Assembly: GCF_021228235.1 (NCBI RefSeq)
Contig: NZ_JAJQRG010000003.1
Span: 372,001-436,000 of the forward strand
DNA: 64,000 nucleotides
Reading direction: 5' to 3'
DNA from: Pseudophaeobacter flagellatus
GTDB lineage: Bacteria; Pseudomonadota; Alphaproteobacteria; Rhodobacterales; Rhodobacteraceae
A model generated the notes under the pieces. That model saw only the letters and a program-made list of their open reading frames with translations. It ran no database searches and was not told the DNA's origin. A program made the translations under genes and the position numbers. Of the stretch, positions 1 through 64,000 are shown one piece after another. Each line of letters starts with the position of its first letter. The stretch's first letter is position 1.

Positions 1-121
1 TCGCCGTCCTCCTGGCGCTGTCCGGTTTGCCTATGGGGGCTGCGGGGGTGCCCGCTGGCAGGCCCAGGGGCTTTGCTTGCACCGCGTTGTGAAATTCATC
101 CGGGCACGGCGGCTCGATAGA

Positions 122-391
122 TCACGCGGCATGGCGGCGCTGAACCCGGTAGCCCTGTTTGGCGGCATAGCTGCGCACAGTCTCGCCAACCCGGTTCAGG
201 GTCTGGTCAATAGGTTCAGGTGCTGGCGTAGGCTGCCCGATCAGGTGCTGAGGGTGCAGGCGCAGCGGGTCAAATCCCTGGCCGCGCGCGGCCTTCATAG
301 TGGCCCAAGCTGCAGAAAACAGGCTGGTGTCGTGCAGGTGATCCTCGGGCGAGCTGACGATCTGGCGGGCCGTTTTGGTAATGTCGTTCAT
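122..391 (-). CDS. Hypothetical phage protein (89 aa)
   Basis: I do not recognise a family. The 89-residue product is soluble, with no membrane segment and a helical, Arg/Gln-rich C-terminus. The start is well supported: on the minus strand GGAGG lies five bases before ATG at 391, and the ATG overlaps the stop of the upstream frame (ATGA). Palindromes resembling the repressor operators lie 35-80 bp upstream (426-471), so leftward transcription of this gene is probably repressed in the lysogen. After its TGA the same frame stays open to the window edge, so a further leftward gene probably starts near 80-120, but I cannot place its start. Confidence 0.6.
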   Translation of the reverse strand: MNDITKTARQIVSSPEDHLHDTSLFSAAWATMKAARGQGFDPLRLHPQHLIGQPTPAPEPIDQTLNRVGETVRSYAAKQGYRVQRRHAA

Positions 392-744
392 TCAATCCTC
401 CATCGGTTGATGTGATGATTGATAAAGGGGACAAAAATCCCTGTCAATATGTTTAGGGGAAAATTGTCCCCATATTTTGATTTGAGCACAACGTTCATGT
501 TGCGAAACGTTGTGAAATAGGGGGATGGTCTACCGTTCAGTAGCCGACCGCCTCGGGCCTTCAGCAGCTTGGGTGGGTTGCTGTCAATCATAGCGGGAAG
601 CAGCAACGCGCAGATAGCGACCATTGCAATGTCAGGTCCAGCGGGCGGCGGGACCTGACTAGCGGCCCTGAGCCGACCTTCGCGAAGGACATGCGCCATG
701 AGCGGTTTCGGCTCCTCGCTGTCATTCGTCAAAGCGGTCTTCAT
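388..744 (-). CDS. Uncertain small ORF (118 aa)
   Basis: An open frame of 118 residues with a Pro-rich N-terminal half. The first ~75 residues look like plausible protein. The C-terminal third is encoded by AT-rich DNA containing two repressor-type palindromes (426-471), which argues that this part is a promoter/operator region. In favour: its TGA overlaps the ATG of the next minus-strand gene. Against: no clear ribosome binding site before ATG at 744. It may be a real gene with embedded operators, or a chance frame. Confidence 0.3.
   Translation of the reverse strand: MKTALTNDSEEPKPLMAHVLREGRLRAASQVPPPAGPDIAMVAICALLLPAMIDSNPPKLLKARGGRLLNGRPSPYFTTFRNMNVVLKSKYGDNFPLNILTGIFVPFINHHINRWRIE
426..471. 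promoter_or_regulatory. OL-like pair of repressor operators
   Basis: Two imperfect palindromes, GGGGACAAAAATCCC (428-442, ending one base later in T) and GGGGAAAATTGTCCC (456-470), 28 bp apart in AT-rich DNA. They match the pattern GGGGAnnATnnTCCC found in the cI-cro intergenic region (2606-2684). By position they would control leftward transcription of the gene at 122-391 and genes beyond the window, as OL does in lambda. The sequence match is seen directly; binding is inferred. Confidence 0.6.
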
Positions 745-768
745 TCCAGCGTGGCGACGGTAGCTTGC

Positions 769-1737
769 CTACTGCGGAACCTCTTCAAGCACCGTCCCTA
801 CCGGCGCAGAACGTTTCGACAGCAGGTCGCGGATTTCTCGGAGGATCGTCACAGTCTCGTCATTCGATGCATTAATGATCCCTCCTAGCTGCACCGACGT
901 TTCAGCCTGGGCATCGCGCAAACCGGCTACCCCAGCCTGCACGTCCTCAAGGGCAGACTGAACCTCCGGGCCGTTGTCGGGCGTACGCCGGTACTCAGAA
1001 TAGACGATCTGGACCGCTGGCATTGCAATGGCAATTATCACAGCGAAAACACCGATCAAGATAGCCCGCCCCGCAGTACGGTCATTATCCGCAGCGGCCT
1101 TCTCGAACTTCTGAAGGAACTCGGCAGCGGCACCTTGCAGGCCATTGGCGATCTGCGCTGCATCTGTGGCGATGCCCTGCATCTGCTCAAACCGTTTTTC
1201 GATACGTTCGAGGCGCTCATTGGTCTCAAAGATCGGGTTCCGCGGAATCTTGAACTGATCGATGTTAGGCTGTCGCGCCGGCTCCGGCTTCGCAATGTCT
1301 TCGGGGATATGCGGACGCATTGCCTCAATCGTTCGCTGCTGGTCTGCAATCTGCTTGGCAACACGGCCAATGGCGGAATCTTCCCCGGCGGAGAGCCCTA
1401 GGTTTTTCATACGATCTTGAAGGCCGCGATAGGGCGCAAGTGCCTTCTCCATCTGTTCCTGGATGGCAGAGTCGCGTTTCGCGTCCTCAGCCAGATTCGC
1501 CGCGACACCCTCATGCCCCGAAAGCCCTTGGAGATGCTTCATTTGCTCTTGCAAATGGCCAAGCGGTTCGATCTGCCGCCTCACGCCTTCCATGGCTTTC
1601 TTCAGAGCCCGCCCCCTTTCACCGCCACCATCCCCCTGAGCCTTCAATTTTTCGCTCAAAGCGGCAAGATCGACGCCTTTCTTCTTCGGTGGGCTTTCAC
1701 CGTCGCCTTGGCTGTCGTCATGGTCATCACTCATCAA
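769..1737 (-). CDS. Membrane-anchored coiled-coil protein (322 aa)
   Basis: Family not recognised. The N-terminal ~50 residues are acidic then Lys-rich and probably disordered. A long, helical, Gln/Glu-rich region follows to about residue 215. One strong membrane segment lies at about 224-246 (AILIGVFAVIIAIAMPAVQI), followed by a ~75-residue helical tail. AGGA lies six bases before the ATG at 1737 (a second ATG follows at 1734). It is downstream of and codirectional with the repressor gene, where lysogenically expressed genes such as superinfection exclusion factors often sit; that role is only a positional guess. Confidence 0.7.
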   Translation of the reverse strand: MMSDDHDDSQGDGESPPKKKGVDLAALSEKLKAQGDGGGERGRALKKAMEGVRRQIEPLGHLQEQMKHLQGLSGHEGVAANLAEDAKRDSAIQEQMEKALAPYRGLQDRMKNLGLSAGEDSAIGRVAKQIADQQRTIEAMRPHIPEDIAKPEPARQPNIDQFKIPRNPIFETNERLERIEKRFEQMQGIATDAAQIANGLQGAAAEFLQKFEKAAADNDRTAGRAILIGVFAVIIAIAMPAVQIVYSEYRRTPDNGPEVQSALEDVQAGVAGLRDAQAETSVQLGGIINASNDETVTILREIRDLLSKRSAPVGTVLEEVPQ

Positions 1738-1974
1738 TAATCATCCTGAATTCGGTGCCCGAGGCATAGATATAGGGGATGCTTCACGGTATTGTAGGCT
1801 CAGTGGTGCAGGCAGGCATTCATCCCGCCTTCCTTCTCCCGTAATTTTCGTAAAGTGCCGTTGCTCATCTGTGCTCACGGCACAGTTCGCTCCTCGGCAC
1901 ACGGTCCACTTCGTGCGCTTCCTGGTCATTCGGCCGACGCGCGGCGAACGGCAACTTCCCGCCCGCAGCATCTT

Positions 1975-2607
1975 TTAGTTGGTTTTTCTAGCGAGTTCGG
2001 CGGGCCAGTGGAGCCGAACCTTTGCCGCCCACTTGAGCCGGACGTTCCATATATTGTTCGCGCCGGGGTTCAGGGAAATCAGGTGAAATAGCCCCGGTTC
2101 GTCACCGGGCTTGATCTGCTTGACCCAGCCCATGCCGTCCTCATCTTCGCAGACGCAGCGGTGACCAATGTCATCCGACGGCACGGCGTCATGGCCGTTG
2201 CGGGTGTAAAACAGCAGATCCCCGGCAGAATAGACAGGTTCCATGCTGTCGCCCTCGACCTCTACCGCGACAATGCCATGAGGGGATAGTCCGGGCGGGC
2301 ATTCGACCTGGGGGCCGTCGCCTTTTTCATAGACGTCAAACAGGGGAACCTGGGCACCAGCACCGACTTTACCAGCGATTGCGATGGTTGGGGCTACTTG
2401 GAAGTCGCCTGCCATGAAACTTTCAAGTGAAACGCCTGTAGCGGCGGCAAGCCGTAGAGCATCTTCTGCATTGGTGCTTTGCGTCTTTCCCTGATTGATC
2501 TTCTTCAGCTGCTCGTAAGAAACACCAGCCTTTTCGGCTAGTTTTCGCATCGAAAGTCCTGATGCGGCCATTGCTCCGTTGAGCGCTTCTCTGAATGTCA
2601 AAGGCAT
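1975..2607 (-). CDS. Phage repressor, LexA/CI type (HTH + S24 peptidase)
   Basis: A 210-residue repressor of the CI/LexA class that should keep the phage lysogenic. Residues ~4-65 are an HTH_3 domain (the recognition region includes SYEQLKKINQGKTQ). Residues ~75-205 are a peptidase S24 domain with a likely AG cleavage site near 78-79 (IAGKVGAG), Ser121 in GDSMEP and Lys163 in WVKQIK as the catalytic dyad, so RecA-stimulated self-cleavage is expected. I chose ATG at 2607; the frame continues 29 codons upstream, but that stretch is the operator region. The first operator overlaps this start codon, suggesting autoregulation. Confidence 0.9.
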   Translation of the reverse strand: MPLTFREALNGAMAASGLSMRKLAEKAGVSYEQLKKINQGKTQSTNAEDALRLAAATGVSLESFMAGDFQVAPTIAIAGKVGAGAQVPLFDVYEKGDGPQVECPPGLSPHGIVAVEVEGDSMEPVYSAGDLLFYTRNGHDAVPSDDIGHRCVCEDEDGMGWVKQIKPGDEPGLFHLISLNPGANNIWNVRLKWAAKVRLHWPAELARKTN

Positions 2608-2684
2608 AGGGTGACAATATTCCCTATTGGCTGTCAAGAATAGGAGACGATTGTCCCTTGCTATTTGGGGATAATAATCCCTAT
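2606..2684. promoter_or_regulatory. OR-like operator cluster between repressor and Cro-like gene
   Basis: Three palindromes in 79 bp: ATAGGG-N10-CCCTAT (2606-2627), AGGAGACGATTGTCCCT (2642-2658) and GGGGATAATAATCCC (2667-2681). All share the GGGGAnnATnnTCCC-like pattern, although the first has one extra central base. The first overlaps the repressor start codon and the third ends 9 bp before the Cro-like start. The layout is that of a lambda-type three-site right operator. Confidence 0.75.
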
Positions 2685-2692
2685 ATGGCGTC

Positions 2693-2908
2693 ATGATTAC
2701 TGCACACCTGATTTCGGAGATCGAGACTTTTGCCTCTTTGAGGGGGATCGCTCCGGCGACGGTTACCAGCCGAGGTGTTGGGAATAGTCGACTTTATCAC
2801 CGCCTGAAAAATGGCAAAAGCTGTACGTTGGATGTGGCCGAGCGGCTGCGCGCCTATATGGCCGAAAACCCACCGCTCGCTGCCGCACAGTCGGAGGGTG
2901 CAGCATGA
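2693..2908 (+). CDS. Cro-like HTH protein (71 aa)
   Basis: A 71-residue protein divergent from the repressor. It has a short helix-turn-helix-like segment around residues 20-40 (PATVTSRGVGNSRLYHRLKN) and resembles the small antirepressor/Cro proteins of alphaproteobacterial phages. The start codon is 9 bp from the third operator, so it would be the first rightward lytic gene. The stop overlaps the next start (ATGA at 2905), indicating translational coupling. The family is assigned mainly from position, size and the HTH-like pattern. Confidence 0.7.
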   Translation: MITAHLISEIETFASLRGIAPATVTSRGVGNSRLYHRLKNGKSCTLDVAERLRAYMAENPPLAAAQSEGAA

Positions 2909-3228
2909 GCCGCCCCCGTCTGACCCTGATTGTGAACAATGATATGCCATGCTCGCAGGATGTGCCGCGCGCTGGGCAAAAGTCTTGGTCAAATATGTTT
3001 GACCCCTATGCCCTAAAGGCTAATGCGCCGGATCTATGGTCGGCCTATTTCCGTGCCCGGTTCAACAGCCCGCGCGAAGTGGCGCTGTTCTGCGACGTGA
3101 GCTTTCAAACCGCGCTGAACTGGTGGGGCGCGGTAACCGCCCCAGCCAGCCATATTACGTTGCTGGTCATACTAACTGACCCAGACGCAGCTGCCTTCTT
3201 TGGCGAAACGTTGGGACGGGCGGCATGA
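2905..3228 (+). CDS. Hypothetical early phage protein (107 aa)
   Basis: A 107-residue protein translated from an ATGA overlap with the Cro-like gene. The segment around residues 45-80 (ARFNSPREVALFCDVSFQTA) looks like a degenerate helix-turn-helix, with the Trp pair (NWWG) following as in phage DNA-binding proteins that read 'F...T..NW..G'. It probably acts in the early lytic programme. No named family is assigned. Confidence 0.7.
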   Translation: MSRPRLTLIVNNDMPCSQDVPRAGQKSWSNMFDPYALKANAPDLWSAYFRARFNSPREVALFCDVSFQTALNWWGAVTAPASHITLLVILTDPDAAAFFGETLGRAA

Positions 3229-3236
3229 TGGGTGGT

Positions 3237-3740
3237 TCAACTACTTTTGCTACGTTTCTTCCACCAGCTCGCAACGAGAGCGCCCAGAACGCCGTATCCG
3301 CCCAGAACGACAACTGCCCAGCCAAGGCCAGACGCATACCAAATGAAGCCAGAGTGCAAAACGGCTATTCCCCAATAGAATTCAACCACTTTTTTGATGA
3401 GTGGGTTTTCTTCCTCCTTGTCGGAGGCAAGTTCACCAACTTCAAAATTGTCTGGCTCGTCAGATTCCCAAAACTCATCAGGAATGTCGTCGATATTGCC
3501 GGTCTCAAGTTCTTTGAGCAACGTATCGGACTCGAGCGCTTGTCCGTCCTCCGAAGTCAAGCAGGCGATCCTATCAAGGCGAAATGTGCGGGCGTCATTG
3601 TGCAAATTGCACCAGCCATGCAGGTAGACCTTCCCGCCCCAGGTTTCTTTAAAAAGGAAGGTGACCGCCCGATCAGTTTCTGCCCCAGCGGCATCACGGT
3701 AGGTCAAATTTGCAAAAATGGGTTTGAAGGTTCGGTTCAC
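3237..3740 (-). CDS. WYL-domain protein with C-terminal membrane segment
   Basis: A 167-residue protein. Residues ~1-65 match a WYL domain: KVYLHGWCNLHNDARTFRLD has the typical 'vYLxaxcxlRxxxRtFrldRI' pattern. WYL domains bind small ligands or nucleic acid ends and are common in phage and defence regulators. After an acidic linker (~75-110) there are hydrophobic stretches at ~115-157 (IAVLHSGFIWYASGLGWAVV and VVLGGYGVLGALVASWW) followed by a basic tail, suggesting membrane anchoring. A WYL domain without an N-terminal HTH and with a membrane anchor is unusual. It is transcribed against the early genes. Confidence 0.7.
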   Translation of the reverse strand: MNRTFKPIFANLTYRDAAGAETDRAVTFLFKETWGGKVYLHGWCNLHNDARTFRLDRIACLTSEDGQALESDTLLKELETGNIDDIPDEFWESDEPDNFEVGELASDKEEENPLIKKVVEFYWGIAVLHSGFIWYASGLGWAVVVLGGYGVLGALVASWWKKRSKSS

Positions 3741-3876
3741 GAAACCGTCTCCCCATCAAAATCAATCGTGGATCGGTTGGTCCAAAAGTATGCCAAAGCA
3801 AAATCGCTCCTTAATTGTTTGCGTAGCAAGGGGTGTAGCGGGTCGCGCGTGCGAGGTGCGGCCCGCGATGGTCTTA

Positions 3877-4116
3877 CTAAGTATCTGAATCCTCAAAATA
3901 ATCGCCTTCTGAGAAATCGAAATAGACCTCCCCAATCTTTTTTCCGATGCGGCCAGTCACTTCGTGATGTCCATCTTGGTATTCGCCGCGCTCTAGTTTG
4001 CTGGCAATCTTTCTCAATGCCGCAGCAGTCCAACCTCGCGCTACGTTCTCTGACGGACCTGGGCAAGTTAGTTCCACGTTGCATTCGATATACTGCATCA
4101 GCTGTGGTTCGCTCAT
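3877..4116 (-). CDS. Small hypothetical protein (79 aa)
   Basis: A 79-residue acidic protein (ends DFSEGDYFEDSDT) with a probable amphipathic helix around residues 28-45. No membrane segment and no recognised family. The reading frame, composition and codirectional position between two other minus-strand genes support it as real. It may be a phage-encoded host-modulating protein, but the sequence gives no function. Confidence 0.55.
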   Translation of the reverse strand: MSEPQLMQYIECNVELTCPGPSENVARGWTAAALRKIASKLERGEYQDGHHEVTGRIGKKIGEVYFDFSEGDYFEDSDT

Positions 4117-4309
4117 TTTGTTCGGCCTCTTTTTGGGGGCTGACGAAAGGTGGCATCAGGTCGCGCGTGCCAAGTGCTGCCTGTATCTTATCGATTGTTA
4201 CAATCAGAAAAGTATCACCTATAGGTTGCGAAAAATCAAGCCGGGTTCAGATCGGGGCCCGCATATGAGCGGGCCTCTGGATAAGCAGGCATTTGATGCC
4301 TTTATGCGG

Positions 4310-4654
4310 TCAATCGGTGCCGAGGTAGAGTTGCAGCCCGCGCAGGGCGGCGAAGACCACACCACAGCAGCCAGAAAAATAAAGGATAACTCCGGCGAAA
4401 GTGAACTTTCTGAACGGGATTTCGACCACGCCGAAGGAGTATATTCGCTGCCGGAAGGTGTGCGTTTCCGCTTCGCCGAAACCGATGCCGATCATGGCAG
4501 CGGAAATCGAGCCGATCAGCAGATCGTCGTGGGGGCTACCAATGAGCATGGTCCATACGCCAGCGACCAGGCCAGCCGCACCAAGAGCCGCATACCACTT
4601 CTCAGCGACCACAGCCGCCAGGCGATCTATCGTGTTTGCAAATGGTGCGTTCAT
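4310..4654 (-). CDS. Small integral membrane protein (114 aa)
   Basis: A 114-residue protein with about three hydrophobic segments: ~21-38 (YAALGAAGLVAGVWTML), ~45-60 (LLIGSISAAMIGIGFG) and ~83-108 (FTFAGVILYFSGCCGVVFAA). I chose ATG at 4654 because AAAGGAGG lies about 11 bases upstream on the minus strand; a longer frame reading from 5038 lacks such a site. Family not recognised. A plus-strand frame covers the same DNA but has no such features. Membrane proteins at this place in temperate phages are often exclusion or host-takeover factors (inference). Confidence 0.65.
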   Translation of the reverse strand: MNAPFANTIDRLAAVVAEKWYAALGAAGLVAGVWTMLIGSPHDDLLIGSISAAMIGIGFGEAETHTFRQRIYSFGVVEIPFRKFTFAGVILYFSGCCGVVFAALRGLQLYLGTD

Positions 4655-5060
4655 TGGGCTCGAGCCTCCTTTGGCAGGGGGCGCAAATGATCGGCATTCA
4701 AACTGGCCGCATTGCGCGACCGGACTACAGTTTTCATCCTGCATTTTCTCCGTTGATGTGTGGGATGAATGCGCGCGGTAGGTCTGCAAACCTGCCGCGC
4801 ATCCCACGGTTTTCAAGGATTGCAGGGTTTCGTGATTCTCAATCGCGCGCCTCTGGCTCTTTTTCCATTTCCGAACACGCGCCGGAATTCTTTCACGCTG
4901 AACATCACGGGACAGCGGAACAACAAAACTGCACTGCATACCGGGTCCGGCGCGGACGGCATGACCTTTCATGGGCCGGTAAGTGCAATCACCGGGGCGC
5001 AGGCAGGCGCCAGAGGCGGGTTCTCCCGTCACTGCCACTCATTCAACGGAGGGCAGGGGC
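4655..5060. other. 406-bp stretch without a supported gene
   Basis: Divergent region between the minus-strand membrane protein gene and the replication gene. An open plus-strand frame runs through 4769-5158, and its Gly/His-rich segment looks somewhat protein-like, but it has no ribosome binding site and overlaps the replication gene out of frame. The region must hold promoters for the replication operon; I cannot identify them with confidence. Confidence 0.5.
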
Positions 5061-5933
5061 ATGAGCATCGAGATACATGCACTGATCAAGCGCCGCGTAG
5101 TGGGTTCGCCCACCAAGAAGGCAATCTTGCTTTATATGGCCGACGCTGCCAGCGATGACGGCTCAGGGATCTGGGTCAGCAAGGGTAACATGGCGCTCGA
5201 TCTGGAAATGAAAAGCAAGCGCACTGTGCAGACCAATATTGCCGATCTGGTTGAGGCGGGGATCGTCTCCGAAGTCGGGCAGCGCAAGTGTAAGAACGGC
5301 TTCACAGTCGAATACCGGATCAATCTAAACACGGTTTCAGGCCTCCCACAGACCCGTGCAGCAAATGCACCCGTACCACAACATATAGCGGGCGCATTAA
5401 ATGCACGGGTGCAGGAGCTGCATCCGACTGGTGCAGGAAATGCACCCCCACCCGTGCAGGAGATGCACCCAAACCATCCTTTGAACCATAATAGAACCTT
5501 GTGTCCGGCTGACGCCGACCACACACAACAACTAGATTTTGATTTTTCTGGTTTCTTTGATCAGTTCGCTGATGCCTTCCCCAGGATGGGCGATGCAGAG
5601 AAAACCGAGGATGCACTGCGCAAGGCGCTGGGTGAGGGCGTCGACCCCGCCGCGATCCTGGCAGGGGCCAAGGCCTATGCCGTCGAGCAGCAGGGCAACC
5701 AGCCGCGCTACATCAAATATTCCGAGAACTGGATCGAGGAAAAGCGTTGGCGCCAGCATGTGACCAAGCCGGTTGCATTCGTGGATCCGCAGAAGGTGCT
5801 GGAAGAGCGCGCCAAGGATATCCAAGCCCGCAAGCCATGGGCCCGCACCATTAAGGTCAGCCAGGCAGGGGAGTGCATCACAGCCGGTCTGGTTTCGGTA
5901 GCGCAGTGTCGCGCGGCGGGGATCAACGTATGA
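5061..5933 (+). CDS. Phage replication protein (winged-helix, O-like) with ori repeats in its gene
   Basis: A 290-residue protein. The N-terminal ~95 residues form a helix-turn-helix/winged-helix domain beginning MSIEIHALIKRRVVGSPTKK, typical of phage replication initiators. A Pro/Ala-rich linker (~95-165) follows, encoded by DNA with five iteron-like repeats. The C-terminal ~180-250 region (FFDQFADAFPRMGD ... YIKYSENWIEEKRW) matches the DNA-replication/helicase-loader-like C-terminus seen in such phage proteins. The start at 5061 has GGAGGGCAGGGG just upstream; a start 26 codons earlier is possible but lacks a binding site. First gene of a rightward operon joined by ATGA overlaps. Confidence 0.75.
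   Translation: MSIEIHALIKRRVVGSPTKKAILLYMADAASDDGSGIWVSKGNMALDLEMKSKRTVQTNIADLVEAGIVSEVGQRKCKNGFTVEYRINLNTVSGLPQTRAANAPVPQHIAGALNARVQELHPTGAGNAPPPVQEMHPNHPLNHNRTLCPADADHTQQLDFDFSGFFDQFADAFPRMGDAEKTEDALRKALGEGVDPAAILAGAKAYAVEQQGNQPRYIKYSENWIEEKRWRQHVTKPVAFVDPQKVLEERAKDIQARKPWARTIKVSQAGECITAGLVSVAQCRAAGINV
5356..5468 (+). repeat. Five iteron-like repeats, candidate phage replication origin
   Basis: Five 15-bp units related to GTGCAGSARATGCAC, each a dyad of GTGCA and TGCAC around five bases: 5356-5370 (GTGCAGCAAATGCAC), 5392-5406 (GCGCATTAAATGCAC), 5409-5423 (GTGCAGGAGCTGCAT), 5431-5445 (GTGCAGGAAATGCAC), 5454-5468 (GTGCAGGAGATGCAC). Units 1, 2 and 4 are read in one codon frame (ANAP-like) and units 3 and 5 in another (VQELHP, VQEMHP), so conservation is at the DNA level. 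The placement inside the replication gene is like the lambda origin within gene O. Confidence 0.7.
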
Positions 5934-6226
5934 GCGCCCAACACGCAAACCCAGATCTGCACGGCACCCGCTTTGGCAATGTGGTGGTCACCGTGGACCT
6001 AGAGCTAGGCGACTGCATGGTTCGGGCCCCCCAGAAAGGCCGGATCTGCACAATGCCCCGCACGATCAGGTTGAACAGCCTTGATGAGATCCGGGGCGCA
6101 TATGCGGCGCAGGCCCAGCTGGCCCGACGCGCTCCAAAAGAAAACCCGCATGCTGCCGATATCGCCCGCGCGCTCAAACTCGCGGGCCAAAAGCTCAAAG
6201 CCCATCAGGAAAGGAAACGAACATGA
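5930..6226 (+). CDS. Hypothetical phage protein (98 aa)
   Basis: A 98-residue basic protein that starts by ATGA overlap with the replication gene and itself ends by overlap with the next gene. The N-terminal half is beta-rich (FGNVVVTVDLELGDCMVRAP), the C-terminal ~40 residues are a Lys/Arg/Ala-rich helix. No recognised family; tight coupling with the replication gene suggests a replication accessory role (inference). Confidence 0.65.
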   Translation: MSAQHANPDLHGTRFGNVVVTVDLELGDCMVRAPQKGRICTMPRTIRLNSLDEIRGAYAAQAQLARRAPKENPHAADIARALKLAGQKLKAHQERKRT

Positions 6227-6783
6227 AGATTGATTTTTCCAATCTGCGCGCCGCCAACATCTCCCGCCAGGCCGAGTGGCCGGGCAACGACAAGGCAGAT
6301 CTTGGTTTCCGCGCGCTTGAAGTGGCAGACGAGGCTGGGGAGCTGATGGGCGCCCTCAAGAAGTTGGCCCGCGCGCAGCGTGGTATCGCAGGCAACACAC
6401 TCTCTATGCAGGACGTAGCCGACGAGATGGGCGATACCGTGATCGCGCTGGACCTGCTGGCTATCGAGATGGATTTTCATTTTCGCGTCTGGGCTGACAA
6501 TGATTGGGCACATCAGGCAGGCCCTCCGACGCCAGTAGAAGAGTTGGCCTTGATGCTGGATGCTGCCGTGGGAAACCTATCGGGTTTTGTCGCAGATCGA
6601 CTGCAGGAAGATCGAGGCGAAGTGCGTGCGGATAGTACGGATCAGAAGATCCGAAAGCACGCTGGCCGCACTGCGTTCTGGGTCATGTGCCTGGCCGATG
6701 CGCTGGGCGTGGATCTCGAGACTGCGATCACCACCAAGTTCAACAAGACTTCTGAAAAATACGGGATGGCCACGCGCCTCTGA
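6223..6783 (+). CDS. MazG-like all-alpha NTP pyrophosphohydrolase
   Basis: A 186-residue protein with the metal-binding signature of the all-alpha NTP-pyrophosphatase superfamily (MazG/dUTPase-2): EVADEAGE at 33-40 and DEMGD at 67-71, i.e. ExxDE...ExxD. These enzymes hydrolyse (d)NTPs to monophosphates. Phage members are thought to shape nucleotide pools or lower the host alarmone response. The C-terminal half (~100-186) is an extra helical region with no recognised motif. Starts by a four-base overlap with the preceding gene in the replication operon. Confidence 0.8.
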   Translation: MKIDFSNLRAANISRQAEWPGNDKADLGFRALEVADEAGELMGALKKLARAQRGIAGNTLSMQDVADEMGDTVIALDLLAIEMDFHFRVWADNDWAHQAGPPTPVEELALMLDAAVGNLSGFVADRLQEDRGEVRADSTDQKIRKHAGRTAFWVMCLADALGVDLETAITTKFNKTSEKYGMATRL

Positions 6784-6811
6784 CTTTCAGCTTTGCTCAG
6801 GAGAAAACCTC

Positions 6812-7465
6812 ATGCTTGATAACCCACAAGAACCGCTAAAATCCGAAGGTGACGCCCTCTACTTCCGTGCTGCTGCGCTGGTTGTGAAGGAGGGCAAGGC
6901 CAGCACCTCGTTTGTTCAGAAGCACCTTGCTATCGGCTACAACAAGGCCGCCCGCCTGGTTGAGCGCATGGAAGAACAGGGGATTGTGTCTGCAGCTGAT
7001 CATATCGGGAAACGGGAAGTCGCCACGATTGATACGATCCGCGCAGCTATTGCCCTGCAAAGTGATCTTTCCAAAGACGCCGACAAGGCCGCGCTGGTGG
7101 AAGCCCTCGCAGCTGCCTCTGATGACATTGCTGCGAAAGCCCTAAAGGGGGCTCATGACAAGCAGCGGCAAAGCCAGGGTAAGCCGCCTATGAAGGCAGA
7201 CCAAGATTTTGATAAGGCAGCAGATGCAAGCTACCGGGTGACGGCAACTGAATTGCGTCAGTTCATTGAGCGCTTTGAACGCCTAGACGCTGAAAAGAAG
7301 GATATCGCAGAACAGCAGAAAGAGGTCATGGCAGAGGCAAAGTCCCGCGGCTACGACACAAAGGTGATCCGCAAGGTGATCGCCCTGCGCAAGCGCGACC
7401 AAGACGATATCGCCGAGGAAGAGGCGGTGCTCGAAATGTACAAAGAAGCGCTGGGGATGAGCTGA
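6812..7465 (+). CDS. FtsK-gamma winged helix fused to GapR (DUF2312)
   Basis: A 217-residue protein of two DNA-binding domains. Residues ~12-70 are an FtsK gamma domain: KASTSFVQKHLAIGYNKAAR, then RMEEQGIVS and GKREV, which match the KOPS-reading domain of the FtsK translocase. There is no translocase motor. Residues ~139-216 are a GapR/DUF2312 domain (LRQFIERFERLDAEKKDI, EVMAEAKSRGYDTKVIRKVI), the nucleoid protein that clamps overtwisted DNA and stimulates topoisomerases. An Ala/Lys/Gln-rich linker (~75-135) joins them. AGGAG lies before ATG 6812. Each match is strong by eye; the combined function (DNA topology or segregation during phage replication) is inferred. Confidence 0.85.
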   Translation: MLDNPQEPLKSEGDALYFRAAALVVKEGKASTSFVQKHLAIGYNKAARLVERMEEQGIVSAADHIGKREVATIDTIRAAIALQSDLSKDADKAALVEALAAASDDIAAKALKGAHDKQRQSQGKPPMKADQDFDKAADASYRVTATELRQFIERFERLDAEKKDIAEQQKEVMAEAKSRGYDTKVIRKVIALRKRDQDDIAEEEAVLEMYKEALGMS

Positions 7466-7468
7466 ACC

Positions 7469-7888
7469 ATGACAGAACGAATGACAGCAAAAGAATACCA
7501 AGAGGCCCAGCGCTCCGATACAGGGCAGGGAGAAGACCGCAGACGGGTACGGGGCACCATACGCACCACCACGGCAGACGGCATCACCCATGACAGCAAG
7601 ACAGAGGCCCAGCGCTGGGAAGAGTTGAAGCTGATGCAGGCGGCAGGCGAGATCTGTGGGCTGCAGCGCCAGGTAGATATCGGCCTGGTGGGGCGGGACG
7701 GCCCCATTATGACAGATGGGGGAAAACAGCAGCGGGTCTACCGTGCGGACTTTGTCTATGTCGACAACGCGCTGGGCATCACCGTGGTTGAGGATCGCAA
7801 GGGTCACGAGACCGAGGTGTTCAAGCTGAAAAAGGCGATCCTTGCCGCGCAGGGGCGTGAAATCAAAATCACCAAGGCAAAGAGCTAA
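7469..7888 (+). CDS. DUF1064 family putative nuclease
   Basis: A 139-residue protein with the DUF1064 pattern: HDSKTEAQRWEELKLMQAAG near residue 38, then a hydrophobic strand with Asp (YRADFVYVD) and VVEDRKGHETEVFKLKKAI. The E ... D ... ExxK-like arrangement (EDRKG) fits the PD-(D/E)XK nuclease fold predicted for this family, and such proteins occur in phage replication and recombination clusters. Ribosome binding site is weak; a second Met is at residue 5. Confidence 0.75.
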   Translation: MTERMTAKEYQEAQRSDTGQGEDRRRVRGTIRTTTADGITHDSKTEAQRWEELKLMQAAGEICGLQRQVDIGLVGRDGPIMTDGGKQQRVYRADFVYVDNALGITVVEDRKGHETEVFKLKKAILAAQGREIKITKAKS

Positions 7889-7891
7889 ACC

Positions 7892-8506
7892 ATGGGCATC
7901 GAGCAGGGGTTGCCCCTTGATGAAGAGCAGGGCGCGCTGGGCGGGAAAGAGGCAGAGTTGCAAGCCGAGATCCGCGAACTGCGCGGACTTCTCGAGCGTG
8001 CGGGACGCGTTGGGCGGTCGCAGTCTGATCGCCCAGCGCCGAAGGCAATGGCCCAGCAGCTTGCCCTGCCGGATGTGGTGCGCTTCCCTCTGGCGGAGTT
8101 TGCAGAGGGAAGGGGGCAAAGGGTGCCGCTGCCGGAAAGCGTCGAAGAGATTGCCGAGGTGATCGGGCGCGGTGATGCAGTGCGGCTGGTGGAAGGCACG
8201 CGCGCCAGCGGAAAGCGCCGTTGGCGCCGCTCGCTATATGTCCCAACCGATATGACCGCAGAGCACCGTATCGCTTCTATGATCGGCTTAGAGGCCGCCA
8301 CGCGCCTCAGTTTCAGCCACGGCAATTGCATTGTCGAGCTGCCTTCCTGTTTCGCCCTGCGTAAAGCCTACGCCGCAGACCATGCTTCGCGCCTGAGCGA
8401 TGCTGGCGCCACCCAAGCGGAGATTGCAAACGAGATGGGGGTTGAGCAGAAGACGGTAAAGAGCTTGCTGGATGTTGCAAGTTATTGGCAGCAGAGACTT
8501 AGCTAA
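7892..8506 (+). CDS. Mor-like transcription activator
   Basis: A 204-residue protein. Residues ~85-200 follow the Mor/Mu middle-activator pattern: a helical segment (PESVEEIAEVIGRGDAVRLV), a strand (RRSLYVP), IASMIGLEAATRLSFSHGN, a second strand ending in Pro (IVELPS), then a C-terminal HTH (GATQAEIANEMGVEQKTVKS). The N-terminal ~60 residues are a coiled-coil-like extra region. Its place at the end of the early operon, upstream of late genes, fits a late-gene activator. Family assignment is by pattern and moderately sure. Confidence 0.65.
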   Translation: MGIEQGLPLDEEQGALGGKEAELQAEIRELRGLLERAGRVGRSQSDRPAPKAMAQQLALPDVVRFPLAEFAEGRGQRVPLPESVEEIAEVIGRGDAVRLVEGTRASGKRRWRRSLYVPTDMTAEHRIASMIGLEAATRLSFSHGNCIVELPSCFALRKAYAADHASRLSDAGATQAEIANEMGVEQKTVKSLLDVASYWQQRLS

Positions 8507-8683
8507 CAAATCCGCCTGCAACAATACTACCTATGAGCTGCACAGGGGGCGCCAGATTGACGGTGGTGCGGTCAAGACTGGGCGGAGTGAGGGCGGACTT
8601 GCGCTACGGTGAAAAAGGAGCATAAATCTCCCCACTAGTGGAAGAATGGCTTATCGGTTTTGATCCGGAATAGGAGCAAGTGT

Positions 8684-8878
8684 ATGCCTAAAACGAGGCC
8701 ACCCCGAGAACGCGCAGCTCGCTCCCTATGTGAGCTGGAGGGGAACCCACCGAATGCCACGATGGACGGTGCACCCATGTGGGTGTCGTACCTTCCGGAG
8801 GTGGATGCGGTGTTGCGGGCCGCTCTGGGAGATGAGGCTTGGGCGGCCATGAAGGCTGAAGAGGTAAGTCCAGAATAG
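8684..8878 (+). CDS. Small hypothetical phage protein (64 aa)
   Basis: A 64-residue protein with a clear ribosome binding site (TAGGAGCAAGTGT before ATG 8684). The sequence begins with a basic stretch (KTRPPRERAAR) and ends with an amphipathic helix (LPEVDAVLRAALGDEAWAAM). No recognised family. A frame upstream to 8660 exists, but the binding site decides for the shorter start. Confidence 0.6.
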   Translation: MPKTRPPRERAARSLCELEGNPPNATMDGAPMWVSYLPEVDAVLRAALGDEAWAAMKAEEVSPE

Positions 8879-9042
8879 GAGGGAGGTTCTTACATCGCGC
8901 AGCATTTCTGAAGGCCGAAGAACCGCTATGCCGGACTTTGCTGCCGCTTACTCGAACATTGACTAAGTTACAGGCTGATGGTTATTCAAGCAAATTTTTC
9001 CCAGAGTGGGAAGCTCCGGCAAAACCAAAGGGGGAGCGCAAA

Positions 9043-9528
9043 ATGGACTTGAGTGTTGAGGTAAGGCTGGGACAGGGTGGCCACAAGGACTTGTTCCTAA
9101 AAATCCCTTTGCTCGGTGTCAGCGTTTGCGCCGACACCTACTACTTTGTTCTTGCTTTAGAAGAGCGACAGATCCGAGTTGATGAAGTTGCCATTCGGCA
9201 GGCTGTGGTATCACTACTGCAATATTGGATAGATAGGGCATCAAATTTGAAAGATCTGGAAACAATCCATCTCCCGTTCGATTTCAGTGATCAATACACT
9301 GGCTGTCTACAAGTGACTGCCGAAGGCTCCAGTTTCCACCTATCTTATGGTTTTAGCCTTATTGAAGGCTGGCGCGTTAACCCGCTTAGTCCTGGGCATT
9401 ACTCCCATCAGGTCGGTGATTTTCGACAACAGGAAAACTGTGAGCATAGGATTCCTAGGAGTGACTTTATCGGTACCCTTAATAGGAGCATCGCTGACCT
9501 CGAAAGTGAAACAGCACAGCCGCTATAG
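9043..9528 (+). CDS. Hypothetical protein (161 aa), possible moron
   Basis: A 161-residue protein rich in beta strands, with SDQYTGCLQVT and GWRVNPLSPGHYSHQVGDFR as the most distinctive segments. I chose ATG 9043 because GGGGGAG precedes it by six bases; a TTG at 8938 would add 35 residues without a binding site. No family recognised and no signal peptide. Its base composition is more AT-rich than the replication genes, and it starts the cargo zone between early and late genes. Confidence 0.6.
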   Translation: MDLSVEVRLGQGGHKDLFLKIPLLGVSVCADTYYFVLALEERQIRVDEVAIRQAVVSLLQYWIDRASNLKDLETIHLPFDFSDQYTGCLQVTAEGSSFHLSYGFSLIEGWRVNPLSPGHYSHQVGDFRQQENCEHRIPRSDFIGTLNRSIADLESETAQPL

Positions 9529-9738
9529 CTGTCCGGTGTCAATCGTAATCGGTGTAACTATGGGCTCACAGCTGACATGCGGCGATGCGGCGCGCCGGGG
9601 AAGATCGTCCAGCACCGCAACGACGGTTCCGGCCCTTTGCTGCCGTTGACCGACGGGGCGAGATGCTGCGGTCGCAGCCCGCATTGCCGCCGTTTGCTGC
9701 GGATGCGAACTTAAGCCCAACGCGAACTGGTCGCGTGC

Positions 9739-9768
9739 AGGATGAAGCGGACTACTCCGCTTCATCCT
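9739..9768. terminator. Perfect 13-bp stem hairpin
   Basis: AGGATGAAGCGGA / TCCGCTTCATCCT with a four-base CTAC loop, 31 bases past the stop-side end of the minus-strand DUF4399 gene (its stop is at 9800). There is no U-run on either strand, so it may be an RNA-stabilising or Rho-assisted end structure rather than a classic terminator. The surrounding 9529-9799 holds no supported gene. Confidence 0.5.
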
Positions 9769-9799
9769 CTGAGCTGTAGGCTGCTGTGGCGAAGCCGGT

Positions 9800-10228
9800 T
9801 TAGTTCACCGTGATTGTAATAACCTCGCTCATCACAGGCGGGTTGTGTGGAACGTGGCTCCAATCGCCAAGCAACAGTTGCAGCGTATGCGTGCCTGCAG
9901 GCAGATCTTTGGTCACCTGTGTCTGGCCACCCCCGAAATGGACGATCTTGTCCGTTGCGGGCAGTCCGGAATCCATGTCCAGCGTACTTGGGTCGGCGTC
10001 GATCAGAAGATGATGGTGGCCGGTGTTGTCCACGTCTGTTCCGGCCGGGGCGACGCCCATACCCTCCAATCCAAAAACGATAGTAACCGGATTTGACACC
10101 GTGGATCCATCCGTCGGCGAAACAATGTACGCGCTGGCACCTTCGGGCGCAGGGCTCCGGTGAGAGTCGGCGGACGCAGTCCCGGTAATCAGAAGTCCTG
10201 CCGTAGCAGCGATTATCAAATGCTTCAT
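9800..10228 (-). CDS. Secreted DUF4399 protein
   Basis: A 142-residue protein with a clear Sec signal peptide (MKHLIIAATAGLLITGTASA, cleavage after ~20), so probably periplasmic. The mature part matches DUF4399: VFGLEGMGVAPAGTD, then TGHHHLLIDAD, HFGGGQTQ and GTHTLQLLLGDWSHVPH. Function of the family is unknown; conserved His and Asp residues suggest metal binding. GGGAGG precedes ATG 10228 by four bases; the longer frame to 10297 is not needed. It sits inside the prophage cargo zone, on the opposite strand to phage late genes, so it looks like a moron acquired from a bacterial chromosome. Confidence 0.8.
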   Translation of the reverse strand: MKHLIIAATAGLLITGTASADSHRSPAPEGASAYIVSPTDGSTVSNPVTIVFGLEGMGVAPAGTDVDNTGHHHLLIDADPSTLDMDSGLPATDKIVHFGGGQTQVTKDLPAGTHTLQLLLGDWSHVPHNPPVMSEVITITVN

Positions 10229-10453
10229 TTTATCCTCCCAGAAAAATAGCCGATTGGCCCACTTGTAACAGTATAGCACGCCAGTCCTCTTGGCCACAAA
10301 ACGCTATGTAAGAGTCTAGTCGGCCCAGACCTGCCGTTCGACGCGTCACCCGTCGCTACGGCGCAGCACCCCGAAGCGGTCATCCATGGCATCGTGCAGA
10401 ATTGGTCGTCAGGCAAAGATCAGCGGCGAGTACCGAGCTGCTGAGACCGGACA

Positions 10454-10488
10454 GTGAAGGACCTTTCGAATGTGGTCCTTCACCTTTT
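10454..10488. terminator. Hairpin between helicase-nuclease and DUF4399 genes
   Basis: GTGAAGGACC / GGTCCTTCAC, a perfect 10-bp stem with a 10-base loop, followed on the plus strand by CTTTTG. It lies 23 bp beyond the stop codon of the minus-strand helicase-nuclease gene, so it could end that transcript, although the U-run is on the other strand. Confidence 0.55.
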
Positions 10489-10510
10489 GCCAACTACACT
10501 GACGAGATTT

Positions 10511-13060
10511 TCACATCAAAGACTTGAGTAGTCTGCGCGAGAACGCAGTCGACAAACCGCCAATCTGATACTCCGGAAGCATGCCGAGCTCCTTCAGCAT
10601 GTGCCAACGTTCAAGCTGCGTCCTGCCAACCAAATCGTCGATACGTGCCACAAAGCCATTGCATACCTCGCAGAACTCATCTGGTGAGGCTAGGAACAGA
10701 TGATCGCCCGGAGAGGCGTTGCCGCTCACGACACCCAGAGGGCCTAACACGATCACTCCGCTGAAGCCGTATCCATCATAATGCTCTTGCAGCCATTCAA
10801 TATGATTAAGAGATTGCCCGACCGCATCTTTCTTGTATGTCGTATCACCTTCTTTTTTTTGGGTCTTCAGCTCGAACGCGATAAGCTCCTTGGTCTCCTC
10901 TGAGCTCCAGACGACGTCTGGCCCCTTCTTGAAAACATTGTCAGGTCTAGCCGTTTCAAAACCGAGGAGTTCACCAATGATGCGGCAAGCTTCTTCCCTC
11001 TCATTGGACGACTTTGAGTGGTTTCCAACGATTGAGATACTACGTCTAAGCGAGGCCGCGTACTTCGAGAACGGGTTCCCGGCCTTCATGTTCAAATCCG
11101 CCAACTTCCGTTGCACAGGGTTCTCGGTGTCCAGTTCTCCCTGCTCGGTATCGAATTTACTAATGAGAGGAACATTGAGCCTTGGCGTAAGCCTTGATCT
11201 GGCCCGTGAGTAATGCGTCGAGGCGGACCCCAAATCTCCATCCATTTCGTAAGTCATACCAAGCCAAAGATCATACCAACCTGCGAGCTTTGAGTCGACG
11301 GGTGCGATATTGTCGACAACTGACATGAGAGATTGTCGAGCCCTTTGACCATCCCCATGCCAAAGGTAGCTCATGAACTCACTTTCAGCCGACGCGCCAC
11401 TTGCCAACTTCTCCTCACGCTCCCGCACCAAATTTATCGAGTCTTCATCTACCTCCAAGCCATCGATAGTTTCGCCGTAAAATTTCAGCCATTCTTTGTC
11501 GCGAACCTTACTTTCGCCATTTCCAAGAATGTTATTCAACAATTCAACCAGTTGCTCGTTGTTGCTCTCACCTATCTGCTCTTGCAAACTTGCTCCCAAC
11601 AGGAACTGCTTTCGAATTAACGCCGGGAGTAGAGCAATATTTCTATCGTTCTTGCACCACGTATTCAGGTCATGGCCGTATATGATAAACGCACCGTAAT
11701 CGCTTCGTCCTCGGTTAATTCTACCCAGAAGCTGCGTCAAACGAGTTGACGTTTTGGTAGCGTTCTGGCTCAACATCTGCAGAGCTTCGACTTGATAGCG
11801 TTCTTGAGAATTGGAGCCACTTGGGCTTCCATCGATGATCATAACTCTACATGTGTTTTGCGGAAGGTCTATTCCGTCGACCCTAGACACCAAGCAGAAT
11901 GCCCCAGTGTCACTGACGCGGAAATCATTCAAAGCTTCTGAAAAGTCGTCCGCCGAGGGCGGCTTGCACACTTCCTTCCATACCCCTGCCTTTCTGTAGC
12001 TGGGTACAGAAACGAGAACTTTCGACTCCGCCTTTAGGCGGTTGGCTAAATCTATCTTCCCATCGGGATCCTTGAGCAAAGAGCCAAGTATGATAACCCT
12101 CTCCCCGTTGCCAGCATCATTGTTCGGCTCGATCCTGTTAACTTTGGGGGTTCCAAATGCTCTTATGAAGTCCGTTGGATAGTCCAACGTTGCGGACAGA
12201 TATATTCTCCTTGGGCAGCTCAGAACATGCTCAAAGTGAGCATTCGGAATGAATGGAGGACAAATTTCAACCTCACGGGAGGACACATACACTGCGCAAT
12301 AGGAAATGTGCTCGAAGAGTTGAAGCATAGGGAATAGGAGGTCCTTGTGCTTCCGATAATCGTAGGCTTTGAAGGCATCGATGATTGCACCGGAATTTCT
12401 TGCTGCTGTCATAGGGGGACATAACGTAGTCCCGCCGGATGCCTCGTCGACAACAAACTTTAGATGGTCCCCCTTCTTAATATTCTCGAACTCTGGTCGG
12501 ACGATTTCGACTAATCGGTTGTACAAGTCTTCATGATCGGCGACCGAAACGGACACAGTGAGACTATCTCGGATCAGTCTTTCCGATACGTGAGCATCGT
12601 CAAAAATTATCCCACCAAGCTGGAATTTCTTAAAGGGGGAGGTCGACAGAAAGAGCGCTTGGTAGGTCGTTATGCAGAATGACTTACCTGTTTCGAATTT
12701 ATCGTTGGAGTAACTGCCACCAGTCCTTGTAGTATAGCTTAGGCCAAGTTTCTCAGCTTCGCGCGCAGTCTGTTCGACGAGGTCAATCGTACTGCAAACA
12801 AAGAGAACATTCTCCACGCCTTCATTGACCAGACTCTGGGCTGCCATCAACCCCACAATGGACTTCCCCGCGCCCGTGTTGAGAATTATCAGATTGTCCT
12901 TTTCTTTGCGCGCTTCATTCCATGCCGCAAGGGCGTCCGCCTGCCCCTTCCAAAGATCATTGGGAGCACCGCCTGTATTTGGTGTTTTCTTAAATATATC
13001 GATGGGGTCGGTTGGTGCTGACTTCGAATTTGGCCGAGACAGTTTTGAAAAATCTACCAT
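10511..13060 (-). CDS. SF2 helicase with C-terminal PD-(D/E)XK nuclease; candidate phage-defence protein
   Basis: An 849-residue single-gene unit. SF2 motifs in order: I NTGAGKS (61-67), Ia around VLFVCSTIDLVEQT (85-98), II FDDAH (153-157, a DEAH variant), III LSATL (288-292), V around VSRVDGIDLP, VI QLLGRINRGR (443-452). A TPR-like helical stretch lies near 595-622. The C-terminal ~685-760 has a PD-(D/E)XK pattern: GPDVVW (713-718) and AFELKTQ (728-734, the ExK element). This resembles predicted helicase-nuclease defence proteins such as Hna (abortive infection), but I cannot confirm homology. It is on the strand opposite the late genes and visibly AT-rich, as expected for prophage cargo. 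It could instead be another DNA-repair or restriction-type helicase. Confidence 0.85.
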   Translation of the reverse strand: MVDFSKLSRPNSKSAPTDPIDIFKKTPNTGGAPNDLWKGQADALAAWNEARKEKDNLIILNTGAGKSIVGLMAAQSLVNEGVENVLFVCSTIDLVEQTAREAEKLGLSYTTRTGGSYSNDKFETGKSFCITTYQALFLSTSPFKKFQLGGIIFDDAHVSERLIRDSLTVSVSVADHEDLYNRLVEIVRPEFENIKKGDHLKFVVDEASGGTTLCPPMTAARNSGAIIDAFKAYDYRKHKDLLFPMLQLFEHISYCAVYVSSREVEICPPFIPNAHFEHVLSCPRRIYLSATLDYPTDFIRAFGTPKVNRIEPNNDAGNGERVIILGSLLKDPDGKIDLANRLKAESKVLVSVPSYRKAGVWKEVCKPPSADDFSEALNDFRVSDTGAFCLVSRVDGIDLPQNTCRVMIIDGSPSGSNSQERYQVEALQMLSQNATKTSTRLTQLLGRINRGRSDYGAFIIYGHDLNTWCKNDRNIALLPALIRKQFLLGASLQEQIGESNNEQLVELLNNILGNGESKVRDKEWLKFYGETIDGLEVDEDSINLVREREEKLASGASAESEFMSYLWHGDGQRARQSLMSVVDNIAPVDSKLAGWYDLWLGMTYEMDGDLGSASTHYSRARSRLTPRLNVPLISKFDTEQGELDTENPVQRKLADLNMKAGNPFSKYAASLRRSISIVGNHSKSSNEREEACRIIGELLGFETARPDNVFKKGPDVVWSSEETKELIAFELKTQKKEGDTTYKKDAVGQSLNHIEWLQEHYDGYGFSGVIVLGPLGVVSGNASPGDHLFLASPDEFCEVCNGFVARIDDLVGRTQLERWHMLKELGMLPEYQIGGLSTAFSRRLLKSLM

Positions 13061-13471
13061 GGTTTTAAGGTGCTTTCGACTGAGTAATCACACCCACACT
13101 ACACCCCAATGTGGAATCGAGTTCAATGTTTTCCCGGTTTTCGTTGTCGGCAGTCTGCTGAAGACGCCGCCTCTTGATCAGGCCTGAGCGAACCGCGCCA
13201 ATCAGTGCAAACAAGCCATCAGTGCCAAGGACCGCTACGTGACCTTAGCCGTCGTTCATCCAAGGCGCAGCGAAAGCCCGCTCTCCGCCCTTCCTGTAAG
13301 CACACCCCCTGGATCTGACCATGCAAGCATGGGGCTGCTTCGGGTCGGAAACGGTAATTCTGGGCTTCCTAAGAAAACTGCCAGAGGCGGAGCTACAAGA
13401 TAGCTGCGATTTTGACCTCAAACCAACGGGCGCGCACGACTGCCGCCAGTTAGCGGAGAGGTCAGAGTTGC
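13061..13471. other. 411-bp junction between cargo and lysis module
   Basis: No supported gene. It contains the promoter of the minus-strand helicase-nuclease gene and probably the start of the rightward late transcript. G+C rises again after about 13180, consistent with a cargo boundary near there. Confidence 0.5.
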
Positions 13472-13810
13472 ATGACGCAGCCTACAATCACCAAGAACAT
13501 TTCGCTGGGCACAATCCTTAGCCTGGTGACAATCCTCACCTCCTTAGCCTTCGCATGGGGGCAGTTCAACACGCGCATGTCTGTGACAGAGGCGACGATC
13601 AGCCGTCTAGAGGGGCAGGTCGTTGCGCTGGATGACTTTCAGCGCCTTGAGGATCAGCTCGACCGCATCAGCCCCCGACTGCGCCAAGTTGAGCAGCGGA
13701 TCAGCGCGCAGGACGCCACTCTAGACCGCATTCTTGAAACGCTGGTTGATATCCGCGCGCGCCTGGACCGCCGCTCGCCGCCGACCAGCTATTTTCCCGA
13801 AAAACAATAG
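13472..13810 (+). CDS. Phage membrane coiled-coil protein (lysis region)
   Basis: A 112-residue protein. Residues ~10-32 are one membrane segment (ISLGTILSLVTILTSLAFAW) and the rest is a long coiled coil (ATISRLEGQVVALDDFQRLE, then DRISPRLRQVEQRISAQDATLD). The N-in, helical C-out architecture resembles small phage lysis-region membrane proteins, such as antiholins or Rz-like proteins. A separate spanin is encoded two genes later, so an antiholin/holin-accessory role is as likely. A weak GGAGAGG lies upstream of ATG 13472. Confidence 0.7.
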   Translation: MTQPTITKNISLGTILSLVTILTSLAFAWGQFNTRMSVTEATISRLEGQVVALDDFQRLEDQLDRISPRLRQVEQRISAQDATLDRILETLVDIRARLDRRSPPTSYFPEKQ

Positions 13811-13819
13811 GAGCTTACA

Positions 13820-14548
13820 ATGAAGCTACTTCCCAACTGGAAATCAGTGCTAGCCGGGTCTTGGTCGGTGTGGTTGATCGCTTTGGCATGCGTGCTGTCT
13901 TCTGTTCCCGTTTTTGTCTCTCTGGTGTCGCCTGGGTTGCTGGGCGTGGATCCTGTCATGTTTGCAGCTGCGGCTGCCGTGGTGAATGCTTTGGCTATTC
14001 CGGCCCGCCTCGTCGCCCAGGCTGGGTTGTCAAATGCGCTTGGTGTGTTTCGGCGTGATGCCAGTGGTGCGATGCGCAAACGGGCGGCTCTGGGCCTGGG
14101 TGCGGGCGCTTTGGTGATTTCCTTGGCGACGCCCTTCATTGCAAAATGGGAAGGCGTCCGACTTGAGGCCTATCGCGATATTGTCGGTGTTCCGACGATC
14201 TGTTTTGGCGACACGCACGGCGTCAGGATGGGCGAAAAAGCCAGCATGTCGGATTGTGTCGCCCGCTTAAAGGCTGATGTGCATATGTTTTATGCTGAGA
14301 TTAGCCGCTGCATGACAAACCCCGACATTCCGGCTGGTGTTCAGGCATCCATGCTTGAGCTGGCCTTCAATGTGGGATCTGGCCCGGTGTGTCGGTCAAC
14401 CATGATGCGCCTCGCCAATGCTGGGCAATACAGCCGGGCCTGCAGTGAATTGCACCGGTGGGTGCGAGCGGGCGGCAAGCGTGTTCGGGGGCTGGAAAAC
14501 CGGCGTGCCGATAGCAAGCGCGCGCTGTGCATGGACGGCCTTAGCTGA
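13820..14548 (+). CDS. Holin-like membrane domain fused to GH24 SAR endolysin
   Basis: A 242-residue lysis protein. Residues 15-70 carry two hydrophobic segments (WSVWLIALACVLSSVPVFVS; MFAAAAAVVNALAIPA) typical of small alphaproteobacterial phage holin-like proteins. A third weakly hydrophobic Gly/Ala-rich segment at ~89-106 directly precedes the lysozyme domain, as in SAR endolysins. The GH24 domain has the catalytic triad E111, D120, T126 (KWEG, YRDIVG, VPTICFG) with the same 9 and 6 spacing as phage P21/P1 lysozymes. It should cleave peptidoglycan glycan strands after membrane release. GGAG lies before ATG 13820. Confidence 0.85.
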   Translation: MKLLPNWKSVLAGSWSVWLIALACVLSSVPVFVSLVSPGLLGVDPVMFAAAAAVVNALAIPARLVAQAGLSNALGVFRRDASGAMRKRAALGLGAGALVISLATPFIAKWEGVRLEAYRDIVGVPTICFGDTHGVRMGEKASMSDCVARLKADVHMFYAEISRCMTNPDIPAGVQASMLELAFNVGSGPVCRSTMMRLANAGQYSRACSELHRWVRAGGKRVRGLENRRADSKRALCMDGLS

Positions 14549-14931
14549 TGGACTGGCGGGCCTGCTCACTGGGGCTGTTACTGCTGGTTTCTTGCGGCAC
14601 TCCTGTCGGGAAACTGGCAGGCCTTGCAGGTGGCGGGCCGAATGTCGCCGCCAACGTGCAGGCAGGCCGAACCAATGCCCAGACTGTTGGCAATGCCGTG
14701 TTCTCAGATCAGCGCGTTACCCGTTCCCAAGCCAGATCAATCGAGCAGAGTACAGGCAGGACCGGTGTGCGCAGCGAAAGCGTTGAGACGTTGATCGTGC
14801 GCGAAGATCCACCGGCCTGGTTGCTACTGCTCGCATTGGTCGGCTGGCTGGCTCCGACGCCGCGCCAGATCGGTTTGGCCGCCTGGACAGGCACCCGCCG
14901 TATGTTTTCGCGGGTCCTTCCCGGGGGGTAA
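14548..14931 (+). CDS. Unimolecular spanin (spanin2-like lipoprotein)
   Basis: A 127-residue protein with an N-terminal lipoprotein signal (lipobox LVSC, Cys16) and a C-terminal membrane segment (~89-102, PPAWLLLLALVGWL). Outer-membrane lipid anchor plus inner-membrane segment is the u-spanin architecture, which fuses inner and outer membranes in the last step of lysis. The middle, ANVQAGRTNAQTVGNAV and ARSIEQSTG, resembles the phage spanin2 family. The start overlaps the endolysin stop (TGATG), giving a coupled lysis cassette. Confidence 0.8.
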   Translation: MDWRACSLGLLLLVSCGTPVGKLAGLAGGGPNVAANVQAGRTNAQTVGNAVFSDQRVTRSQARSIEQSTGRTGVRSESVETLIVREDPPAWLLLLALVGWLAPTPRQIGLAAWTGTRRMFSRVLPGG

Positions 14932-15104
14932 CGGCCTGTGGGTAGTAAGATGCGCAGAAATTTATGTGTGCGTGCCGCTGGGGTAGGGGGTTGTTGTTTA
15001 TATAGATCGCGCAACCATCTGAAACAAAACGCAGATCCAGATTGGAAATGTAAAAAAGCTACCTCTTGAGCAGAACAGAGGTGCGTTATTGGTCAGGGGT
15101 TCAA

Positions 15105-15659
15105 GTGACTGTAAAGAAAAAGAAATCACGCGGCAGAGAAGTAAACCGCACCGAACTGGCCGAAATCAACGGCGTGTCACTTCCTACTATTGAAAGCTGG
15201 GTGCGACGCGATTGTCCCGTTGTGCAGCGGGGCGGGCGCGGGCGGGCTTGGACATTCAACACCGCCGATGTTCGAAACTGGCGCGAGGACGATATCAGAG
15301 CGGAGTCCAGCCATACCACGCACGCCACCAAAGACGAGTTGCTGTTGCGCAAGTTGGCCGCCGAAACCGAACAGGCTGAACTGGATCTTGCAAAATCCAA
15401 AGATGAGGTCGTGCCGGTTGAGCAGCTTGAACGGGCCATGGTCAAAGCCTTTGGTGAGGTGCGCGCGGGCCTGCGCAATGTGGTGCCCAGCCGGGCGGCC
15501 AGCCGTTTGCTGGGTGAAACCGATGAGACAACACTCAAGGCAGTTTTGCTGGAAGAAATTGATCACGCGCTCGAGGCCCTGGCCGATAGTGATCTGATCA
15601 ACGAATCCGATTTGGATCTTGAAGACAATGAGGAAAGCGAGGGGGCGGAAAGTGCGTGA
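15105..15659 (+). CDS. Terminase small subunit (Nu1-like)
   Basis: A lambda Nu1-type DNA-packaging protein that binds near cos and recruits the large subunit. The N-terminal winged HTH is seen as EVNRTELAEINGVSLPTIES and WVRRDCPVVQRGGRGRAWTF (about residues 10-50 from this start). A helical region (LLLRKLAAETEQAELDLAKS) and an acidic C-terminus follow, as in Nu1. GTG at 15105 with AGGGG upstream is preferred. A TTG at 15066 in frame would add 13 residues but has no ribosome binding site. The stop overlaps the terminase large start (GTGA). Confidence 0.8.
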   Translation: MTVKKKKSRGREVNRTELAEINGVSLPTIESWVRRDCPVVQRGGRGRAWTFNTADVRNWREDDIRAESSHTTHATKDELLLRKLAAETEQAELDLAKSKDEVVPVEQLERAMVKAFGEVRAGLRNVVPSRAASRLLGETDETTLKAVLLEEIDHALEALADSDLINESDLDLEDNEESEGAESA

Positions 15660-17605
15660 ACGCCCGGGCTGACTTTTCCAATGCCAGCGCGGTAGTTCGG
15701 TCATCTAGGCGGGCCCGCAATTATCTGCGACCGCCCCCAAACCTGCTGCCGTCTGAGTGGGCAGAGGCCAATGTAAAAATCCCGGTCGGCAATGCCGTGC
15801 CGGGTCCAATGCGGTTTGATAACGCGCCCTATCAGCGCGAAGTTATCGACATGACTGCCAACCCACGCTGCGAGCGAATTTCGCTGATGTGGGGCGCGCA
15901 GGTTGGCAAGACGCAAACCGCTCTGGCGGCGCAGGCATACCGGATCGGGTTCAACCCCGTTTCCCAAATGATGATGCAGCCCAGCCAGGGGGATCTGACC
16001 ACCTGGCTAGAGACCAAATTCAATCCGATGGTTGAGGCGAACGAGGGCCTGCAAGAGGTGCTGGCCAAGCCGCGCGGTCGGGATGGGGTCAACAACCAGC
16101 GTATGAAGAGTTACCCGGGCGGGTTCCTCATGTTCAGCTGGTCTGGTTCGCCCAAAACCATGCGGGGGCGGTCGGCGCCCTTTATCGTTTGTGATGAAAC
16201 AGACGGCTATGACCGCACCAGCGAGGGTCACCCGGTTGGCCTGCTATGGCAGCGCGCCGCCACCTTTGGCGATCAGCGGCTCTTGCTCGAGATCAGCACC
16301 CCCACAATCAAGGGCGAAAGCCATATCGAGACCGCTTTCGAGCAGGGAGATCAGCGGTATTTTCACGTTGTCTGCCCGCATTGCGGCCATTTGCAAAAGC
16401 TCAAATGGGGGCAGGTAGATTGGGACAAAGACGAGAACGGGGAGCACCTGCCGGAAACCGCAACCTATCTCTGTGAGGCAGACGGTTGCGGAACGGCCTG
16501 GAATGATGGCGAGCGTTGTGCGGCAATCCGAAATGCTGAAAAGCAGGGTGGCGGCTGGATCGCCAAGAAGCCCTTTAGGGGCCATGCCTCTTACCACCTG
16601 TCAGAGCTTTACAGTTGTTTCCGCCGCCTGAAAGATATTGTGCAGAGCTTTCTGGATAAGAAGGCGGCAGGCGATCTACAGACCTTTGTAAACGTCTCGC
16701 TGGCAGAGACTTGGGAAGAGGCGGGCGACAAGCTCGAGGCGGCTGATTTGATGGCCCGGGCCGAGAAGTTCAACGCACCGGCGCCGCGCGGTGTGGGTGT
16801 GATTACTGCAGGCGTCGACATGCAGGTCGACCGGCTCGAGGTGGAAGTTGTTGGCTGGGGCTTGGGGGAAGAGTCCTGGTCTCTTGGCTACCATGTTTTG
16901 TGGGGTGATCCGCTACGGTCTGAGGTCTGGGATGAGCTGGACGAATTACTAGATGATAGCTGGACCCATGAGAACGGCAGTGAATTGCGGATATCTGCCA
17001 TTGCTCTGGATACCGGGGGCACCGTCGGCGGCTATACCCAGGCGGCCTATGATTATGCCCGCACCCGGTTGGGGCGCAAAGTCTTTGCCATCAAGGGCGT
17101 TGGTGGCTGGGGGCGGCAAATTGTGGGCGCACCCAGCAAGATCCGCCAGCGCGGCAAACGTCCTGTGCAACTGTTCTCTGTCGGCGTTGACGAGGCCAAG
17201 GTTGTCGTCGCGCAAAGGGCGCGGATTGCGGGGCCGGGGCCTGGCTACAACCACTTCCCAAAGGATCGTGACCCGAACTGGTTCGATATGTTCACTGCTG
17301 AGAGCCTGCGGACCAAATACCTAAAGGGCTTTCCTATTCGGGAATGGCACCGCCTGCGCCCGCGCAATGAGGCCTTTGACTGCCGGGTCTATGCCCTAGC
17401 GGCGTTGAAGATCCTAAACCCCAATATTGCCCGCCTGGTGAAGGCCTTGGAAGTAGAGGACGAAGAGGTCGAGGCCCCAGTCGAAACTGTGCCACCAGAC
17501 GTGTTGGAGGAAAAAGAGCCAGAGGTCACGCTGCCCCAAAAGCCGCAGGCTACGGGAAAGCGCGTTTGGAAGCCGAAGAGCAAGAGGCGACGACGCGGCA
17601 TCTGA
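15656..17605 (+). CDS. Terminase large subunit (lambda GpA type)
   Basis: A 649-residue packaging motor and nuclease. The ATPase domain has Walker A GAQVGKT (80-86) and Walker B IVCDE (177-181). A zinc-finger-like pair (CPHCGH and CEADGCG) follows at ~240-275. The C-terminal nuclease half begins near GVDMQVDRLEVEVVGWG (~384), with Asp residues of the RNase H-like fold. The last ~60 residues are acidic then basic (ends KSKRRRRGI). Length and order match lambda GpA, implying cos-type packaging. GTG start overlaps the small subunit stop. Confidence 0.95.
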   Translation: MNARADFSNASAVVRSSRRARNYLRPPPNLLPSEWAEANVKIPVGNAVPGPMRFDNAPYQREVIDMTANPRCERISLMWGAQVGKTQTALAAQAYRIGFNPVSQMMMQPSQGDLTTWLETKFNPMVEANEGLQEVLAKPRGRDGVNNQRMKSYPGGFLMFSWSGSPKTMRGRSAPFIVCDETDGYDRTSEGHPVGLLWQRAATFGDQRLLLEISTPTIKGESHIETAFEQGDQRYFHVVCPHCGHLQKLKWGQVDWDKDENGEHLPETATYLCEADGCGTAWNDGERCAAIRNAEKQGGGWIAKKPFRGHASYHLSELYSCFRRLKDIVQSFLDKKAAGDLQTFVNVSLAETWEEAGDKLEAADLMARAEKFNAPAPRGVGVITAGVDMQVDRLEVEVVGWGLGEESWSLGYHVLWGDPLRSEVWDELDELLDDSWTHENGSELRISAIALDTGGTVGGYTQAAYDYARTRLGRKVFAIKGVGGWGRQIVGAPSKIRQRGKRPVQLFSVGVDEAKVVVAQRARIAGPGPGYNHFPKDRDPNWFDMFTAESLRTKYLKGFPIREWHRLRPRNEAFDCRVYALAALKILNPNIARLVKALEVEDEEVEAPVETVPPDVLEEKEPEVTLPQKPQATGKRVWKPKSKRRRRGI

Positions 17606-17618
17606 ATAGGGCAATATC

Positions 17619-18146
17619 GTGAGCGCAATTCCTGGCGAAATCGGTGCAGGCGTCACCTTTCGGGCGACTGTATTTTTACCGGTTTACCCGGCCCCCGAGT
17701 GGTCGGTTGACCTCATTCTGCGAGGCCCGGGTCAGATCGATCTGGCCAGCACGGATGATGGCGACAATCATTTGTTTCATGCAGCTGCGAGCGTCACCAA
17801 GGACTGGGCGCCGGGACACTACCGCTTTGAGCTGCGGGCGAGTGACGGGGTGGATGTTGTCACCGTCGAGACCGGCGAAACGCGGATTGCCCCAGATCTG
17901 GCAGCGCTTGGGCAGGGTTTTGATGGCCGTGACCATGTGCGCAAGGTGCTGGATGCAGTCGAGGCGGTGATCGAGAACCGCGCGACCATCGACCAACAGA
18001 GCTATCAGATCAACAACCGCTCGCTGCAGCGCACGCCTTTGGACGAACTGATGAAGCTGCGGGCAAAGTATCGAGCTGAGTTGAGCCAAAAAAAACGAGC
18101 GCGTAGGGGCGGCGGGCTTGGTCCCAGATACAAGGTGTCGTTCTGA
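17619..18146 (+). CDS. gpW-like head-tail joining protein with N-terminal extension
   Basis: A 175-residue protein between terminase and portal, the position of lambda gpW. The C-terminal ~70 residues (VIENRATIDQQSYQINNRSL ... LMKLRAKYRAELSQKKRARR ... GPRYKVSF) match the helical gpW-type connector, which ends 'R..GP....V.F'. The N-terminal ~100 residues are a beta-rich extra domain (VDLILRGPGQIDLAS ... YRFELRASDG) not found in lambda gpW. GTG start, short 13-bp spacing from terminase. Confidence 0.7.
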   Translation: MSAIPGEIGAGVTFRATVFLPVYPAPEWSVDLILRGPGQIDLASTDDGDNHLFHAAASVTKDWAPGHYRFELRASDGVDVVTVETGETRIAPDLAALGQGFDGRDHVRKVLDAVEAVIENRATIDQQSYQINNRSLQRTPLDELMKLRAKYRAELSQKKRARRGGGLGPRYKVSF

Positions 18147-19729
18147 TGTTTGGAAAGTTGTTTTCGCGTTCAGCACCTGCTGCAGAAACCCCGCGCAGGA
18201 AAGCCCCTCCAACGTTATCGCGGCCAATCCGAATGGGGAGCGCTCGCAACTTTGATGCGGGTCAAACAGACAGATTTACCAAGGGCTGGACGAACACGCC
18301 CATGCCTGCGGATCAAATCATTCGCCGTCACTGGCGCGTTTTGGTGGCAAGATCGCGCGAGCAGACAGCGAATAATCCCTATGGCAAAGCGTTCCAGCGC
18401 AGTGCGCGCCGCAATATTGTGGGGCAACAGGGATTGGTTCTGCAAGCCAGGGTTAAAGACGATCAACAAGGTCAGTTGGATCAAGGGGCGAACAAGGCGC
18501 TTGAACGGGCCTGGAAAGACTGGTGCAAAGCCAAGAACTGTGATGTGACCGGTCGCCGCTCCTTTCGCCAGATCCAAAAGGAGCTGATCAACGGCTGTGT
18601 CACCGATGGCGAGTTTATGGTTCGCTTTGTTGTTGGCCGTAATGCGGGGCCTTGGGGTTTCTCGCTGCAGGTACTGGACCCCCTGCGGTGCCCGGTGGAC
18701 CTGGATGAGGACAAGCTGCCAGGTGGTCACTTTATTCGCGCTGGTATTGAGTACAGCAAACTAGGTCGCCCCGTTGCCTATTACTTTACGACGCTGAGCC
18801 CTAATGAGGCAGACTACCACCATAGCGGTCGCGGCTTTTTAAAAGTGCCGGCCGATGAGATCGTTCATTGGTTTGAGGCGGATTTCATCGGGCAGAAACG
18901 GGGGCTGCCCTGGATGGCCACGGCGCTGTGGCGCATGCACCAGCTGGGCGAGTTTGAAAAATCGGCACTGATCGCGGCCCGTGATGGCGCAAACCGTCAA
19001 GGCTTCATCGAGTGGGAAGAGGGGGCCGGGCCAGATCTTGATGACGATGTTGATCCCGAAGATATCGAGATCGAAAGCGAACCAGGTGTTTACCAGAGTT
19101 TGCCCAATGGCGCTCGCATCAAGAACGATGAGTCACAGTATCCCAATGGTGAAATGGCCGTGTTCTCAAAGCACTCGCTGCGGGGGGCCGCTAGCGGGCT
19201 TGGTATGGCCTACAGCGATTTGGCCAATGATCTCGAGGGGGTGAACTTTTCGAGCATTCGTCACGGGATGCTGGGGGAGCGAGACCACTGGAAAGAGTTG
19301 CAGGAATCCCTGATCGAGAGCTTTGGGTTCCCTGTTTACGAGCGCTGGCTTTCCTATTCACTGATCGCTGGCCGCATCACCTTAGACAATGGCTCGCCTC
19401 TGCCTGCCGCCAAACGTCAAAAATTTATGGCAGTTCAGTTTCAGGCCCGACGCTGGGAATGGATCGACCCGTCAAAAGACGTGAAAGCCGATGTTGAGGC
19501 AATCGACAATCTGATCAAGTCGCGCGGCCAAGTGATCCGCGAGCGGGGCCGAGACCCGCGCGAAGTCTATGACGAGATCGCATCCGACATTGGTGACATG
19601 CGCGCCGCAGGCATTCCCGAAGAAACGATCACTGCGTTGATCACAGCGAAATCAAAAGGAGGGCAGGGCAATGGCCAGCAAGGCAGTACCCCCCAAACCG
19701 GAACGCCCGGTGCAGACGACGAAGAGTAA
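18146..19729 (+). CDS. Portal protein (lambda GpB family)
   Basis: A 527-residue portal forming the dodecameric DNA entry channel. It has the lambda-family N-terminus: NNPYGKAFQRSARRNIVGQQ and WKDWCKAKNCDVTGRRSFRQ. The core follows, with VLDPLRCPVDLDE, EIVHWFEADFIGQKRGLPW and the clip/stem region GEMAVFSKHSLRGAASGLGM. The length is typical. Its last 59 bases overlap the protease-capsid gene in another frame. Confidence 0.95.
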   Translation: MFGKLFSRSAPAAETPRRKAPPTLSRPIRMGSARNFDAGQTDRFTKGWTNTPMPADQIIRRHWRVLVARSREQTANNPYGKAFQRSARRNIVGQQGLVLQARVKDDQQGQLDQGANKALERAWKDWCKAKNCDVTGRRSFRQIQKELINGCVTDGEFMVRFVVGRNAGPWGFSLQVLDPLRCPVDLDEDKLPGGHFIRAGIEYSKLGRPVAYYFTTLSPNEADYHHSGRGFLKVPADEIVHWFEADFIGQKRGLPWMATALWRMHQLGEFEKSALIAARDGANRQGFIEWEEGAGPDLDDDVDPEDIEIESEPGVYQSLPNGARIKNDESQYPNGEMAVFSKHSLRGAASGLGMAYSDLANDLEGVNFSSIRHGMLGERDHWKELQESLIESFGFPVYERWLSYSLIAGRITLDNGSPLPAAKRQKFMAVQFQARRWEWIDPSKDVKADVEAIDNLIKSRGQVIRERGRDPREVYDEIASDIGDMRAAGIPEETITALITAKSKGGQGNGQQGSTPQTGTPGADDEE

Positions 19730-21764
19730 GGAAACGGCTACTACGAAAGAGCTGATTGGCCGCTCTCTTACTCGCAGTATCACCGCAGAACAGATCAACA
19801 CAAAGCAGTCTGGGGGACACCGTGGCCTGCTCCGAACTGTCGAAGTCGGTGCTATCGATGTTGAGGCGCGGACGGTAGAGCTGGCCTTTTCCAGCACCAC
19901 TCCGGTTTCGCGTTGGTTCGGTGAGGAAGTCCTTTCCCATAAGAAGAAATCTGTACAGCTGGGCCGCCTGAATGACGGTGGCGCGCTTCTGATGGGGCAT
20001 GATTGGGACGATCAGGTTGGCGTTGTTGAAAAGGCCTGGGTTGACGACGAACAGGTTGGCCGCGCGCTCGTCCGGTTCGGTAACAGCGCCCGCGCGCAAG
20101 AGATCTTTCAAGACATTGTAGACGGCATTCGGCGACATGTTTCGGTCGGCTACACCGTGAGCAAAATCGAGGAAGAGGTACGAGAAGGTCAGCCCAACCT
20201 TGTGACCATGACCGAATGGGAACCCTACGAGATTTCAATCGTATCGGTGCCCGCTGACCAGAATGTTGGCGTGGGCCGCGAACTGGAAAATCCGCCAGAG
20301 GGCGGCGGCCAGCCTGCAGGGCAAACTGTGGGGGAAGATACGGGCGCGGATGGCTTGCCCGCTGAAACAGGACAGAGGACGCAAGAGATGAAAACTATCA
20401 TCACCCGCGATGCTGACGGCAACTTGGTGCGGGCAAAAGTGGATGACGACGGCAATATTGTTGAAGTTGTTGAAATGCTTGAGCGGGCTGGCGCAGGTGA
20501 GACTGCTGCATTGGCCCGTGGCCGCGAACTGGAACAATCGCGTGTTCGTGAGTTGACCGATTTGGGCCGCGAGTATGACGCCGCAGATCTTGCCCAGGAA
20601 ATGATTTCTGGCGGCCTGGGTGTGGAAGATATGCGCCGTGGTTTGCTCGATCACCTGCACCAACGGGGCAATGATCAGCGCCAGCTCTCGGAGCGCTCTG
20701 GCATCGGCCTGAACGAACAAGAGGCAGATCAGTTTTCTTTTCTGCGGGCTGTTCGTGCCTTGGCCAATCCAACGGATCGGGCGGCCCAAGAGGCGGCATC
20801 CTTTGAGTTTGAGGCGTCGGATGCGGCTGCCGAGGCGATGGGGCGGGACGCACAGGGAATTATGGTTCCCATGGATGTACTTGTGCGTGCGCCGCTCAAT
20901 ACTGGCACAGGTGGCGCTACTTCTGCAGACACTGGCGGCAATGTCATTGCGAACCCGCTGTTGACCCAGAGTTTTATTCAGATGCTCCGCAATCGCGCGA
21001 TCCTTCTATCGCTGGGTACTCCCTTGATGGGGCTTACCGGCAACCCTGATATTCCGACACAAGAAAGCGGCGCACAGGGCTATTGGATCGGCGAAGATGA
21101 TGAGGCGCAGGAAGGCATTCTTGGGCTTGGTCAGAAACAGTTCTCGCCAAAAACCGTTGGCGCATACTCCGAGATCACGCGCCGGACCCTGAAACAGTCC
21201 AGCATGGATATTGAAGCGCTTGTGCGCAGCGATCTGGCTGGTGCCTTGGCTGGTACGATTGACCTGGCCGGGTTCTACGGCTCCGGTACTGGCGACCAGC
21301 CCTTGGGGATTGCAAACACCAATGGGGTGAATGTGATCGACTTTGGCGGCGCTGCTTCTGGTGGCGGGTCTGCCATGCCGACTTGGGCTGAGGTGATTGC
21401 AATGGAAAGTGCCATTGCCTCTGACAATGCCGATGTTGACCGGATGGCCTATGTCCAAAATGCTGGCATGCGCGGCCACTTCAAGAGCACGCAAAAATTT
21501 GCGGGTTCCAATGGTGCGCCGATCTGGGAAACCGACAACACGGTCAACGGCTATCGCGGCGAGGTCACCAACCAGGTGCAAAACGGCGATGTGTTCCACG
21601 GCAACTTTGGCAATCTGCTGATCGGCATGTGGGGTGGTCTGGATCTGACGGTTGACCCCTACAGCCACAGCACCCGTGGCCGCTTGCGGATTGTCGCGCT
21701 GCAGGATGTAGATTTTGTTCTGCGCTACGCTGCAGGCATGTGCTACGGCACCGACGCTTCCTAA
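19671..21764 (+). CDS. Prohead protease fused to HK97-fold major capsid protein
   Basis: A 697-residue fusion. Residues ~50-215 are an HK97-type (U35/S78-like) prohead protease with His110 (LLMGHDWDD) and Ser158 (RRHVSVGY), followed by EISIVSVPADQNVGVGR. A linker/scaffold-like helical region (~240-345) is followed by the HK97-fold major capsid protein (~345-697; e.g. NTGTGGATSADTGGNVIANP, GNFGNLLIGMWGGLDLTVDP). Self-processing should release mature capsid subunits. AGGAGGG lies ahead of ATG 19671. No separate protease or scaffold gene is present, supporting a genuine fusion. Confidence 0.9.
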   Translation: MASKAVPPKPERPVQTTKSKETATTKELIGRSLTRSITAEQINTKQSGGHRGLLRTVEVGAIDVEARTVELAFSSTTPVSRWFGEEVLSHKKKSVQLGRLNDGGALLMGHDWDDQVGVVEKAWVDDEQVGRALVRFGNSARAQEIFQDIVDGIRRHVSVGYTVSKIEEEVREGQPNLVTMTEWEPYEISIVSVPADQNVGVGRELENPPEGGGQPAGQTVGEDTGADGLPAETGQRTQEMKTIITRDADGNLVRAKVDDDGNIVEVVEMLERAGAGETAALARGRELEQSRVRELTDLGREYDAADLAQEMISGGLGVEDMRRGLLDHLHQRGNDQRQLSERSGIGLNEQEADQFSFLRAVRALANPTDRAAQEAASFEFEASDAAAEAMGRDAQGIMVPMDVLVRAPLNTGTGGATSADTGGNVIANPLLTQSFIQMLRNRAILLSLGTPLMGLTGNPDIPTQESGAQGYWIGEDDEAQEGILGLGQKQFSPKTVGAYSEITRRTLKQSSMDIEALVRSDLAGALAGTIDLAGFYGSGTGDQPLGIANTNGVNVIDFGGAASGGGSAMPTWAEVIAMESAIASDNADVDRMAYVQNAGMRGHFKSTQKFAGSNGAPIWETDNTVNGYRGEVTNQVQNGDVFHGNFGNLLIGMWGGLDLTVDPYSHSTRGRLRIVALQDVDFVLRYAAGMCYGTDAS

Positions 21765-21780
21765 GCCACTCTGAAAACCA

Positions 21781-21810
21781 GTGCTGCCGTGTCAGGCAGC
21801 ACGTCCCTTT
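21781..21810 (+). terminator. Hairpin after capsid gene
   Basis: GTGCTGCC / GGCAGCAC (21781-21788 with 21795-21802) followed by GTCCCTTTTC, 17 bp after the capsid stop. Partial termination here would keep capsid messages more abundant than downstream tail messages. Confidence 0.6.
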
Positions 21811-21842
21811 TCGTCAAAAACTGCGCAATATGAGGACCTGAA

Positions 21843-22058
21843 ATGGCTGAGAAAAAAACACCAGAAACCAAACCATTCAAAGTGAAAAGTGCCTTTGTTT
21901 GGGGCAAGAAAATTCGCAAACCCAGCGACAAAGAAGCGCTGATGCTGACTGCCGCCGAGGCCGCGCCTCTTCTGCAACGCGGCAAGATTGAACCGGGCAA
22001 ACCGGCAGCGAAAACGGCTGCCGCGAAAAAGCCAGATCCCGCCACTAACGGCAACTGA
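21843..22058 (+). CDS. Small Lys/Ala-rich head-region protein (71 aa)
   Basis: A 71-residue protein. The first 20 residues are basic and Lys-rich, the middle carries a short helix with LTAAEAAPLLQRGKIE, and the C-terminus is a low-complexity Lys/Ala/Pro tail. This type is regularly found right after the capsid gene in lambda-like head modules. No specific function can be read. The stop overlaps the next start (TGATG). Confidence 0.65.
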   Translation: MAEKKTPETKPFKVKSAFVWGKKIRKPSDKEALMLTAAEAAPLLQRGKIEPGKPAAKTAAAKKPDPATNGN

Positions 22059-22369
22059 TGCCCAGCCCCGCCTGGGATAATCTAGACGCCTTCCTGCAGG
22101 CTGATGACTTTGCCATAGAGGCAACGGTCACGCCGCAGGGGGGCGTTGCGCGCGGCGTTTCGGGCATTTTTGATGAGCCCTACCTCAACACCCAGATCGG
22201 GGAATATGAGGCGGATGCCAGCCAGCCGCGGCTAAACTGCAAAGCCGTTGATGTGGCTGATTTACGCGCCAAGGATACTGTCGAGATAGAGGGGCAGGTC
22301 TACCACCTTTTGACCGGCCCACAGTTTGACGGAACAGGATTTGCGGTCCTGAGCCTGGCCAAGGTTTAG
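22058..22369 (+). CDS. Head-tail joining protein (gpFII-like)
   Basis: A 103-residue beta-rich protein (FAIEATVTPQGG ... VDVADLRAKDTVEIEGQVYH ... GFAVLSLAKV) with the pattern of the lambda FII / phage head-completion family: 'D.V.I.G..Y.V....pDG.G...v.L'. It should form the connector ring at the head-tail interface. Its position between capsid and tail genes agrees. Confidence 0.75.
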   Translation: MPSPAWDNLDAFLQADDFAIEATVTPQGGVARGVSGIFDEPYLNTQIGEYEADASQPRLNCKAVDVADLRAKDTVEIEGQVYHLLTGPQFDGTGFAVLSLAKV

Positions 22370-22378
22370 GGACTTGCC

Positions 22379-22927
22379 ATGCTGGCTTTTGACTTTGACG
22401 CGCAGGAGTTGAAACAGATCGCTGACGAATTCGACGCCAGCGAAAAAGACCTGCAGTTTGCCTATTCCCGCGCCCTGCGCCGCACCGCTCAGACCATGAA
22501 GACCCGGGCGCGTAAGGGGTTGCGCACCAAACTGCAGCTGCGCACCGCTGGCGAGCTGCGCAAGCGCTTGCAGGGGTTCCGGTTTAAACGTGGCAAGGGC
22601 TTGGGTGACGTCAAGATGTGGTTTGGCCTCAACGACATGAGAGTGTCAGCTTTCAAAGGCAGAGCCGCGCAGACAGCTGGTGGTGCCTCTTTTGGTGGCC
22701 ATGACTTTGCCGGGGCATTTGTTGCCAAGAATGCAAAGGGCCGCAGAACTGTCATGCGGCGGGTTTCGGGCAAGGCTTGGCCCATCCGCGAAGAGCGTGC
22801 CCCCATCGAGGACGAAGCTCAGAGGTTTATCGAAGACGAGGTTTTCGATGAGATCGAAGAGGTGTTTTTCAAGATCTTTTTGGCAGAGGTGCGCGCCCGC
22901 ACCATCTACGGCGTGGGGAGCGCGTAA
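22379..22927 (+). CDS. Minor tail protein Z-like
   Basis: A 182-residue protein that starts with LKQIADEFDASEKDLQFAYS and ALRRTAQTMKTRARKGLRTK, the signature of lambda gpZ / prophage minor tail proteins involved in tail completion. Basic N-terminal half, helical acidic C-terminal tail (EDEVFDEIEEVFFKIF). Length close to the family norm (~190). Confidence 0.8.
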   Translation: MLAFDFDAQELKQIADEFDASEKDLQFAYSRALRRTAQTMKTRARKGLRTKLQLRTAGELRKRLQGFRFKRGKGLGDVKMWFGLNDMRVSAFKGRAAQTAGGASFGGHDFAGAFVAKNAKGRRTVMRRVSGKAWPIREERAPIEDEAQRFIEDEVFDEIEEVFFKIFLAEVRARTIYGVGSA

Positions 22928-22930
22928 AGC

Positions 22931-23467
22931 ATGGCAGACAATGTTGATCTTTCGGCACTGCACGACTCCATTCTGGATGCGATCAGGGGGCAATTCCCCG
23001 ACCTGCAAACCGTCGAGGACTATGACGCGGCCCGCACTGATTTGTCGGTGCCTGCTGTTTTGCTCGAGTTGCTGGATATGGAAGGTTCTCCCGACGATGA
23101 TCCGGGCACCGAACAACTGCCGGTGGTCACCAAATGGGCGGCGCGGGTGGTGTTCTCTTTTGCCCAGGAAAACGTAAAGCGCGAGATCCGTCAGCTGGCA
23201 GGGGCGCTGGGGGTGTTGGTTCACCAGAACCGGTGGGGGCACCGTGTCAGTCCCGCGCAGGTGACCGTCATTGGTCCCGACGCCTTTGACCCAGCTTTCG
23301 ATAAGTTCGAGGTCTGGGCAGTTGAATGGGACCAGAAAATTGACCTGGGCGCAAACGTCTGGGAGGGCGAAGGCGTCACGCCTCAAACGGTTTCAGTTGG
23401 ATATGCGCCAGATATCGGCCCTGGCAACGAACAGAACTATTCCGATAATTTGGCAGGCGATCTATGA
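22931..23467 (+). CDS. Tail terminator-like / Gp37-like protein (178 aa)
   Basis: A 178-residue protein at the tail-terminator position. N-terminal helix (LSALHDSILDAIRGQFPDLQ), then beta strands (KWAARVVFSFAQENVKREIR) and an acidic C-terminus. The pattern resembles phage Gp37/tail-completion proteins, but I do not place it in a named family with certainty. Stop overlaps the next ATG. Confidence 0.6.
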   Translation: MADNVDLSALHDSILDAIRGQFPDLQTVEDYDAARTDLSVPAVLLELLDMEGSPDDDPGTEQLPVVTKWAARVVFSFAQENVKREIRQLAGALGVLVHQNRWGHRVSPAQVTVIGPDAFDPAFDKFEVWAVEWDQKIDLGANVWEGEGVTPQTVSVGYAPDIGPGNEQNYSDNLAGDL

Positions 23468-23841
23468 GCTACACAGCAGCAGAAAACGAGCGATCGCGCG
23501 AGGGCATTGTCAAGTTTGGCAGGGTCACGGCAGTCGACGCAGGAACAGCCCGCGCCAAGGTGAGCTTTGGCGGCGATAGCGAAAGCGATTGGCTGCCCTG
23601 GCTGGCGGAACGCGCCGCAGCAATCTCTATTTGGGCGCCAGTGTCGGTGGGGGAGCAGGTGCTTGTGCTTTCTGAATCCGGCGATACAGCTCAAGGGGTG
23701 ATCATTGGTTCTGTCTTTAGCCAGGGCAACCCCGGCGCGGCAGCAACCGAAGGCTTGTTCAAGATCCAAGTCGGGCCGTCTTCTCTTGAGATCGATGCCA
23801 GCGGTATTCGGATCAAAGCGCCCAAGATTGATCTAAACTGA
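23464..23841 (+). CDS. Baseplate assembly protein V (spike)
   Basis: A 125-residue protein with the P2 gpV OB-fold pattern: GIVKFGRVTAVDAGTARAKV, then DWLPWLAERAA and WAPVSVGEQVLVLSESGDT followed by GVIIGSVFSQ. A C-terminal repeat-like strand segment (LEIDASGIRIKAPKIDLN) would form the start of the spike shaft. It should trimerise into the membrane-piercing spike of the contractile tail. Confidence 0.9.
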   Translation: MSYTAAENERSREGIVKFGRVTAVDAGTARAKVSFGGDSESDWLPWLAERAAAISIWAPVSVGEQVLVLSESGDTAQGVIIGSVFSQGNPGAAATEGLFKIQVGPSSLEIDASGIRIKAPKIDLN

Positions 23842-24107
23842 TGCCCGGGGTCTCTCGCATATCTTTGGATGCGGCAGGTGGTCCAATCTCCGAAGCCCTG
23901 GCGCCATCGGTTCGGGTCAACGGCGCCCCGGTTGCAGTGTTGGGGTGCGCCGTTACTCCGCACGGCGCTGGCGCGCATGCTGGCCCGGTCATGGCCGCTG
24001 CCAGTGGCACTGTGTTTGCCGAGGGTATTGCCATCTGCAGAGAGGGTGATGCGGCCTCATGCGGGCATGTGGCCAGCGGTTCCGGTGATGTCTCCGCAGG
24101 CGGCTAG
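23841..24107 (+). CDS. PAAR-domain spike tip protein
   Basis: An 88-residue PAAR-repeat protein that caps the spike: VNGAPVAVLGCAVTPHGAGA and ICREGDAASCGHVASGSGDV contain the His and Cys residues expected to bind the apical metal ion. It directly follows gpV with a one-base overlap, the usual V-PAAR pairing in contractile tails. Confidence 0.85.
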   Translation: MPGVSRISLDAAGGPISEALAPSVRVNGAPVAVLGCAVTPHGAGAHAGPVMAAASGTVFAEGIAICREGDAASCGHVASGSGDVSAGG

Positions 24108-24155
24108 GAAAACTGCCAGAGGTTCTGCAGCACCATTGAGGGCCATTGTCACCAC

Positions 24156-24494
24156 ATGAATGGTATTGACGCCTCAACCGGAAAAAGCCTGTCGGGAATG
24201 GGCCACCTGCGCCAGTCAGTGCGGGATATCCTGACCACGCCCATTGGTTCCCGCGTCATGCGCCGGGACTATGGCAGCCGCCTCTATCGGCTGGTTGATG
24301 CCCCAATGAATGATGCGACCCGGTTGGACATGATGGCGGCCACCTATGAGGCCATCGAGACATGGGAGCCCCGGCTGCAGCTGGACAGCATTGCAGTTGA
24401 AATGCCGGTGCCTGGCGGTGTCGTGATTGCTCTGGAAGGCACCTATTTGCCGGATGGGCGCGAGATCAGACTAGATGGAATTGAGGTGCGCTGA
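24156..24494 (+). CDS. Baseplate assembly protein W (gp25-like lysozyme fold)
   Basis: A 112-residue gpW/gp25 protein of the baseplate wedge: GHLRQSVRDILTTPIGSRVM, RRDYGSRLYRLVDAP and the final EGTYLPDGREI. No separate lysozyme activity is implied. Overlaps gene J by one base. Confidence 0.9.
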   Translation: MNGIDASTGKSLSGMGHLRQSVRDILTTPIGSRVMRRDYGSRLYRLVDAPMNDATRLDMMAATYEAIETWEPRLQLDSIAVEMPVPGGVVIALEGTYLPDGREIRLDGIEVR

Positions 24495-25393
24495 TGGCTG
24501 GTGGATTTTCCGCAATTGATCTTTCGCAACTGCCTGCGCCAGATGCGGTGCAGGCATTGGACTATGAGGCGACGCTTGCAGAAATGCTTGCTGACCTGCG
24601 CGCCCGTGCTCCCGCCTTTGATGCGCTGCTCGAGAGTGACCCGGCTTTCAAGCTCTTAGAGCTGGCGGCGTATTTCAAGGTTTTGACCCTGCAGCGGGTC
24701 AATGATGCGGCGCGGGCCGTTATGCCTGCCTATTCGACCGGCACGGATCTTGACCAGATCGCGGTGCGGTACGGGGTTGCTCGTTTGACGCTGGACCCGG
24801 GTGACCCAGCGGCGCTGCCTCCGATAGCGCCGACTTTGGAAAGCGACACAGACCTGCGCCGCCGCATGTTGCTGGCCTTTGAGGGGCTAAGCACAGCCGG
24901 GCCGATTGGCGCTTATATCTTCCACGCGCTGAGCGCAGATCCTGACGTTGCCGACGCGAGCGTGCAAAGCCCTGCGCCTGGTGAGGTTCTGATCACGGTT
25001 CTTTCTCGGACGGGCGATGGATCGGCGGGGCCTGAACTGATTTCTGCCGTTGCCGCCGTGCTTAATGCTGATGAGGTACGCCCGCTTTGTGATCAGGTGA
25101 CTGTGCAGGGCGCGGAAATCGTTGCCTATGCTATCGACGCATCGCTGACGGTCTACCCCGGGCCAGACAGTGGCGTTGTGCGAGATACCGCAGAGGCTGC
25201 TGTCAGCGTCTATGTGAACGCACAGCACCGGCTGGGGCGAGACGTCACCCTGTCTGGGCTCTATGCGGCGCTACATCAGCCGGGCGTGCAAAAGGTGACG
25301 CTCGCCTCGCCTGTGGCGGATGTTGTCGCAGATGATGGCCAGGCCGCATACTGCGCCGGAATTACTGTTGAGCTGGGGGGCGTCAATGTCTGA
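24494..25393 (+). CDS. Baseplate assembly protein J
   Basis: A 299-residue baseplate J protein. The N-terminus FSAIDLSQLPAPDAVQALDY and the segment DLDQIAVRYGVARLTLDPGD match the gpJ family, as does the region DTDLRRRMLLAFEGLSTAGP. With gpW and gpI it builds the wedge of the contractile tail baseplate. Overlaps gene I by eight bases. Confidence 0.9.
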   Translation: MAGGFSAIDLSQLPAPDAVQALDYEATLAEMLADLRARAPAFDALLESDPAFKLLELAAYFKVLTLQRVNDAARAVMPAYSTGTDLDQIAVRYGVARLTLDPGDPAALPPIAPTLESDTDLRRRMLLAFEGLSTAGPIGAYIFHALSADPDVADASVQSPAPGEVLITVLSRTGDGSAGPELISAVAAVLNADEVRPLCDQVTVQGAEIVAYAIDASLTVYPGPDSGVVRDTAEAAVSVYVNAQHRLGRDVTLSGLYAALHQPGVQKVTLASPVADVVADDGQAAYCAGITVELGGVNV

Positions 25394-25949
25394 GACCTTG
25401 CTACCCCACAATGCAACGCCTGCAGAGTTGGCTTTTGAGGCGGTTCTGCAGGAGGCCTTCACGCCGCAGGTTCCCTTGCGCGAGATCTGGGACCCTGCGA
25501 CGTGCCCGATATCTCTCTTGCCCTGGTTGGCCGGTGCCTTTTCCGTCGATGAGTGGGACCCAGGCTGGTCAGAGGGTGCCAAGCGCGCGGCGATTTCGCA
25601 ATCCTTCTCCGTACACCAGAAAAAGGGAACGATTGGGGCGGTCAAAGAGGCAGTTGCGGCGGCGGGGTATGGTGATGCTGTGATCGTCGAGCGCTTTGGC
25701 TGGGATTTTTACGACGCGCAGTTCACCCATGATGGGTCTCGCACCTATGCGCCCCCTGACCACTGGGCCGAATACAGGGTCTATCTAAGCCGCCCAATCA
25801 CAGTCGCACAGGCCGCCCAGGTTCGTGAGATCCTGCAGAATACGGCCCCGGCGCGGTGTCATCTCAAGGGCCTGTTTTATGATCAGGCGCTCAATCTTTA
25901 CAACGCCCAGATCACGCACGACGGGCAATTCACACATGGAGTCGCGTAA
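25386..25949 (+). CDS. Tail protein I
   Basis: A 187-residue P2 gpI-type baseplate protein: LLPHNATPAELAFEAV at the N-terminus, then WDPATCPISLLPWLAGAFSV and KKGTIGAVKEAVAAAGYGDA. Start ATG at 25386 lies within the end of gene J; the longer frame upstream is not needed. Its C-terminal part (FYDQALNLYNAQITHDGQFT) probably contacts the fibre. Confidence 0.9.
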   Translation: MSETLLPHNATPAELAFEAVLQEAFTPQVPLREIWDPATCPISLLPWLAGAFSVDEWDPGWSEGAKRAAISQSFSVHQKKGTIGAVKEAVAAAGYGDAVIVERFGWDFYDAQFTHDGSRTYAPPDHWAEYRVYLSRPITVAQAAQVREILQNTAPARCHLKGLFYDQALNLYNAQITHDGQFTHGVA

Positions 25950-27433
25950 TGGCAGGACTGCAGGAACAAAGCACCTGGGAAGGTGAGGTTTATCAGATCG
26001 AGGAAACCGACCCAGTGCATGCCGGACCTCCCGATTTGGACGCAGGTAAGGGGCACACCAATGTTCCTCATGCTCAGTTGGCAAACCGAACGCTCTGGTT
26101 GAAAGCCCAGATTGAAGCGCTAACGGCGCAGGCAATTTTGGCCATGTTGAAAGGCGTTGATGGTGCCGGATCTGGTCTGGACGCCGATCTGCTCGATGGC
26201 ATCCAGGCACAGAGCTTTTACCGCAATGATCAAAGCAGTGAGCTTATCAACCTTGGCGGCGAAAAACGGGTGAATGTTAGCTGGGCCGCCGCTGGAAACA
26301 GGCTGATCCTGGCACCGCGATTGGCCGATGGCAGCGCGTGGGATTGGAATGCGGAGTTTGGTTTCAGTCGTGACTCTGGTGCCTGGTACTGTGACACGCC
26401 GCTGGAAATTGAAGGATATACTGCCTTCCATGCTGGCGACGCTGCAAATGAAGCACAGACCCTGGCGGGGCAAGCGGGTAAACTGGTGCTGGCGCAGCAT
26501 TTGGCCGCTGCGATTGCCGAGCACATTAATGCCCTGCTGGACGGCGCGCCCGCCGCGATGGATACGCTGAAAGAGCTGGCAGACGCCATCGGCGACAACG
26601 ATAACGAACTCGCCGCACTGGTTGGGCAAGTGGCAGGCAAGCTTGATGCGGGACAGTTTACTGCCGCTACAATTCTGCAGATGCTGGTTGATCAAAAGAT
26701 CGGTACAGCGGCAGCCTACATTGAGGGGAATGAGATCGCCTGGGAAACGGGTGTGAACCGGATCACCAGTAACGACGGCGGCGGCAATGTGCAAATACGC
26801 TTTGGGCACAGGTCGGCGGGCGACAACGTGTTCACGCATGACGGAACCGCTTTTTATATTGGGGGCAATCTGGATTCTGCAAACGGCAATCTTTCTCTGA
26901 AAGTGGCCAAGAATGGTGGCGCGGGTGTCGATGAACCTGTGATTTGGGGCGATGAACTAACAATCACCAAAGGCGATATTCTCTTTGGTGGCGTGTCGCT
27001 GCGCACCCATTGCGGGATGCTGTCGCCGTTCGACTTGACGACCCCTCCCGCTGGTTGGCTTGAATGCAACGGCGCAGCTATCTCGCGCACCAGTTACAGC
27101 AGCCTGTTTGATGCTATTGGAACGCGTCACGGTAATGGCGACGGGGCAACTACCTTCAACTTGCCAGATTATCGCGGTGAATTCATTCGCGGTTGGGACC
27201 ATGGCCGGGGGGTTGATGCCGGGCGAGCGCTGGGGAGCGCGCAGGGCGATATGCTTAAAGCGCACCAACACGGTCAAACCGGCGCGTTGGGCAGCGGGGG
27301 CAACCTGTCGAATTACACCACAAACAGTTCTGAAGGCTCCACAGTTACCGCCTTGAATAATGAAACGGGTTCAACAGGCGGGACCGAGACCCGCCCCCGC
27401 AACCTCGCAGCGATGATCTGCATTAAATATTGA
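25949..27433 (+). CDS. Tail fibre protein with collar domain
   Basis: A 494-residue fibre. The N-terminal ~170 residues attach to the baseplate (LDADLLDGIQAQSFYRNDQS is a typical fibre repeat), followed by helical and beta segments with a mid region (ITSNDGGGNVQIRFGHRSAG). Residues ~350-410 are a phage tail collar domain (LTTPPAGWLECNGAAISRTS ... DGATTFNLPDYRGEFIRGWD) and the C-terminus is the conserved ETRPRNLAAMICIKY. It is the likely host-recognition protein. Confidence 0.85.
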   Translation: MAGLQEQSTWEGEVYQIEETDPVHAGPPDLDAGKGHTNVPHAQLANRTLWLKAQIEALTAQAILAMLKGVDGAGSGLDADLLDGIQAQSFYRNDQSSELINLGGEKRVNVSWAAAGNRLILAPRLADGSAWDWNAEFGFSRDSGAWYCDTPLEIEGYTAFHAGDAANEAQTLAGQAGKLVLAQHLAAAIAEHINALLDGAPAAMDTLKELADAIGDNDNELAALVGQVAGKLDAGQFTAATILQMLVDQKIGTAAAYIEGNEIAWETGVNRITSNDGGGNVQIRFGHRSAGDNVFTHDGTAFYIGGNLDSANGNLSLKVAKNGGAGVDEPVIWGDELTITKGDILFGGVSLRTHCGMLSPFDLTTPPAGWLECNGAAISRTSYSSLFDAIGTRHGNGDGATTFNLPDYRGEFIRGWDHGRGVDAGRALGSAQGDMLKAHQHGQTGALGSGGNLSNYTTNSSEGSTVTALNNETGSTGGTETRPRNLAAMICIKY

Positions 27434-27444
27434 AGGGGACTACC

Positions 27445-28125
27445 ATGCCAAAGATTTACCATTTCAGCCCCGTCACCGCCGAATTTCTTGGAGAGCAAGA
27501 GGCCGTGCTCGATCCTATTGATCAGCTGCCGTTGGTGCCAGCAAATGCTACCGAGGTACAGCCTCCCGTGCCGCAAGAGGGCTACACGCGTTGTTTCACC
27601 GGTGATGCTTGGGAACTGGTAGAAGATCACCGGGGCACGCAAATCTGGGGTGCTGATGGTTCCTCATTCATTGTCGATGAGCTGGGCGCGTTGCCCGCGA
27701 ACGCTTTGCTTGCGCCACCAGACTTGCCAACTTATCAAAATCTGGAAGCGGCGCGGCGCGGCCTGGCGGTTTGGGTTGACGAATTTTTGGCACAGATCAC
27801 TGGTGTTGTCTCCGAATATGAGCGTGCAAGCTGGCCCTCAAAGGCCGCTGCCGCCCGGGCGGTTCTTGCAGGTGGCGGGACACAGGAGCAAACGGCATTG
27901 CTGCAAGGGGAGGCAGATATTGTCGGCGAGACCGTTTCCGAAACAGCAGCAAAGATCGGTGCGAATGCTGCGCACTATGAGGCAATTATCAGCCGCGTCA
28001 CTGGGCTGCGCCGGGTAGTTGATGACGAATTGGCCGGAGCGCCCCTGGCTATCGACTATGACGCGATTGTACAGAGCGCAAAAGATCGCATGCAAGAGGC
28101 GGTGACGGCTCTGCAAGCTGTGTAG
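27445..28125 (+). CDS. Tail fibre assembly / chaperone-like protein
   Basis: A 226-residue protein directly after the fibre. The N-terminal ~70 residues (KIYHFSPVTAEFLGEQEAVL, then PVPQEGYTRCFTGDAWELVE) match the fibre-assembly family. The C-terminal ~150 residues are an Ala-rich helical bundle. I chose ATG 27445 (GAAGGGGACTACC upstream) rather than the in-frame ATG 15 bases earlier. It probably assists fibre trimerisation or remains bound to it. Confidence 0.7.
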   Translation: MPKIYHFSPVTAEFLGEQEAVLDPIDQLPLVPANATEVQPPVPQEGYTRCFTGDAWELVEDHRGTQIWGADGSSFIVDELGALPANALLAPPDLPTYQNLEAARRGLAVWVDEFLAQITGVVSEYERASWPSKAAAARAVLAGGGTQEQTALLQGEADIVGETVSETAAKIGANAAHYEAIISRVTGLRRVVDDELAGAPLAIDYDAIVQSAKDRMQEAVTALQAV

Positions 28126-28171
28126 ATAAGGGAAAATCAGCCAGAGGGGAAAAGCTCCGAAAGCTCACATA

Positions 28172-28199
28172 CTCACTGCAATATGAATGTTTCAGTGAG
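28172..28199 (+). promoter_or_regulatory. Hairpin overlapping the sheath gene leader
   Basis: CTCACTG (28172-28178) pairs with CAGTGAG (28193-28199), leaving a 14-base loop. The 3' arm runs into the AGTGAGGA ribosome binding site of the sheath gene (ATG 28206), so folding could tune its translation. Confidence 0.4.
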
Positions 28200-28205
28200 G
28201 ACAGA

Positions 28206-29402
28206 ATGGCTGGTTTTCTCCATGGCGTCGAGGTGCTCGAGATTGATGCGGGCCCGCGCCCAATTCGCACCATTTCGACCGGTATCATTGGCGTTGTCGG
28301 GACGGCCCCAGGGGCTGACGACAACGCCTTTCCTTTGAACACGCCTGTTATGGTAGCTGGCAGTCGCCGCGAGGCTGCCTTGCTGGATGCTACGGAAGAC
28401 GGCACGGGCGGCGGCACTTTGCCAGCGGCGCTTGACGGTATTTTTGACCAGATCGGCGCGGTTGTGATCGTCGTGCGCGTTGATGAAGGCGCGGATGAGG
28501 CCACGACGCTGGCAAACGTGATTGGCGGCGTAAATGCTGGAACCGGTCAATTCGAAGGTCTGCATGCCTTGGTCGGAGCAGAAAGCGTTGTTGGCCATGC
28601 CCCGCGCATCCTTTGTGCTCCAGGCTGGACCCATCAGCGGCCCGGTGATCTTGCAAATCCTGTTGTGGCGGAGCTTGAAGGCATTGCCGACCGTATCGGC
28701 GCGGTGATCGTTGCAGATGGTCCGAACACCACAGATGCAGCTGCGCAGACATATGCGGGCGATTGGGGCACCTCTGGCCGGGTCTATGTTGTTGACCCTT
28801 GGGTCAAGGTGATGAATAGCGCTGGCGATATTGTAGATGAGCCTGCATCGGCCCGGGTCGCGGGGGTGATCGCCCGAACCGACAACGATATTGGGTTTTG
28901 GGTTTCCCCCTCCAATCAGGGCATCTTTGGCATTGTCGGAACCTCCCGCCCGGTTGACTTTAAGCTGGGCGATCAGTCCAGCCGCGCCAATCTGCTCAAC
29001 GCCAATGCCGTCACAACCATCATTCGCCAAGAGGGGTTTCGCCTCTGGGGCAATCAGGTGCCCACAGCTGACGCCAAATGGCAGTTTTTGTGCGTGCGCC
29101 GCACCGCTGATGTGCTGAATGAAAGCATCCAGCGGGCGCACCTCTGGGCCGTGGATCGGGCCATCACCAAAACTTACATCGAGGATGTGGTCGAAGGGGT
29201 GAACGGCTTTATTGCTTTGCTGGTGGCCCAGGGGGCCTTGCTGGGCGGTAAATGCTGGGCGGATCCAGATTTGAACACGGCGGCCAGCATTCAGAATGGG
29301 CAGGTGTGGTTCAACTTTGACTTCACCCCGCCTTACCCGGCTGAGCGTGTGACGTTCCGCTCGCACCTGGTCAACGATTACATCTCGGAGGCGCTGGCAT
29401 AA
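28206..29402 (+). CDS. Tail sheath protein
   Basis: A 398-residue contractile sheath subunit of the P2 FI family: GVEVLEIDAGPRPIRTISTG, then IGVVGTAPGADDNAFPLNTP, and C-terminal VWFNFDFTPPYPAERVTFRS. It surrounds the tube and contracts on infection. Length matches the family (~390-400). Overlaps the tube gene by one base. Confidence 0.95.
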   Translation: MAGFLHGVEVLEIDAGPRPIRTISTGIIGVVGTAPGADDNAFPLNTPVMVAGSRREAALLDATEDGTGGGTLPAALDGIFDQIGAVVIVVRVDEGADEATTLANVIGGVNAGTGQFEGLHALVGAESVVGHAPRILCAPGWTHQRPGDLANPVVAELEGIADRIGAVIVADGPNTTDAAAQTYAGDWGTSGRVYVVDPWVKVMNSAGDIVDEPASARVAGVIARTDNDIGFWVSPSNQGIFGIVGTSRPVDFKLGDQSSRANLLNANAVTTIIRQEGFRLWGNQVPTADAKWQFLCVRRTADVLNESIQRAHLWAVDRAITKTYIEDVVEGVNGFIALLVAQGALLGGKCWADPDLNTAASIQNGQVWFNFDFTPPYPAERVTFRSHLVNDYISEALA

Positions 29403-29908
29403 TGGCTATTCGCAACATCCTGAAAAACTTCAATCTGTTTGTTGATGGTCGCGGCTATGCGGGCGAGCTGGGGGACTACACGCCCTGTAGCCCATCGGTC
29501 GCCGCAGAAGAGTGGCGGGCAGGCGGCATGAATGCCCCCATTGATATCGACATGGGCCAAGAGAAAATGACCAGCTCCTTTGTGCTGAAAAATTACAGTG
29601 CCGATGTGCTGGCTCTCTGGGGGATTGGCCCTGGCAGGCTGATCCAATTCACCGCGCGCGGGGCTCTGGAAAGCGAGGACGGCAAGGTAACGCCCGTGAT
29701 CCACAATATGCGGGCGAAGATCCTGCAGAATGACCGGGGCACCTGGTCGCCGGGGCAAAGCGCCTCGCTCACCACCAACCTGTCAGTCGAATATTTCAAG
29801 GAAACCATCGACGGTCAGGTGATCACTGAAATCGACGTTATCAACATGGTGCGGATGGTTGGGGGCGTGGATCACCTCGCCGAACAGCGCGCCGCGCTGG
29901 GCATCTAA
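29402..29908 (+). CDS. Major tail tube protein
   Basis: A 168-residue tube protein of the P2 FII family: KNFNLFVDGRGYAGELGDYT, EEWRAGGMNAPIDIDMGQEK and the central NMRAKILQNDRGTWSPGQSA. Partner of the sheath encoded just upstream. Length is normal. Confidence 0.95.
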   Translation: MAIRNILKNFNLFVDGRGYAGELGDYTPCSPSVAAEEWRAGGMNAPIDIDMGQEKMTSSFVLKNYSADVLALWGIGPGRLIQFTARGALESEDGKVTPVIHNMRAKILQNDRGTWSPGQSASLTTNLSVEYFKETIDGQVITEIDVINMVRMVGGVDHLAEQRAALGI

Positions 29909-29918
29909 GGAGAGACCC

Positions 29919-30209
29919 ATGAGCAATGAGAATAAGCTTCCAGACTATCTGACAGAAAATCCTGATGGATCGATGAACGTGGCGCTTGTGCGAGGCGTCC
30001 TGGCGGATGGTGGCAAGCGCATGGGCCTGACCCTGCGCGAGCCCGCAGTTAGCGACATGCTGGCAGCTGAAGCCGGTGGCAAAGGCGCAGCAATGTCCGA
30101 GGTGACCCTGATAGCCAATCTGGCCGAGGTGCCACCTGAGACCATCCAAAACGCCAAAATGCGTGACTACTCTCGCCTGCAGGAGGCGCTGGGTTTTTTG
30201 AATGGCTGA
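29919..30209 (+). CDS. Tail assembly chaperone E (in-frame product)
   Basis: A 96-residue protein of the phage tail assembly chaperone (gpE/gp41) family, located between tube and tape measure as expected. The N-terminus (NVALVRGVLADGGKRMGLTL) and the segment AMSEVTLIANLAEVPPETIQ are characteristic. AGGAGAG lies before ATG 29919. Near its end the coding sequence contains the heptamer T TTT TTG (30194-30200), the site of a -1 frameshift producing the longer E-E' product. Confidence 0.9.
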   Translation: MSNENKLPDYLTENPDGSMNVALVRGVLADGGKRMGLTLREPAVSDMLAAEAGGKGAAMSEVTLIANLAEVPPETIQNAKMRDYSRLQEALGFLNG

Positions 30210-30343
30210 CGCCGAAGGTGGCGCGGGACGGGGTTTTGATCCTGGCCCGCTTTACCGGCTGGTCTGAGGCCGCAATCACCGGAATGCCTGTAAGCCGGTT
30301 TCTTTGGTGGCTAGAGGGTCTCAATGAGAAAGCAAAATCTTAG
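29919..30343 (+). CDS. E-E' tail assembly chaperone made by -1 frameshift
   Basis: Slippage by -1 at T TTT TTG (30194-30200) continues for 47 codons from GAA at 30200 to TAG at 30341-30343. The extension begins EWLTPKVARDGVLILARF and ends RFLWWLEGLNEKAKS, with the compact Trp-rich composition typical of gpE'/gpGT extensions. It overlaps the tape measure start (30324) by 20 bases, the usual arrangement. The reading frame and heptamer are seen directly; that the shift occurs is inferred from P2 E/E' and lambda G/GT. Confidence 0.85.
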
Positions 30344-32597
30344 CGCCAAAATCTCGATTGGCGGCGTTCTCGATAAATCGTTCAAGAAGAATGTCGGCCT
30401 GATCCGCTCTGGCTTCGAGAATATCGGGGATAGCATCAGATCGGTAAAGGCGCGTCAAAAGGAGCTGACACGCCAGAGGGCAGACCTGCGGAAACAGGGG
30501 AAATCTGTCGAGGCTCTGGACCGTGAATATGAAGACCTTGAGCGCACGCTCGAGCAGCTTGCCAAAAAGCAGCGGCGCTGGGAACGCGCGATGCGGGATA
30601 GCAAGCGCGTCGGCGAGTCCTTTGGCAAGATGTCTGCAAATATCGGGCGGCTTGGTCGGCGCATGGCGCTGGGCATTGGTGCGGCTGGTGCTGGCGTGTT
30701 TGCGCTGGCCAGTTCTACCGCATCCTATGGCGATCAGGTTGCCAAGACAGCGGGCAAACTGGGCATTGGTATCGAGGCCTTGCAAGAGCATCGCTATGCC
30801 GCCGAACGGTCGGGCATTTCGGTAGAGACCTTCGATAGCTCCCTCACTGCAATGCAAAAGCGCCTTGGGGAGGCCGCTAAGGGCACCGGTGCTGCCAAGA
30901 AAGTCTTGGACCAGCTGGGGCTGAGTGCCAAAGATCTTGTCAAACTGGGGCCAGAAGAGGCCCTGGCCGCGATTGCCGACAAGATGCGGGACATTGAAAA
31001 CCCTGCCGAGCGTGCCGCCATTGCAGCCGGATTGTTCAGCCGGTCGGGAATTGGCATGGTCAACATGCTTGGGAACGGTTCGGATGCACTGCAGCAGTTG
31101 CGCGACGATGCGCGCCGCACCGGCTATGTATTGAGCGAAGAGGCTGCGCGGGATGCGGAGGCCTTTGCCGACGCACAGCTTGACGCACAGTTGGTTATCA
31201 AAGGGCTGAAAAACACCATTGGCACAGAGCTGATGCCGGTTGTCACCCGGTCCATGAAGCAATTCAGCGCCTGGGCTGTTGCCAACCGCGAAGACGTTGC
31301 CGCCTTTGCTGAAACCGCAGCCACCAAAATAGAGGCGGCTTTGCCCGTGGTCGGCCAAATTGTCGAGGGCATGGCGCGAGTGTCCAGCGAGATCGGTGGG
31401 GTGATTGCCACGGTGGCCGACATGGTTGGTGGCTGGGAGAATTTTGGTATCGTCATTGGCGGCGTTCTGGCTGCCAAAACTATTGGTTCGGTATTGGGGT
31501 TTGCCATGTCAGTTGGGCGGCTGGGCCTATCCCTGTTCGCCCTGAGCGGTGCCTTTCCCGCTGTTATCTCGGGTGTAAAGTTGATTGGTGCCGCTCTGGT
31601 GGCTAATCCCATCGGTCTGGCTGTTGCTGCCATCGCGGGTGCTGCCGTGTTGATTTATCAGAACTGGGAAACCGTGGGGCCTTGGTTTGGCGAGCTTTGG
31701 GGAGGGGTGAAAGAGACCTTCCAAGGAATCGGCGAATTTGTTGGCGGTGTATGGCGCGGTGACTGGGATGCAGTTGCCGGTGGGCTCACCAAATCTTGGG
31801 GCGGCGTGAAAACCTTCTATTCTACTCTGTGGGATGGGGTCGGCGCTGTGTTCAAAGCCACCTGGGAGAATGTGATCAAGCCGGTGACCGATGCGCTGGG
31901 CGCAACCGATACGATCACAGCGGCATGGGAGGGCGTGAAAACCTCTCTCAAAGCCGTCTTGGATTGGATGGGTGAAAAGTTTGACTGGCTGATGGGCAAG
32001 CTGCAGCCCGTTCTCGATGGGTTGACCTGGCTGCGAGACAAGGGCTCTGGCGCGGTTGATGGCATCAAGGGGATTGGTTCAAGCATTGGTGGGTGGTTCG
32101 GTGGTGAGGAAGACGAGCCAGAGATCGCGCCCGGCCGGGGAAGCCCAAGGCATATTTCCGGGTCATTCCTGGGGGGCGACATTGGCAGAGGTTTTCGCCG
32201 GGTAGGTGAGAACGGGCCAGAAACCATTTGGAACTCAAAAGGTGCCTACGTGGCCCATGCGGGCGCGACGGAACGTCTGTCACGGATGGCGGAACGGGCC
32301 AGGCCCATGATGGCGGCGCTTGGCGGTGGGTTGCGCAATGCCATGAGCCGGGCACAGGCTGCAGCCGCGCCAGTTTTTGAGCAGATCCAGCGCCCGAGTG
32401 TCGAGACCAGGCCAGAGGGGCAGGGCCAGACAGCCGCGGCGGGGCAGCCTTCCCAAGTGGTACAGCATATTCAGATCGTGGCGGCGCAGTTTTCCGTGGC
32501 CCAGATCGCCGAGGAAATCGAGCGGCGGGGCAGGGCGGCGCAATCCGGGGCGCTGTTCGATGAACCTCACGGCTACGGACAATATGAGGGCGCATGA
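30324..32597 (+). CDS. Tail tape measure protein
   Basis: A 757-residue tape measure. The N-terminal ~110 residues are a coiled coil (ARQKELTRQRADLRKQGKSV), followed by hydrophobic segments near 120-135 and a longer cluster near 375-455 (LSLFALSGAFPAVISG, LVANPIGLAVAAIAGAAVLI). Trp-rich repeats (ETVGPWFGELWGGVKETFQG) follow around 450-560. The C-terminal ~170 residues include GRGFRRVGENGPETIWNSKG. It sets tail length and is threaded into the tube; length corresponds to a P2-sized tail. Confidence 0.9.
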   Translation: MRKQNLSAKISIGGVLDKSFKKNVGLIRSGFENIGDSIRSVKARQKELTRQRADLRKQGKSVEALDREYEDLERTLEQLAKKQRRWERAMRDSKRVGESFGKMSANIGRLGRRMALGIGAAGAGVFALASSTASYGDQVAKTAGKLGIGIEALQEHRYAAERSGISVETFDSSLTAMQKRLGEAAKGTGAAKKVLDQLGLSAKDLVKLGPEEALAAIADKMRDIENPAERAAIAAGLFSRSGIGMVNMLGNGSDALQQLRDDARRTGYVLSEEAARDAEAFADAQLDAQLVIKGLKNTIGTELMPVVTRSMKQFSAWAVANREDVAAFAETAATKIEAALPVVGQIVEGMARVSSEIGGVIATVADMVGGWENFGIVIGGVLAAKTIGSVLGFAMSVGRLGLSLFALSGAFPAVISGVKLIGAALVANPIGLAVAAIAGAAVLIYQNWETVGPWFGELWGGVKETFQGIGEFVGGVWRGDWDAVAGGLTKSWGGVKTFYSTLWDGVGAVFKATWENVIKPVTDALGATDTITAAWEGVKTSLKAVLDWMGEKFDWLMGKLQPVLDGLTWLRDKGSGAVDGIKGIGSSIGGWFGGEEDEPEIAPGRGSPRHISGSFLGGDIGRGFRRVGENGPETIWNSKGAYVAHAGATERLSRMAERARPMMAALGGGLRNAMSRAQAAAAPVFEQIQRPSVETRPEGQGQTAAAGQPSQVVQHIQIVAAQFSVAQIAEEIERRGRAAQSGALFDEPHGYGQYEGA

Positions 32598-33007
32598 TGG
32601 CTGGCAGAATGATGCAACTAGGGCTTTATCAGTTCAGTATCGACAACGCGGCCTATCAGCGCCTCTTTCGCTCGACTGAATACCGTTGGGCTGCAATCGA
32701 GCGGATCGGCAAGCACGACGCTCTGCAGTTCACCGGCCTGGGTGGGGATACGATCACGCTGCAGGGCATCATTTATCCCCACTACAAGGGCGGGCTGGGG
32801 CAGGTCGACAAAATGCGCCGGGCTGCCTCTCTGGGCCTGCCTCTGCCGCTGATCGCGGGCACGGGCAAGGTGCTGGGCATCTGGGTGATTGAGCGGGTGA
32901 GCGAAGGGCAGCGCACCTTTGCCGACCGGGGCGCACCGCTGCGGCAGGACTTCACAATTAACGTCAGGAGATACGATGGCGGACTCCGCAGCCTCCTACC
33001 ATTCTAA
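32594..33007 (+). CDS. Tail protein U
   Basis: A 137-residue protein of the P2 gpU family: QLGLYQFSIDNAAYQRLFRS, YRWAAIERIGKHDALQFTGL and GDTITLQGIIYPHYKGG. It is a tail-completion component. Two Met codons (32594, 32597) are both possible; the first overlaps the tape measure stop. Confidence 0.9.
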   Translation: MMAGRMMQLGLYQFSIDNAAYQRLFRSTEYRWAAIERIGKHDALQFTGLGGDTITLQGIIYPHYKGGLGQVDKMRRAASLGLPLPLIAGTGKVLGIWVIERVSEGQRTFADRGAPLRQDFTINVRRYDGGLRSLLPF

Positions 33008-33197
33008 AGAGGGCGATACGGTCGATGAGATTGTTTGGCGCCACTATGAAAACAGCGTGACGGGTGCTCTCGAGCAAGTGCTCGAGGCAAACCGGGGTCT
33101 GGCAGATCTGGGGCCGGTCCTGCCGGTTGGCACTGTCGTTTTGCTGCCGGTGTTTGAGGAAACAAAAGAATCCGAAAGCGTGAGCCTATGGGACTAA
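32976..33197 (+). CDS. Tail protein X (LysM-like)
   Basis: A 73-residue P2 gpX protein: YHSKEGDTVDEIVWRHYENS, then VLEANRGLADLGPVLPVGT, the LysM-like pattern of gpX, which is placed in the baseplate hub/tail. Start ATG 32976 follows GGAG and lies within the end of gene U; the longer frame from 32919 has no binding site. Confidence 0.9.
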   Translation: MADSAASYHSKEGDTVDEIVWRHYENSVTGALEQVLEANRGLADLGPVLPVGTVVLLPVFEETKESESVSLWD

Positions 33198-34195
33198 TCG
33201 ATTTTCTGCCCATGTTTCGGGTCGAGGTGGATGGCAAGAACATCAGCAAGTCTCTGGCACCGCGCATGTCGCGCCTGACGGTAACTGATGGGGCCGGGGT
33301 CCAATCAGATCAGGTGACTATGACCCTAAGCGATACAGGCCTGTTTGAGCGGCTGCAGGAGCCGCGCCAGGGCGCTGAAATCAAGGTCTGGCTTGGATAC
33401 CCAATGCAGCTGCAGTTTATGGGCCTCTTTATCGTGGATGGCTTCGAGATACAGGGGCCACCTGATCAGGTGATTATTTCTGGATCCGCTTCTATCAATG
33501 GTGAAACCACCAGCGGGAAAACCGCCCTCACTGATCAGAAAAAGCGCAGCTGGCCCGCAGGCACCCCGATTGGCGACTTGGTGAAAAAGGTGGCTGTAGA
33601 ACACGGCCTACAGTCCTCTGTATCTCAAAGCCTCCTAAAGGTGGCCCTGCCGCACATCGACCAGATCGACGAGAGCGATATCAATATGCTTTCCCGTATT
33701 GCCAGAGAACACGACGCCATTGCCAAGCCGGGCAACGGGCGTCTGATCATGGCCAAACGTGGTGAAAGCCTCACAGCATCAGGGCAGCCTATGCCGGAGC
33801 TGAAAATCAATCTTGGCCAGGTGAGCAGCTGGAACTACCGCAATAGCCTGCGTGCCAAATCCGGCGCCGTGATTGCCTCCTATCAGGATCTTGGCAAAGG
33901 CAAGCAGCAAGAGTGCAAGGCGGGCGAGGGGGAGCCGGTGAAACGTTTGAAACGTCGCTACCCAAACAAGGCTGCAGCCCTGCAGGCCGCAGCATCCGAG
34001 TTGAGCCGGATTCGACGCGCAGGGCGGTCTCTCTCAATCAACATGAAGGGCAACCCCGATGCCAAGGCCGAGGCTCGATTGATCCCGCGCCATTTCCGGT
34101 CTTATGTCGATGAGGCTTGGCTGATCACTCGAGCGGTTCACACGCTGGACAGCAGCGGCTACCGCACCAGCATTTCCGCTGAACCGGTGGAATAA
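33188..34195 (+). CDS. Late control / baseplate hub protein D
   Basis: A 335-residue gpD-family protein: MFRVEVDGKNISKSLAPRMS, SRLTVTDGAGVQSDQVTMTL and the region LSRIAREHDAIAKPGNGRLI. It forms the hub at the base of the tube, like T4 gp27. It is the last gene of the tail operon and the last phage gene before the tRNA. Confidence 0.9.
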   Translation: MGLIDFLPMFRVEVDGKNISKSLAPRMSRLTVTDGAGVQSDQVTMTLSDTGLFERLQEPRQGAEIKVWLGYPMQLQFMGLFIVDGFEIQGPPDQVIISGSASINGETTSGKTALTDQKKRSWPAGTPIGDLVKKVAVEHGLQSSVSQSLLKVALPHIDQIDESDINMLSRIAREHDAIAKPGNGRLIMAKRGESLTASGQPMPELKINLGQVSSWNYRNSLRAKSGAVIASYQDLGKGKQQECKAGEGEPVKRLKRRYPNKAAALQAAASELSRIRRAGRSLSINMKGNPDAKAEARLIPRHFRSYVDEAWLITRAVHTLDSSGYRTSISAEPVE

Positions 34196-34223
34196 GAAAG
34201 ACCGATTATCTAGGCCTTCGCGG

Positions 34224-34249
34224 AGTTTCTGTTACATGTAACAAAAACT
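34224..34249. other. 26-bp palindrome at prophage-chromosome junction
   Basis: A near-perfect 26-bp palindrome centred on GTTACATGTAAC (34231-34242), with only one mismatched pair in the arms (AGTTTCT against AAAAACT). It lies 28 bp after the last phage gene and 35 bp before the tRNA 3' end. It could be the terminator of the tail operon (the 3' arm is A-rich, not U-rich, on the plus strand), a protein-binding site, or part of the attachment region. Confidence 0.6.
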
Positions 34250-34283
34250 GCGGAGATTTGGATCGGCTAAGTCATTGGAAAAA

Positions 34284-34360
<77 letters not shown>

Positions 34361-34505
34361 TTTTGGTAGGGCGGGTATAGCGGCCAAGCTAATGCACCGC
34401 AATGGGAAAAACTTCGTCCTTTTGGAAAAAACACGCAGACAATCTGGCGGCTGGAGCCATGTTCCGCGGGCTTTGGTCTGGATTTTTGCGGCTGGAAGTT
34501 GGCGA

Positions 34506-34541
34506 AAGAAAAAGGCCCAATTGCATATGCAATGGACCTTG
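34506..34541 (-). terminator. Rho-independent terminator of DUF882 gene
   Basis: On the minus strand a hairpin built on the perfect palindrome ATTGCATATGCAAT (34520-34533), extended by AAGG/CCTT arms, is followed by TTTTTCTTTC. It lies about 80 bp past the stop of the minus-strand gene at 34623. The region 34361-34622 holds nothing else I can support. Confidence 0.7.
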
Positions 34542-34622
34542 CCTCATTTCAAACGGGTTGGGATGACCAGTCACAGGAAGAGATATTCATGCGCCCGAAG
34601 AGGCACAAGCGCAGGGGCGGGC

Positions 34623-35192
34623 TTAGCCGTTCCAGCTGCGCACATCGCCGCAGTCCATGTGAACAAAGTTAGAGCCGCGGTATTTGCCAACGCCACCGGC
34701 GCGACAGGCCTTTGCGGCATTTGCCATTTGCCCGACAGAGCGCGACGCAAGACGCAGATCGGCGGCTTGACCGCGCATATGCAGCGAGTTCTTTGCAACG
34801 CCGCGGGACCGACTGCGCAGCATCGCGTTGGTTTTTGGGCTGCGGTATCCCGACAGCATCATATAGGGCTCGTCTACATCCAACAGGTTGTGAGAGGCGG
34901 CCATGATGTCAATGGTGCGCAGATCGATGGGTTTGATTTCATCTGTGCGCCAGTCACGCATGAAATGGTTAATCTCTTTTACGGCGTCTTTGATATAGTT
35001 GCCATCGATCCAATAGACCATGTCTACACGTTCGCCCGTGCGGCCAGAGAACATTCGGATGCGGCGAATATCGCCGCCGCCACGCAGAAAGCCTGCTGCT
35101 TTGGAAAAAGTAGGGGTTGCTGCTACTGCTGTTGCCGCAAACGCGCCCAACAGTGCCCGCCGGGTCATGCCCGTCTTAGTGATTTCTGCCAT
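34623..35192 (-). CDS. DUF882 / M15-like murein peptidase (YcbK family), Tat-exported
   Basis: A 189-residue exported protein. The N-terminus has a twin-arginine motif (MTRRALLGAFAATAVAATPT), suggesting Tat export. The rest is the Peptidase_M15_2/DUF882 domain with SGYRSPKTNAML, the zinc-ligand segment SLHMRGQAADLRL and the last motif FVHMDCGD. These proteins are predicted zinc D,D- or L,D-carboxypeptidase-like murein enzymes. It diverges from the L,D-transpeptidase gene at 35546, recalling the adjacent ycbK and ycbB genes of E. coli. Confidence 0.85.
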   Translation of the reverse strand: MAEITKTGMTRRALLGAFAATAVAATPTFSKAAGFLRGGGDIRRIRMFSGRTGERVDMVYWIDGNYIKDAVKEINHFMRDWRTDEIKPIDLRTIDIMAASHNLLDVDEPYMMLSGYRSPKTNAMLRSRSRGVAKNSLHMRGQAADLRLASRSVGQMANAAKACRAGGVGKYRGSNFVHMDCGDVRSWNG

Positions 35193-35545
35193 GTGTAACT
35201 ACGCCATCCCGAACGAGTTTAGTCCTGCCTATGTCCGATGTTACGGACCTGCTAAGTTTTTCTGTGGGTTGTATGCCACAGGGCGGAAGATTTACCAAGT
35301 TCCGTTTCGCATCAAATATGATTGCCGCATTATATCGGCAAAAAATTGCGCAAAGGGGGACGATTGGTTAATTTTTCCCCTAAGAGACAGGTCGATTAAG
35401 CTGTTTATGCGTCTGCATCGCACCAGTCTGAGACTGTCACATCATGGTTTCGCAAATGTGAATGGACTTTCGCCCCTGCCTTTCACCAAAATTTCATGTA
35501 GCTGCCCTGATAATTGTTGCGCATCGCTGTTGAGGACCAAATATT
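35193..35545. other. 353-bp divergent intergenic region
   Basis: Holds the promoters of the DUF882 gene (leftward) and the L,D-transpeptidase gene (rightward). It is more AT-rich than its surroundings. I see no gene, and no promoter I would mark with confidence. TTGAGGACC near 35531 is the likely ribosome binding region of the rightward gene. Confidence 0.5.
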
Positions 35546-37171
35546 ATGACTAAACTGCACACCCCGAGCCGTTCTGCCCGGTTGAAATACGGGCTTTTTG
35601 CTCTGGCTTTGAGCGGGATCGGCAGCCTTGGGTTCGGCTCATCGGTTGCGGCGCAGTCGACCGCCTTTCGTCAGGCCGTTGCCGAGCAGGCCTCGGTTAA
35701 CGACGCGGTTGCGCAGTTTTATCGTGATACGACCTATGCACCGCTTTGGACGGGGGCGGATGAGGGCGCAGCCCTGCGCCGCGCCGCTCTGTTGCGAGCG
35801 CTGGAAGATGCCACCAGCCATGGTTTGCCGGATCAATCCTCGACAGTGGCATCTCTGGTTGAGCAGATGCGCAGCGCCCGCACTGCCCGTGACTTTGGTC
35901 AGGTCGAAGCAGCGCTGAGCACCGCCTTTGTCACCTATGCCGCGATGCTGCAGACCGGTATGCTAAACCCCTCGTCGATTGATGATGGCATGGTCCGCAC
36001 CCGGCGAAGCCATGACGGTGTCGCCGCGCTCAATGGTCTGCGTGCAGCACAGCCCTTTGCCTATCTGCGCAATTTGGTGCCGACCTCTTCGCAGTACCGC
36101 GCCCTGATGCGTGAAAAGCTGCGGCTGGAACAATTGATGGCAGCGGGCGGCTGGGGCCCAACGGTACCTGGCAGCAAGCTGGAACCCGGTGATCGGGGGC
36201 CGCAGGTGATTGCCCTGCGTAATCGTCTGATTGCCCTTGGCTACATGGAGCGCAGCGCCACCGCCAGCTATGATCAGGACATCGAGCGCGCGGTACAGAA
36301 GTTCCAGTCGGACCACGGGCTGGAAGAGGACGGCATCGTCGGTGCGGGCACCTTGAAAGAGATCAATCGCCCGGTGCGGGATCGTCTGAAATCGGTGATC
36401 ATCGCGATGGAGCGCGAGCGCTGGCTGTCGCCAGATCGCGGCGATCGCCATGTGCTGGTCAACCAGACCGATTTCACCGCCAAGATTGTTGATAATGGCG
36501 ATGTGACCTTTGAAACCCGTTCCGTTATTGGCCGCAATCAATCGGATCGCCGCTCGCCCGAGTTTTCGGATATGATGGAACATATGGTGATCAATCCCAG
36601 CTGGTATGTGCCGCGCTCGATCATCACCAAGGAATACCTGCCCAAGCTGCGCAATAACCCCAATGCGGTGGGTCATATCCAGATCACAGATAACCGCGGT
36701 CGCGTGGTCAGCCGCGCCAATACCGATTTCTCGCAGTTTACCGCGCGCAATTTTCCCTATGCGATGCGCCAGCCGCCCAGCCGCAGCAATGCGCTTGGCC
36801 TCGTCAAGTTCATGTTCCCAAACAAATACAACATCTACCTGCACGACACCCCGCAAAAAGGCCTGTTCAAACGGGAAGTGCGCGCCTTTTCGCATGGCTG
36901 TATCCGCCTGGCCCAGCCCTTTGAATTTGCCTATGCCTTGTTGTCGCGGCAAACCGAAGACCCAGCTGCCTTTTTCAACCGGATCCTGAGATCCGGTAAG
37001 GAAACCAAGGTTGAGCTGGAGCAAAAGGTGCCTGTTCACATTATCTATCGAACCGCATATGTGTCCAACAAAGGCCGGGCCGAGTTCCGCCGGGATGTCT
37101 ATGGGCGTGATGCCAAGGTCTGGGCCGCATTGGAGCAGGCCGGGGTGGCGCTGCCAGACGTCCAGGGTTAA
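35546..37171 (+). CDS. L,D-transpeptidase (YcbB/LdtD family)
   Basis: A 541-residue periplasmic enzyme that makes 3-3 cross-links in peptidoglycan. Residues 1-36 form a signal sequence (YGLFALALSGIGSLGFGSSV). A scaffold domain follows (~37-190), then a peptidoglycan-binding_1 domain at ~205-265 (GDRGPQVIALRNRLIALGYM). The YkuD catalytic domain is at ~290-490 with the motif FSHGCIRLAQP; the nucleophile Cys is about residue 452. Length is somewhat under E. coli YcbB (615). Divergent from the DUF882 gene. Confidence 0.92.
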   Translation: MTKLHTPSRSARLKYGLFALALSGIGSLGFGSSVAAQSTAFRQAVAEQASVNDAVAQFYRDTTYAPLWTGADEGAALRRAALLRALEDATSHGLPDQSSTVASLVEQMRSARTARDFGQVEAALSTAFVTYAAMLQTGMLNPSSIDDGMVRTRRSHDGVAALNGLRAAQPFAYLRNLVPTSSQYRALMREKLRLEQLMAAGGWGPTVPGSKLEPGDRGPQVIALRNRLIALGYMERSATASYDQDIERAVQKFQSDHGLEEDGIVGAGTLKEINRPVRDRLKSVIIAMERERWLSPDRGDRHVLVNQTDFTAKIVDNGDVTFETRSVIGRNQSDRRSPEFSDMMEHMVINPSWYVPRSIITKEYLPKLRNNPNAVGHIQITDNRGRVVSRANTDFSQFTARNFPYAMRQPPSRSNALGLVKFMFPNKYNIYLHDTPQKGLFKREVRAFSHGCIRLAQPFEFAYALLSRQTEDPAAFFNRILRSGKETKVELEQKVPVHIIYRTAYVSNKGRAEFRRDVYGRDAKVWAALEQAGVALPDVQG

Positions 37172-37217
37172 ATTGGGGGCCGGTTTTACTGCGTGACGCC
37201 TGGAAAGGGCCCTCAAC

Positions 37218-38291
37218 ATGTATACAGTTCGCGAGATTGCTCGCTCTCTTGATCTGCCCGCCGAAGGGGATCTGGATCTTGTGATCATCCGCGCGGCCGA
37301 GCCGCAGGATGCAGGTCCGCAGGATCTGGCGATGGCGACCTCTGCCAAATATGGTGAAAACCTGCCGCAGGGCAGCGCCCAGGTGGCGCTGCTGTGGCAG
37401 GGGGCCGATTGGCAGGCGCTGGGGCTGAAGGCGGCAATCTTTGCGCCGCGCCCCCGCATGGCGCTTGGCGGGGTTTCGACCCTGCTGGACCGTGGGCAGG
37501 GCTTTGAAACGGGCATTCACCCCACGGCTGTTGTGCATGCAACTGCGGTGCTGGGGGACGATGTGTCGGTCGGACCGCTGAGCATCATTGCTGCTGGTGC
37601 CAAGATCGGTGCCGGATCGGTGATCGGGCCGCATTGCTACATCGGGGCAGAGGTCGAGATCGGTGCGCAGGCGCAGCTGCGTGAGATGGTTTCCATTGGT
37701 GCCCGCGCCCGCATTGGTGCCCGGTTTCGCGCCCAGCCTGGTGCCCGGATTGGCAGCGACGGTTTTTCCTATGTCACGCCCGAGGTTTCAGGCGTTGAAA
37801 ATGTCCGCAAAACTGTCGGAGATCAGGGCGCGGTGCAAGCCCAGAGCTGGATGCGCATTCATTCTTTGGGCGCGGTCAGCATTGGCGATGACGTGGAGCT
37901 GGGCGCCAATTGCACCATCGACAATGGCACCATTCGCGACACGGAAATTGGCAGCGGCAGCAAATTGGACAATCAGGTGCATGTGGGGCACAACACCCGG
38001 ATTGGACGTGATTGCTTGCTCTGTGGCCAATGCGGGATTTCGGGTTCGGTGAACATTGGCAACAATGTTGTGCTGGGCGGCCAATGTGGCGCTGCCGACA
38101 ATATCTTTATTGGCGACGGGGTGATTGCAGGGGGCGCGACCAAGATCATCTCTAACGTGCCTGCGGGCCGCGTGGTCATGGGCTATCCGGCGGTAAAGAT
38201 GGAAACCCATACCGAAATCTACAAGGCACAGCGGCGTTTGCCACGTTTGATGCGCGATATCGAAAACCTGAAAAAGGCTGTTTTCAAATAG
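37218..38291 (+). CDS. LpxD-like UDP-3-O-acyl-glucosamine N-acyltransferase
   Basis: A 357-residue left-handed beta-helix acyltransferase. The N-terminal ~95 residues are the LpxD uridine-binding domain (REIARSLDLPAEGDLDLVII); hexapeptide repeats fill ~100-320. The catalytic His is in VHVGHNTRIG, as in LpxD (QIAHNVVIG in E. coli), and GANCTIDNG replaces the usual GANTTIDRG. LpxD adds the N-linked acyl chain in lipid A synthesis using acyl-ACP. Usually lpxD lies next to bamA and fabZ; here it precedes an acyl carrier protein and a ketoacyl synthase, so it may be a second, specialised copy. GGAAAGGG precedes ATG 37218. Confidence 0.85.
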   Translation: MYTVREIARSLDLPAEGDLDLVIIRAAEPQDAGPQDLAMATSAKYGENLPQGSAQVALLWQGADWQALGLKAAIFAPRPRMALGGVSTLLDRGQGFETGIHPTAVVHATAVLGDDVSVGPLSIIAAGAKIGAGSVIGPHCYIGAEVEIGAQAQLREMVSIGARARIGARFRAQPGARIGSDGFSYVTPEVSGVENVRKTVGDQGAVQAQSWMRIHSLGAVSIGDDVELGANCTIDNGTIRDTEIGSGSKLDNQVHVGHNTRIGRDCLLCGQCGISGSVNIGNNVVLGGQCGAADNIFIGDGVIAGGATKIISNVPAGRVVMGYPAVKMETHTEIYKAQRRLPRLMRDIENLKKAVFK

Positions 38292-38339
38292 GGTATTAGC
38301 CGCTACATCTGCAAGGACATCACAGATCAGGGGGCCGGA

Positions 38340-38597
38340 ATGAGCACTCGAGACAAGGTCATCGCAATTGTTGCGGAACAAGCGCTATTGGCGCCATCGG
38401 ATGTAACCCTCACCAGCACCTTGGACGATCTTGGGATCGACAGCATGGGCCTGGTAGAGTGCATTTTCGCCATTGAGGAAGAATTTGATATCTCTATCCC
38501 CTTCAATGCCAATACCCCGGATGAGAGCGATTTTGACATCTCGAACGTTGCAGCAATCATTGCCGGGATTGACAAGCTGGTGTCACAGAAACCGTGA
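38340..38597 (+). CDS. Acyl carrier protein (specialised)
   Basis: An 85-residue carrier protein with the phosphopantetheine site Ser35 in LGIDSMGLVE and the following helix CIFAIEEEFDISIPFNAN. It differs from housekeeping AcpP (DSLD motif with the canonical EEEFD helix) in having DSMG. The gene sits between an lpxD-like gene and a ketoacyl synthase, so it probably carries an acyl chain destined for lipid A or a related surface lipid (inference). A GGGGCCGGA sequence precedes the start. Confidence 0.9.
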   Translation: MSTRDKVIAIVAEQALLAPSDVTLTSTLDDLGIDSMGLVECIFAIEEEFDISIPFNANTPDESDFDISNVAAIIAGIDKLVSQKP

Positions 38598-38628
38598 TAT
38601 AAGCGCCTGAACATTAAGGGATAGATCC

Positions 38629-39837
38629 ATGAAGCGCGTTGTCATTACCGGGGCAGGGACGATCAATGCCCTGGGCCATTCGGTTGCTGCCACCTTTGAG
38701 GCAATGCACGCAGGCCGCTGTGGCATTGGCCCGCTAGAGTTTCGCGATGTCGAACGGTTGGCCATTCGCATCGGCGGCCAGGTGCACGGGTTTGAAGCCG
38801 AGGGCCGGTTCAATCGCCAACAGATGAGCCTCTATGACCGGTTTACCCAGTTCACCCTGATTGCTGCCAAAGAGGCGATTGCCCAATCGGGCCTGGAATT
38901 CCATGGCGAGCTTTCGGCCAAATCCGGCGTTGTGCTGGGCACTGCGGGTGGCGGGGTCTCGACCTGGGATGACAATTATCGCTCGGTCTATGAAGACGGT
39001 AAGAACCGGGTGCATCCCTTTGTGGTGCCCAAGCTGATGAACAATGCTGCCGCCAGCCATGTCTCGATGGAGTTCAACCTCAAAGGTCCCAGTTTCACCG
39101 TTTCCACCGCCTGTGCCTCTTCGAACCACGCCATGGCGCAGGCCTTTCAAATGGTGCGCTCGGGCATGAGCCCGGCAATGGTGACCGGCGGATCGGAATC
39201 CATGCTGTGCTTTGGCGGCGTCAAGGCATGGGAAGGCCTGCGGGTGATGTCGAAAGAGGCCTGTCGCCCCTTTAGTGCCAACCGAAATGGTATGGTACAG
39301 GGCGAAGGAGCCGGTATTTTTGTGTTTGAAGACTACGATCATGCCCGCGCGCGTGGCGCAGAGATCCTCTGCGAAGTGCTTGGCTTTGCAATGTCTTCCG
39401 ATGCCTCTGACATTGTGATGCCCAGCAAGCAGGGGGCGGCGCGGGCGATTGCCGGGGCATTGAAAGATGGCGGCATCAACCCTGAACAGGTCGGCTACAT
39501 CAATGCCCATGGCACCGGTACCGTTGCCAATGACAAAACCGAATGTGCCGCCGTTGCCGATGTCTTTGGCCCCCATGCGGATCGCTTGATGATCTCTTCG
39601 ACAAAATCCATGCATGGACATCTGATCGGCGGCACCGGAGCGGTCGAGTTGCTGGCCTGTATCATGGCCCTGAAAGAAGGGGTGATCGCCCCGACGATCG
39701 GCTACGAAGAGCCGGACCCGGAATGCGCCCTGGATGTGGTGCCCAATACCGCCCGCGATGCGCGGATAGAGGTGGCCCTGTCCAATGCCTTTGCCTTTGG
39801 TGGGTTGAACGCGGTGCTGGCCCTGGGGCGGGTTTGA
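38629..39837 (+). CDS. Beta-ketoacyl-ACP synthase (FabF/KAS II family)
   Basis: A 402-residue thiolase-fold condensing enzyme with all three catalytic residues: Cys162 (VSTACASSNHAMA), His294 (NAHGTGTVANDKTE) and His331 (STKSMHGHLIGGTG). It extends an acyl chain on acyl carrier protein. The ACP gene just upstream is its likely partner, and the LpxD-like enzyme the likely consumer. An 'AAGGGATAG' ribosome binding sequence precedes ATG 38629. Confidence 0.9.
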   Translation: MKRVVITGAGTINALGHSVAATFEAMHAGRCGIGPLEFRDVERLAIRIGGQVHGFEAEGRFNRQQMSLYDRFTQFTLIAAKEAIAQSGLEFHGELSAKSGVVLGTAGGGVSTWDDNYRSVYEDGKNRVHPFVVPKLMNNAAASHVSMEFNLKGPSFTVSTACASSNHAMAQAFQMVRSGMSPAMVTGGSESMLCFGGVKAWEGLRVMSKEACRPFSANRNGMVQGEGAGIFVFEDYDHARARGAEILCEVLGFAMSSDASDIVMPSKQGAARAIAGALKDGGINPEQVGYINAHGTGTVANDKTECAAVADVFGPHADRLMISSTKSMHGHLIGGTGAVELLACIMALKEGVIAPTIGYEEPDPECALDVVPNTARDARIEVALSNAFAFGGLNAVLALGRV

Positions 39838-39995
39838 CACGCAGTCTAAAACATGTTGCATCAACGTGGCGCGCGGTTTTGCGCCGCTGAAATATGCAAA
39901 ATCAAATAGGGAGAGCCCGTCGCGTGACTGCAAATGAACGCGCCACGCTCTCTCCAGGGGTGCATGGGGGGCTTGCCAGCTTGCCTTGAAAAATG

Positions 39996-40031
39996 AAAGC
40001 CACCAAAGGGGAAACCCGATGGTGGCTTTTT
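39996..40031 (+). terminator. Rho-independent terminator
   Basis: AAAGCCACC pairs with GGTGGCTTT (39996-40004 with 40021-40029), and the loop can form inner GGG/CCC pairs. It is followed by a run of T. It ends the lpxD-acp-KAS operon and may also serve the convergent IalB-family gene. Confidence 0.9.
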
Positions 40032-40095
40032 CTCTGCACGGCAGCCCCAGATAGGGCGGGTGCTGCCGAGGGTGGGTTTGTTTTAGATCAGGCTG

Positions 40096-40716
40096 TTACT
40101 GCGTGACCACGTCAACAACATCAAATCCGGCGGTAAAGCCCTTGAGCGACATTTTCATTTCAACCAGCTGATCGGGGGCTGGGGCAGGGCGCAGGGACAA
40201 AACTGCCTCGCTGCCGCGTTTGAAAGTGTCGATATCTGCCTGTGTCAGGCCGATCTGCGCCACGCAGCCCAGCGGATTACAGAAAGAGTAGTTGTAGCGC
40301 TTGCCGGGCGCGCCATCGACCGAAAGGGTCAGGGCGGCGGGCAACAGGGTTTCCAGCGGCACGATGATGGTGGCCCCGGCAACGGCCTGGCCACCTGGCT
40401 GGTCGATGCGGAACAGGGACACCTCGGCCATTGGGTTTCCGTTTGGATCGGTCAGGATCTGCAGCAAGGAACAGGGGTCTGTTTCTTCTTCGGTTTTGAC
40501 GCAGGCCAGATCCCAATCGCCATGGGTTTCCTTGGCGTAGCGATCACCAAGCTTGGGAGTGCCATCATCAACAGGCTGGCCAAGATCCAGGACCTGATCC
40601 GCCGACGATTCGGTGGCTGGGGCTTCTGGTGTTGTTTCACTGCTTTCCTGGGCGAAAACTGGGCTCGCCACCGCCATTAGGGCGGCCAGGGTCATCGGCG
40701 TAAGGGACTTGATCAT
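40096..40716 (-). CDS. Invasion-associated locus B (IalB) family protein
   Basis: A 206-residue secreted protein. Signal peptide at 1-22 (IKSLTPMTLAALMAVASPVF, cleaved near AQE). The rest matches the IalB family: HGDWDLACVKTEEETDPCSL, SLFRIDQPGGQAVAGATIIV and CNPLGCVAQIGLTQADIDTF with paired Cys residues. These are periplasmic proteins of unknown biochemical function, common in Rhodobacterales. I chose ATG 40716 (TGAGG upstream) rather than the longer frame from 40734. Confidence 0.88.
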   Translation of the reverse strand: MIKSLTPMTLAALMAVASPVFAQESSETTPEAPATESSADQVLDLGQPVDDGTPKLGDRYAKETHGDWDLACVKTEEETDPCSLLQILTDPNGNPMAEVSLFRIDQPGGQAVAGATIIVPLETLLPAALTLSVDGAPGKRYNYSFCNPLGCVAQIGLTQADIDTFKRGSEAVLSLRPAPAPDQLVEMKMSLKGFTAGFDVVDVVTQ

Positions 40717-40859
40717 GCATGCCTCATTTATCACAGGTCGTTTGCAATGGCTTTACCATGTTGCAGCAGGGGTGTCAGGCCACAATCCCTGCCCGCGCAC
40801 AGAATAAGCGGGGAATTACCTGTAAGTTTAGTAACAAGTGAAGGGCTTGAACAAACAGC

Positions 40860-40889
40860 AAAAAAGGAAGCTCTCCGGCCTCCTTTTTT
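40860..40889. terminator. A/T-flanked hairpin, possibly bidirectional terminator
   Basis: AAAAAAGGA (40860-40868) pairs with TCCTTTTTT (40881-40889) around a GC-rich loop that can pair further. It is Rho-independent-terminator-like on either strand. No gene on the plus strand precedes it except a stretch of about 140 bp upstream of the IalB-family gene, so it may end an unannotated short RNA. Confidence 0.55.
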
Positions 40890-41080
40890 GGTCTTACTCC
40901 CCGTCGGACTGGCCGACTTAGTTATTGGATAGGACGTTACGAAAGGCCTGTGGCTGGGTCAACATGCAATAAGAAAAAAATCCACCGCTTGGTCGCTTTA
41001 GTTGGGTTTGAGCGTTTTACGCGCACATTTCGCGGCCGTCGGACGGGCCTTGCCCGATAATGAGGCAGGGGCAGGCGCGC

Positions 41081-41165
41081 AAAAAAAAGGGCCGTGCCTA
41101 TGGCACGGCCAGTCTGACAGGGAGGAAATGCCCAGCTATCTCGAAAGACAGGGTGGGCAAGACAT
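41081..41165 (-). ncRNA. Candidate small RNA with UUCG hairpin and terminator
   Basis: On the minus strand: a hairpin from the complement of 41130-41158, with stem GCCCA/UGGGC and an inner stem CUGUCU/AGAUAG closed by a UUCG tetraloop. A single-stranded CAUUUCCUCCCUGUCAGAC segment follows. Then comes a strong terminator GGCCGUGCC/GGCACGGCC (complement of 41090-41110) ending in eight U. No ORF fits. The UUCCUCCC segment is complementary to Shine-Dalgarno sequences. The 5' end is estimated; AT-rich promoter-like DNA lies upstream (41160-41200). Confidence 0.65.
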
Positions 41166-41293
41166 ATATCCCATGTAAAAGTTAATAATCGATGTTCAAG
41201 GGGGTTACCTGGGACACATGCCTGTTTTACGTCGGAAATCAACAGATTCCGCAAAAGAGGCTAAAGCCATGTCAAGGCAGCTAAAGGATGAAT

Positions 41294-42838
41294 ATGACTG
41301 ACAAACTTTTTATCGGCGGCGGCGGTGAAGACTATGGCGCGCCCCAAGAGATGCATTTTAAATATGCCAACCGGCATGGGCTGATTGCCGGGGCCACCGG
41401 TACCGGGAAAACCGTCACCCTGCAGATCCTTGCAGAGAGCTTTTCCAATGCCGGGGTGCCGGTAATCCTGGCGGATGTAAAAGGTGACCTGTCCGGCCTG
41501 GCCAAACCCGGTACGCCCGACCACAAATTGCACGATGCCTTTGTGGGGCGGGCTGAAACGATTGGCTTGCAATCTTATCACTATCACAGCTGCCCGGTTA
41601 CCTTTTGGGATCTTTTTGGCGAGCAGGGCCATCCGGTGCGCACCACCTTGGCGGATATGGGGCCGCTGCTGTTGGCGCAGCTGCTGGAGCTGAGTGAGGC
41701 ACAGGAGGGCATTTTGAACATCGCCTTTCGGCTGGCCGATGAACAGGCGTTGCCACTGCTGGATCTGAAGGATCTGCAGGCGCTCTTGGTTTGGGTCGGA
41801 GAACACCGGGGGGAGCTGTCGCTGCGCTATGGCAATGTCTCGCCCGCCTCGATCGGGGCCATTCAGCGCCGCTTGCTGGTACTGGAAAACCAGGGCGGCG
41901 CCGATCTCTTTGGCGAACCTGCCCTGGAACTAAGCGACCTGATGCGACAGGACGGCACCGGGCGCGGGATGGTCAATATTCTCGCTGCCGATAAATTGAT
42001 GGCTTCGCCCAAGCTTTATGCGACCTTTCTGCTCTGGCTGTTGAGCGAGCTGTTCGAAGAATTGCCAGAGGTGGGGGATCCGGAAAAACCGCGCCTAGTG
42101 TTCTTTTTTGATGAGGCGCATCTGCTGTTTGATGACGCGCCAAAGGCACTGGTGGACAAGGTCGAGCAGGTCGCCAGGCTGATCCGCTCCAAGGGGGTTG
42201 GGATCTATTTCATCACCCAGAATCCTGCCGATGTGCCCGAGGACATTCTTGGCCAGCTGGGCAATCGCATTCAGCACGCACTGCGCGCCTTTACCGCGCG
42301 CGACCGGAAGAACCTGAAACTGGCGGCGGAAACCTACCGCGAAAACCCGCGATTTTCCACGATGGAGGCCATTCGCGAGGTCGGCGTCGGCGAGGCCGTG
42401 ACCTCTATGCTGCAAAAGAAGGGTGTGCCTGGGATCGTTGAACGCACCCTGATCCGCCCGCCCAGCAGTCAGTTAGGTCCGATCAACCTGGTAGAACGCG
42501 CCGCTTTCCTGCAGGGGTCTGACATGGCGGGGAAATACGACAAGCCGCTTGACCGGCATTCTGCCTATGAAATCCTGATGCAGCGCAGTGCCAAGGCGGC
42601 GGAACAAGCGGCAGTTGCAGAGCAAGCCGTAGAAGAGTCACCAGAGCCGATGGCCCGCGAATTCAGCGCCGCCCGGCGCTATTCTGGCACCCGGATCCCG
42701 CGTTCCAGCGCCCGCAGCTATCGCCCCAAAGACAGCTTTGCCTCTGCCATGTCAGAGGCGGTGATCAAAGAGCTGAAAGGCACAACAGGGCGGCGTCTGG
42801 TGCGCGGTATTCTGGGAGGGTTGTTTAAGGGCCGCTAA
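41294..42838 (+). CDS. HerA-like ATPase (DUF853, YjgR family)
   Basis: A 514-residue P-loop ATPase. Walker A is GATGTGKT near residue 35, and the Walker B segment is LVFFFDEAHLLF near 270. The family markers include VILADVKGDLSGLAKPGTPD and TQNPADVPEDILGQLGNRIQ. The C-terminal ~80 residues end GGLFKGR. Related to HerA/FtsK DNA motor ATPases; the cellular role of YjgR is unknown. ATG 41294 fits the AAGG at 41284-41287; an in-frame ATG at 41288 is too close to it. Confidence 0.88.
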   Translation: MTDKLFIGGGGEDYGAPQEMHFKYANRHGLIAGATGTGKTVTLQILAESFSNAGVPVILADVKGDLSGLAKPGTPDHKLHDAFVGRAETIGLQSYHYHSCPVTFWDLFGEQGHPVRTTLADMGPLLLAQLLELSEAQEGILNIAFRLADEQALPLLDLKDLQALLVWVGEHRGELSLRYGNVSPASIGAIQRRLLVLENQGGADLFGEPALELSDLMRQDGTGRGMVNILAADKLMASPKLYATFLLWLLSELFEELPEVGDPEKPRLVFFFDEAHLLFDDAPKALVDKVEQVARLIRSKGVGIYFITQNPADVPEDILGQLGNRIQHALRAFTARDRKNLKLAAETYRENPRFSTMEAIREVGVGEAVTSMLQKKGVPGIVERTLIRPPSSQLGPINLVERAAFLQGSDMAGKYDKPLDRHSAYEILMQRSAKAAEQAAVAEQAVEESPEPMAREFSAARRYSGTRIPRSSARSYRPKDSFASAMSEAVIKELKGTTGRRLVRGILGGLFKGR

Positions 42839-42910
42839 AGCTTGATTTCGAATGTTTTAGATGCGCAAAACGGGTCGCCAGTTTTGCGCAACATGTTCTA
42901 GAAGGAAATA

Positions 42911-42965
42911 GAGGCCTGGCGTTGCCAGGCCTCTATGGGGTCCGCCTTCGGCGGGGATATTTTTA
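42911..42965 (+). terminator. Tandem hairpins after the HerA-like gene
   Basis: First a perfect 10-bp stem GAGGCCTGGC/GCCAGGCCTC with GTT loop (42911-42933), then TCCGCC-TTCG-GCGGGGA followed by TATTTTTA (42941-42965), a UUCG-loop terminator. A third hairpin AAGGGCCGC/GCGGCCCTT lies at 42990-43017, just beyond the convergent livM stop. A fourth, TGCGCAAAAC/GTTTTGCGCA, is at 42862-42890. Confidence 0.75.
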
Positions 42966-43022
42966 GCCAAATGAAATCTGGACCTGTCCAAGGGCCGCCA
43001 CCGAGGCAGCGGCCCTTGTTTG

Positions 43023-44345
43023 TTATTTTTCCGGTATCAATCCACGCGGGCTGAACCGTAGGACCAAGAGCAGGATCAACCCCATGGTAAGCAGCCGCAT
43101 ATGGGCTGCGTTTTCCATCAGATGAGCGCGTAGGCCACTGTCTTCGCCCAGGCCCGAGGTCAGCAGGGTGATCAATTCCAGGCTCATCGGTTCTACCTTG
43201 ATCCACAGGAACCAGATCAAGAAGCCGCCCAGGACTGCGCCAAAGTTGTTGCCGGAGCCGCCAACGATCACCATCACCCAGATCAGGAAGGTAAAGCGCA
43301 GGGGATTATAGGTTCCTAGCGTTAGCTGCCCATCCAGGGTGGTCATCATCGCGCCAGCAATGCCGCAGATTGCCGAGCCGAGCACAAAGATCTGCAAATG
43401 CCGTTTGGTGACATTCTTGCCCATGGCACGGGCTGCGACCTCATTGTCGCGGATGGCGCGCATCATCCGGCCCCAGGGGCTTTTGAGGGCCATCTGCGAC
43501 ATCCACAGCAGCACCAGAAGCACGAGAGTAAAGAGGAGCGTGTAGCCCAGCTTGACATAGAGCGTCGAGCCAAGCACGGGATCAAGGCCAAAGCCCGCGA
43601 ACCATTCGACATAGGCCGGGTCATTTTGCAGATCGACCTCAAACGGAACCGGACGCGGCAGGCCCACGACGTTTTTCACCCCGCGTGATAGCCAATCTTC
43701 GTTCTTGAGGACGGCAATGATGATCTCGGCAATGCCAAGGGTGGCGATCGCCAGATAGTCAGAGCGCAGCCCAAGCGCGGTTTTGCCAATGAGCCAGGCC
43801 GCCCCGGCAGCCAGCAAGCCACCCACTGGCCAGGACAGGATCACTGGCCAGCCGAGGCCACCAATATTGCCTTCCAAGGCTGGGTTGATCGCCTCGATCG
43901 CTTCGACCGAGGGGTCAAATAGGGCGCGGTATATGACAAAACCCACAGCCAGGATCAACAGGATCAGCAGTGCTCGCAGCCCGCCGCGGGGCAGGAAACG
44001 GGTCGCTGCAACCGCCGCAACCACGGTCAGCGCGCCCATGACCATGGCCATGATGATACCCGGCCCGCCTGCGCTCCAGGCGCCAGGGGTTGGCGGGGTT
44101 GCAGTCAGGACCACCGCCAGACCGCCCAGCGCGGTAAAGCCCATGACGCCGACGTTGAACAATCCGGCAAAGCCCCACTGCAGGTTTACCCCCAGCGCCA
44201 TGATGGCCGAAATCAGCCCCATGTTGAGGATCACCAGGGATGAGTTCCAGGATCCTGAGAAGAAGCTCCAATCAGTGAGGCCTTCAAGTAGGAACAAGAG
44301 CGCGACAGCGGCAAACATCAGGCTATGTTTTATGGTATCAGTCAT
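43023..44345 (-). CDS. livM: Branched-chain amino acid ABC transporter permease LivM
   Basis: A 440-residue inner-membrane permease with about ten membrane segments. LivM family signs: MALGVNLQWGFAGLFNVGVM near residue 50, GLRSDYLAIATLGIAEIIIA near 195, WGRMMRAIRDNEVAARAMGK near 290 and GTYNPLRFTFLIWVMVIVGG near 345. It pairs with LivH. It is longer than E. coli LivM core members because of an extra segment around 80-160. The start overlaps the livH stop by four bases. Confidence 0.93.
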   Translation of the reverse strand: MTDTIKHSLMFAAVALLFLLEGLTDWSFFSGSWNSSLVILNMGLISAIMALGVNLQWGFAGLFNVGVMGFTALGGLAVVLTATPPTPGAWSAGGPGIIMAMVMGALTVVAAVAATRFLPRGGLRALLILLILAVGFVIYRALFDPSVEAIEAINPALEGNIGGLGWPVILSWPVGGLLAAGAAWLIGKTALGLRSDYLAIATLGIAEIIIAVLKNEDWLSRGVKNVVGLPRPVPFEVDLQNDPAYVEWFAGFGLDPVLGSTLYVKLGYTLLFTLVLLVLLWMSQMALKSPWGRMMRAIRDNEVAARAMGKNVTKRHLQIFVLGSAICGIAGAMMTTLDGQLTLGTYNPLRFTFLIWVMVIVGGSGNNFGAVLGGFLIWFLWIKVEPMSLELITLLTSGLGEDSGLRAHLMENAAHMRLLTMGLILLLVLRFSPRGLIPEK

Positions 44346-45352
44346 ACCGATTTCCCCTTGAAGAGCCCGGTTGGCTTGAACAGTAGAACGATGATCAGGA
44401 TCGCAAAAGAGACCGCAAATTTATAATCGGTGCTAAGCAGTTGCACCAAGCCATCTGGCCCCATGTTTTCAGGCATAAGATAGCCCAGCACCTTTTTCCA
44501 AGCATAGGTGATCGTCACCTCGGAAAAGGCGATAATAAAGCCGCCTGCAATAGCACCCTGAGGGCTGCCCAGCCCGCCAACAATCGCCGCGGCAAAGATC
44601 GGCAGCAGCAGCTGGAAATAGGTGAAGGGTTTGAAGCTTTTGTCCAATCCATAAAGCACCCCGGCGATGGTCGCCAATGTGGCCACGATCAGCCAAGTGT
44701 ACATCACGACGCGTTCAGGGTTGATCCCCGATAGCAGTGCGAGATCTTCGTTATCCGAATAGGCGCGCATGGATTTCCCGGTGCGGGTCTTGTTGAGGAA
44801 CCAGAACAGCAGCGCGACAACCACAATCGCCGTCACCACGGTGATGCCTTGGGTGGTCTTGATCGCCAGCCCTTCGCGCAGGCCCGTCATTTCCTTGAAG
44901 ACCCGCGCCTTGATGATGAAACGCTCACCATCGGTGAACCGCTGATCTTCGGTGCCAATGATTAAGCGCACAAGCCCGTTCATCATGAACATCACACCAA
45001 GCGAGACCATGACAAAAACAACCGGTTTCGCCTTTTGCGCGCGGTAGAACCGATAAACCGTGCGATCAGTAATCAGCATCAGCGCCATAGTCGCCACGAT
45101 CCCCAAAGGCAGGGCAAGCAGGGCGGTGGGAAGCGGACCAAAACCAATGCCCCTGGACTGGAAATCCCAAGTCACCAGAATGGTAATCATGGTGCCAAAG
45201 GCCATGGTGTCGCCATGGGCAAAGTTGGAAAACCGCAGGATGCTGTAGATCAGTGTCACACCCAGCGCGCCCAGCGCCAGTTGAGAGCCATAGGCCACGG
45301 CCGGGATCATTACAAAATTGGTAAGTGCCACAATGGCATTGAGGAAATCCAT
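44342..45352 (-). CDS. livH: Branched-chain amino acid ABC transporter permease LivH
   Basis: A 336-residue permease, about eight membrane segments. Family signs: YGSQLALGALGVTLIYSILR and FSNFAHGDTMAFG at the N-terminus, RTGKSMRAYSDNEDLALLSG near 190 and PIFAAAIVGGLGSPQGAIAG near 255. Lies three bases after livF and overlaps livM, giving one operon. Confidence 0.95.
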   Translation of the reverse strand: MDFLNAIVALTNFVMIPAVAYGSQLALGALGVTLIYSILRFSNFAHGDTMAFGTMITILVTWDFQSRGIGFGPLPTALLALPLGIVATMALMLITDRTVYRFYRAQKAKPVVFVMVSLGVMFMMNGLVRLIIGTEDQRFTDGERFIIKARVFKEMTGLREGLAIKTTQGITVVTAIVVVALLFWFLNKTRTGKSMRAYSDNEDLALLSGINPERVVMYTWLIVATLATIAGVLYGLDKSFKPFTYFQLLLPIFAAAIVGGLGSPQGAIAGGFIIAFSEVTITYAWKKVLGYLMPENMGPDGLVQLLSTDYKFAVSFAILIIVLLFKPTGLFKGKSV

Positions 45353-45355
45353 GGC

Positions 45356-46069
45356 TCAGCCCCCCAAAAAAGATTTGCGGACTTCGGGATCAGCCAAAAG
45401 CTCTTGCCCGGTGCCGGAAAAGGCATTGCGGCCCTGTACCAGAACATAGCCTTTGTCTGCGATCTCAAGCGCTTGCTTGGCGTTCTGTTCTACCATCAGG
45501 ATCGGCAGACCAGTGCGGGCCACCTCGATGATGCGGTCAAACAGCTCATCCATCACGATGGGCGACACGCCTGCCGTGGGTTCATCCAGCATCAGAACTT
45601 TGGGCTTGGTCATCAGCGCCCGCCCTACGGCAACCTGCTGTCGCTGGCCACCGGATAGCTCACCGGCAGGCTGGCTGCGCTTGTCGCGCAGGATCGGGAA
45701 CAGGTTGTAAACCTGCTCCATTGTCTCGGTGATATCATCGGTGCGGATGAAGGCCCCCATCTCTAGGTTCTCTTCTACCGTCATCGAGGTGAAGATATTG
45801 CTGGTCTGCGGCACAAACCCCATACCCTTCACAACCCGGTCTTGCGGGCTCAGGCGGGTAATATCCTCACCGCCCAGCCGCACAGCCCCGGCGTTGAGTG
45901 ACAGCATGCCAAAAACCGCTTTCATCGCAGTGGATTTTCCAGCCCCATTGGGGCCCACAATCACCGCGATCTCGCCGGGGTTCACAGCGATGGTGCAGTC
46001 ATGCAGGATATCTGGCCCTTTGCCGTATCCACCTGTCATGCCATCACCAATCAAAAAGGGTTCAGACAT
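45356..46069 (-). CDS. livF: Branched-chain amino acid ABC transporter ATPase LivF
   Basis: A 237-residue ATP-binding subunit. Walker A GPNGAGKST (~38-46), Q-loop VPQTSNIF, signature LSGGQRQQVAVGRAL and Walker B VLMLDEPTAGVSP. LivF is the smaller of the two ATPases. Part of the livKGFHM operon. Confidence 0.95.
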   Translation of the reverse strand: MSEPFLIGDGMTGGYGKGPDILHDCTIAVNPGEIAVIVGPNGAGKSTAMKAVFGMLSLNAGAVRLGGEDITRLSPQDRVVKGMGFVPQTSNIFTSMTVEENLEMGAFIRTDDITETMEQVYNLFPILRDKRSQPAGELSGGQRQQVAVGRALMTKPKVLMLDEPTAGVSPIVMDELFDRIIEVARTGLPILMVEQNAKQALEIADKGYVLVQGRNAFSGTGQELLADPEVRKSFLGG

Positions 46070-46177
46070 GCGCGCCTCCTGCCTTCATCTTACCTAAAAT
46101 ACCTCGGGGGGGCCGCACAGCGGCGGGGGCAGCGCCCCCTCTGGTGCGCCGCCTCCCCAGGTCCAGCGTCTCGCCCA

Positions 46178-46963
46178 TCAGGTCTTCTCCAGTTTGTCTT
46201 TGTTTTTCAGGCCTGTGCCCAGATAGGCCTCGATAACTTGCTCATTTGCCTTGATCTCAGCCAGCGACCCTTCGGCCAGCTTGTGTCCCGCGGCCATGCA
46301 GATCACCGGATCACAAAGCCGGTCAATGAACTCCATGTCATGCTCGATCACCACAAAGGTATAGCCGCGCTCTTCGTTGAGCCGCTTGATGGCATCGGCA
46401 ATGGTATAAAGCAGCGTTCGGTTCACCCCGGCGCCCACCTCATCCAGAAACACGATCTTGGCGTCCACCATCATGGTGCGGCCCAGTTCCAGCAGTTTCT
46501 TCTGACCGCCAGAAACCTCACCAGCTCGCAGGTCGGCGATATGGCTGATGGTCAGAAACTCGAGCACCTCATCAGCCTTGGCGCGAAGGGCGCGTTCCTC
46601 TTCGGCGATGCGTTTGCGGCCAAACCAGGTGTTCCAGAGGCTTTCACCCGATTGTGCGCCGGGCACCATCATCAGATTTTCGCGGCAAGTCATAGAGGAA
46701 AACTCATGCGCGATCTGAAAGGTGCGCAGCAGCCCCTTGTGAAATAGCTCATGCGGCGGCAGGCCGGTGATATCCTCGCCATCCATGGTGACGCGCCCGG
46801 AGGTGGGTTCAAGAACCCCAGCGATTACATTGAAAAGAGTGGTCTTTCCCGCGCCGTTTGGCCCGATTAAACCGGTGATGGAGCCCTTGGCGATTTCGAG
46901 CGAAGCGCCGTCAACCGCATGGAATCCGCCGAAGTGCTTGTGCAAATCCTCGACGACGATCAT
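46178..46963 (-). CDS. livG: Branched-chain amino acid ABC transporter ATPase LivG
   Basis: A 261-residue ATP-binding subunit. Walker A GPNGAGKTT (~35-43), signature VSGGQKKLLELGRTMM, Walker B IVFLDEVGAGVN and an H-switch in FVVIEHDMEFI. Note the LDEVGAG in place of the commoner LDEPxAG, seen also in some LivG proteins. The 108-bp gap to livF contains a GC-rich repeat-like stretch. Confidence 0.95.
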   Translation of the reverse strand: MIVVEDLHKHFGGFHAVDGASLEIAKGSITGLIGPNGAGKTTLFNVIAGVLEPTSGRVTMDGEDITGLPPHELFHKGLLRTFQIAHEFSSMTCRENLMMVPGAQSGESLWNTWFGRKRIAEEERALRAKADEVLEFLTISHIADLRAGEVSGGQKKLLELGRTMMVDAKIVFLDEVGAGVNRTLLYTIADAIKRLNEERGYTFVVIEHDMEFIDRLCDPVICMAAGHKLAEGSLAEIKANEQVIEAYLGTGLKNKDKLEKT

Positions 46964-47007
46964 ATCATTTATCCCCTGCCGCAGTTTGTTTGCGGGTACT
47001 GAATTTG

Positions 47008-47034
47008 GAACAGCCCGGGCAAAACCCGGGCTGT
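47008..47034 (-). terminator. 11-bp stem hairpin between livK and livG
   Basis: AACAGCCCGGG / CCCGGGCTGTT with a five-base loop, 29 bp after the livK stop. There is no U-run on the minus strand, so it probably protects or partly terminates the livK message, giving more binding protein than transporter subunits. Confidence 0.65.
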
Positions 47035-47062
47035 TCGTTGCGTGTTGATCTGCCAGCTAAGC

Positions 47063-48256
47063 TTAGCGGAACTTCACAGTGGTGTTCTGGCCGTCCTTGA
47101 CAAGGATTTCGCGGTAAGAACCAGCGCTCTCACCGGGGCCGATCAGCTCAACGCCGGTGGCACCCTGGAAATTAACGTCTTTGCCAGCAGCAATCAGTTC
47201 CAGTGCCTTGCCCAGATCACCTGGGTTGATCTCTTCACCCGGTGCATTGGCAACATCCATGATCTTGGCGCCATATGCAGCCGGATCGGTGGAATTTGCC
47301 GCCTGCATCGCCAGCAGGATCAGCGCCGCCGCATCATAGGATTCAGAGGCATAGGCGGAGGTGCCATCAAAGCCAGCAGCTTTTGACATCTCGGCAAAGA
47401 TGCCGGCGCCTTCGCTGTCAGAGCCAGCAATCTGACCAAAAGAGCCGTCCAGATCGGGGCCGACGTTCTTGGGCAGGCTATCGCCGATCATGCCGCCAGG
47501 CAGGCCAAAGGTGTCAAAGGCACCGGAATCCAGCGAAGACTGAATGATGCCAAGTCCACCCTGGTCCAGATACCCGGCGACAACCAGAATATCGCCGCCA
47601 GCCGAGGCCAGCGAAGCAACTTCAGCAGAATAGTCGCCTTTGCCGTCTTCATGGGCTGCAACGATGGTCACTTCGCCACCGATTTTTTCAAACGAGGTCT
47701 GGATTGCATCTGCCAGGCCCTTACCAAAGTCGTTGTTGGTATAGGTCAAAGCAATGGACTTCACATCGCGCTCTTGCAGGATGTCAGCCATGATCTGGCC
47801 TTCACGGGAATCAGACGGAGAGGTGCGGAAAAACAGGCCATTGTCTTCCATAGCGGACAGGCCGGGCGAGGTCGCAGAGGGAGAGACCATGACCATGCCG
47901 TTTGGAATGGCGACGTTTTGCAGGATCGCGCCGGTCACCCCAGAGCAGTCACCGCCAACAATACCCATGACGCCTTCGGCGATCAGCTTTTCGCCATTTG
48001 CCACGGCCAGGCCATTATCGATGCAGCCGGTGTCGGCGCGCACGGAGGTGACGGTGGCACTGTCCAGCAGCTTGCCGGATTTGGTCACTTCTTCCATCGC
48101 CAGTTCAGCGCCTGCGGCCATGGCTGGGGCCAGCGATTCAATGGGGCCAGTAAAGCCAAGCAAAACGCCGAGCTTGACTTCCTTGCCGTGGCTCCCCGCG
48201 AAAGCGGTGCCAGCAGTCAGCGCGAGGGCCGTCGTAGCCATCAATAGTTTTTTCAT
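47063..48256 (-). CDS. livK: Branched-chain amino acid ABC transporter substrate-binding protein
   Basis: A 397-residue periplasmic binding protein. Signal peptide KKLLMATTALALTAGTAFAG, cleaved near residue 21. Peripla_BP_6 signs: VKLGVLLGFTGPIESLAPAM, SPSATSPGLSAMEDNGLFFR, ALTYTNNDFGKGLADAIQTS and TSAYASESYDAAALILLAMQ. It captures Leu/Ile/Val or other amides for the LivHMGF transporter. ATG 48256 has GGGAGA upstream; the frame extends another 100 codons but without a binding site. A 14-bp palindrome lies 21 bp upstream of the start. Confidence 0.92.
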   Translation of the reverse strand: MKKLLMATTALALTAGTAFAGSHGKEVKLGVLLGFTGPIESLAPAMAAGAELAMEEVTKSGKLLDSATVTSVRADTGCIDNGLAVANGEKLIAEGVMGIVGGDCSGVTGAILQNVAIPNGMVMVSPSATSPGLSAMEDNGLFFRTSPSDSREGQIMADILQERDVKSIALTYTNNDFGKGLADAIQTSFEKIGGEVTIVAAHEDGKGDYSAEVASLASAGGDILVVAGYLDQGGLGIIQSSLDSGAFDTFGLPGGMIGDSLPKNVGPDLDGSFGQIAGSDSEGAGIFAEMSKAAGFDGTSAYASESYDAAALILLAMQAANSTDPAAYGAKIMDVANAPGEEINPGDLGKALELIAAGKDVNFQGATGVELIGPGESAGSYREILVKDGQNTTVKFR

Positions 48257-48276
48257 CTGAAATCTCCCGTTTATTG

Positions 48277-48290
48277 GAACACATGTGTTC
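48277..48290. promoter_or_regulatory. Perfect 14-bp palindrome upstream of livK
   Basis: GAACACATGTGTTC, flanked by TTG and ATA, lies 21 bp before the livK start, in the 5' leader or promoter. It is a candidate operator for a dimeric regulator of the liv operon. The divergent or upstream GlxA-type regulator is one candidate, but nothing in the sequence proves the pairing. Confidence 0.5.
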
Positions 48291-48775
48291 ATACCAAACC
48301 CTAGGCAAGGCGATTTGAAAAGAAAAGTCCCCTTAACCAGGGTGCCCCTCCCCAGGGCCACCTGTGCGTCTTCCTGGGCCAACCACGATGGTAGGCCTGA
48401 TGCGGCGGATGCTTTACAGGCTTCATGCCAAGAGGGAAAGAACTCAATCTCGCTTCGGCCCTTGGCGTGGCAGCGCGGCGGGCGCATCCTGGGGCGCAGG
48501 CTGTGAAAAGCGGTGGACATTCCCGGTGTAGTTTGTGCGCCATGTGATCGGATCAACTACTTGAAGCTTAGAGTGTTTTTGCAGGCCCGGCGACGCGGCG
48601 GCGGTGATTTTCTATGCAGGCGTGGCCAGATCGGCCCGTTTCAGCGCCCGATGATGGGGCGGAAAAAAGTGGACAAAAAATTTGGGCCTGCTGATACAGC
48701 GGCCCAAATTCACAGCAATATCACGCTCTATCTAACGGCATCTACGCCCAGTCAGGGCCGTGCAAGGCAACAGAA
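48291..48775. other. 485-bp region without a supported gene
   Basis: Between livK and the GlxA-family regulator gene (both minus-strand). It contains the livK promoter and the 3' region of the regulator gene. Open frames exist on both strands but have no ribosome binding sites and poor composition. I see no strong terminator for the regulator gene. Confidence 0.5.
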
Positions 48776-49774
48776 TCAAGGCTTGCCTGATTTGCTGCCG
48801 CGTTCGCGGTAGGGGGTGGTTTCATAATGTGAACGGTAACACTTGGAAAAATGCGAGGGCGAAGCAAAGCCGCAGGCCAGGGCCACATTGATCACGCTCA
48901 TATCCGTTTGCATCAGAAGATTGCGCGCCTTCTGCAGCCGCAGTTCCATATAATAGCGTTTGGGGCTGCGGTTCAGGTAGCGGCGAAACAGACGTTCAAG
49001 TTGCCGTGTCGACATGCCTACATCCTGTGCCAGGACCGAAGGGCTGATGGGGTCTTCAATATTGGCTTCCATCTTTTGGATCACCAGCGAGAGTTTCGGA
49101 TGGCGCACCCCGATACGCGTTGGGATCGACAGGCGCTGGGTATCCTGATCGGTGCGGATCGAGGAATAGATCAGCTGATCCGCCACCGCATTGGCCAGTT
49201 CTTCACTTAGGTCATTGGCAAGGATCTTCAACATCAAATCAATAGAGGATGTGCCCCCAGCAGTAGACATTCTATTGTTATCAATGACAAAAACAGATTT
49301 CGTCAGGGTGACTTCCTCAAACTCTTCGGCAAAGCTGTCGATGTTTTCCCAGTGAATCGTCGCCCGCTTGCCATCCAACAGACCGGCCTTGGCCATCACA
49401 TAGGACGCGGTGCACAATCCGCCAACCCTGACCCCTTTGCGGGCCTCGCGGCGCAGCCAGGCCAGCAGCTTCTTGGAGGTCGCTGCCTGAACATTCACGC
49501 CGCCACAGACCATAATCGTGTCGTCGCGCTGCAACTCGTCCAAATCTCCCTCTGACGTGAAGGTCGTTCCGGCAGAGCAGGTCACGTCTCCGCCACCTTC
49601 ACTCATCAGGGTCCAGCTATAGGCGTCATAGCCGACCATACGGTTGGCAATGCGTAGACATTCCAATGCCGACGCAAAAGAGAGCATTGAAAATCTATCA
49701 AGTAAAACAAATACGTAGTGACGTTTAGGGGCTATAGCCTTGGGGATCTCTGTCTTTTTTTTGTTGGCTTGCAT
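48776..49774 (-). CDS. GlxA-family AraC-type transcription regulator
   Basis: A 332-residue regulator. The N-terminal ~185 residues are a DJ-1/PfpI (GATase1-like) ligand domain (YVFVLLDRFSMLSFASALEC, VGGLCTASYVMAKAGLLDGK, ATIHWENIDSFAEEF). The C-terminal ~100 residues are an AraC HTH_18 domain (VLAQDVGMSTRQLERLFRRY ... ALACGFASPSHFSKCYRSHY). Members such as GbdR and CdhR control betaine and carnitine use; the ligand here is not readable. ATG 49774 fits AAGGA at proper spacing; an earlier ATG at 49783 is too close to it. Confidence 0.9.
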   Translation of the reverse strand: MQANKKKTEIPKAIAPKRHYVFVLLDRFSMLSFASALECLRIANRMVGYDAYSWTLMSEGGGDVTCSAGTTFTSEGDLDELQRDDTIMVCGGVNVQAATSKKLLAWLRREARKGVRVGGLCTASYVMAKAGLLDGKRATIHWENIDSFAEEFEEVTLTKSVFVIDNNRMSTAGGTSSIDLMLKILANDLSEELANAVADQLIYSSIRTDQDTQRLSIPTRIGVRHPKLSLVIQKMEANIEDPISPSVLAQDVGMSTRQLERLFRRYLNRSPKRYYMELRLQKARNLLMQTDMSVINVALACGFASPSHFSKCYRSHYETTPYRERGSKSGKP

Positions 49775-49967
49775 TGGGCACATCCTTGGCAAAAAGTGAA
49801 TGCACCGGGAGAGACTATAGAAAGTCGGCCCCGCGTGAGACCAGAAAACCGTGCTCACAGCTTTGCGTCGGGGTCAAGAGGCGCAAATCTAAACTGGTCA
49901 GAGTGGGTTGGTTTTTGTATAGGTGGCTTCCGTCCTATCAATATGACGTCTTATGCGGAGAAAAGCT

Positions 49968-51341
49968 ATGAGTGAGTGGCAAAAAGCGGCCTGGCGCAAC
50001 AAAGCACGCGTGCAGATGCCCGACTATACCGATGCCGCGGCCCTCGGGGCCGTAGAGGCGCAGCTTTCCAACTATCCGCCCCTGGTCTTTGCCGGCGAAG
50101 CGCGCCGTTTGAAACAACACCTGGCGGCTGCCGGGCGTGGCGAGGCGTTTTTGTTGCAGGGCGGCGACTGCGCCGAGAGCTTTGAGCAGTTCAGCGCGGA
50201 CGCCATCCGCGACACCTTTAAGGTGATGCTGCAGATGGCCATGGTTCTGACCTATGGTGCCAAGGTGCCAGTGGTGAAAGTGGGCCGTATGGCGGGGCAA
50301 TTTGCCAAGCCGCGCAGTGCGCCAACTGAAACTTTGGATGGGGTCGAACTGCCCAGCTACCGCGGCGACATCATCAATGATCTTGCCTTCACCGAAGGCT
50401 CGCGTATTCCAGACCCCAAGCGGATGCTGCAGGCCTATACCCAGGCCGCCGCAACCCTGAACCTGCTGCGCGCCTTTTCGACCGGCGGCTACGCGGATGT
50501 TAATCAGGTGCACGCCTGGACCCTGGGCTTTACCGAGGGGGAGAAAGCGCAAAGCTATCGTGAAATGGCCAACCGGATCACTGATACGCTCGATTTCATG
50601 CGCGCCGCCGGGGTCAACAACGATGCCTCGCATGCGTTGCAGTCGGTTGAATTCTACACCAGCCACGAAGGCCTGCTGCTGGAATACGAAGAGGCGCTGA
50701 CCCGTCTGGATTCGACCTCTGGCAAATGGCTCGCTGGGTCTGGCCACATGCTGTGGATCGGTGATCGCACCCGCCAGCCTGATGGCGCCCATGTGGAATT
50801 CTGTCGTGGCGTGTTGAATCCCATTGGCCTGAAATGCGGCCCGACCACCACGGCCGAGGATCTCAAGGTGTTGATGGCCAAGCTGAACCCGGAAAATGAG
50901 GAAGGTCGCCTGACGCTGATCGCCCGCTTTGGCGCCGGTAAGGTGGCAGAGCACCTGCCGCGTCTGGTCAAAGCAGTGCAGGAAGAAGGGGCCAATGTCA
51001 CCTGGGTCTGTGATCCGATGCATGGCAATACCATCAAATCCTCTACCGGGTATAAAACCCGGCCCTTTGAAAGCGTGCTGCGCGAAGTTCAGGATTTCTT
51101 CGCTGTCCACAGTTCCGAAGGCACCATTCCGGGGGGCGTTCACTTTGAAATGACCGGGCAGGATGTCACGGAATGCACCGGCGGCGTGCGGGCTGTGACC
51201 GACGAGAATCTGAGCGATCGATATCATACCGCCTGTGATCCGCGCCTAAACGCCAGCCAATCTCTGGAACTGGCCTTTTTGGTTGCCAAAGAACTGTCAG
51301 AGCTGCGCAGCCAGCAGGCTCGCAAAGCCGAGGCCAGCTAG
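49968..51341 (+). CDS. 3-deoxy-7-phosphoheptulonate synthase, class II
   Basis: A 457-residue class II DAHP synthase, the first enzyme of the shikimate pathway (PEP + erythrose 4-phosphate). Class II signs: [96 protein letters not shown] and [21 protein letters not shown]. Starts at ATG 49968 with GGAGAAAAGCT before it. No N-terminal plastid-like extension. Followed by a strong terminator. Confidence 0.95.
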
Positions 51342-51389
51342 GCCTGGCCGCAAGAGCGTATCCCCAGCCTGGCTGTGGCAACGAGATAA

Positions 51390-51423
51390 AAATAGGCCCG
51401 TCCCAATTGGGGCGGGCCTATTT
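51390..51423 (+). terminator. Rho-independent terminator after DAHP synthase
   Basis: AAATAGGCCCGTCCC pairs with GGGGCGGGCCTATTT (51390-51404 with 51409-51423), one-base asymmetry. It is the end of the DAHP synthase transcript. A second GC-rich hairpin, CGCCCCG...CGGGGCG, lies at about 51467-51494. Confidence 0.85.
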
Positions 51424-51541
51424 GTGGCGGGCACGAGCAAAGGATCGGTCCCCGGAAAATGGGAAACGCCCCGGGAATTCTTCCGCGGGGCGCTGGTAAC
51501 TAGACTACGACCAAATAGACTAGAAATAGACTAAAATTTTA

Positions 51542-52354
51542 CTAAACGGCCGGCTCATTTCGGCTGGAAACCAGGCGTAGATGCGGCGCTTTGGATTTAC
51601 TTTTTGCATCAGCACGGGCGGTGTCGCGCACCGGCTTCAGGGGTTTGCGGTCGGCCAGATCACGGGCTTCCTGCAAGATAGAGGTCTCTGGCTGCATTCG
51701 CGACTGCAGCTCTGCAAAATCGGGATTGGCGCTGTTTGCATCTGCGGCATCGCGGGGTTTGGATTTGAACTCAGCATCACTCGACTTTTTGGCGACGGCG
51801 CGCATCTCGATCGAAGAGATGCTGAAACGCTGCGAAGTCTTGGATGGATTACCCTCGGAAACAAAGACCCCAAGCGCCCGACTGACATCGCCCAGATCAC
51901 TACGCAGTGGCAGAAGCAACATGCGGGCTTCGCGACGGCCGCGCAGGCGCGATCCTTCGGTCTGCATCTCGATTTCGACGATCGCGGGGGCTTCGAACAT
52001 ATGCTCCAGAGCGGCGCTCATCTGTTTACGTGCATCCGGGGTGAAAAAGGCGGTGATCGGCATGCCACGCACCTCCATGCCGGCCATCTCGTTGACCTTT
52101 TGTCCAGCCAGACGAAAACGGGCAACGCCCGGTGCAACCCGTTCAAGAATAAAGGTCTGCGACAGAATGTTTTCCAGCCCGCGCGGATCAATCTGCGACC
52201 GGTTTGGAATGTCATCGCCACGCTGCAGTGCTGTCCAGTAGGCCTCGGCCTGCCGCATCGGAGAGACCGAAACGCTGTTACGGAAATTTTTCATAGGAAC
52301 CACCTTGTCGTGCCCCTTATCCTGCTCTGAATTTTTGCTACCGCCAAAAAACAT
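51542..52354 (-). CDS. PAS-domain protein (PAS_5 family)
   Basis: A 270-residue cytoplasmic protein. Residues ~30-165 match the PAS_5 family of alphaproteobacteria: RQAEAYWTALQRGDDIPNRS, QIDPRGLENILSQTFILERV and ARFRLAGQKVNEMAGMEVRG. The C-terminal ~100 residues are low-complexity, Lys/Ser/Ala-rich. Some relatives regulate flagella or cell cycle; nothing specific is visible here. It is separated by 254 bp from the divergent yicC gene. Confidence 0.8.
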   Translation of the reverse strand: MFFGGSKNSEQDKGHDKVVPMKNFRNSVSVSPMRQAEAYWTALQRGDDIPNRSQIDPRGLENILSQTFILERVAPGVARFRLAGQKVNEMAGMEVRGMPITAFFTPDARKQMSAALEHMFEAPAIVEIEMQTEGSRLRGRREARMLLLPLRSDLGDVSRALGVFVSEGNPSKTSQRFSISSIEMRAVAKKSSDAEFKSKPRDAADANSANPDFAELQSRMQPETSILQEARDLADRKPLKPVRDTARADAKSKSKAPHLRLVSSRNEPAV

Positions 52355-52608
52355 GTGCTTTCCTTACGTTGTTCGGTCCATCCGCCATCAAACACGCTGC
52401 ACGAGTCTCTCGACTGCCTTATTTGTAGCGTCAGGATGGTTACCTTGCAGTTAACATGCCACAATATTATTCAAATTTGGACTAAAATTTAAAGCAATGG
52501 TTAACGCCTTTCGGTGACAGGCCTATCCTTATGCGTCAAACGCTACCCCAGACGCACTGTTGGAACTGATGCTTTTTGCCAGAAGACACGCCAGAAAGGG
52601 CCATATAG

Positions 52609-53505
52609 ATGACTATTCGCAGCATGACGGGGTTTGCCTCGGGGCAGGGCGCGCTTGACACCCATAGTTGGAGTTGGGAAATCCGTTCGGTCAACGCGAA
52701 AGGCTTGGACCTGCGTCTGCGGGTGCCTGACTGGCTGATCGGGCTAGAGGCGCATTTGCGCAAGCGCTGTAGCGCAGAACTGGCGCGGGGCAACGTGACG
52801 CTGGGCCTGCGGATCAACCGCTCAGAAGCGGGGGCCACCAGCCTGGTGCTGAACAAGCCGCTGTTGCAATCCGTCCTTGCCGCCCTGGCCGAAGCCGAGG
52901 AAACCGCGCAGGCGGCAGGGGTGGATCTGTCGGTGACCTCTGGTGCGGATCTGCTGTCTATTCGCGGCGTGCTGGAAACCAACCTGCGCGAAGATGACCC
53001 CGCGCCGCTGGTCGCCGCGATGCGTAATGAATTCGAAAGCATTTTGGCGCAATTCGTTCAAATGCGTGAAGCAGAAGGGGCAGCCTTGGCGCAGGTTTTG
53101 CAGGATCAGCTGGCAGAACTGCGACGCCTGACGGACTTGGCCGCCGAGCTGGCAGCGGCGCGCAGGCCACTGGTGGCCCAAAATCTCAAGACCAATCTGG
53201 CCAAGGTGCTGGAGAATGCCGAGGGGGTAGATGCCAACCGGGTGGCGCTGGAACTGGCGATGCTTGCGGTGAAATCCGATATCACCGAAGAAATCGACCG
53301 GCTTGGCGCGCATATTCTGGCCACCGAGGCCCTGTTGACCACAGGCGGTGCGGTGGGGCGCAAGCTTGATTTCCTGATGCAGGAATTCAATCGTGAGGCC
53401 AATACCCTGTGTTCAAAAGCGCTGAACAGTGACTTGACCTCGGTTGGTCTAGAGTTGAAAGCAGTGATCGACCAGATGCGCGAGCAGGTGCAAAATATTG
53501 AATAA
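52609..53505 (+). CDS. YicC family endoribonuclease
   Basis: A 298-residue YicC-family protein: [60 protein letters not shown] and C-terminal [20 protein letters not shown]. Members are endoribonucleases, reported to act on small RNAs in E. coli. Directly followed by gmk 19 bp later, a neighbourhood common in alphaproteobacteria. Confidence 0.93.
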
Positions 53506-53524
53506 CTCCGAAGGAACAGACGAG

Positions 53525-54166
53525 ATGGCAAACCGCCGTGGCCTATTGATCATCCTGTCCTCGCCATCCGGCGCGGGCAAATCCACTCTCGCCAAGCGGC
53601 TGCGCAGCTGGGATGACAGCATTCGCTTTTCCGTCTCTGCAACCACCCGCGACCCGCGCGCGGGAGAGGTGGACGGGCAGGACTATCACTTCGTTTCGGT
53701 GGATGATTTCAAATCCGCTGTCACCGAGGGCGAAATGCTGGAGCATGCGCATGTCTTTGGCAATTTCTACGGCTCGCCCAAGGGTCCGGTGCGCGCGGCG
53801 ATCGACGATGGCCAGGATGTGCTGTTCGACATCGACTGGCAGGGGGCGCAGCAGATCCGCAATTCTGAACTTGGCCAGCATACGCTGTCGATCTTTCTGC
53901 TGCCGCCTTCGATCACCGAATTGCGCCGCCGGTTGGAAAGCCGTGGACAGGATGATCTGGACACCATCAAGCGACGGATGGAAAAGAGCTGGGACGAGAT
54001 CAGCCATTGGGGCAGCTATGATCATGTGCTGGTCAACGATGACCTAGATGCTACCGAAGAGGCGCTGAAGACCATCATTTCAGCCACCCGACTGCGCCGC
54101 ATTCAACAGCCACTGCTGGTGGATCACGTGCGGACGCTGCAAACAGAATTTGAGGAGATGTCATGA
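53525..54166 (+). CDS. gmk: Guanylate kinase
   Basis: A 213-residue GMP kinase (ATP + GMP to ADP + GDP). P-loop [15 protein letters not shown] at ~10-24, GMP-binding [20 protein letters not shown] and [20 protein letters not shown], then [12 protein letters not shown] chose ATG 53525 over 53498 because GAAGGAACAGACGAG precedes it. Overlaps the carbonic anhydrase-like gene by ATGA. Confidence 0.95.
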
Positions 54167-54684
54167 CACTTTATGCTTTGGGTATGCATCAGCCGCAGCT
54201 GCATGCGGATACCTGGGTGGCACCGGATGCCAATCTGATTGGCCAGGTGGTGCTGGAAGCCGCGGCTTCTGTCTGGTTTGGCGCCACCATTCGCGCCGAC
54301 CACGAAGAAATTCGCATCTGCGGAGGGGCCAATGTGCAGGAAAACGTGGTGATGCACGTCGATGCCGGTTTTCCGCTGACTGTGGGCAAGAACTGCACCA
54401 TTGGTCACAAGGTCATGCTGCACGGCTGTACCATCGGTGAAAACAGTCTGATCGGCATGGGGGCCACCATTTTGAATGGTGCCAAGATTGGCAAAAACTG
54501 CCTGATCGGGGCCGGGGCCTTGATCACTGAAAACAAGGTCATTCCTGACAACTCCCTCGTGATGGGGGCACCTGGCAAGGTGGTGCGTGAGCTGTCTGAA
54601 GCGCAGGCCCAGACATTGACGCAGAGTGCGCTGCATTACCAGGACAACATGCGCCGTTTTCGCAACGAGCTGCGCGCGATTTAA
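54163..54684 (+). CDS. Gamma-carbonic anhydrase family protein
   Basis: A 173-residue left-handed beta-helix protein of the YrdA/CaiE group. Hexapeptide repeats cover ~10-150. The His ligands of the trimer interface are seen in [29 protein letters not shown] and [20 protein letters not shown]. Whether it hydrates CO2 is uncertain; many family members bind Zn but lack activity. Coupled to gmk by a four-base overlap. Confidence 0.9.
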
Positions 54685-54826
54685 GCCCGGATCGAAAATT
54701 TGGGTGGGCAGGAGAGGGCTGGGCGGTGTTAGCGGATGTTGTCCTTTGTCCCCCACCGGGCGAGTGGGCCGCCACCTCTTCGTTACATTTGCCTGATAGC
54801 CCATGCCCACCCAATTGGAGAGCGCA

Positions 54827-55873
54827 ATGAAACAAGAGGTGATCGCAGGTTTTCTGGACGCATTCCCGCTGCCTTCTGTGTTGGTGGATCAGACGGAGCG
54901 TTTTATCGCGGCCAACCAGCTGGCCCTTGATTTGTTGGGGCAACAGATCCTAGGGCGTCATTTTGCCACCATCCTGCGCCAGCCCAGCGTTACCGGGGCC
55001 ATCGAAAGATGCCTGGAGGATCGCGCCAGCCGCTGCGCCAAGCATCTGTCAAACGACGGCGCGCAGGACACCAGTTTTGATGTGACCCTGCGCTATGTCG
55101 GTGGCATCGGCGCGGTCGAGGGCGGGGCAGTGCTGATCACCTTTACCGATGTGAGCGAACGCGAGCAGGCCGGCCAGATGCGGCGCGACTTTGTCGCCAA
55201 TGTCAGCCATGAACTGCGCACGCCGCTGACCGCGCTGATGGGCTTTATCGAAACCCTGCGCGGGGCCGCCCGCGACGATCCCGGCGCCCGGGATAGGTTT
55301 CTGTCGATCATGGAAGGAGAGGCCAGCCGGATGAACCGGTTGGTGGGGGATCTGTTGTCGTTGAACCGGGTCGAAAGCAAAGAGCGCATTCGCCCCAAAG
55401 AACAGCTGGATCTTGTGGGGCATCTGACATCAACCCTGAAAACGGTGCAGCCGCTGGCTGATGCCGGCGAGACCCGCCTGCTTTTTGCCCCGCCCAGTGA
55501 CCCGGTAATGGTCACGGGAGATGCGGACCAGTTGTTGCAGGTCTTTATCAACCTGATTGAGAATGCCATCAAATACGGCGGTGATCGGGTCGAGGTTACT
55601 CTGGAATTGCTAGAGCGCGATCCCTCGCTGCGCTGTGCTGCAGTGCGGGTGCGGGTGATGGACAATGGCGCCGGGATCGACCCCATTCATCTGCCGCGCC
55701 TGACTGAACGGTTTTACCGGGCTGACAATCACCGCTCGCGCGAGCTGGGCGGAACGGGCCTTGGCCTTGCCATCGTCAAACATATCGTCAATCGCCACCG
55801 GGGGCGGCTTCGGGTGGAAAGCGAGCCGGGGACCGGTAGCTGCTTTTCCGTGACCTTGCCACTGTCGGAATAG
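54827..55873 (+). CDS. phoR: Phosphate regulon sensor kinase PhoR
   Basis: A 348-residue histidine kinase. Residues ~10-110 are a PAS domain (LPSVLVDQTERFIAANQLAL), then HisKA with His128 in RRDFVANVSHELRTPLTALM. The HATPase region follows: NLIENAIKYGG (N-box), VMDNGAGIDP and GGTGLGLAIVKHIV. No N-terminal membrane segment is visible, unlike E. coli PhoR, so it would be soluble or peripheral. GGAGAGCGCA before ATG 54827. Placed by its neighbours pstS-phoB as PhoR. Confidence 0.9.
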   Translation: MKQEVIAGFLDAFPLPSVLVDQTERFIAANQLALDLLGQQILGRHFATILRQPSVTGAIERCLEDRASRCAKHLSNDGAQDTSFDVTLRYVGGIGAVEGGAVLITFTDVSEREQAGQMRRDFVANVSHELRTPLTALMGFIETLRGAARDDPGARDRFLSIMEGEASRMNRLVGDLLSLNRVESKERIRPKEQLDLVGHLTSTLKTVQPLADAGETRLLFAPPSDPVMVTGDADQLLQVFINLIENAIKYGGDRVEVTLELLERDPSLRCAAVRVRVMDNGAGIDPIHLPRLTERFYRADNHRSRELGGTGLGLAIVKHIVNRHRGRLRVESEPGTGSCFSVTLPLSE

Positions 55874-56028
55874 CCACGGTCAAAACAGCCACTGTCACAA
55901 TATGGTGGCTCATTTGGGCGCGCGACGCCCAGCGGCGGGAGGTGAAATCGCGGCCATCTTCTGGCGAAGGCGATAAAAGATTAACGTGATGGCGGCTTTT
56001 GTGACAATTTCCGGCCTATTTTCGATCT

Positions 56029-56061
56029 TGTCATATGCCTGTTACACGGGTGTCACAAAAG
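56029..56061 (+). promoter_or_regulatory. Pho box upstream of pstS
   Basis: Three direct repeats at exact 11-bp intervals: TGTCATATGCC (56029), TGTTACACGGG (56040), TGTCACAAAAG (56051), matching the PhoB-binding consensus TGTCA(n). They lie about 80 bp upstream of pstS. GGCTTTTGTGACA at 55994-56006 is an inverted copy of the third repeat (TGTCACAAAAGCC at 56051-56063). Confidence 0.85.
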
Positions 56062-56141
56062 CCACATGCCGACCTTTTAGGAGGGGCGCATGATCATCAC
56101 GAAGATGGTCACACATCTTAATCTCTCTCATGGAGACACGC

Positions 56142-57197
56142 ATGTCCTTTGTGAAACTGACCGCTTCCGCCCTGACCATCGCTGCCGCTACGGCCACCGC
56201 AGCCACTGCGCGTGACCAGGTCCAGGTTGCCGGCTCTTCGACCGTTCTGCCCTATGCCTCTATCGTTGCCGAAGCCTTTGGCGAAAACTTTGACTTCCCG
56301 ACACCTGTTGTGGAATCGGGTGGCTCTTCCGCAGGGCTCAAACGCTTCTGCGAAGGTGTTGGCGAAAACACCATCGACATTGCCAACGCATCGCGTCGCA
56401 TCAAGGAAAAAGAGATCAAGGCCTGCGCCGAAGCTGGTGTCACCGATATCATCGAAGTGCGCATCGGCTATGACGGCATCGTTTTTGCCAGCGACATCAA
56501 CGGCAACGCCTTTGAATTCACCCCTACTGATTGGTTTCTGGCCCTGTCCGACGAAATCATGGTGGACGGCAAGATGGTTGCCAACCCAAACAAGACCTGG
56601 GCTGACGTGAACCCTGCCTTCCCGGCGCAACCGATCCAGGCCTTCATCCCCGGCACCAAGCACGGCACCCGCGAAGTGTTTGAAGACAAAGTAATCCTGG
56701 CCGGCTGTGAAGCCACCGGCGCTTTTGAACACATCCTGGCCGGTGCAACAGGTGACAGCGCCAAGGCACAGAAAAAAGCCGCCGAGAAGGCCTGTATCTC
56801 GCTGCGCACAGATGGCGTGTCTGTCGACATCGATGGCGACTACACTGAAACCCTGGCCCGCATCGAGAGCAACGCCAATGGCATTGGTGTCTTTGGTCTG
56901 GCTTTCTATGAAAACAACACTGACAAGCTGCAGGTTGCCACAATGTCCGGCGTCGTTCCCACGACCGAGAGCATCGCAACCGGCGAATACCCCGTCTCGC
57001 GCCCCTTGTTCTTCTACGTCAAGAAGGCCCACATCGGCGTGATCCCAGGCCTGAAGGAATATGCTGAATTCTTCGTCGCAGACGAGGTGGCCGGCCCCGA
57101 TGGTCCGCTGTCCGAATATGGCCTGGTTGCTGACCCAGAGCTGAGCCAGACTCAGGAAGCGGTTGCTGACGAAGCCACCATGGGCGGCAATTCCTGA
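56142..57197 (+). CDS. pstS: Phosphate ABC transporter substrate-binding protein PstS
   Basis: A 351-residue periplasmic phosphate-binding protein. Signal peptide at ~1-23 (SFVKLTASALTIAAATATAA). Phosphate-binding signs: VAGSSTVLPYASIVAEAFGE, VESGGSSAGLKRFCEGVGEN and IDIANASRRIK, then DGIVFASDI and GTREVFEDKVI. It is the DING-free alphaproteobacterial type. ATG 56142 has GGAGACACGC upstream. First gene of the Pho-box-controlled pst operon. Confidence 0.95.
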   Translation: MSFVKLTASALTIAAATATAATARDQVQVAGSSTVLPYASIVAEAFGENFDFPTPVVESGGSSAGLKRFCEGVGENTIDIANASRRIKEKEIKACAEAGVTDIIEVRIGYDGIVFASDINGNAFEFTPTDWFLALSDEIMVDGKMVANPNKTWADVNPAFPAQPIQAFIPGTKHGTREVFEDKVILAGCEATGAFEHILAGATGDSAKAQKKAAEKACISLRTDGVSVDIDGDYTETLARIESNANGIGVFGLAFYENNTDKLQVATMSGVVPTTESIATGEYPVSRPLFFYVKKAHIGVIPGLKEYAEFFVADEVAGPDGPLSEYGLVADPELSQTQEAVADEATMGGNS

Positions 57198-57300
57198 TCG
57201 CCGCACATCTTGTTATACTCTGGGGCGGCTCTTTCCGTCCCAGAGCCTGTTTAAACCAGACCAACCGCCAAAACCTGCTGCTGTCACCCCGGAGTTTTTG

Positions 57301-58779
57301 ATGCCAACATTCTGGCTTATCGTTATTCTGCTCGCGCTTACCGCCTGCGGCTTTTTTGGGGGGCGCCGTCGTGCCCTGGCCTCTGCCAATGGCAACCCGC
57401 GCGATTTGCACTCATTGCCCGTCTACTATGGCGCCAATGTCGCCATGAGCATTGCCATTCCGGCGCTCATGACCCTGGCGATCTGGCTGCTGGTCCAGCC
57501 CATGGTGATTGAGACCCGCGTTTCCGCCAGTCTGCCATCTGAGGTGATCGCTGAAAATACTAGCATCGGCCTTGTTATGGGCGATGTGCGCCGACTTTCT
57601 GATGGCCTGGATGAGGCCGTGGTACAGGGTATTTTTGAAGAAAAACAATCATTTGCTTTGAATACTGAAGCCACTGATGTCCGTGCAGCCCTAGGCACGG
57701 TCGGTGTCGCGCTTGGCTCGGATGTGCGCCCCGAAGTGCTGGCTGCTGCGCAGCAGTATCGTCAGTTGTCCAGCACCGGCAAGCGGGCCATGACGCTGGT
57801 CTGCCTGATGCTGGCGCTTGGCGGACTGGCCCTGTCGCTGCGCAATACCAACAAGACGTTTCGCGCGCGAAACGTGGTTGAGCGCGGCATTCTGGCCCTG
57901 CTGGTACTGGCGGCCTCTCTTGCGATCCTGACAACGGTGGGCATCGTCTTTTCGATGCTGTTTGAAACCATCAATTTCTTTGGCCTGCACACCTGGCGCG
58001 ACTTTTTCTTTGGCAAGACCTGGGCACCGAATTTCCGCGGTGATAGCGAATTGTCGATGCTGCCACTGCTTTGGGGCACGCTGTATATCTCGGCGATTGC
58101 TCTTTTGGTGGCGGTGCCTGTGGGGTTGTTCGCGGCGATCTACCTGTCGGAATATGCGGGGTCTGCGGTGCGGTCCTTTGCCAAACCCCTGCTGGAAATT
58201 CTCGCAGGGATCCCGACAATTGTTTATGGTCTGTTTGCCCTGCTGACGGTTGGACCTCTGCTGCTCAAACTCTTTGGCCAAGGCGAAGAGGGGCTGCTGG
58301 GGCTTACCTGGATGAGCGGCGCCACCTCGGTGCTGACCGCCGGTTTGGTGATGGGCATCATGTTGATCCCCTTTGTCTCTTCGCTGTCGGACGATATCAT
58401 CAACGCGGTGCCACAAACGCTGCGGGATGGCTCTTTGGGGCTGGGGGCAACCAAATCGGAAACCATACGCCAGGTGGTTCTGCCGGCTGCCCTGCCGGGC
58501 ATTGTGGGGGCCATCCTGCTGGCGGCGTCACGCGCCATTGGCGAAACGATGATCGTGGTGATGGGGGCCGGGGCGATTGCCAAGTTTTCGGCTAATCCGT
58601 TTGACTCCATGACAACAATCACCACCCGCGTGGTCAGCCAGTTGACTGGCGATACCGATTTCGCCAGCCCGGAAACGCTGGTGGCCTTTGCCCTCGGGCT
58701 TTCTCTCTTTGTCCTTACCCTGGGCCTCAATGTTCTGGCGCTCTATATTGTGCGCAAATATCGGGAGCAGTATGACTAA
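57301..58779 (+). CDS. pstC: Phosphate ABC transporter permease PstC
   Basis: A 492-residue inner-membrane permease. The C-terminal ~230 residues are the standard permease core: VPVGLFAAIYLSEYAGSAVR, LEILAGIPTIVYGLFALLTV and the EAA loop LGATKSETIRQVVLPAALPG. The long N-terminal extension (~1-230) with two further membrane segments is usual in Rhodobacterales. Start ATG 57301 is supported by CCCGGAGTTTTT. Overlaps pstA by one base. Confidence 0.93.
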   Translation: MPTFWLIVILLALTACGFFGGRRRALASANGNPRDLHSLPVYYGANVAMSIAIPALMTLAIWLLVQPMVIETRVSASLPSEVIAENTSIGLVMGDVRRLSDGLDEAVVQGIFEEKQSFALNTEATDVRAALGTVGVALGSDVRPEVLAAAQQYRQLSSTGKRAMTLVCLMLALGGLALSLRNTNKTFRARNVVERGILALLVLAASLAILTTVGIVFSMLFETINFFGLHTWRDFFFGKTWAPNFRGDSELSMLPLLWGTLYISAIALLVAVPVGLFAAIYLSEYAGSAVRSFAKPLLEILAGIPTIVYGLFALLTVGPLLLKLFGQGEEGLLGLTWMSGATSVLTAGLVMGIMLIPFVSSLSDDIINAVPQTLRDGSLGLGATKSETIRQVVLPAALPGIVGAILLAASRAIGETMIVVMGAGAIAKFSANPFDSMTTITTRVVSQLTGDTDFASPETLVAFALGLSLFVLTLGLNVLALYIVRKYREQYD

Positions 58780-60131
58780 TGACCGATTTTAGCCCCTCTT
58801 CAACACCGCCAGCCTCGGTTCAAACATCGCTGCTAACCCTTTCGGATCGCACCAAAAAGCGTAACGCGAACGAGCGGCGTTTCAAGGCCTACGGCATCGC
58901 CGCCATCTCGGTGGGACTGCTGATGCTGCTGGTTCTGGTGGTAACAATCTTTGGGCGCGGCACCGGTGCCTTTCAACAGACTTTCGTGACACTGGACGTC
59001 GCGCTACTGGAAAGCAAGCTGGACAAAACCGGCGCGCGCAATATCGAAGATATCAAACGGGTCAGCACCTTTGGCTATGCGCCACTGGTGAAGGGCGCAA
59101 TGAGCGCGGCCATCGAAGAACACGGCGTTTCTACCTCGCTCAAGTCGAAACAGCTGGCCGGGCTCTTGTCGAAAAGCGCGGTGGCGCAGCTGCGTGCCTA
59201 TGTCTTGGCCAACCCGCAACAGATCGGCGAAACGGTTGAGTTCCGCTTTTTGGCGCAGAGCCGGGTTGATGGCTATCTGAAGGGGCGTGTTAGCCGCGAC
59301 AGCATTGAAAACGATAAGAATATTTCAGTAGCGCAGCTTGATGTAGTGGATGCTCTGGTAGCGGCCGGGGTGATTGAAAAATCCTTCAATCTGGACTTCA
59401 TTCTGGGGGGCGATGCCTCTGACCAGCGCCCCGAAGCCGCTGGCATGGGGGTCTCTATGCTGGGATCGTTCTTTATGATGCTGGTCGTATTGGCCCTGGC
59501 GCTGCCGATTGGCGTCGCCGCCTCGATCTATCTTGAAGAGTTCGCGCCAAAGAATTGGATTACCGACATTATTGAGGTCAATATCGCCAATCTGGCGGCG
59601 GTGCCCTCAATCGTCTACGGGATCCTTGGTCTGGCAGTCTTTATTAACTATATGCACCTGCCGATGTCGGCTCCGCTGGTGGGGGGGCTGGTGCTGACGC
59701 TGATGACGCTGCCAACCATCATCATTTCGACCCGCGCGGCCCTGAAGGCGGTGCCTCCGTCGATCCGCGACGCAGCGCTGGGGGTTGGTGCCTCGAAGAT
59801 GCAGTCAGTGTTTCACCATGTGCTGCCGCTGGCCGCACCGGGCATCCTGACCGGTACCATCATTGGCCTGGCCCAGGCGTTGGGGGAAACCGCGCCGCTG
59901 CTGCTGATCGGTATGGTTGGCTTTATCGCCTCCAACGCGCCGGAAACCCTGGGTGAAGGGCTGCTATCGCCAAATTCCGCCATGCCGGCCCAGATCTATG
60001 AATGGGCTAAACGGGCGGATCCCGCCTTTTATGAACGTGCCTGGGGCGGCATCATTATCCTATTGCTCTTTCTTGTAACCATGAACACGGTGGCCGTTGT
60101 GTTGCGTCGCCGCTTTGAACGCCGCTGGTAA
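58779..60131 (+). CDS. pstA: Phosphate ABC transporter permease PstA
   Basis: A 450-residue permease, with membrane segment ~38-60 and the core at ~230-450: [40 protein letters not shown] and the EAA loop [20 protein letters not shown]. As in PstC, an extra soluble region (~65-210) is inserted between first and second membrane segments. One-base overlap with pstC. Confidence 0.93.
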
Positions 60132-60145
60132 CCGGAGGTGAGGCT

Positions 60146-60943
60146 ATGAACACCATGAATATGTTGGATAAAAACTTGGACACAACGACCACCAAGATCA
60201 CCGCGCGGGACGTCAATGTCTATTATGGCGACAGCCATGCGATCAAAGATGTGAATGTCGAAATTGACGCCAATACTGTCACGGCCTTTATCGGGCCATC
60301 GGGGTGCGGTAAGTCGACTTTCCTGCGGTGTATCAACCGGATGAACGATACAATCGATGTTTGCCGCGTGCGCGGCGACATTCTGCTGGATGGCGAGGAC
60401 ATCTACGACAAACGTGTCGATCCAGTGCAATTGCGCGCGAAGGTTGGGATGGTGTTTCAAAAACCTAACCCGTTCCCGAAATCGATCTACGATAATGTCT
60501 CTTATGGACCGCGGATCCATGGGCTGTCGCGTAATAAGGCCGAAATGGATGAAATCGTTGAAAAATCCCTGCGCCGTGCGGCCATCTGGGAAGAGGTGAA
60601 AGATCGGCTGGATGCACCGGGTACCGGACTTTCTGGGGGCCAGCAACAGCGACTGTGCATTGCCCGCGCCATCGCTACCGAACCCGAAGTGCTGCTGATG
60701 GATGAGCCATGCTCTGCCCTCGATCCCATTGCGACGGCCCAGGTAGAAGAGCTGATCGACGAGCTGCGGGCCAATTACTCTGTTGTTATCGTGACCCATT
60801 CGATGCAGCAGGCTGCACGGGTCAGCCAGAAGACCGCGTTTTTCCATCTGGGGAATCTGGTCGAGTTTGGCCCCACTGGCCAGATCTTTACCAACCCGGA
60901 AGATCCGCGTACCGAAAGCTATATCACTGGCCGTATCGGCTAG
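60146..60943 (+). CDS. pstB: Phosphate ABC transporter ATPase PstB
   Basis: A 265-residue ATP-binding subunit: Walker [10 protein letters not shown] (~51-59), Q-loop [20 protein letters not shown], signature [15 protein letters not shown] and Walker [16 protein letters not shown]. The LDPIAT is PstB-specific. GGAGGTGAGGCT precedes ATG 60146. Confidence 0.96.
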
Positions 60944-60963
60944 CGCCCACAAAGGAAATTATC

Positions 60964-61674
60964 ATGGTAGAACAACATATTGCCTCCGCCTTTGATCGGG
61001 ACCTCGAAGCCATTCAGGCACAGATCATGAAGATGGGCGGCCTTGTCGAGGTCGCCATCGTTGACTGCGCCCGCGCGCTGGAAACCCGCGACGAGGAGTT
61101 GGCGCAGCAGGTACGCAACAGCGACAAGGCGATTGATGGGCTGGAAGAGCTGATCAATGAAAATGCCGCCCGTGTGATCGCCATCCGCGCCCCGGCGGCA
61201 GTGGATCTGCGGGTGGTTCTGTCGGTGATGAAAATCGCCGGCAACCTGGAACGTATTGGCGATTATGCGAAAAACATCTCCAAACGGACTGGTGTTTTGA
61301 TCCAGGGGCAGGATATTTCGGACAATGCCGCAGCGCTGCGGCGAATGGCGCGCGAGGTTGAGCTGATGCTGAAAGACGCGCTCGATGCCTATATCCAGCG
61401 CGATATCGAACTCGCGGCTGATGTGATCACCCGTGACCGCGAGGTCGACCAGATGTATAATGCGCTGTTTCGGGAATTCCTGACCCATATGATGGAAGAT
61501 CCGCGCAATATCACCTCTTGTATGCACCTGCATTTCATTGCCAAAAATATCGAACGCATGGGCGATCATGTGACCTCTATCGCGGAAGAGCTGATCTATC
61601 TGGTTACCGGCAACCGCCCCGAGGAGGATCGGCCCAAGGCGGATACCACCTCTACCGCGCCGCAGGAGTTTTAA
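60964..61674 (+). CDS. phoU: Phosphate signalling protein PhoU
   Basis: A 236-residue all-helical PhoU: two repeats, with IAIRAPAAVDLRVVLSVMKI and NLERIGDYAKNISKRT in the first, and CMHLHFIAKNIERMGDHVTS in the second. It links transporter state to PhoR and keeps the regulon off under phosphate sufficiency. CAAAGGAAATTATC before ATG 60964. Between pstB and phoB. Confidence 0.95.
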   Translation: MVEQHIASAFDRDLEAIQAQIMKMGGLVEVAIVDCARALETRDEELAQQVRNSDKAIDGLEELINENAARVIAIRAPAAVDLRVVLSVMKIAGNLERIGDYAKNISKRTGVLIQGQDISDNAAALRRMAREVELMLKDALDAYIQRDIELAADVITRDREVDQMYNALFREFLTHMMEDPRNITSCMHLHFIAKNIERMGDHVTSIAEELIYLVTGNRPEEDRPKADTTSTAPQEF

Positions 61675-61677
61675 GAG

Positions 61678-62367
61678 ATGACTGCCGATCAGCCTACCGT
61701 TCTGATCATCGAAGATGAACTGGCGCAGCGCGAGGTGCTTGCCTATAATCTGGAGGCCGATGGCTTTCGCGTCAGCCGTGCCGAAAACGGCGAAGAGGGG
61801 CTACTGCTCGTCGAAGAAGACATGCCCGACATCATCGTGCTGGATTGGATGATGCCAAATCTCAGCGGGATTGAGGTCTGCAGACGGCTGAAAACCCGCC
61901 CCGAGACCCGCAATATTCCTATCATCATGCTGTCGGCCCGATCAGAAGAGGTCGACAAGGTACGCGGGTTGGAAACCGGCGCCGATGATTATGTGGTAAA
62001 ACCCTATTCTGTCATCGAACTGATGGCACGGGTGCGTACACAGCTGCGCCGGGTCCGCCCGTCAACCGTGGGGATGCGCCTGGAATTCGACGACATCGTG
62101 CTGGATGCCGAAACGCACAAGGTCAGCCGGTCTGAAAACGCGCTAAAGCTGGGGCCAACCGAGTTTCGCCTGCTTTCCACCTTTATGGAAAAGCCGGGCC
62201 GGGTCTGGAGCCGCGAACAGTTGCTGGATCGTGTCTGGGGCCGCGACATCTACGTTGATACCCGCACGGTTGACGTGCATATCGGCCGCCTGCGCAAAGC
62301 GCTGACCCAGCATGGCGGTAGTGATCCGGTGCGCACAGTACGCGGTGCCGGCTATGCTCTGGGCTAG
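61678..62367 (+). CDS. phoB: Phosphate regulon response regulator PhoB
   Basis: A 229-residue OmpR-type regulator. Receiver with phosphoacceptor Asp56 (IIVLDWMMPNLSG), Lys in DDYVVKPYSVIEL, then a trans_reg_C winged helix (KLGPTEFRLLSTFMEKPGRV, VDVHIGRLRKALTQ). It should bind the Pho box seen ahead of pstS. Ends the phoR-pst-phoU-phoB cluster. Confidence 0.96.
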   Translation: MTADQPTVLIIEDELAQREVLAYNLEADGFRVSRAENGEEGLLLVEEDMPDIIVLDWMMPNLSGIEVCRRLKTRPETRNIPIIMLSARSEEVDKVRGLETGADDYVVKPYSVIELMARVRTQLRRVRPSTVGMRLEFDDIVLDAETHKVSRSENALKLGPTEFRLLSTFMEKPGRVWSREQLLDRVWGRDIYVDTRTVDVHIGRLRKALTQHGGSDPVRTVRGAGYALG

Positions 62368-62401
62368 ACCGCAGGGCGTATCCCAGCGGTAGGTCTATGG
62401 A

Positions 62402-62428
62402 ACGGGCTCTTTCTAAGGGCCCGTTTTT
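62402..62428 (+). terminator. Rho-independent terminator of the pho-pst operon
   Basis: ACGGGCTCT pairs with AGGGCCCGT (one G-T pair; 62402-62410 with 62416-62424), followed by TTTTTG. It lies 34 bp after phoB and converges on the LysR gene. Confidence 0.9.
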
Positions 62429-62440
62429 GTTAGTTTTTCA

Positions 62441-63355
62441 CTATCGGGGCAGGGGGTCTTCGGGCTGGGCTTGCCCCTCAAGCCAGGTGCGAAAGCTCTG
62501 CAAGGCGGGGTCGCGCGATTTGCTTTGTGGCCAAACCAGGTAATAGGCACCATTTGCCTCGCTTGGCTGCGGTTGTAGCGCGGTCAAACGCCCGGTCGCG
62601 ATTTCCTGTTCGACCAGGTAATCGGGCATCAGGGCCACCCCTAGCCCATGCAGCGCCGCCTGAGTGATCGTTGAGAATTGATCATAGATCGTCCCACCCA
62701 GATCCTCGGGCAGGGTCGATACCCCCTGCATTTCGCACCAATCGCGCCAGGCATTGGGCCGGGTCTGAATATGCAGCAGCGGCATTTCGATGATCTGTTT
62801 CGCCGGAAGGTAGCGGCCGATCTCGACCAGTTCAGGGCTGCAGACCGGGATCAGATGTTCATGCTTTAGCAAGAGAGACGACGTTCCGGGCCATTTGGCA
62901 TCGCCAAAATGTATAGCTGCGTCAAATGGTTCACTAGCAAAGCTAAAGCTCTCTAGCCGGGTGGTCATATTGATGGTGACATCGGGATGTCGGCGGGCAA
63001 ATTCTGGCAGGCGTGGCATCAACCACCGCATACCGAAGGCCGGCAAAATCGCCAGGTTCAAGCTGCCGGCCATCGGTGCCATCTGCACCCGCAGGGTTGA
63101 TTGGGTGATCTGATGCAGCGCCTGGCGCACCTCTTGTGCGTAGGTCGCAGCCTCGGCGGTCAACTGCAGTTTCTTGCGATCCCGCTGCACCAAAGTGACA
63201 CCCAACTGGGCCTCAAGTGATTGTAATTGCCGACTTACTGCCCCTTGTGTCAGGCAGAGTTCTTCAGCCGCTGCCGAGGCGCTGCCAAGCCTGTCCAGGG
63301 CTTCCAGTGCGCGCAGGGCGGCGATAGAGGGCAGGAATCGTCTGGGCAATTGCAT
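62441..63355 (-). CDS. LysR-family regulator, probable regulator of glutaryl-CoA dehydrogenase
   Basis: A 304-residue LysR-type regulator of the GcvA-like subgroup. HTH at ~12-60 (SASAAAEELCLTQGAVSRQL); LysR substrate domain from ~92 (LNLAILPAFGMRWLMPRLPE). ATG 63355 is preferred; a TTG 30 bases upstream is possible, and neither has a strong binding site. It diverges from the gcdH gene with 104 bp between starts, and LysR regulators of this kind (GcdR) are known beside gcdH in other bacteria. Confidence 0.9.
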   Translation of the reverse strand: MQLPRRFLPSIAALRALEALDRLGSASAAAEELCLTQGAVSRQLQSLEAQLGVTLVQRDRKKLQLTAEAATYAQEVRQALHQITQSTLRVQMAPMAGSLNLAILPAFGMRWLMPRLPEFARRHPDVTINMTTRLESFSFASEPFDAAIHFGDAKWPGTSSLLLKHEHLIPVCSPELVEIGRYLPAKQIIEMPLLHIQTRPNAWRDWCEMQGVSTLPEDLGGTIYDQFSTITQAALHGLGVALMPDYLVEQEIATGRLTALQPQPSEANGAYYLVWPQSKSRDPALQSFRTWLEGQAQPEDPLPR

Positions 63356-63459
63356 GTATGCGCTTTTGTCATGTTTGATTGCCAAAGTCTCGCTGTTTTT
63401 CAGCGCTCCCGCCTGTTAATGTTTGCGCAATACTCACAGATTTTGCAAAGGGCCACCTC

Positions 63460-64000
63460 ATGACCGATAAACCACAGCTGCGCGCCAAGGATGCCCCCGA
63501 TCTGGGGCGTTTCACCTGGGAAGATCCGCTGCGGATGGATGATCAGCTGAGCGAAGATGAACGCATGATAATGGCCTCGGCGCGGGCCTATGCACAGGAA
63601 AAGCTGCAGCCACGGGTGACAGCTGCCTATGAAAACGAAGAGACCGATCCGGCAATCTTTCGTGAAATGGGTGATATGGGCCTGCTTGGCACCACCATCC
63701 CCGAAGAATACGGCGGCTTGGGCGGCGGCTATGTGTCCTATGGGCTGGTCGCACGCGAGGTAGAGCGGGTAGACAGCGGATATCGTTCAATGATGTCCGT
63801 CCAAAGCTCACTTGTGATGTATCCGATCTATGCCTACGGCAGCGAAGAGCAGCGGCAGAAATACCTACCAAAGCTGGCCTCGGGCGAATGGATTGGCTGT
63901 TTTGGTCTGACAGAACCTGATGCCGGGTCTGATCCGGCTGGCATGAAAACACGGGCGGAAAAGACCGCAACCGGCTATAAGCTGACCGGCTCCAAGATGT
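63460..64000 (+). CDS. gcdH: Glutaryl-CoA dehydrogenase, N-terminal part (cut by window edge)
   Basis: Starts ATG 63460 and runs off the window (180 codons seen). The N-terminus matches glutaryl-CoA dehydrogenase: [80 protein letters not shown] and [17 protein letters not shown]. It is an acyl-CoA dehydrogenase-family enzyme of lysine/tryptophan degradation that oxidises and decarboxylates glutaryl-CoA to crotonyl-CoA. Catalytic C-terminal half not visible. The gene begins 104 bp from the divergent LysR gene. Confidence 0.9.

Follow-up and report, generated by a model that had tools for sequence, protein, structure and literature searches.

A prophage-borne Hna-family helicase-nuclease from a clade sister to the characterised Hna, a candidate single-gene defence system

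Introduction

Does a helicase-nuclease gene that lies among phage genes serve the phage, the DNA repair of the host, or defence against other phages? This question is raised by an 849-residue protein encoded in a 64,000-nucleotide stretch of DNA from Pseudophaeobacter flagellatus, which is called the window in this study. The initial annotation, made from the letters of the window, proposed a prophage-borne single-gene defence system and left it undecided whether the protein is Hna or belongs to a different lineage.

According to part of the published account, Hna of S. meliloti is a 3'-5' single-stranded DNA (ssDNA) exonuclease that forms an ATP-stabilised autoinhibited dimer and is released by the ssDNA-binding protein (SSB) of phage 5A (PMC13381803). 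The same part describes roles of R36 and Q39 at the ATP site and mutations of the nuclease residues P712, D713, E727, and K729. The characterised Hna acts on phages by abortive infection, in which infected cells cease virus production and die (PMC13381803 and PMC12445080, each in part).

Results

The gene and its surroundings

The gene is a single intact open reading frame (ORF) with an ATG start on the minus strand (Table 1), and the description of its product as an 849-residue protein with SF2 helicase motifs in the N-terminal part and a C-terminal PD-(D/E)XK nuclease was borne out. All the motif spellings given at the outset were exact, including LSATL at residues 288-292. The FDDAH motif had been singled out as a special variant, which did not hold: D154 and D155 are invariant in 17/17 aligned members in one alignment and in 29/29 in another, and DDAH is thus a trait of the family.

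The gene has a G+C content of 49.5%, and the rest of the prophage has 58.0%. None of 56,350 sliding frames of 2,550 bases in the window (overlap with the gene excluded) was as low, the minimum being 53.5%. The earlier hand counts of 26/60 (11461-11520) and 28/60 (12121-12180), against 40/60 in the terminase gene (16021-16080), were also exact.

Hairpins had been described on both flanks of the gene, and only the downstream one was recovered. A stem lies just 3' of the stop codon (Table 1), and comparable stems occur 3' of orthologues at L002 (z -3.3) and, weakly, at L004 (z -1.1, 24/200 shuffles as stable). Four 75-base pieces before the gene folded no better than shuffled sequence. The terminator scan of 8400-14000 detected three sites, all in 8530-9012 and none adjoining the gene; the downstream stem was missed because the scan admits loops of 3-8 only. 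Promoter-like sites near the gene were found at the level of shuffled sequence.

Table 1. Features of the window and of the corresponding slots in related prophages.
Feature	Location	Strand	Basis or remark
CI-like repressor of prophage	1975..2694	-	PHROG match
Late transcriptional activator, left slot border	7892..8506	+	phrog_836, 6.7e-14
Variable cargo slot	8507..13471	.	comparison of related prophages
DNA unit common to islands L004 (87%) and L002 (83%)	10321..13291	-	DNA comparison
Hairpin just 3' of hna-family stop codon	10453..10484	-	11-bp stem, z -2.9
hna-family gene (PADLOC PDC-S28)	10511..13060	-	849 aa; profile, PDB sequence, and fold matches
Nuclease ExK half FELKTQ, residues 729-734	10859..10876	-	E730/K732 = Hna E727/K729
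Nuclease PD half GPDVVW, residues 713-718	10907..10924	-	P714/D715 = Hna P712/D713
SF2 motif VI QLLGRINRGR, residues 443-452	11705..11734	-	alignment
Walker B FDDAH, residues 153-157	12590..12604	-	D154 and D155 invariant in both alignments (17 and 29 members)
Walker A NTGAGKS, residues 61-67	12860..12880	-	alignment
Helicase Q-motif region N34-D-L-W-K-G-Q40	12941..12961	-	W37 at position of Hna ATP-site R36; Q40 = Hna Q39
Small ORF directly before endolysin	13472-13810		position only
Endolysin, right slot border	13820..14548	+	phrog_7, 5.3e-47
Terminase large subunit	15656..17605	+	used as bait for related prophages
Right attachment repeat	34284..34336	.	53 bases identical to left copy; inside tRNA-Arg 34284-34360 (-)
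L069 slot: beta protein and capP-like			PADLOC <= 1e-30
L078 slot: SduA of Shedu, with PDC-S42-like protein	L078:4780-7659		PADLOC <= 1e-30 (SduA)
L079 slot: DNA methyltransferase			PADLOC <= 1e-30
L080 slot: DUF4238-Pers			PADLOC <= 1e-30
L084 slot: dGTPase	L084:6460-7749		PADLOC <= 1e-30
L090 slot: PDC-M31A			PADLOC <= 1e-30
L091 slot: Drt6/Drt4 reverse transcriptase, then ORF without match	L091:2328-4886		PADLOC <= 1e-30 (reverse transcriptase)
L148 slot: PDC-S20	L148:4704-6149		PADLOC <= 1e-30
L068 slot: AbiZ-like			weaker PADLOC match
L089 slot: PDC-M43B, M58A, S02			weaker PADLOC matches

Membership of the Hna family

The PADLOC model PDLC04987 of PDC-S28 matched the protein end to end (1053.9 bits, residues 1-847). 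PDC-S28, a candidate single-gene system, is one of the systems for which PMC11811056 credits Payne et al. 2021. The sister model PDLC04986 gave 452 bits against 1054 for PDLC04987, whereas the reference Hna (L016) gave 1020 bits with PDLC04986 and 400 with PDLC04987; both models were matched by 17/17 aligned members. In a PDB sequence search, 10uj, 9yhn, and 9ykj formed the sole strong set of entries (5.9e-47, spanning residues 51-771), and the runner-up was at 0.014. In the part of PMC13381803 consulted, 10UJ and 9YKJ are the monomer and dimer of S. meliloti Hna, and 9yhn is labelled 'Hna Monomer' in the Foldseek output.

The structure of the protein was modelled with AlphaFold2 from 29 sequences (pLDDT 83, pTM 0.68). 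The three top PDB matches found by Foldseek were all Hna (1.4e-44, 5.8e-33, and 1.3e-19), followed by DinG/XPD from 9.5e-15. The best Hna match covered 849 alignment columns, and the TM scores to Hna were 0.65-0.67. The overall rmsd to the Hna monomer was high (15.9), which indicates that the placement of domains in the model differs from that in the solved Hna. A C-terminal nuclease fold was predicted, with its elements in the order reported for Hna; its absence had been named beforehand as an argument against the proposal. P714, D715, E730, and K732, which align with the mutated Hna nuclease residues, are kept in 9/9 rows of the clade defined below. The profile, the PDB sequence search, and the fold all place the protein in the Hna family, which supports the proposal of a candidate single-gene defence helicase-nuclease.

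A host DNA-repair helicase of the DinG/RadD/XPB type, acquired by chance, would explain why XPB, Hef, and RadD models match weakly and why DinG/XPD folds come next in the Foldseek ranking. The scores are, however, far under the curated cut-offs: the 13 NCBIfam models listed, for repair helicases and others, gave 9.8-23.4 bits against cut-offs of 219.8-785, and the identity as a repair helicase was rejected. A match was found in just 6/292 genomes of the order, the own genome included, which does not fit a housekeeping helicase at a conserved chromosomal locus, the other finding named beforehand as counting against defence. The closest relatives are in mobile contexts, and a repair helicase is hardly credible.

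A sister clade with changes at the ATP site and the dimer loop

The protein shares 25% identity with Hna of S. meliloti 1021. In a tree of 49 sequences with midpoint rooting, it falls in a clade of nine rows (clade II, support 100/100), and the reference Hna falls in a sister clade of 37 rows (clade I); three rows lie outside both. The question of Hna or a different lineage is thus answered by a clade of the Hna family that is sister to the characterised protein. Clade II includes the near-orthologues L002 and L003, two proteins from viral contigs at 50-52% identity, plasmid proteins of Swingsia and Janthinobacterium (41%), and the pair formed by proteins of S. meliloti MABNR56 and Agrobacterium (36%). 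The tree program issued a warning about meeting long branches, which include those of this last pair and the sister clade, and the branching order near the split of clades I and II is therefore less sure than the support suggests. We found no characterised member in this branch.

At the position of Hna R36, W is present in 9/9 rows of clade II and in two of the three outer rows, whereas clade I has R in 32/37 rows, Y in 4, and F in 1. The position of Q39 is Q in all 49 rows. The residues T30, D31, and P34 of the Hna dimer loop are replaced by G30, G31, and D35 in the 849-residue protein. Since neither these ATP-dimer residues nor the ATP-coordinating R36 is kept, control of the protein may differ from the published mechanism. 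The loop is variable within clade I too (T kept in 2/37, D in 9/37, and P in 14/37), so that its changes are weak evidence of a different mechanism and do not define the family.

It is quite possible, if a little short of an even chance, that clade II has the same fold and ancestry and is gated or triggered differently, with another ATP gating, no dimer formed through the same loop, and perhaps a trigger other than SSB or direct recognition of ssDNA or of DNA ends; this would be compatible with the best explanation given in the Discussion. The W shared by all of clade II, the change of all three loop residues, and the deep split with full support argue for it. On the other hand, Q40 is retained, as are the motifs of the helicase and the nuclease, the variation within clade I suggests that the loop may tolerate change, and W could occupy the same place as R36.

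The prophage and its variable cargo slot

The gene had been regarded as prophage cargo on the opposite strand, which agrees with the prophage found: identical 53-base repeats of a tRNA-Arg 3' end bound 38.6 kb, the left copy lying outside the window. Beside the left repeat, also outside the window, is a 359-residue integrase, whose PF00589 score of 28.2 bits is barely above the cut-off of 27.1. A scan of 20 ORFs identified genes for a CI-like repressor, a replication initiator, a Holliday-junction resolvase, the late activator, an endolysin, and the terminase, as well as for portal, head, baseplate, sheath, and tape-measure proteins. The sheath and baseplate genes indicate that the prophage group has a contractile tail. 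An SSB of the prophage would be a possible partner of Hna; the one PF00436 match in the own genome lies on a different contig, and SSBs of the T7 gp2.5 type may escape this model.

The terminase was matched in 102/295 genomes of the family, with 64-79% identity in four besides the own genome, and at not fewer than 80 loci of viral contigs. With the late activator or the resolvase as left border and the endolysin as right border, both borders of the slot could be placed in 21/85 loci examined, the window included. The slots measured at most 71 bases in three of the 21 (L070, L071, and L121), about 0.7 kb in two, and 1.4-6.8 kb in sixteen; the slot is thus empty in 3/20 relatives with both borders. 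DNA homology to the window attains the left border in 13/18 loci and in all 13 stops at 8370-8489, and it resumes at 13356-13895 in 18/18 loci. Proteins of at least 150 residues do not recur between 17 slots (sixteen plus that of L090) at E <= 1e-6, apart from a doubtful 156-residue frame of L079 and L080. An Hna match was found in 0/20 other slots with both borders placed, and the window alone has one.

When 27 larger proteins from 15 related slots were scanned with PADLOC, matches at E <= 1e-30 were obtained in 8 slots and weaker ones in 2 (Table 1). The proteins of the other 5 (L081:5474-6991, L147:6139-6918, L149:6813-7607, L075:7059-7649, and L083:6552-6962) had no PADLOC match at 0.001, and the 505-residue protein of L081 likewise had no Pfam match. 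These results support the view that defence-type genes are frequent in this slot, which separates the late activator from the lysis genes. Because several of the models are broad or candidate ones and the comparison was limited to the slots themselves, the term defence slot is a supported reading and not a measured enrichment. The 12 of the 27 proteins that matched no PADLOC model are leads for unknown systems.

The slot in the window contains other cargo. A DUF4399 protein (PF14347, 3.1e-33) at 9800-10297 (-) was unexpected and had no PADLOC match, and a 196-residue ORF at 8938-9528 (+), adjoining the late activator, had no PHROG, Pfam, or PADLOC match. A literature search on prophage hotspots in Roseobacter/Rhodobacteraceae returned no title or abstract opening on this slot, and no publication uniting Hna, prophage, anti-phage, and Shedu was found; neither result is proof of absence.

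Since the gene is within a prophage, a helicase-nuclease for phage replication, recombination, or packaging has to be considered instead of defence. PHROGs annotates distant relatives as 'DNA helicase' (phrog_16, 3.1e-14), and the best match, phrog_16128 (9e-43), has no annotated function. A replication role is nevertheless very improbable, as the gene is on the opposite strand with an odd G+C content, is absent from all 20 of the other slots whose two borders could be located, some of which are empty, and has relatives on plasmids and in islands.

Distribution and mobility

A DNA unit consisting of the gene with about 230 bases before and about 190 after it is common to the prophage and two islands (Table 1); at L003, similarity to the window is confined to the gene itself (72% DNA). 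The islands are otherwise dissimilar to the prophage, and a unit of about 3 kb with a single gene common to all three indicates a single-gene system that moved horizontally. The orthologues, at 84-91% identity, occupy different recombinase-bearing islands, and Pfam confirmed the recombinases near them. One (89%) is on a contig of 5.8 kb assigned to an Alteromonadaceae MAG, an assignment that may be wrong, and is followed by a resolvase; another (84%), in Albibacillus kandeliae, adjoins a large serine recombinase and a SocA-like antitoxin gene; the third (91% over 641 residues), in Rhodobacter maris, has an apparent frameshift and an adjacent integrase and Bro-N protein. In genome G040, two separate hna fragments (L006:1504-2129 and L010:1519-1794) lie near an IS66 transposase and an rve-type transposase, which is decay of the gene.

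Within the 260 bases upstream of the gene, only stretches of 27-51 bases recur, in 15/149 genomes of the family including the own. These stretches (13244-13297) lie where the shared unit ends upstream of the gene (13289-13296) and are perhaps a recombination anchor; no stop-to-stop frame of more than 216 codons over them was present in six re-found copies. The 213 bases downstream occur once in the own genome.

A match was found in 1/50,697 phage records and, at 1e-5, in 234/72,556 plasmid records. The scan of viral contigs gave no relative with the single protein as query and 36 loci with the family alignment as query. The Lactococcus plasmid pMRC01, which presumably confers an abortive-infection phenotype, carries an Hna-family gene (L020:2345-4879). 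In Rhizobium sp. NLR16a (L017:1-4864), genes for an AAA ATPase and a UvrD helicase precede the Hna homologue, an arrangement that we take to recall Gabija.

The frequency of the family on plasmids would also fit a stabiliser of mobile DNA, directed at plasmids or competitors rather than mainly at phages, and an ssDNA exonuclease could also attack incoming ssDNA. We consider this unlikely, given that the characterised Hna acts on phages in the published work seen in part (PMC13381803, PMC12445080) and that many slot neighbours match anti-phage models.

Discussion

The best explanation of the locus, to which we assign a probability of about 85%, is that the prophage carries an Hna-family gene from a sister clade and that its product would act as a single-gene abortive-infection nuclease and shield the host from other phages, a function that is proposed here. 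The gene would be expressed from its own unit during dormancy of the prophage. The SF2 (XPD/DinG-like) helicase part would bind ATP and ssDNA and restrain the C-terminal PD-(D/E)XK nuclease until a product of another, replicating phage, most likely its SSB, frees it. The freed nuclease would degrade ssDNA from 3' ends, and the infected cell would stop phage production and then die or go dormant. The prophage would benefit in that competitors are kept from taking over the host population. The nuclease effector and the abortive outcome can be carried over from Hna with fair confidence because the catalytic residues are kept, whereas the ATP/dimer switch and the SSB trigger are carried over with less confidence because the residues behind the switch differ.

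A bolder proposal, tentative and on balance somewhat doubtful, is that clade II forms a branch of the Hna family with a function of its own, in which helicase and nuclease persist, the ATP gate and the dimer switch are rebuilt (Trp at the Arg36 site, no T-D-P loop), and another infection cue is used, and that the exchangeable defence slot trades systems among prophages of this bacterial family. In the published work consulted, seen in part (PMC13381803, PMC12445080), the control mechanism of Hna has so far been based on one protein. The intact protein described here comes from a deep sister clade and differs at specified positions of ATP gating and dimerisation, so that it can be used to test how general the Hna model is.

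The protein resembles Hna of S. meliloti 1021 (pSymA; 10UJ, 9YHN, 9YKJ) in its whole-length architecture, its predicted fold, the DDAH helicase motifs, the P-D-E-K nuclease residues, and its organisation as a single gene. It differs in its low identity, its clade, its PADLOC sub-model, the Trp in place of Arg36, and the other dimer-loop residues; it is also located on a prophage, whereas Hna of S. meliloti 1021 is on a megaplasmid. Compared with PADLOC PDC-S28, the match extends from end to end and no difference was seen, and PDLC04987 fits the protein better than it fits the reference Hna. Part of PMC13381803 compares Hna with the DinG, ExoDinG, and XPD helicases. These share the helicase fold with the 849-residue protein, but the similarity is far weaker (9.5e-15 against 1.4e-44 for Hna), and the protein has the PD-(D/E)XK nuclease at its C-terminus. 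At the level of the locus, the closest parallel drawn here is with prophage hotspots. P2-like phages and P4 satellites possess defence hotspots, in which a fixed slot holds exchangeable defence cargo. The present slot is of the same kind, but it belongs to another phage group and is bordered by the late activator on one side and lysis genes on the other.
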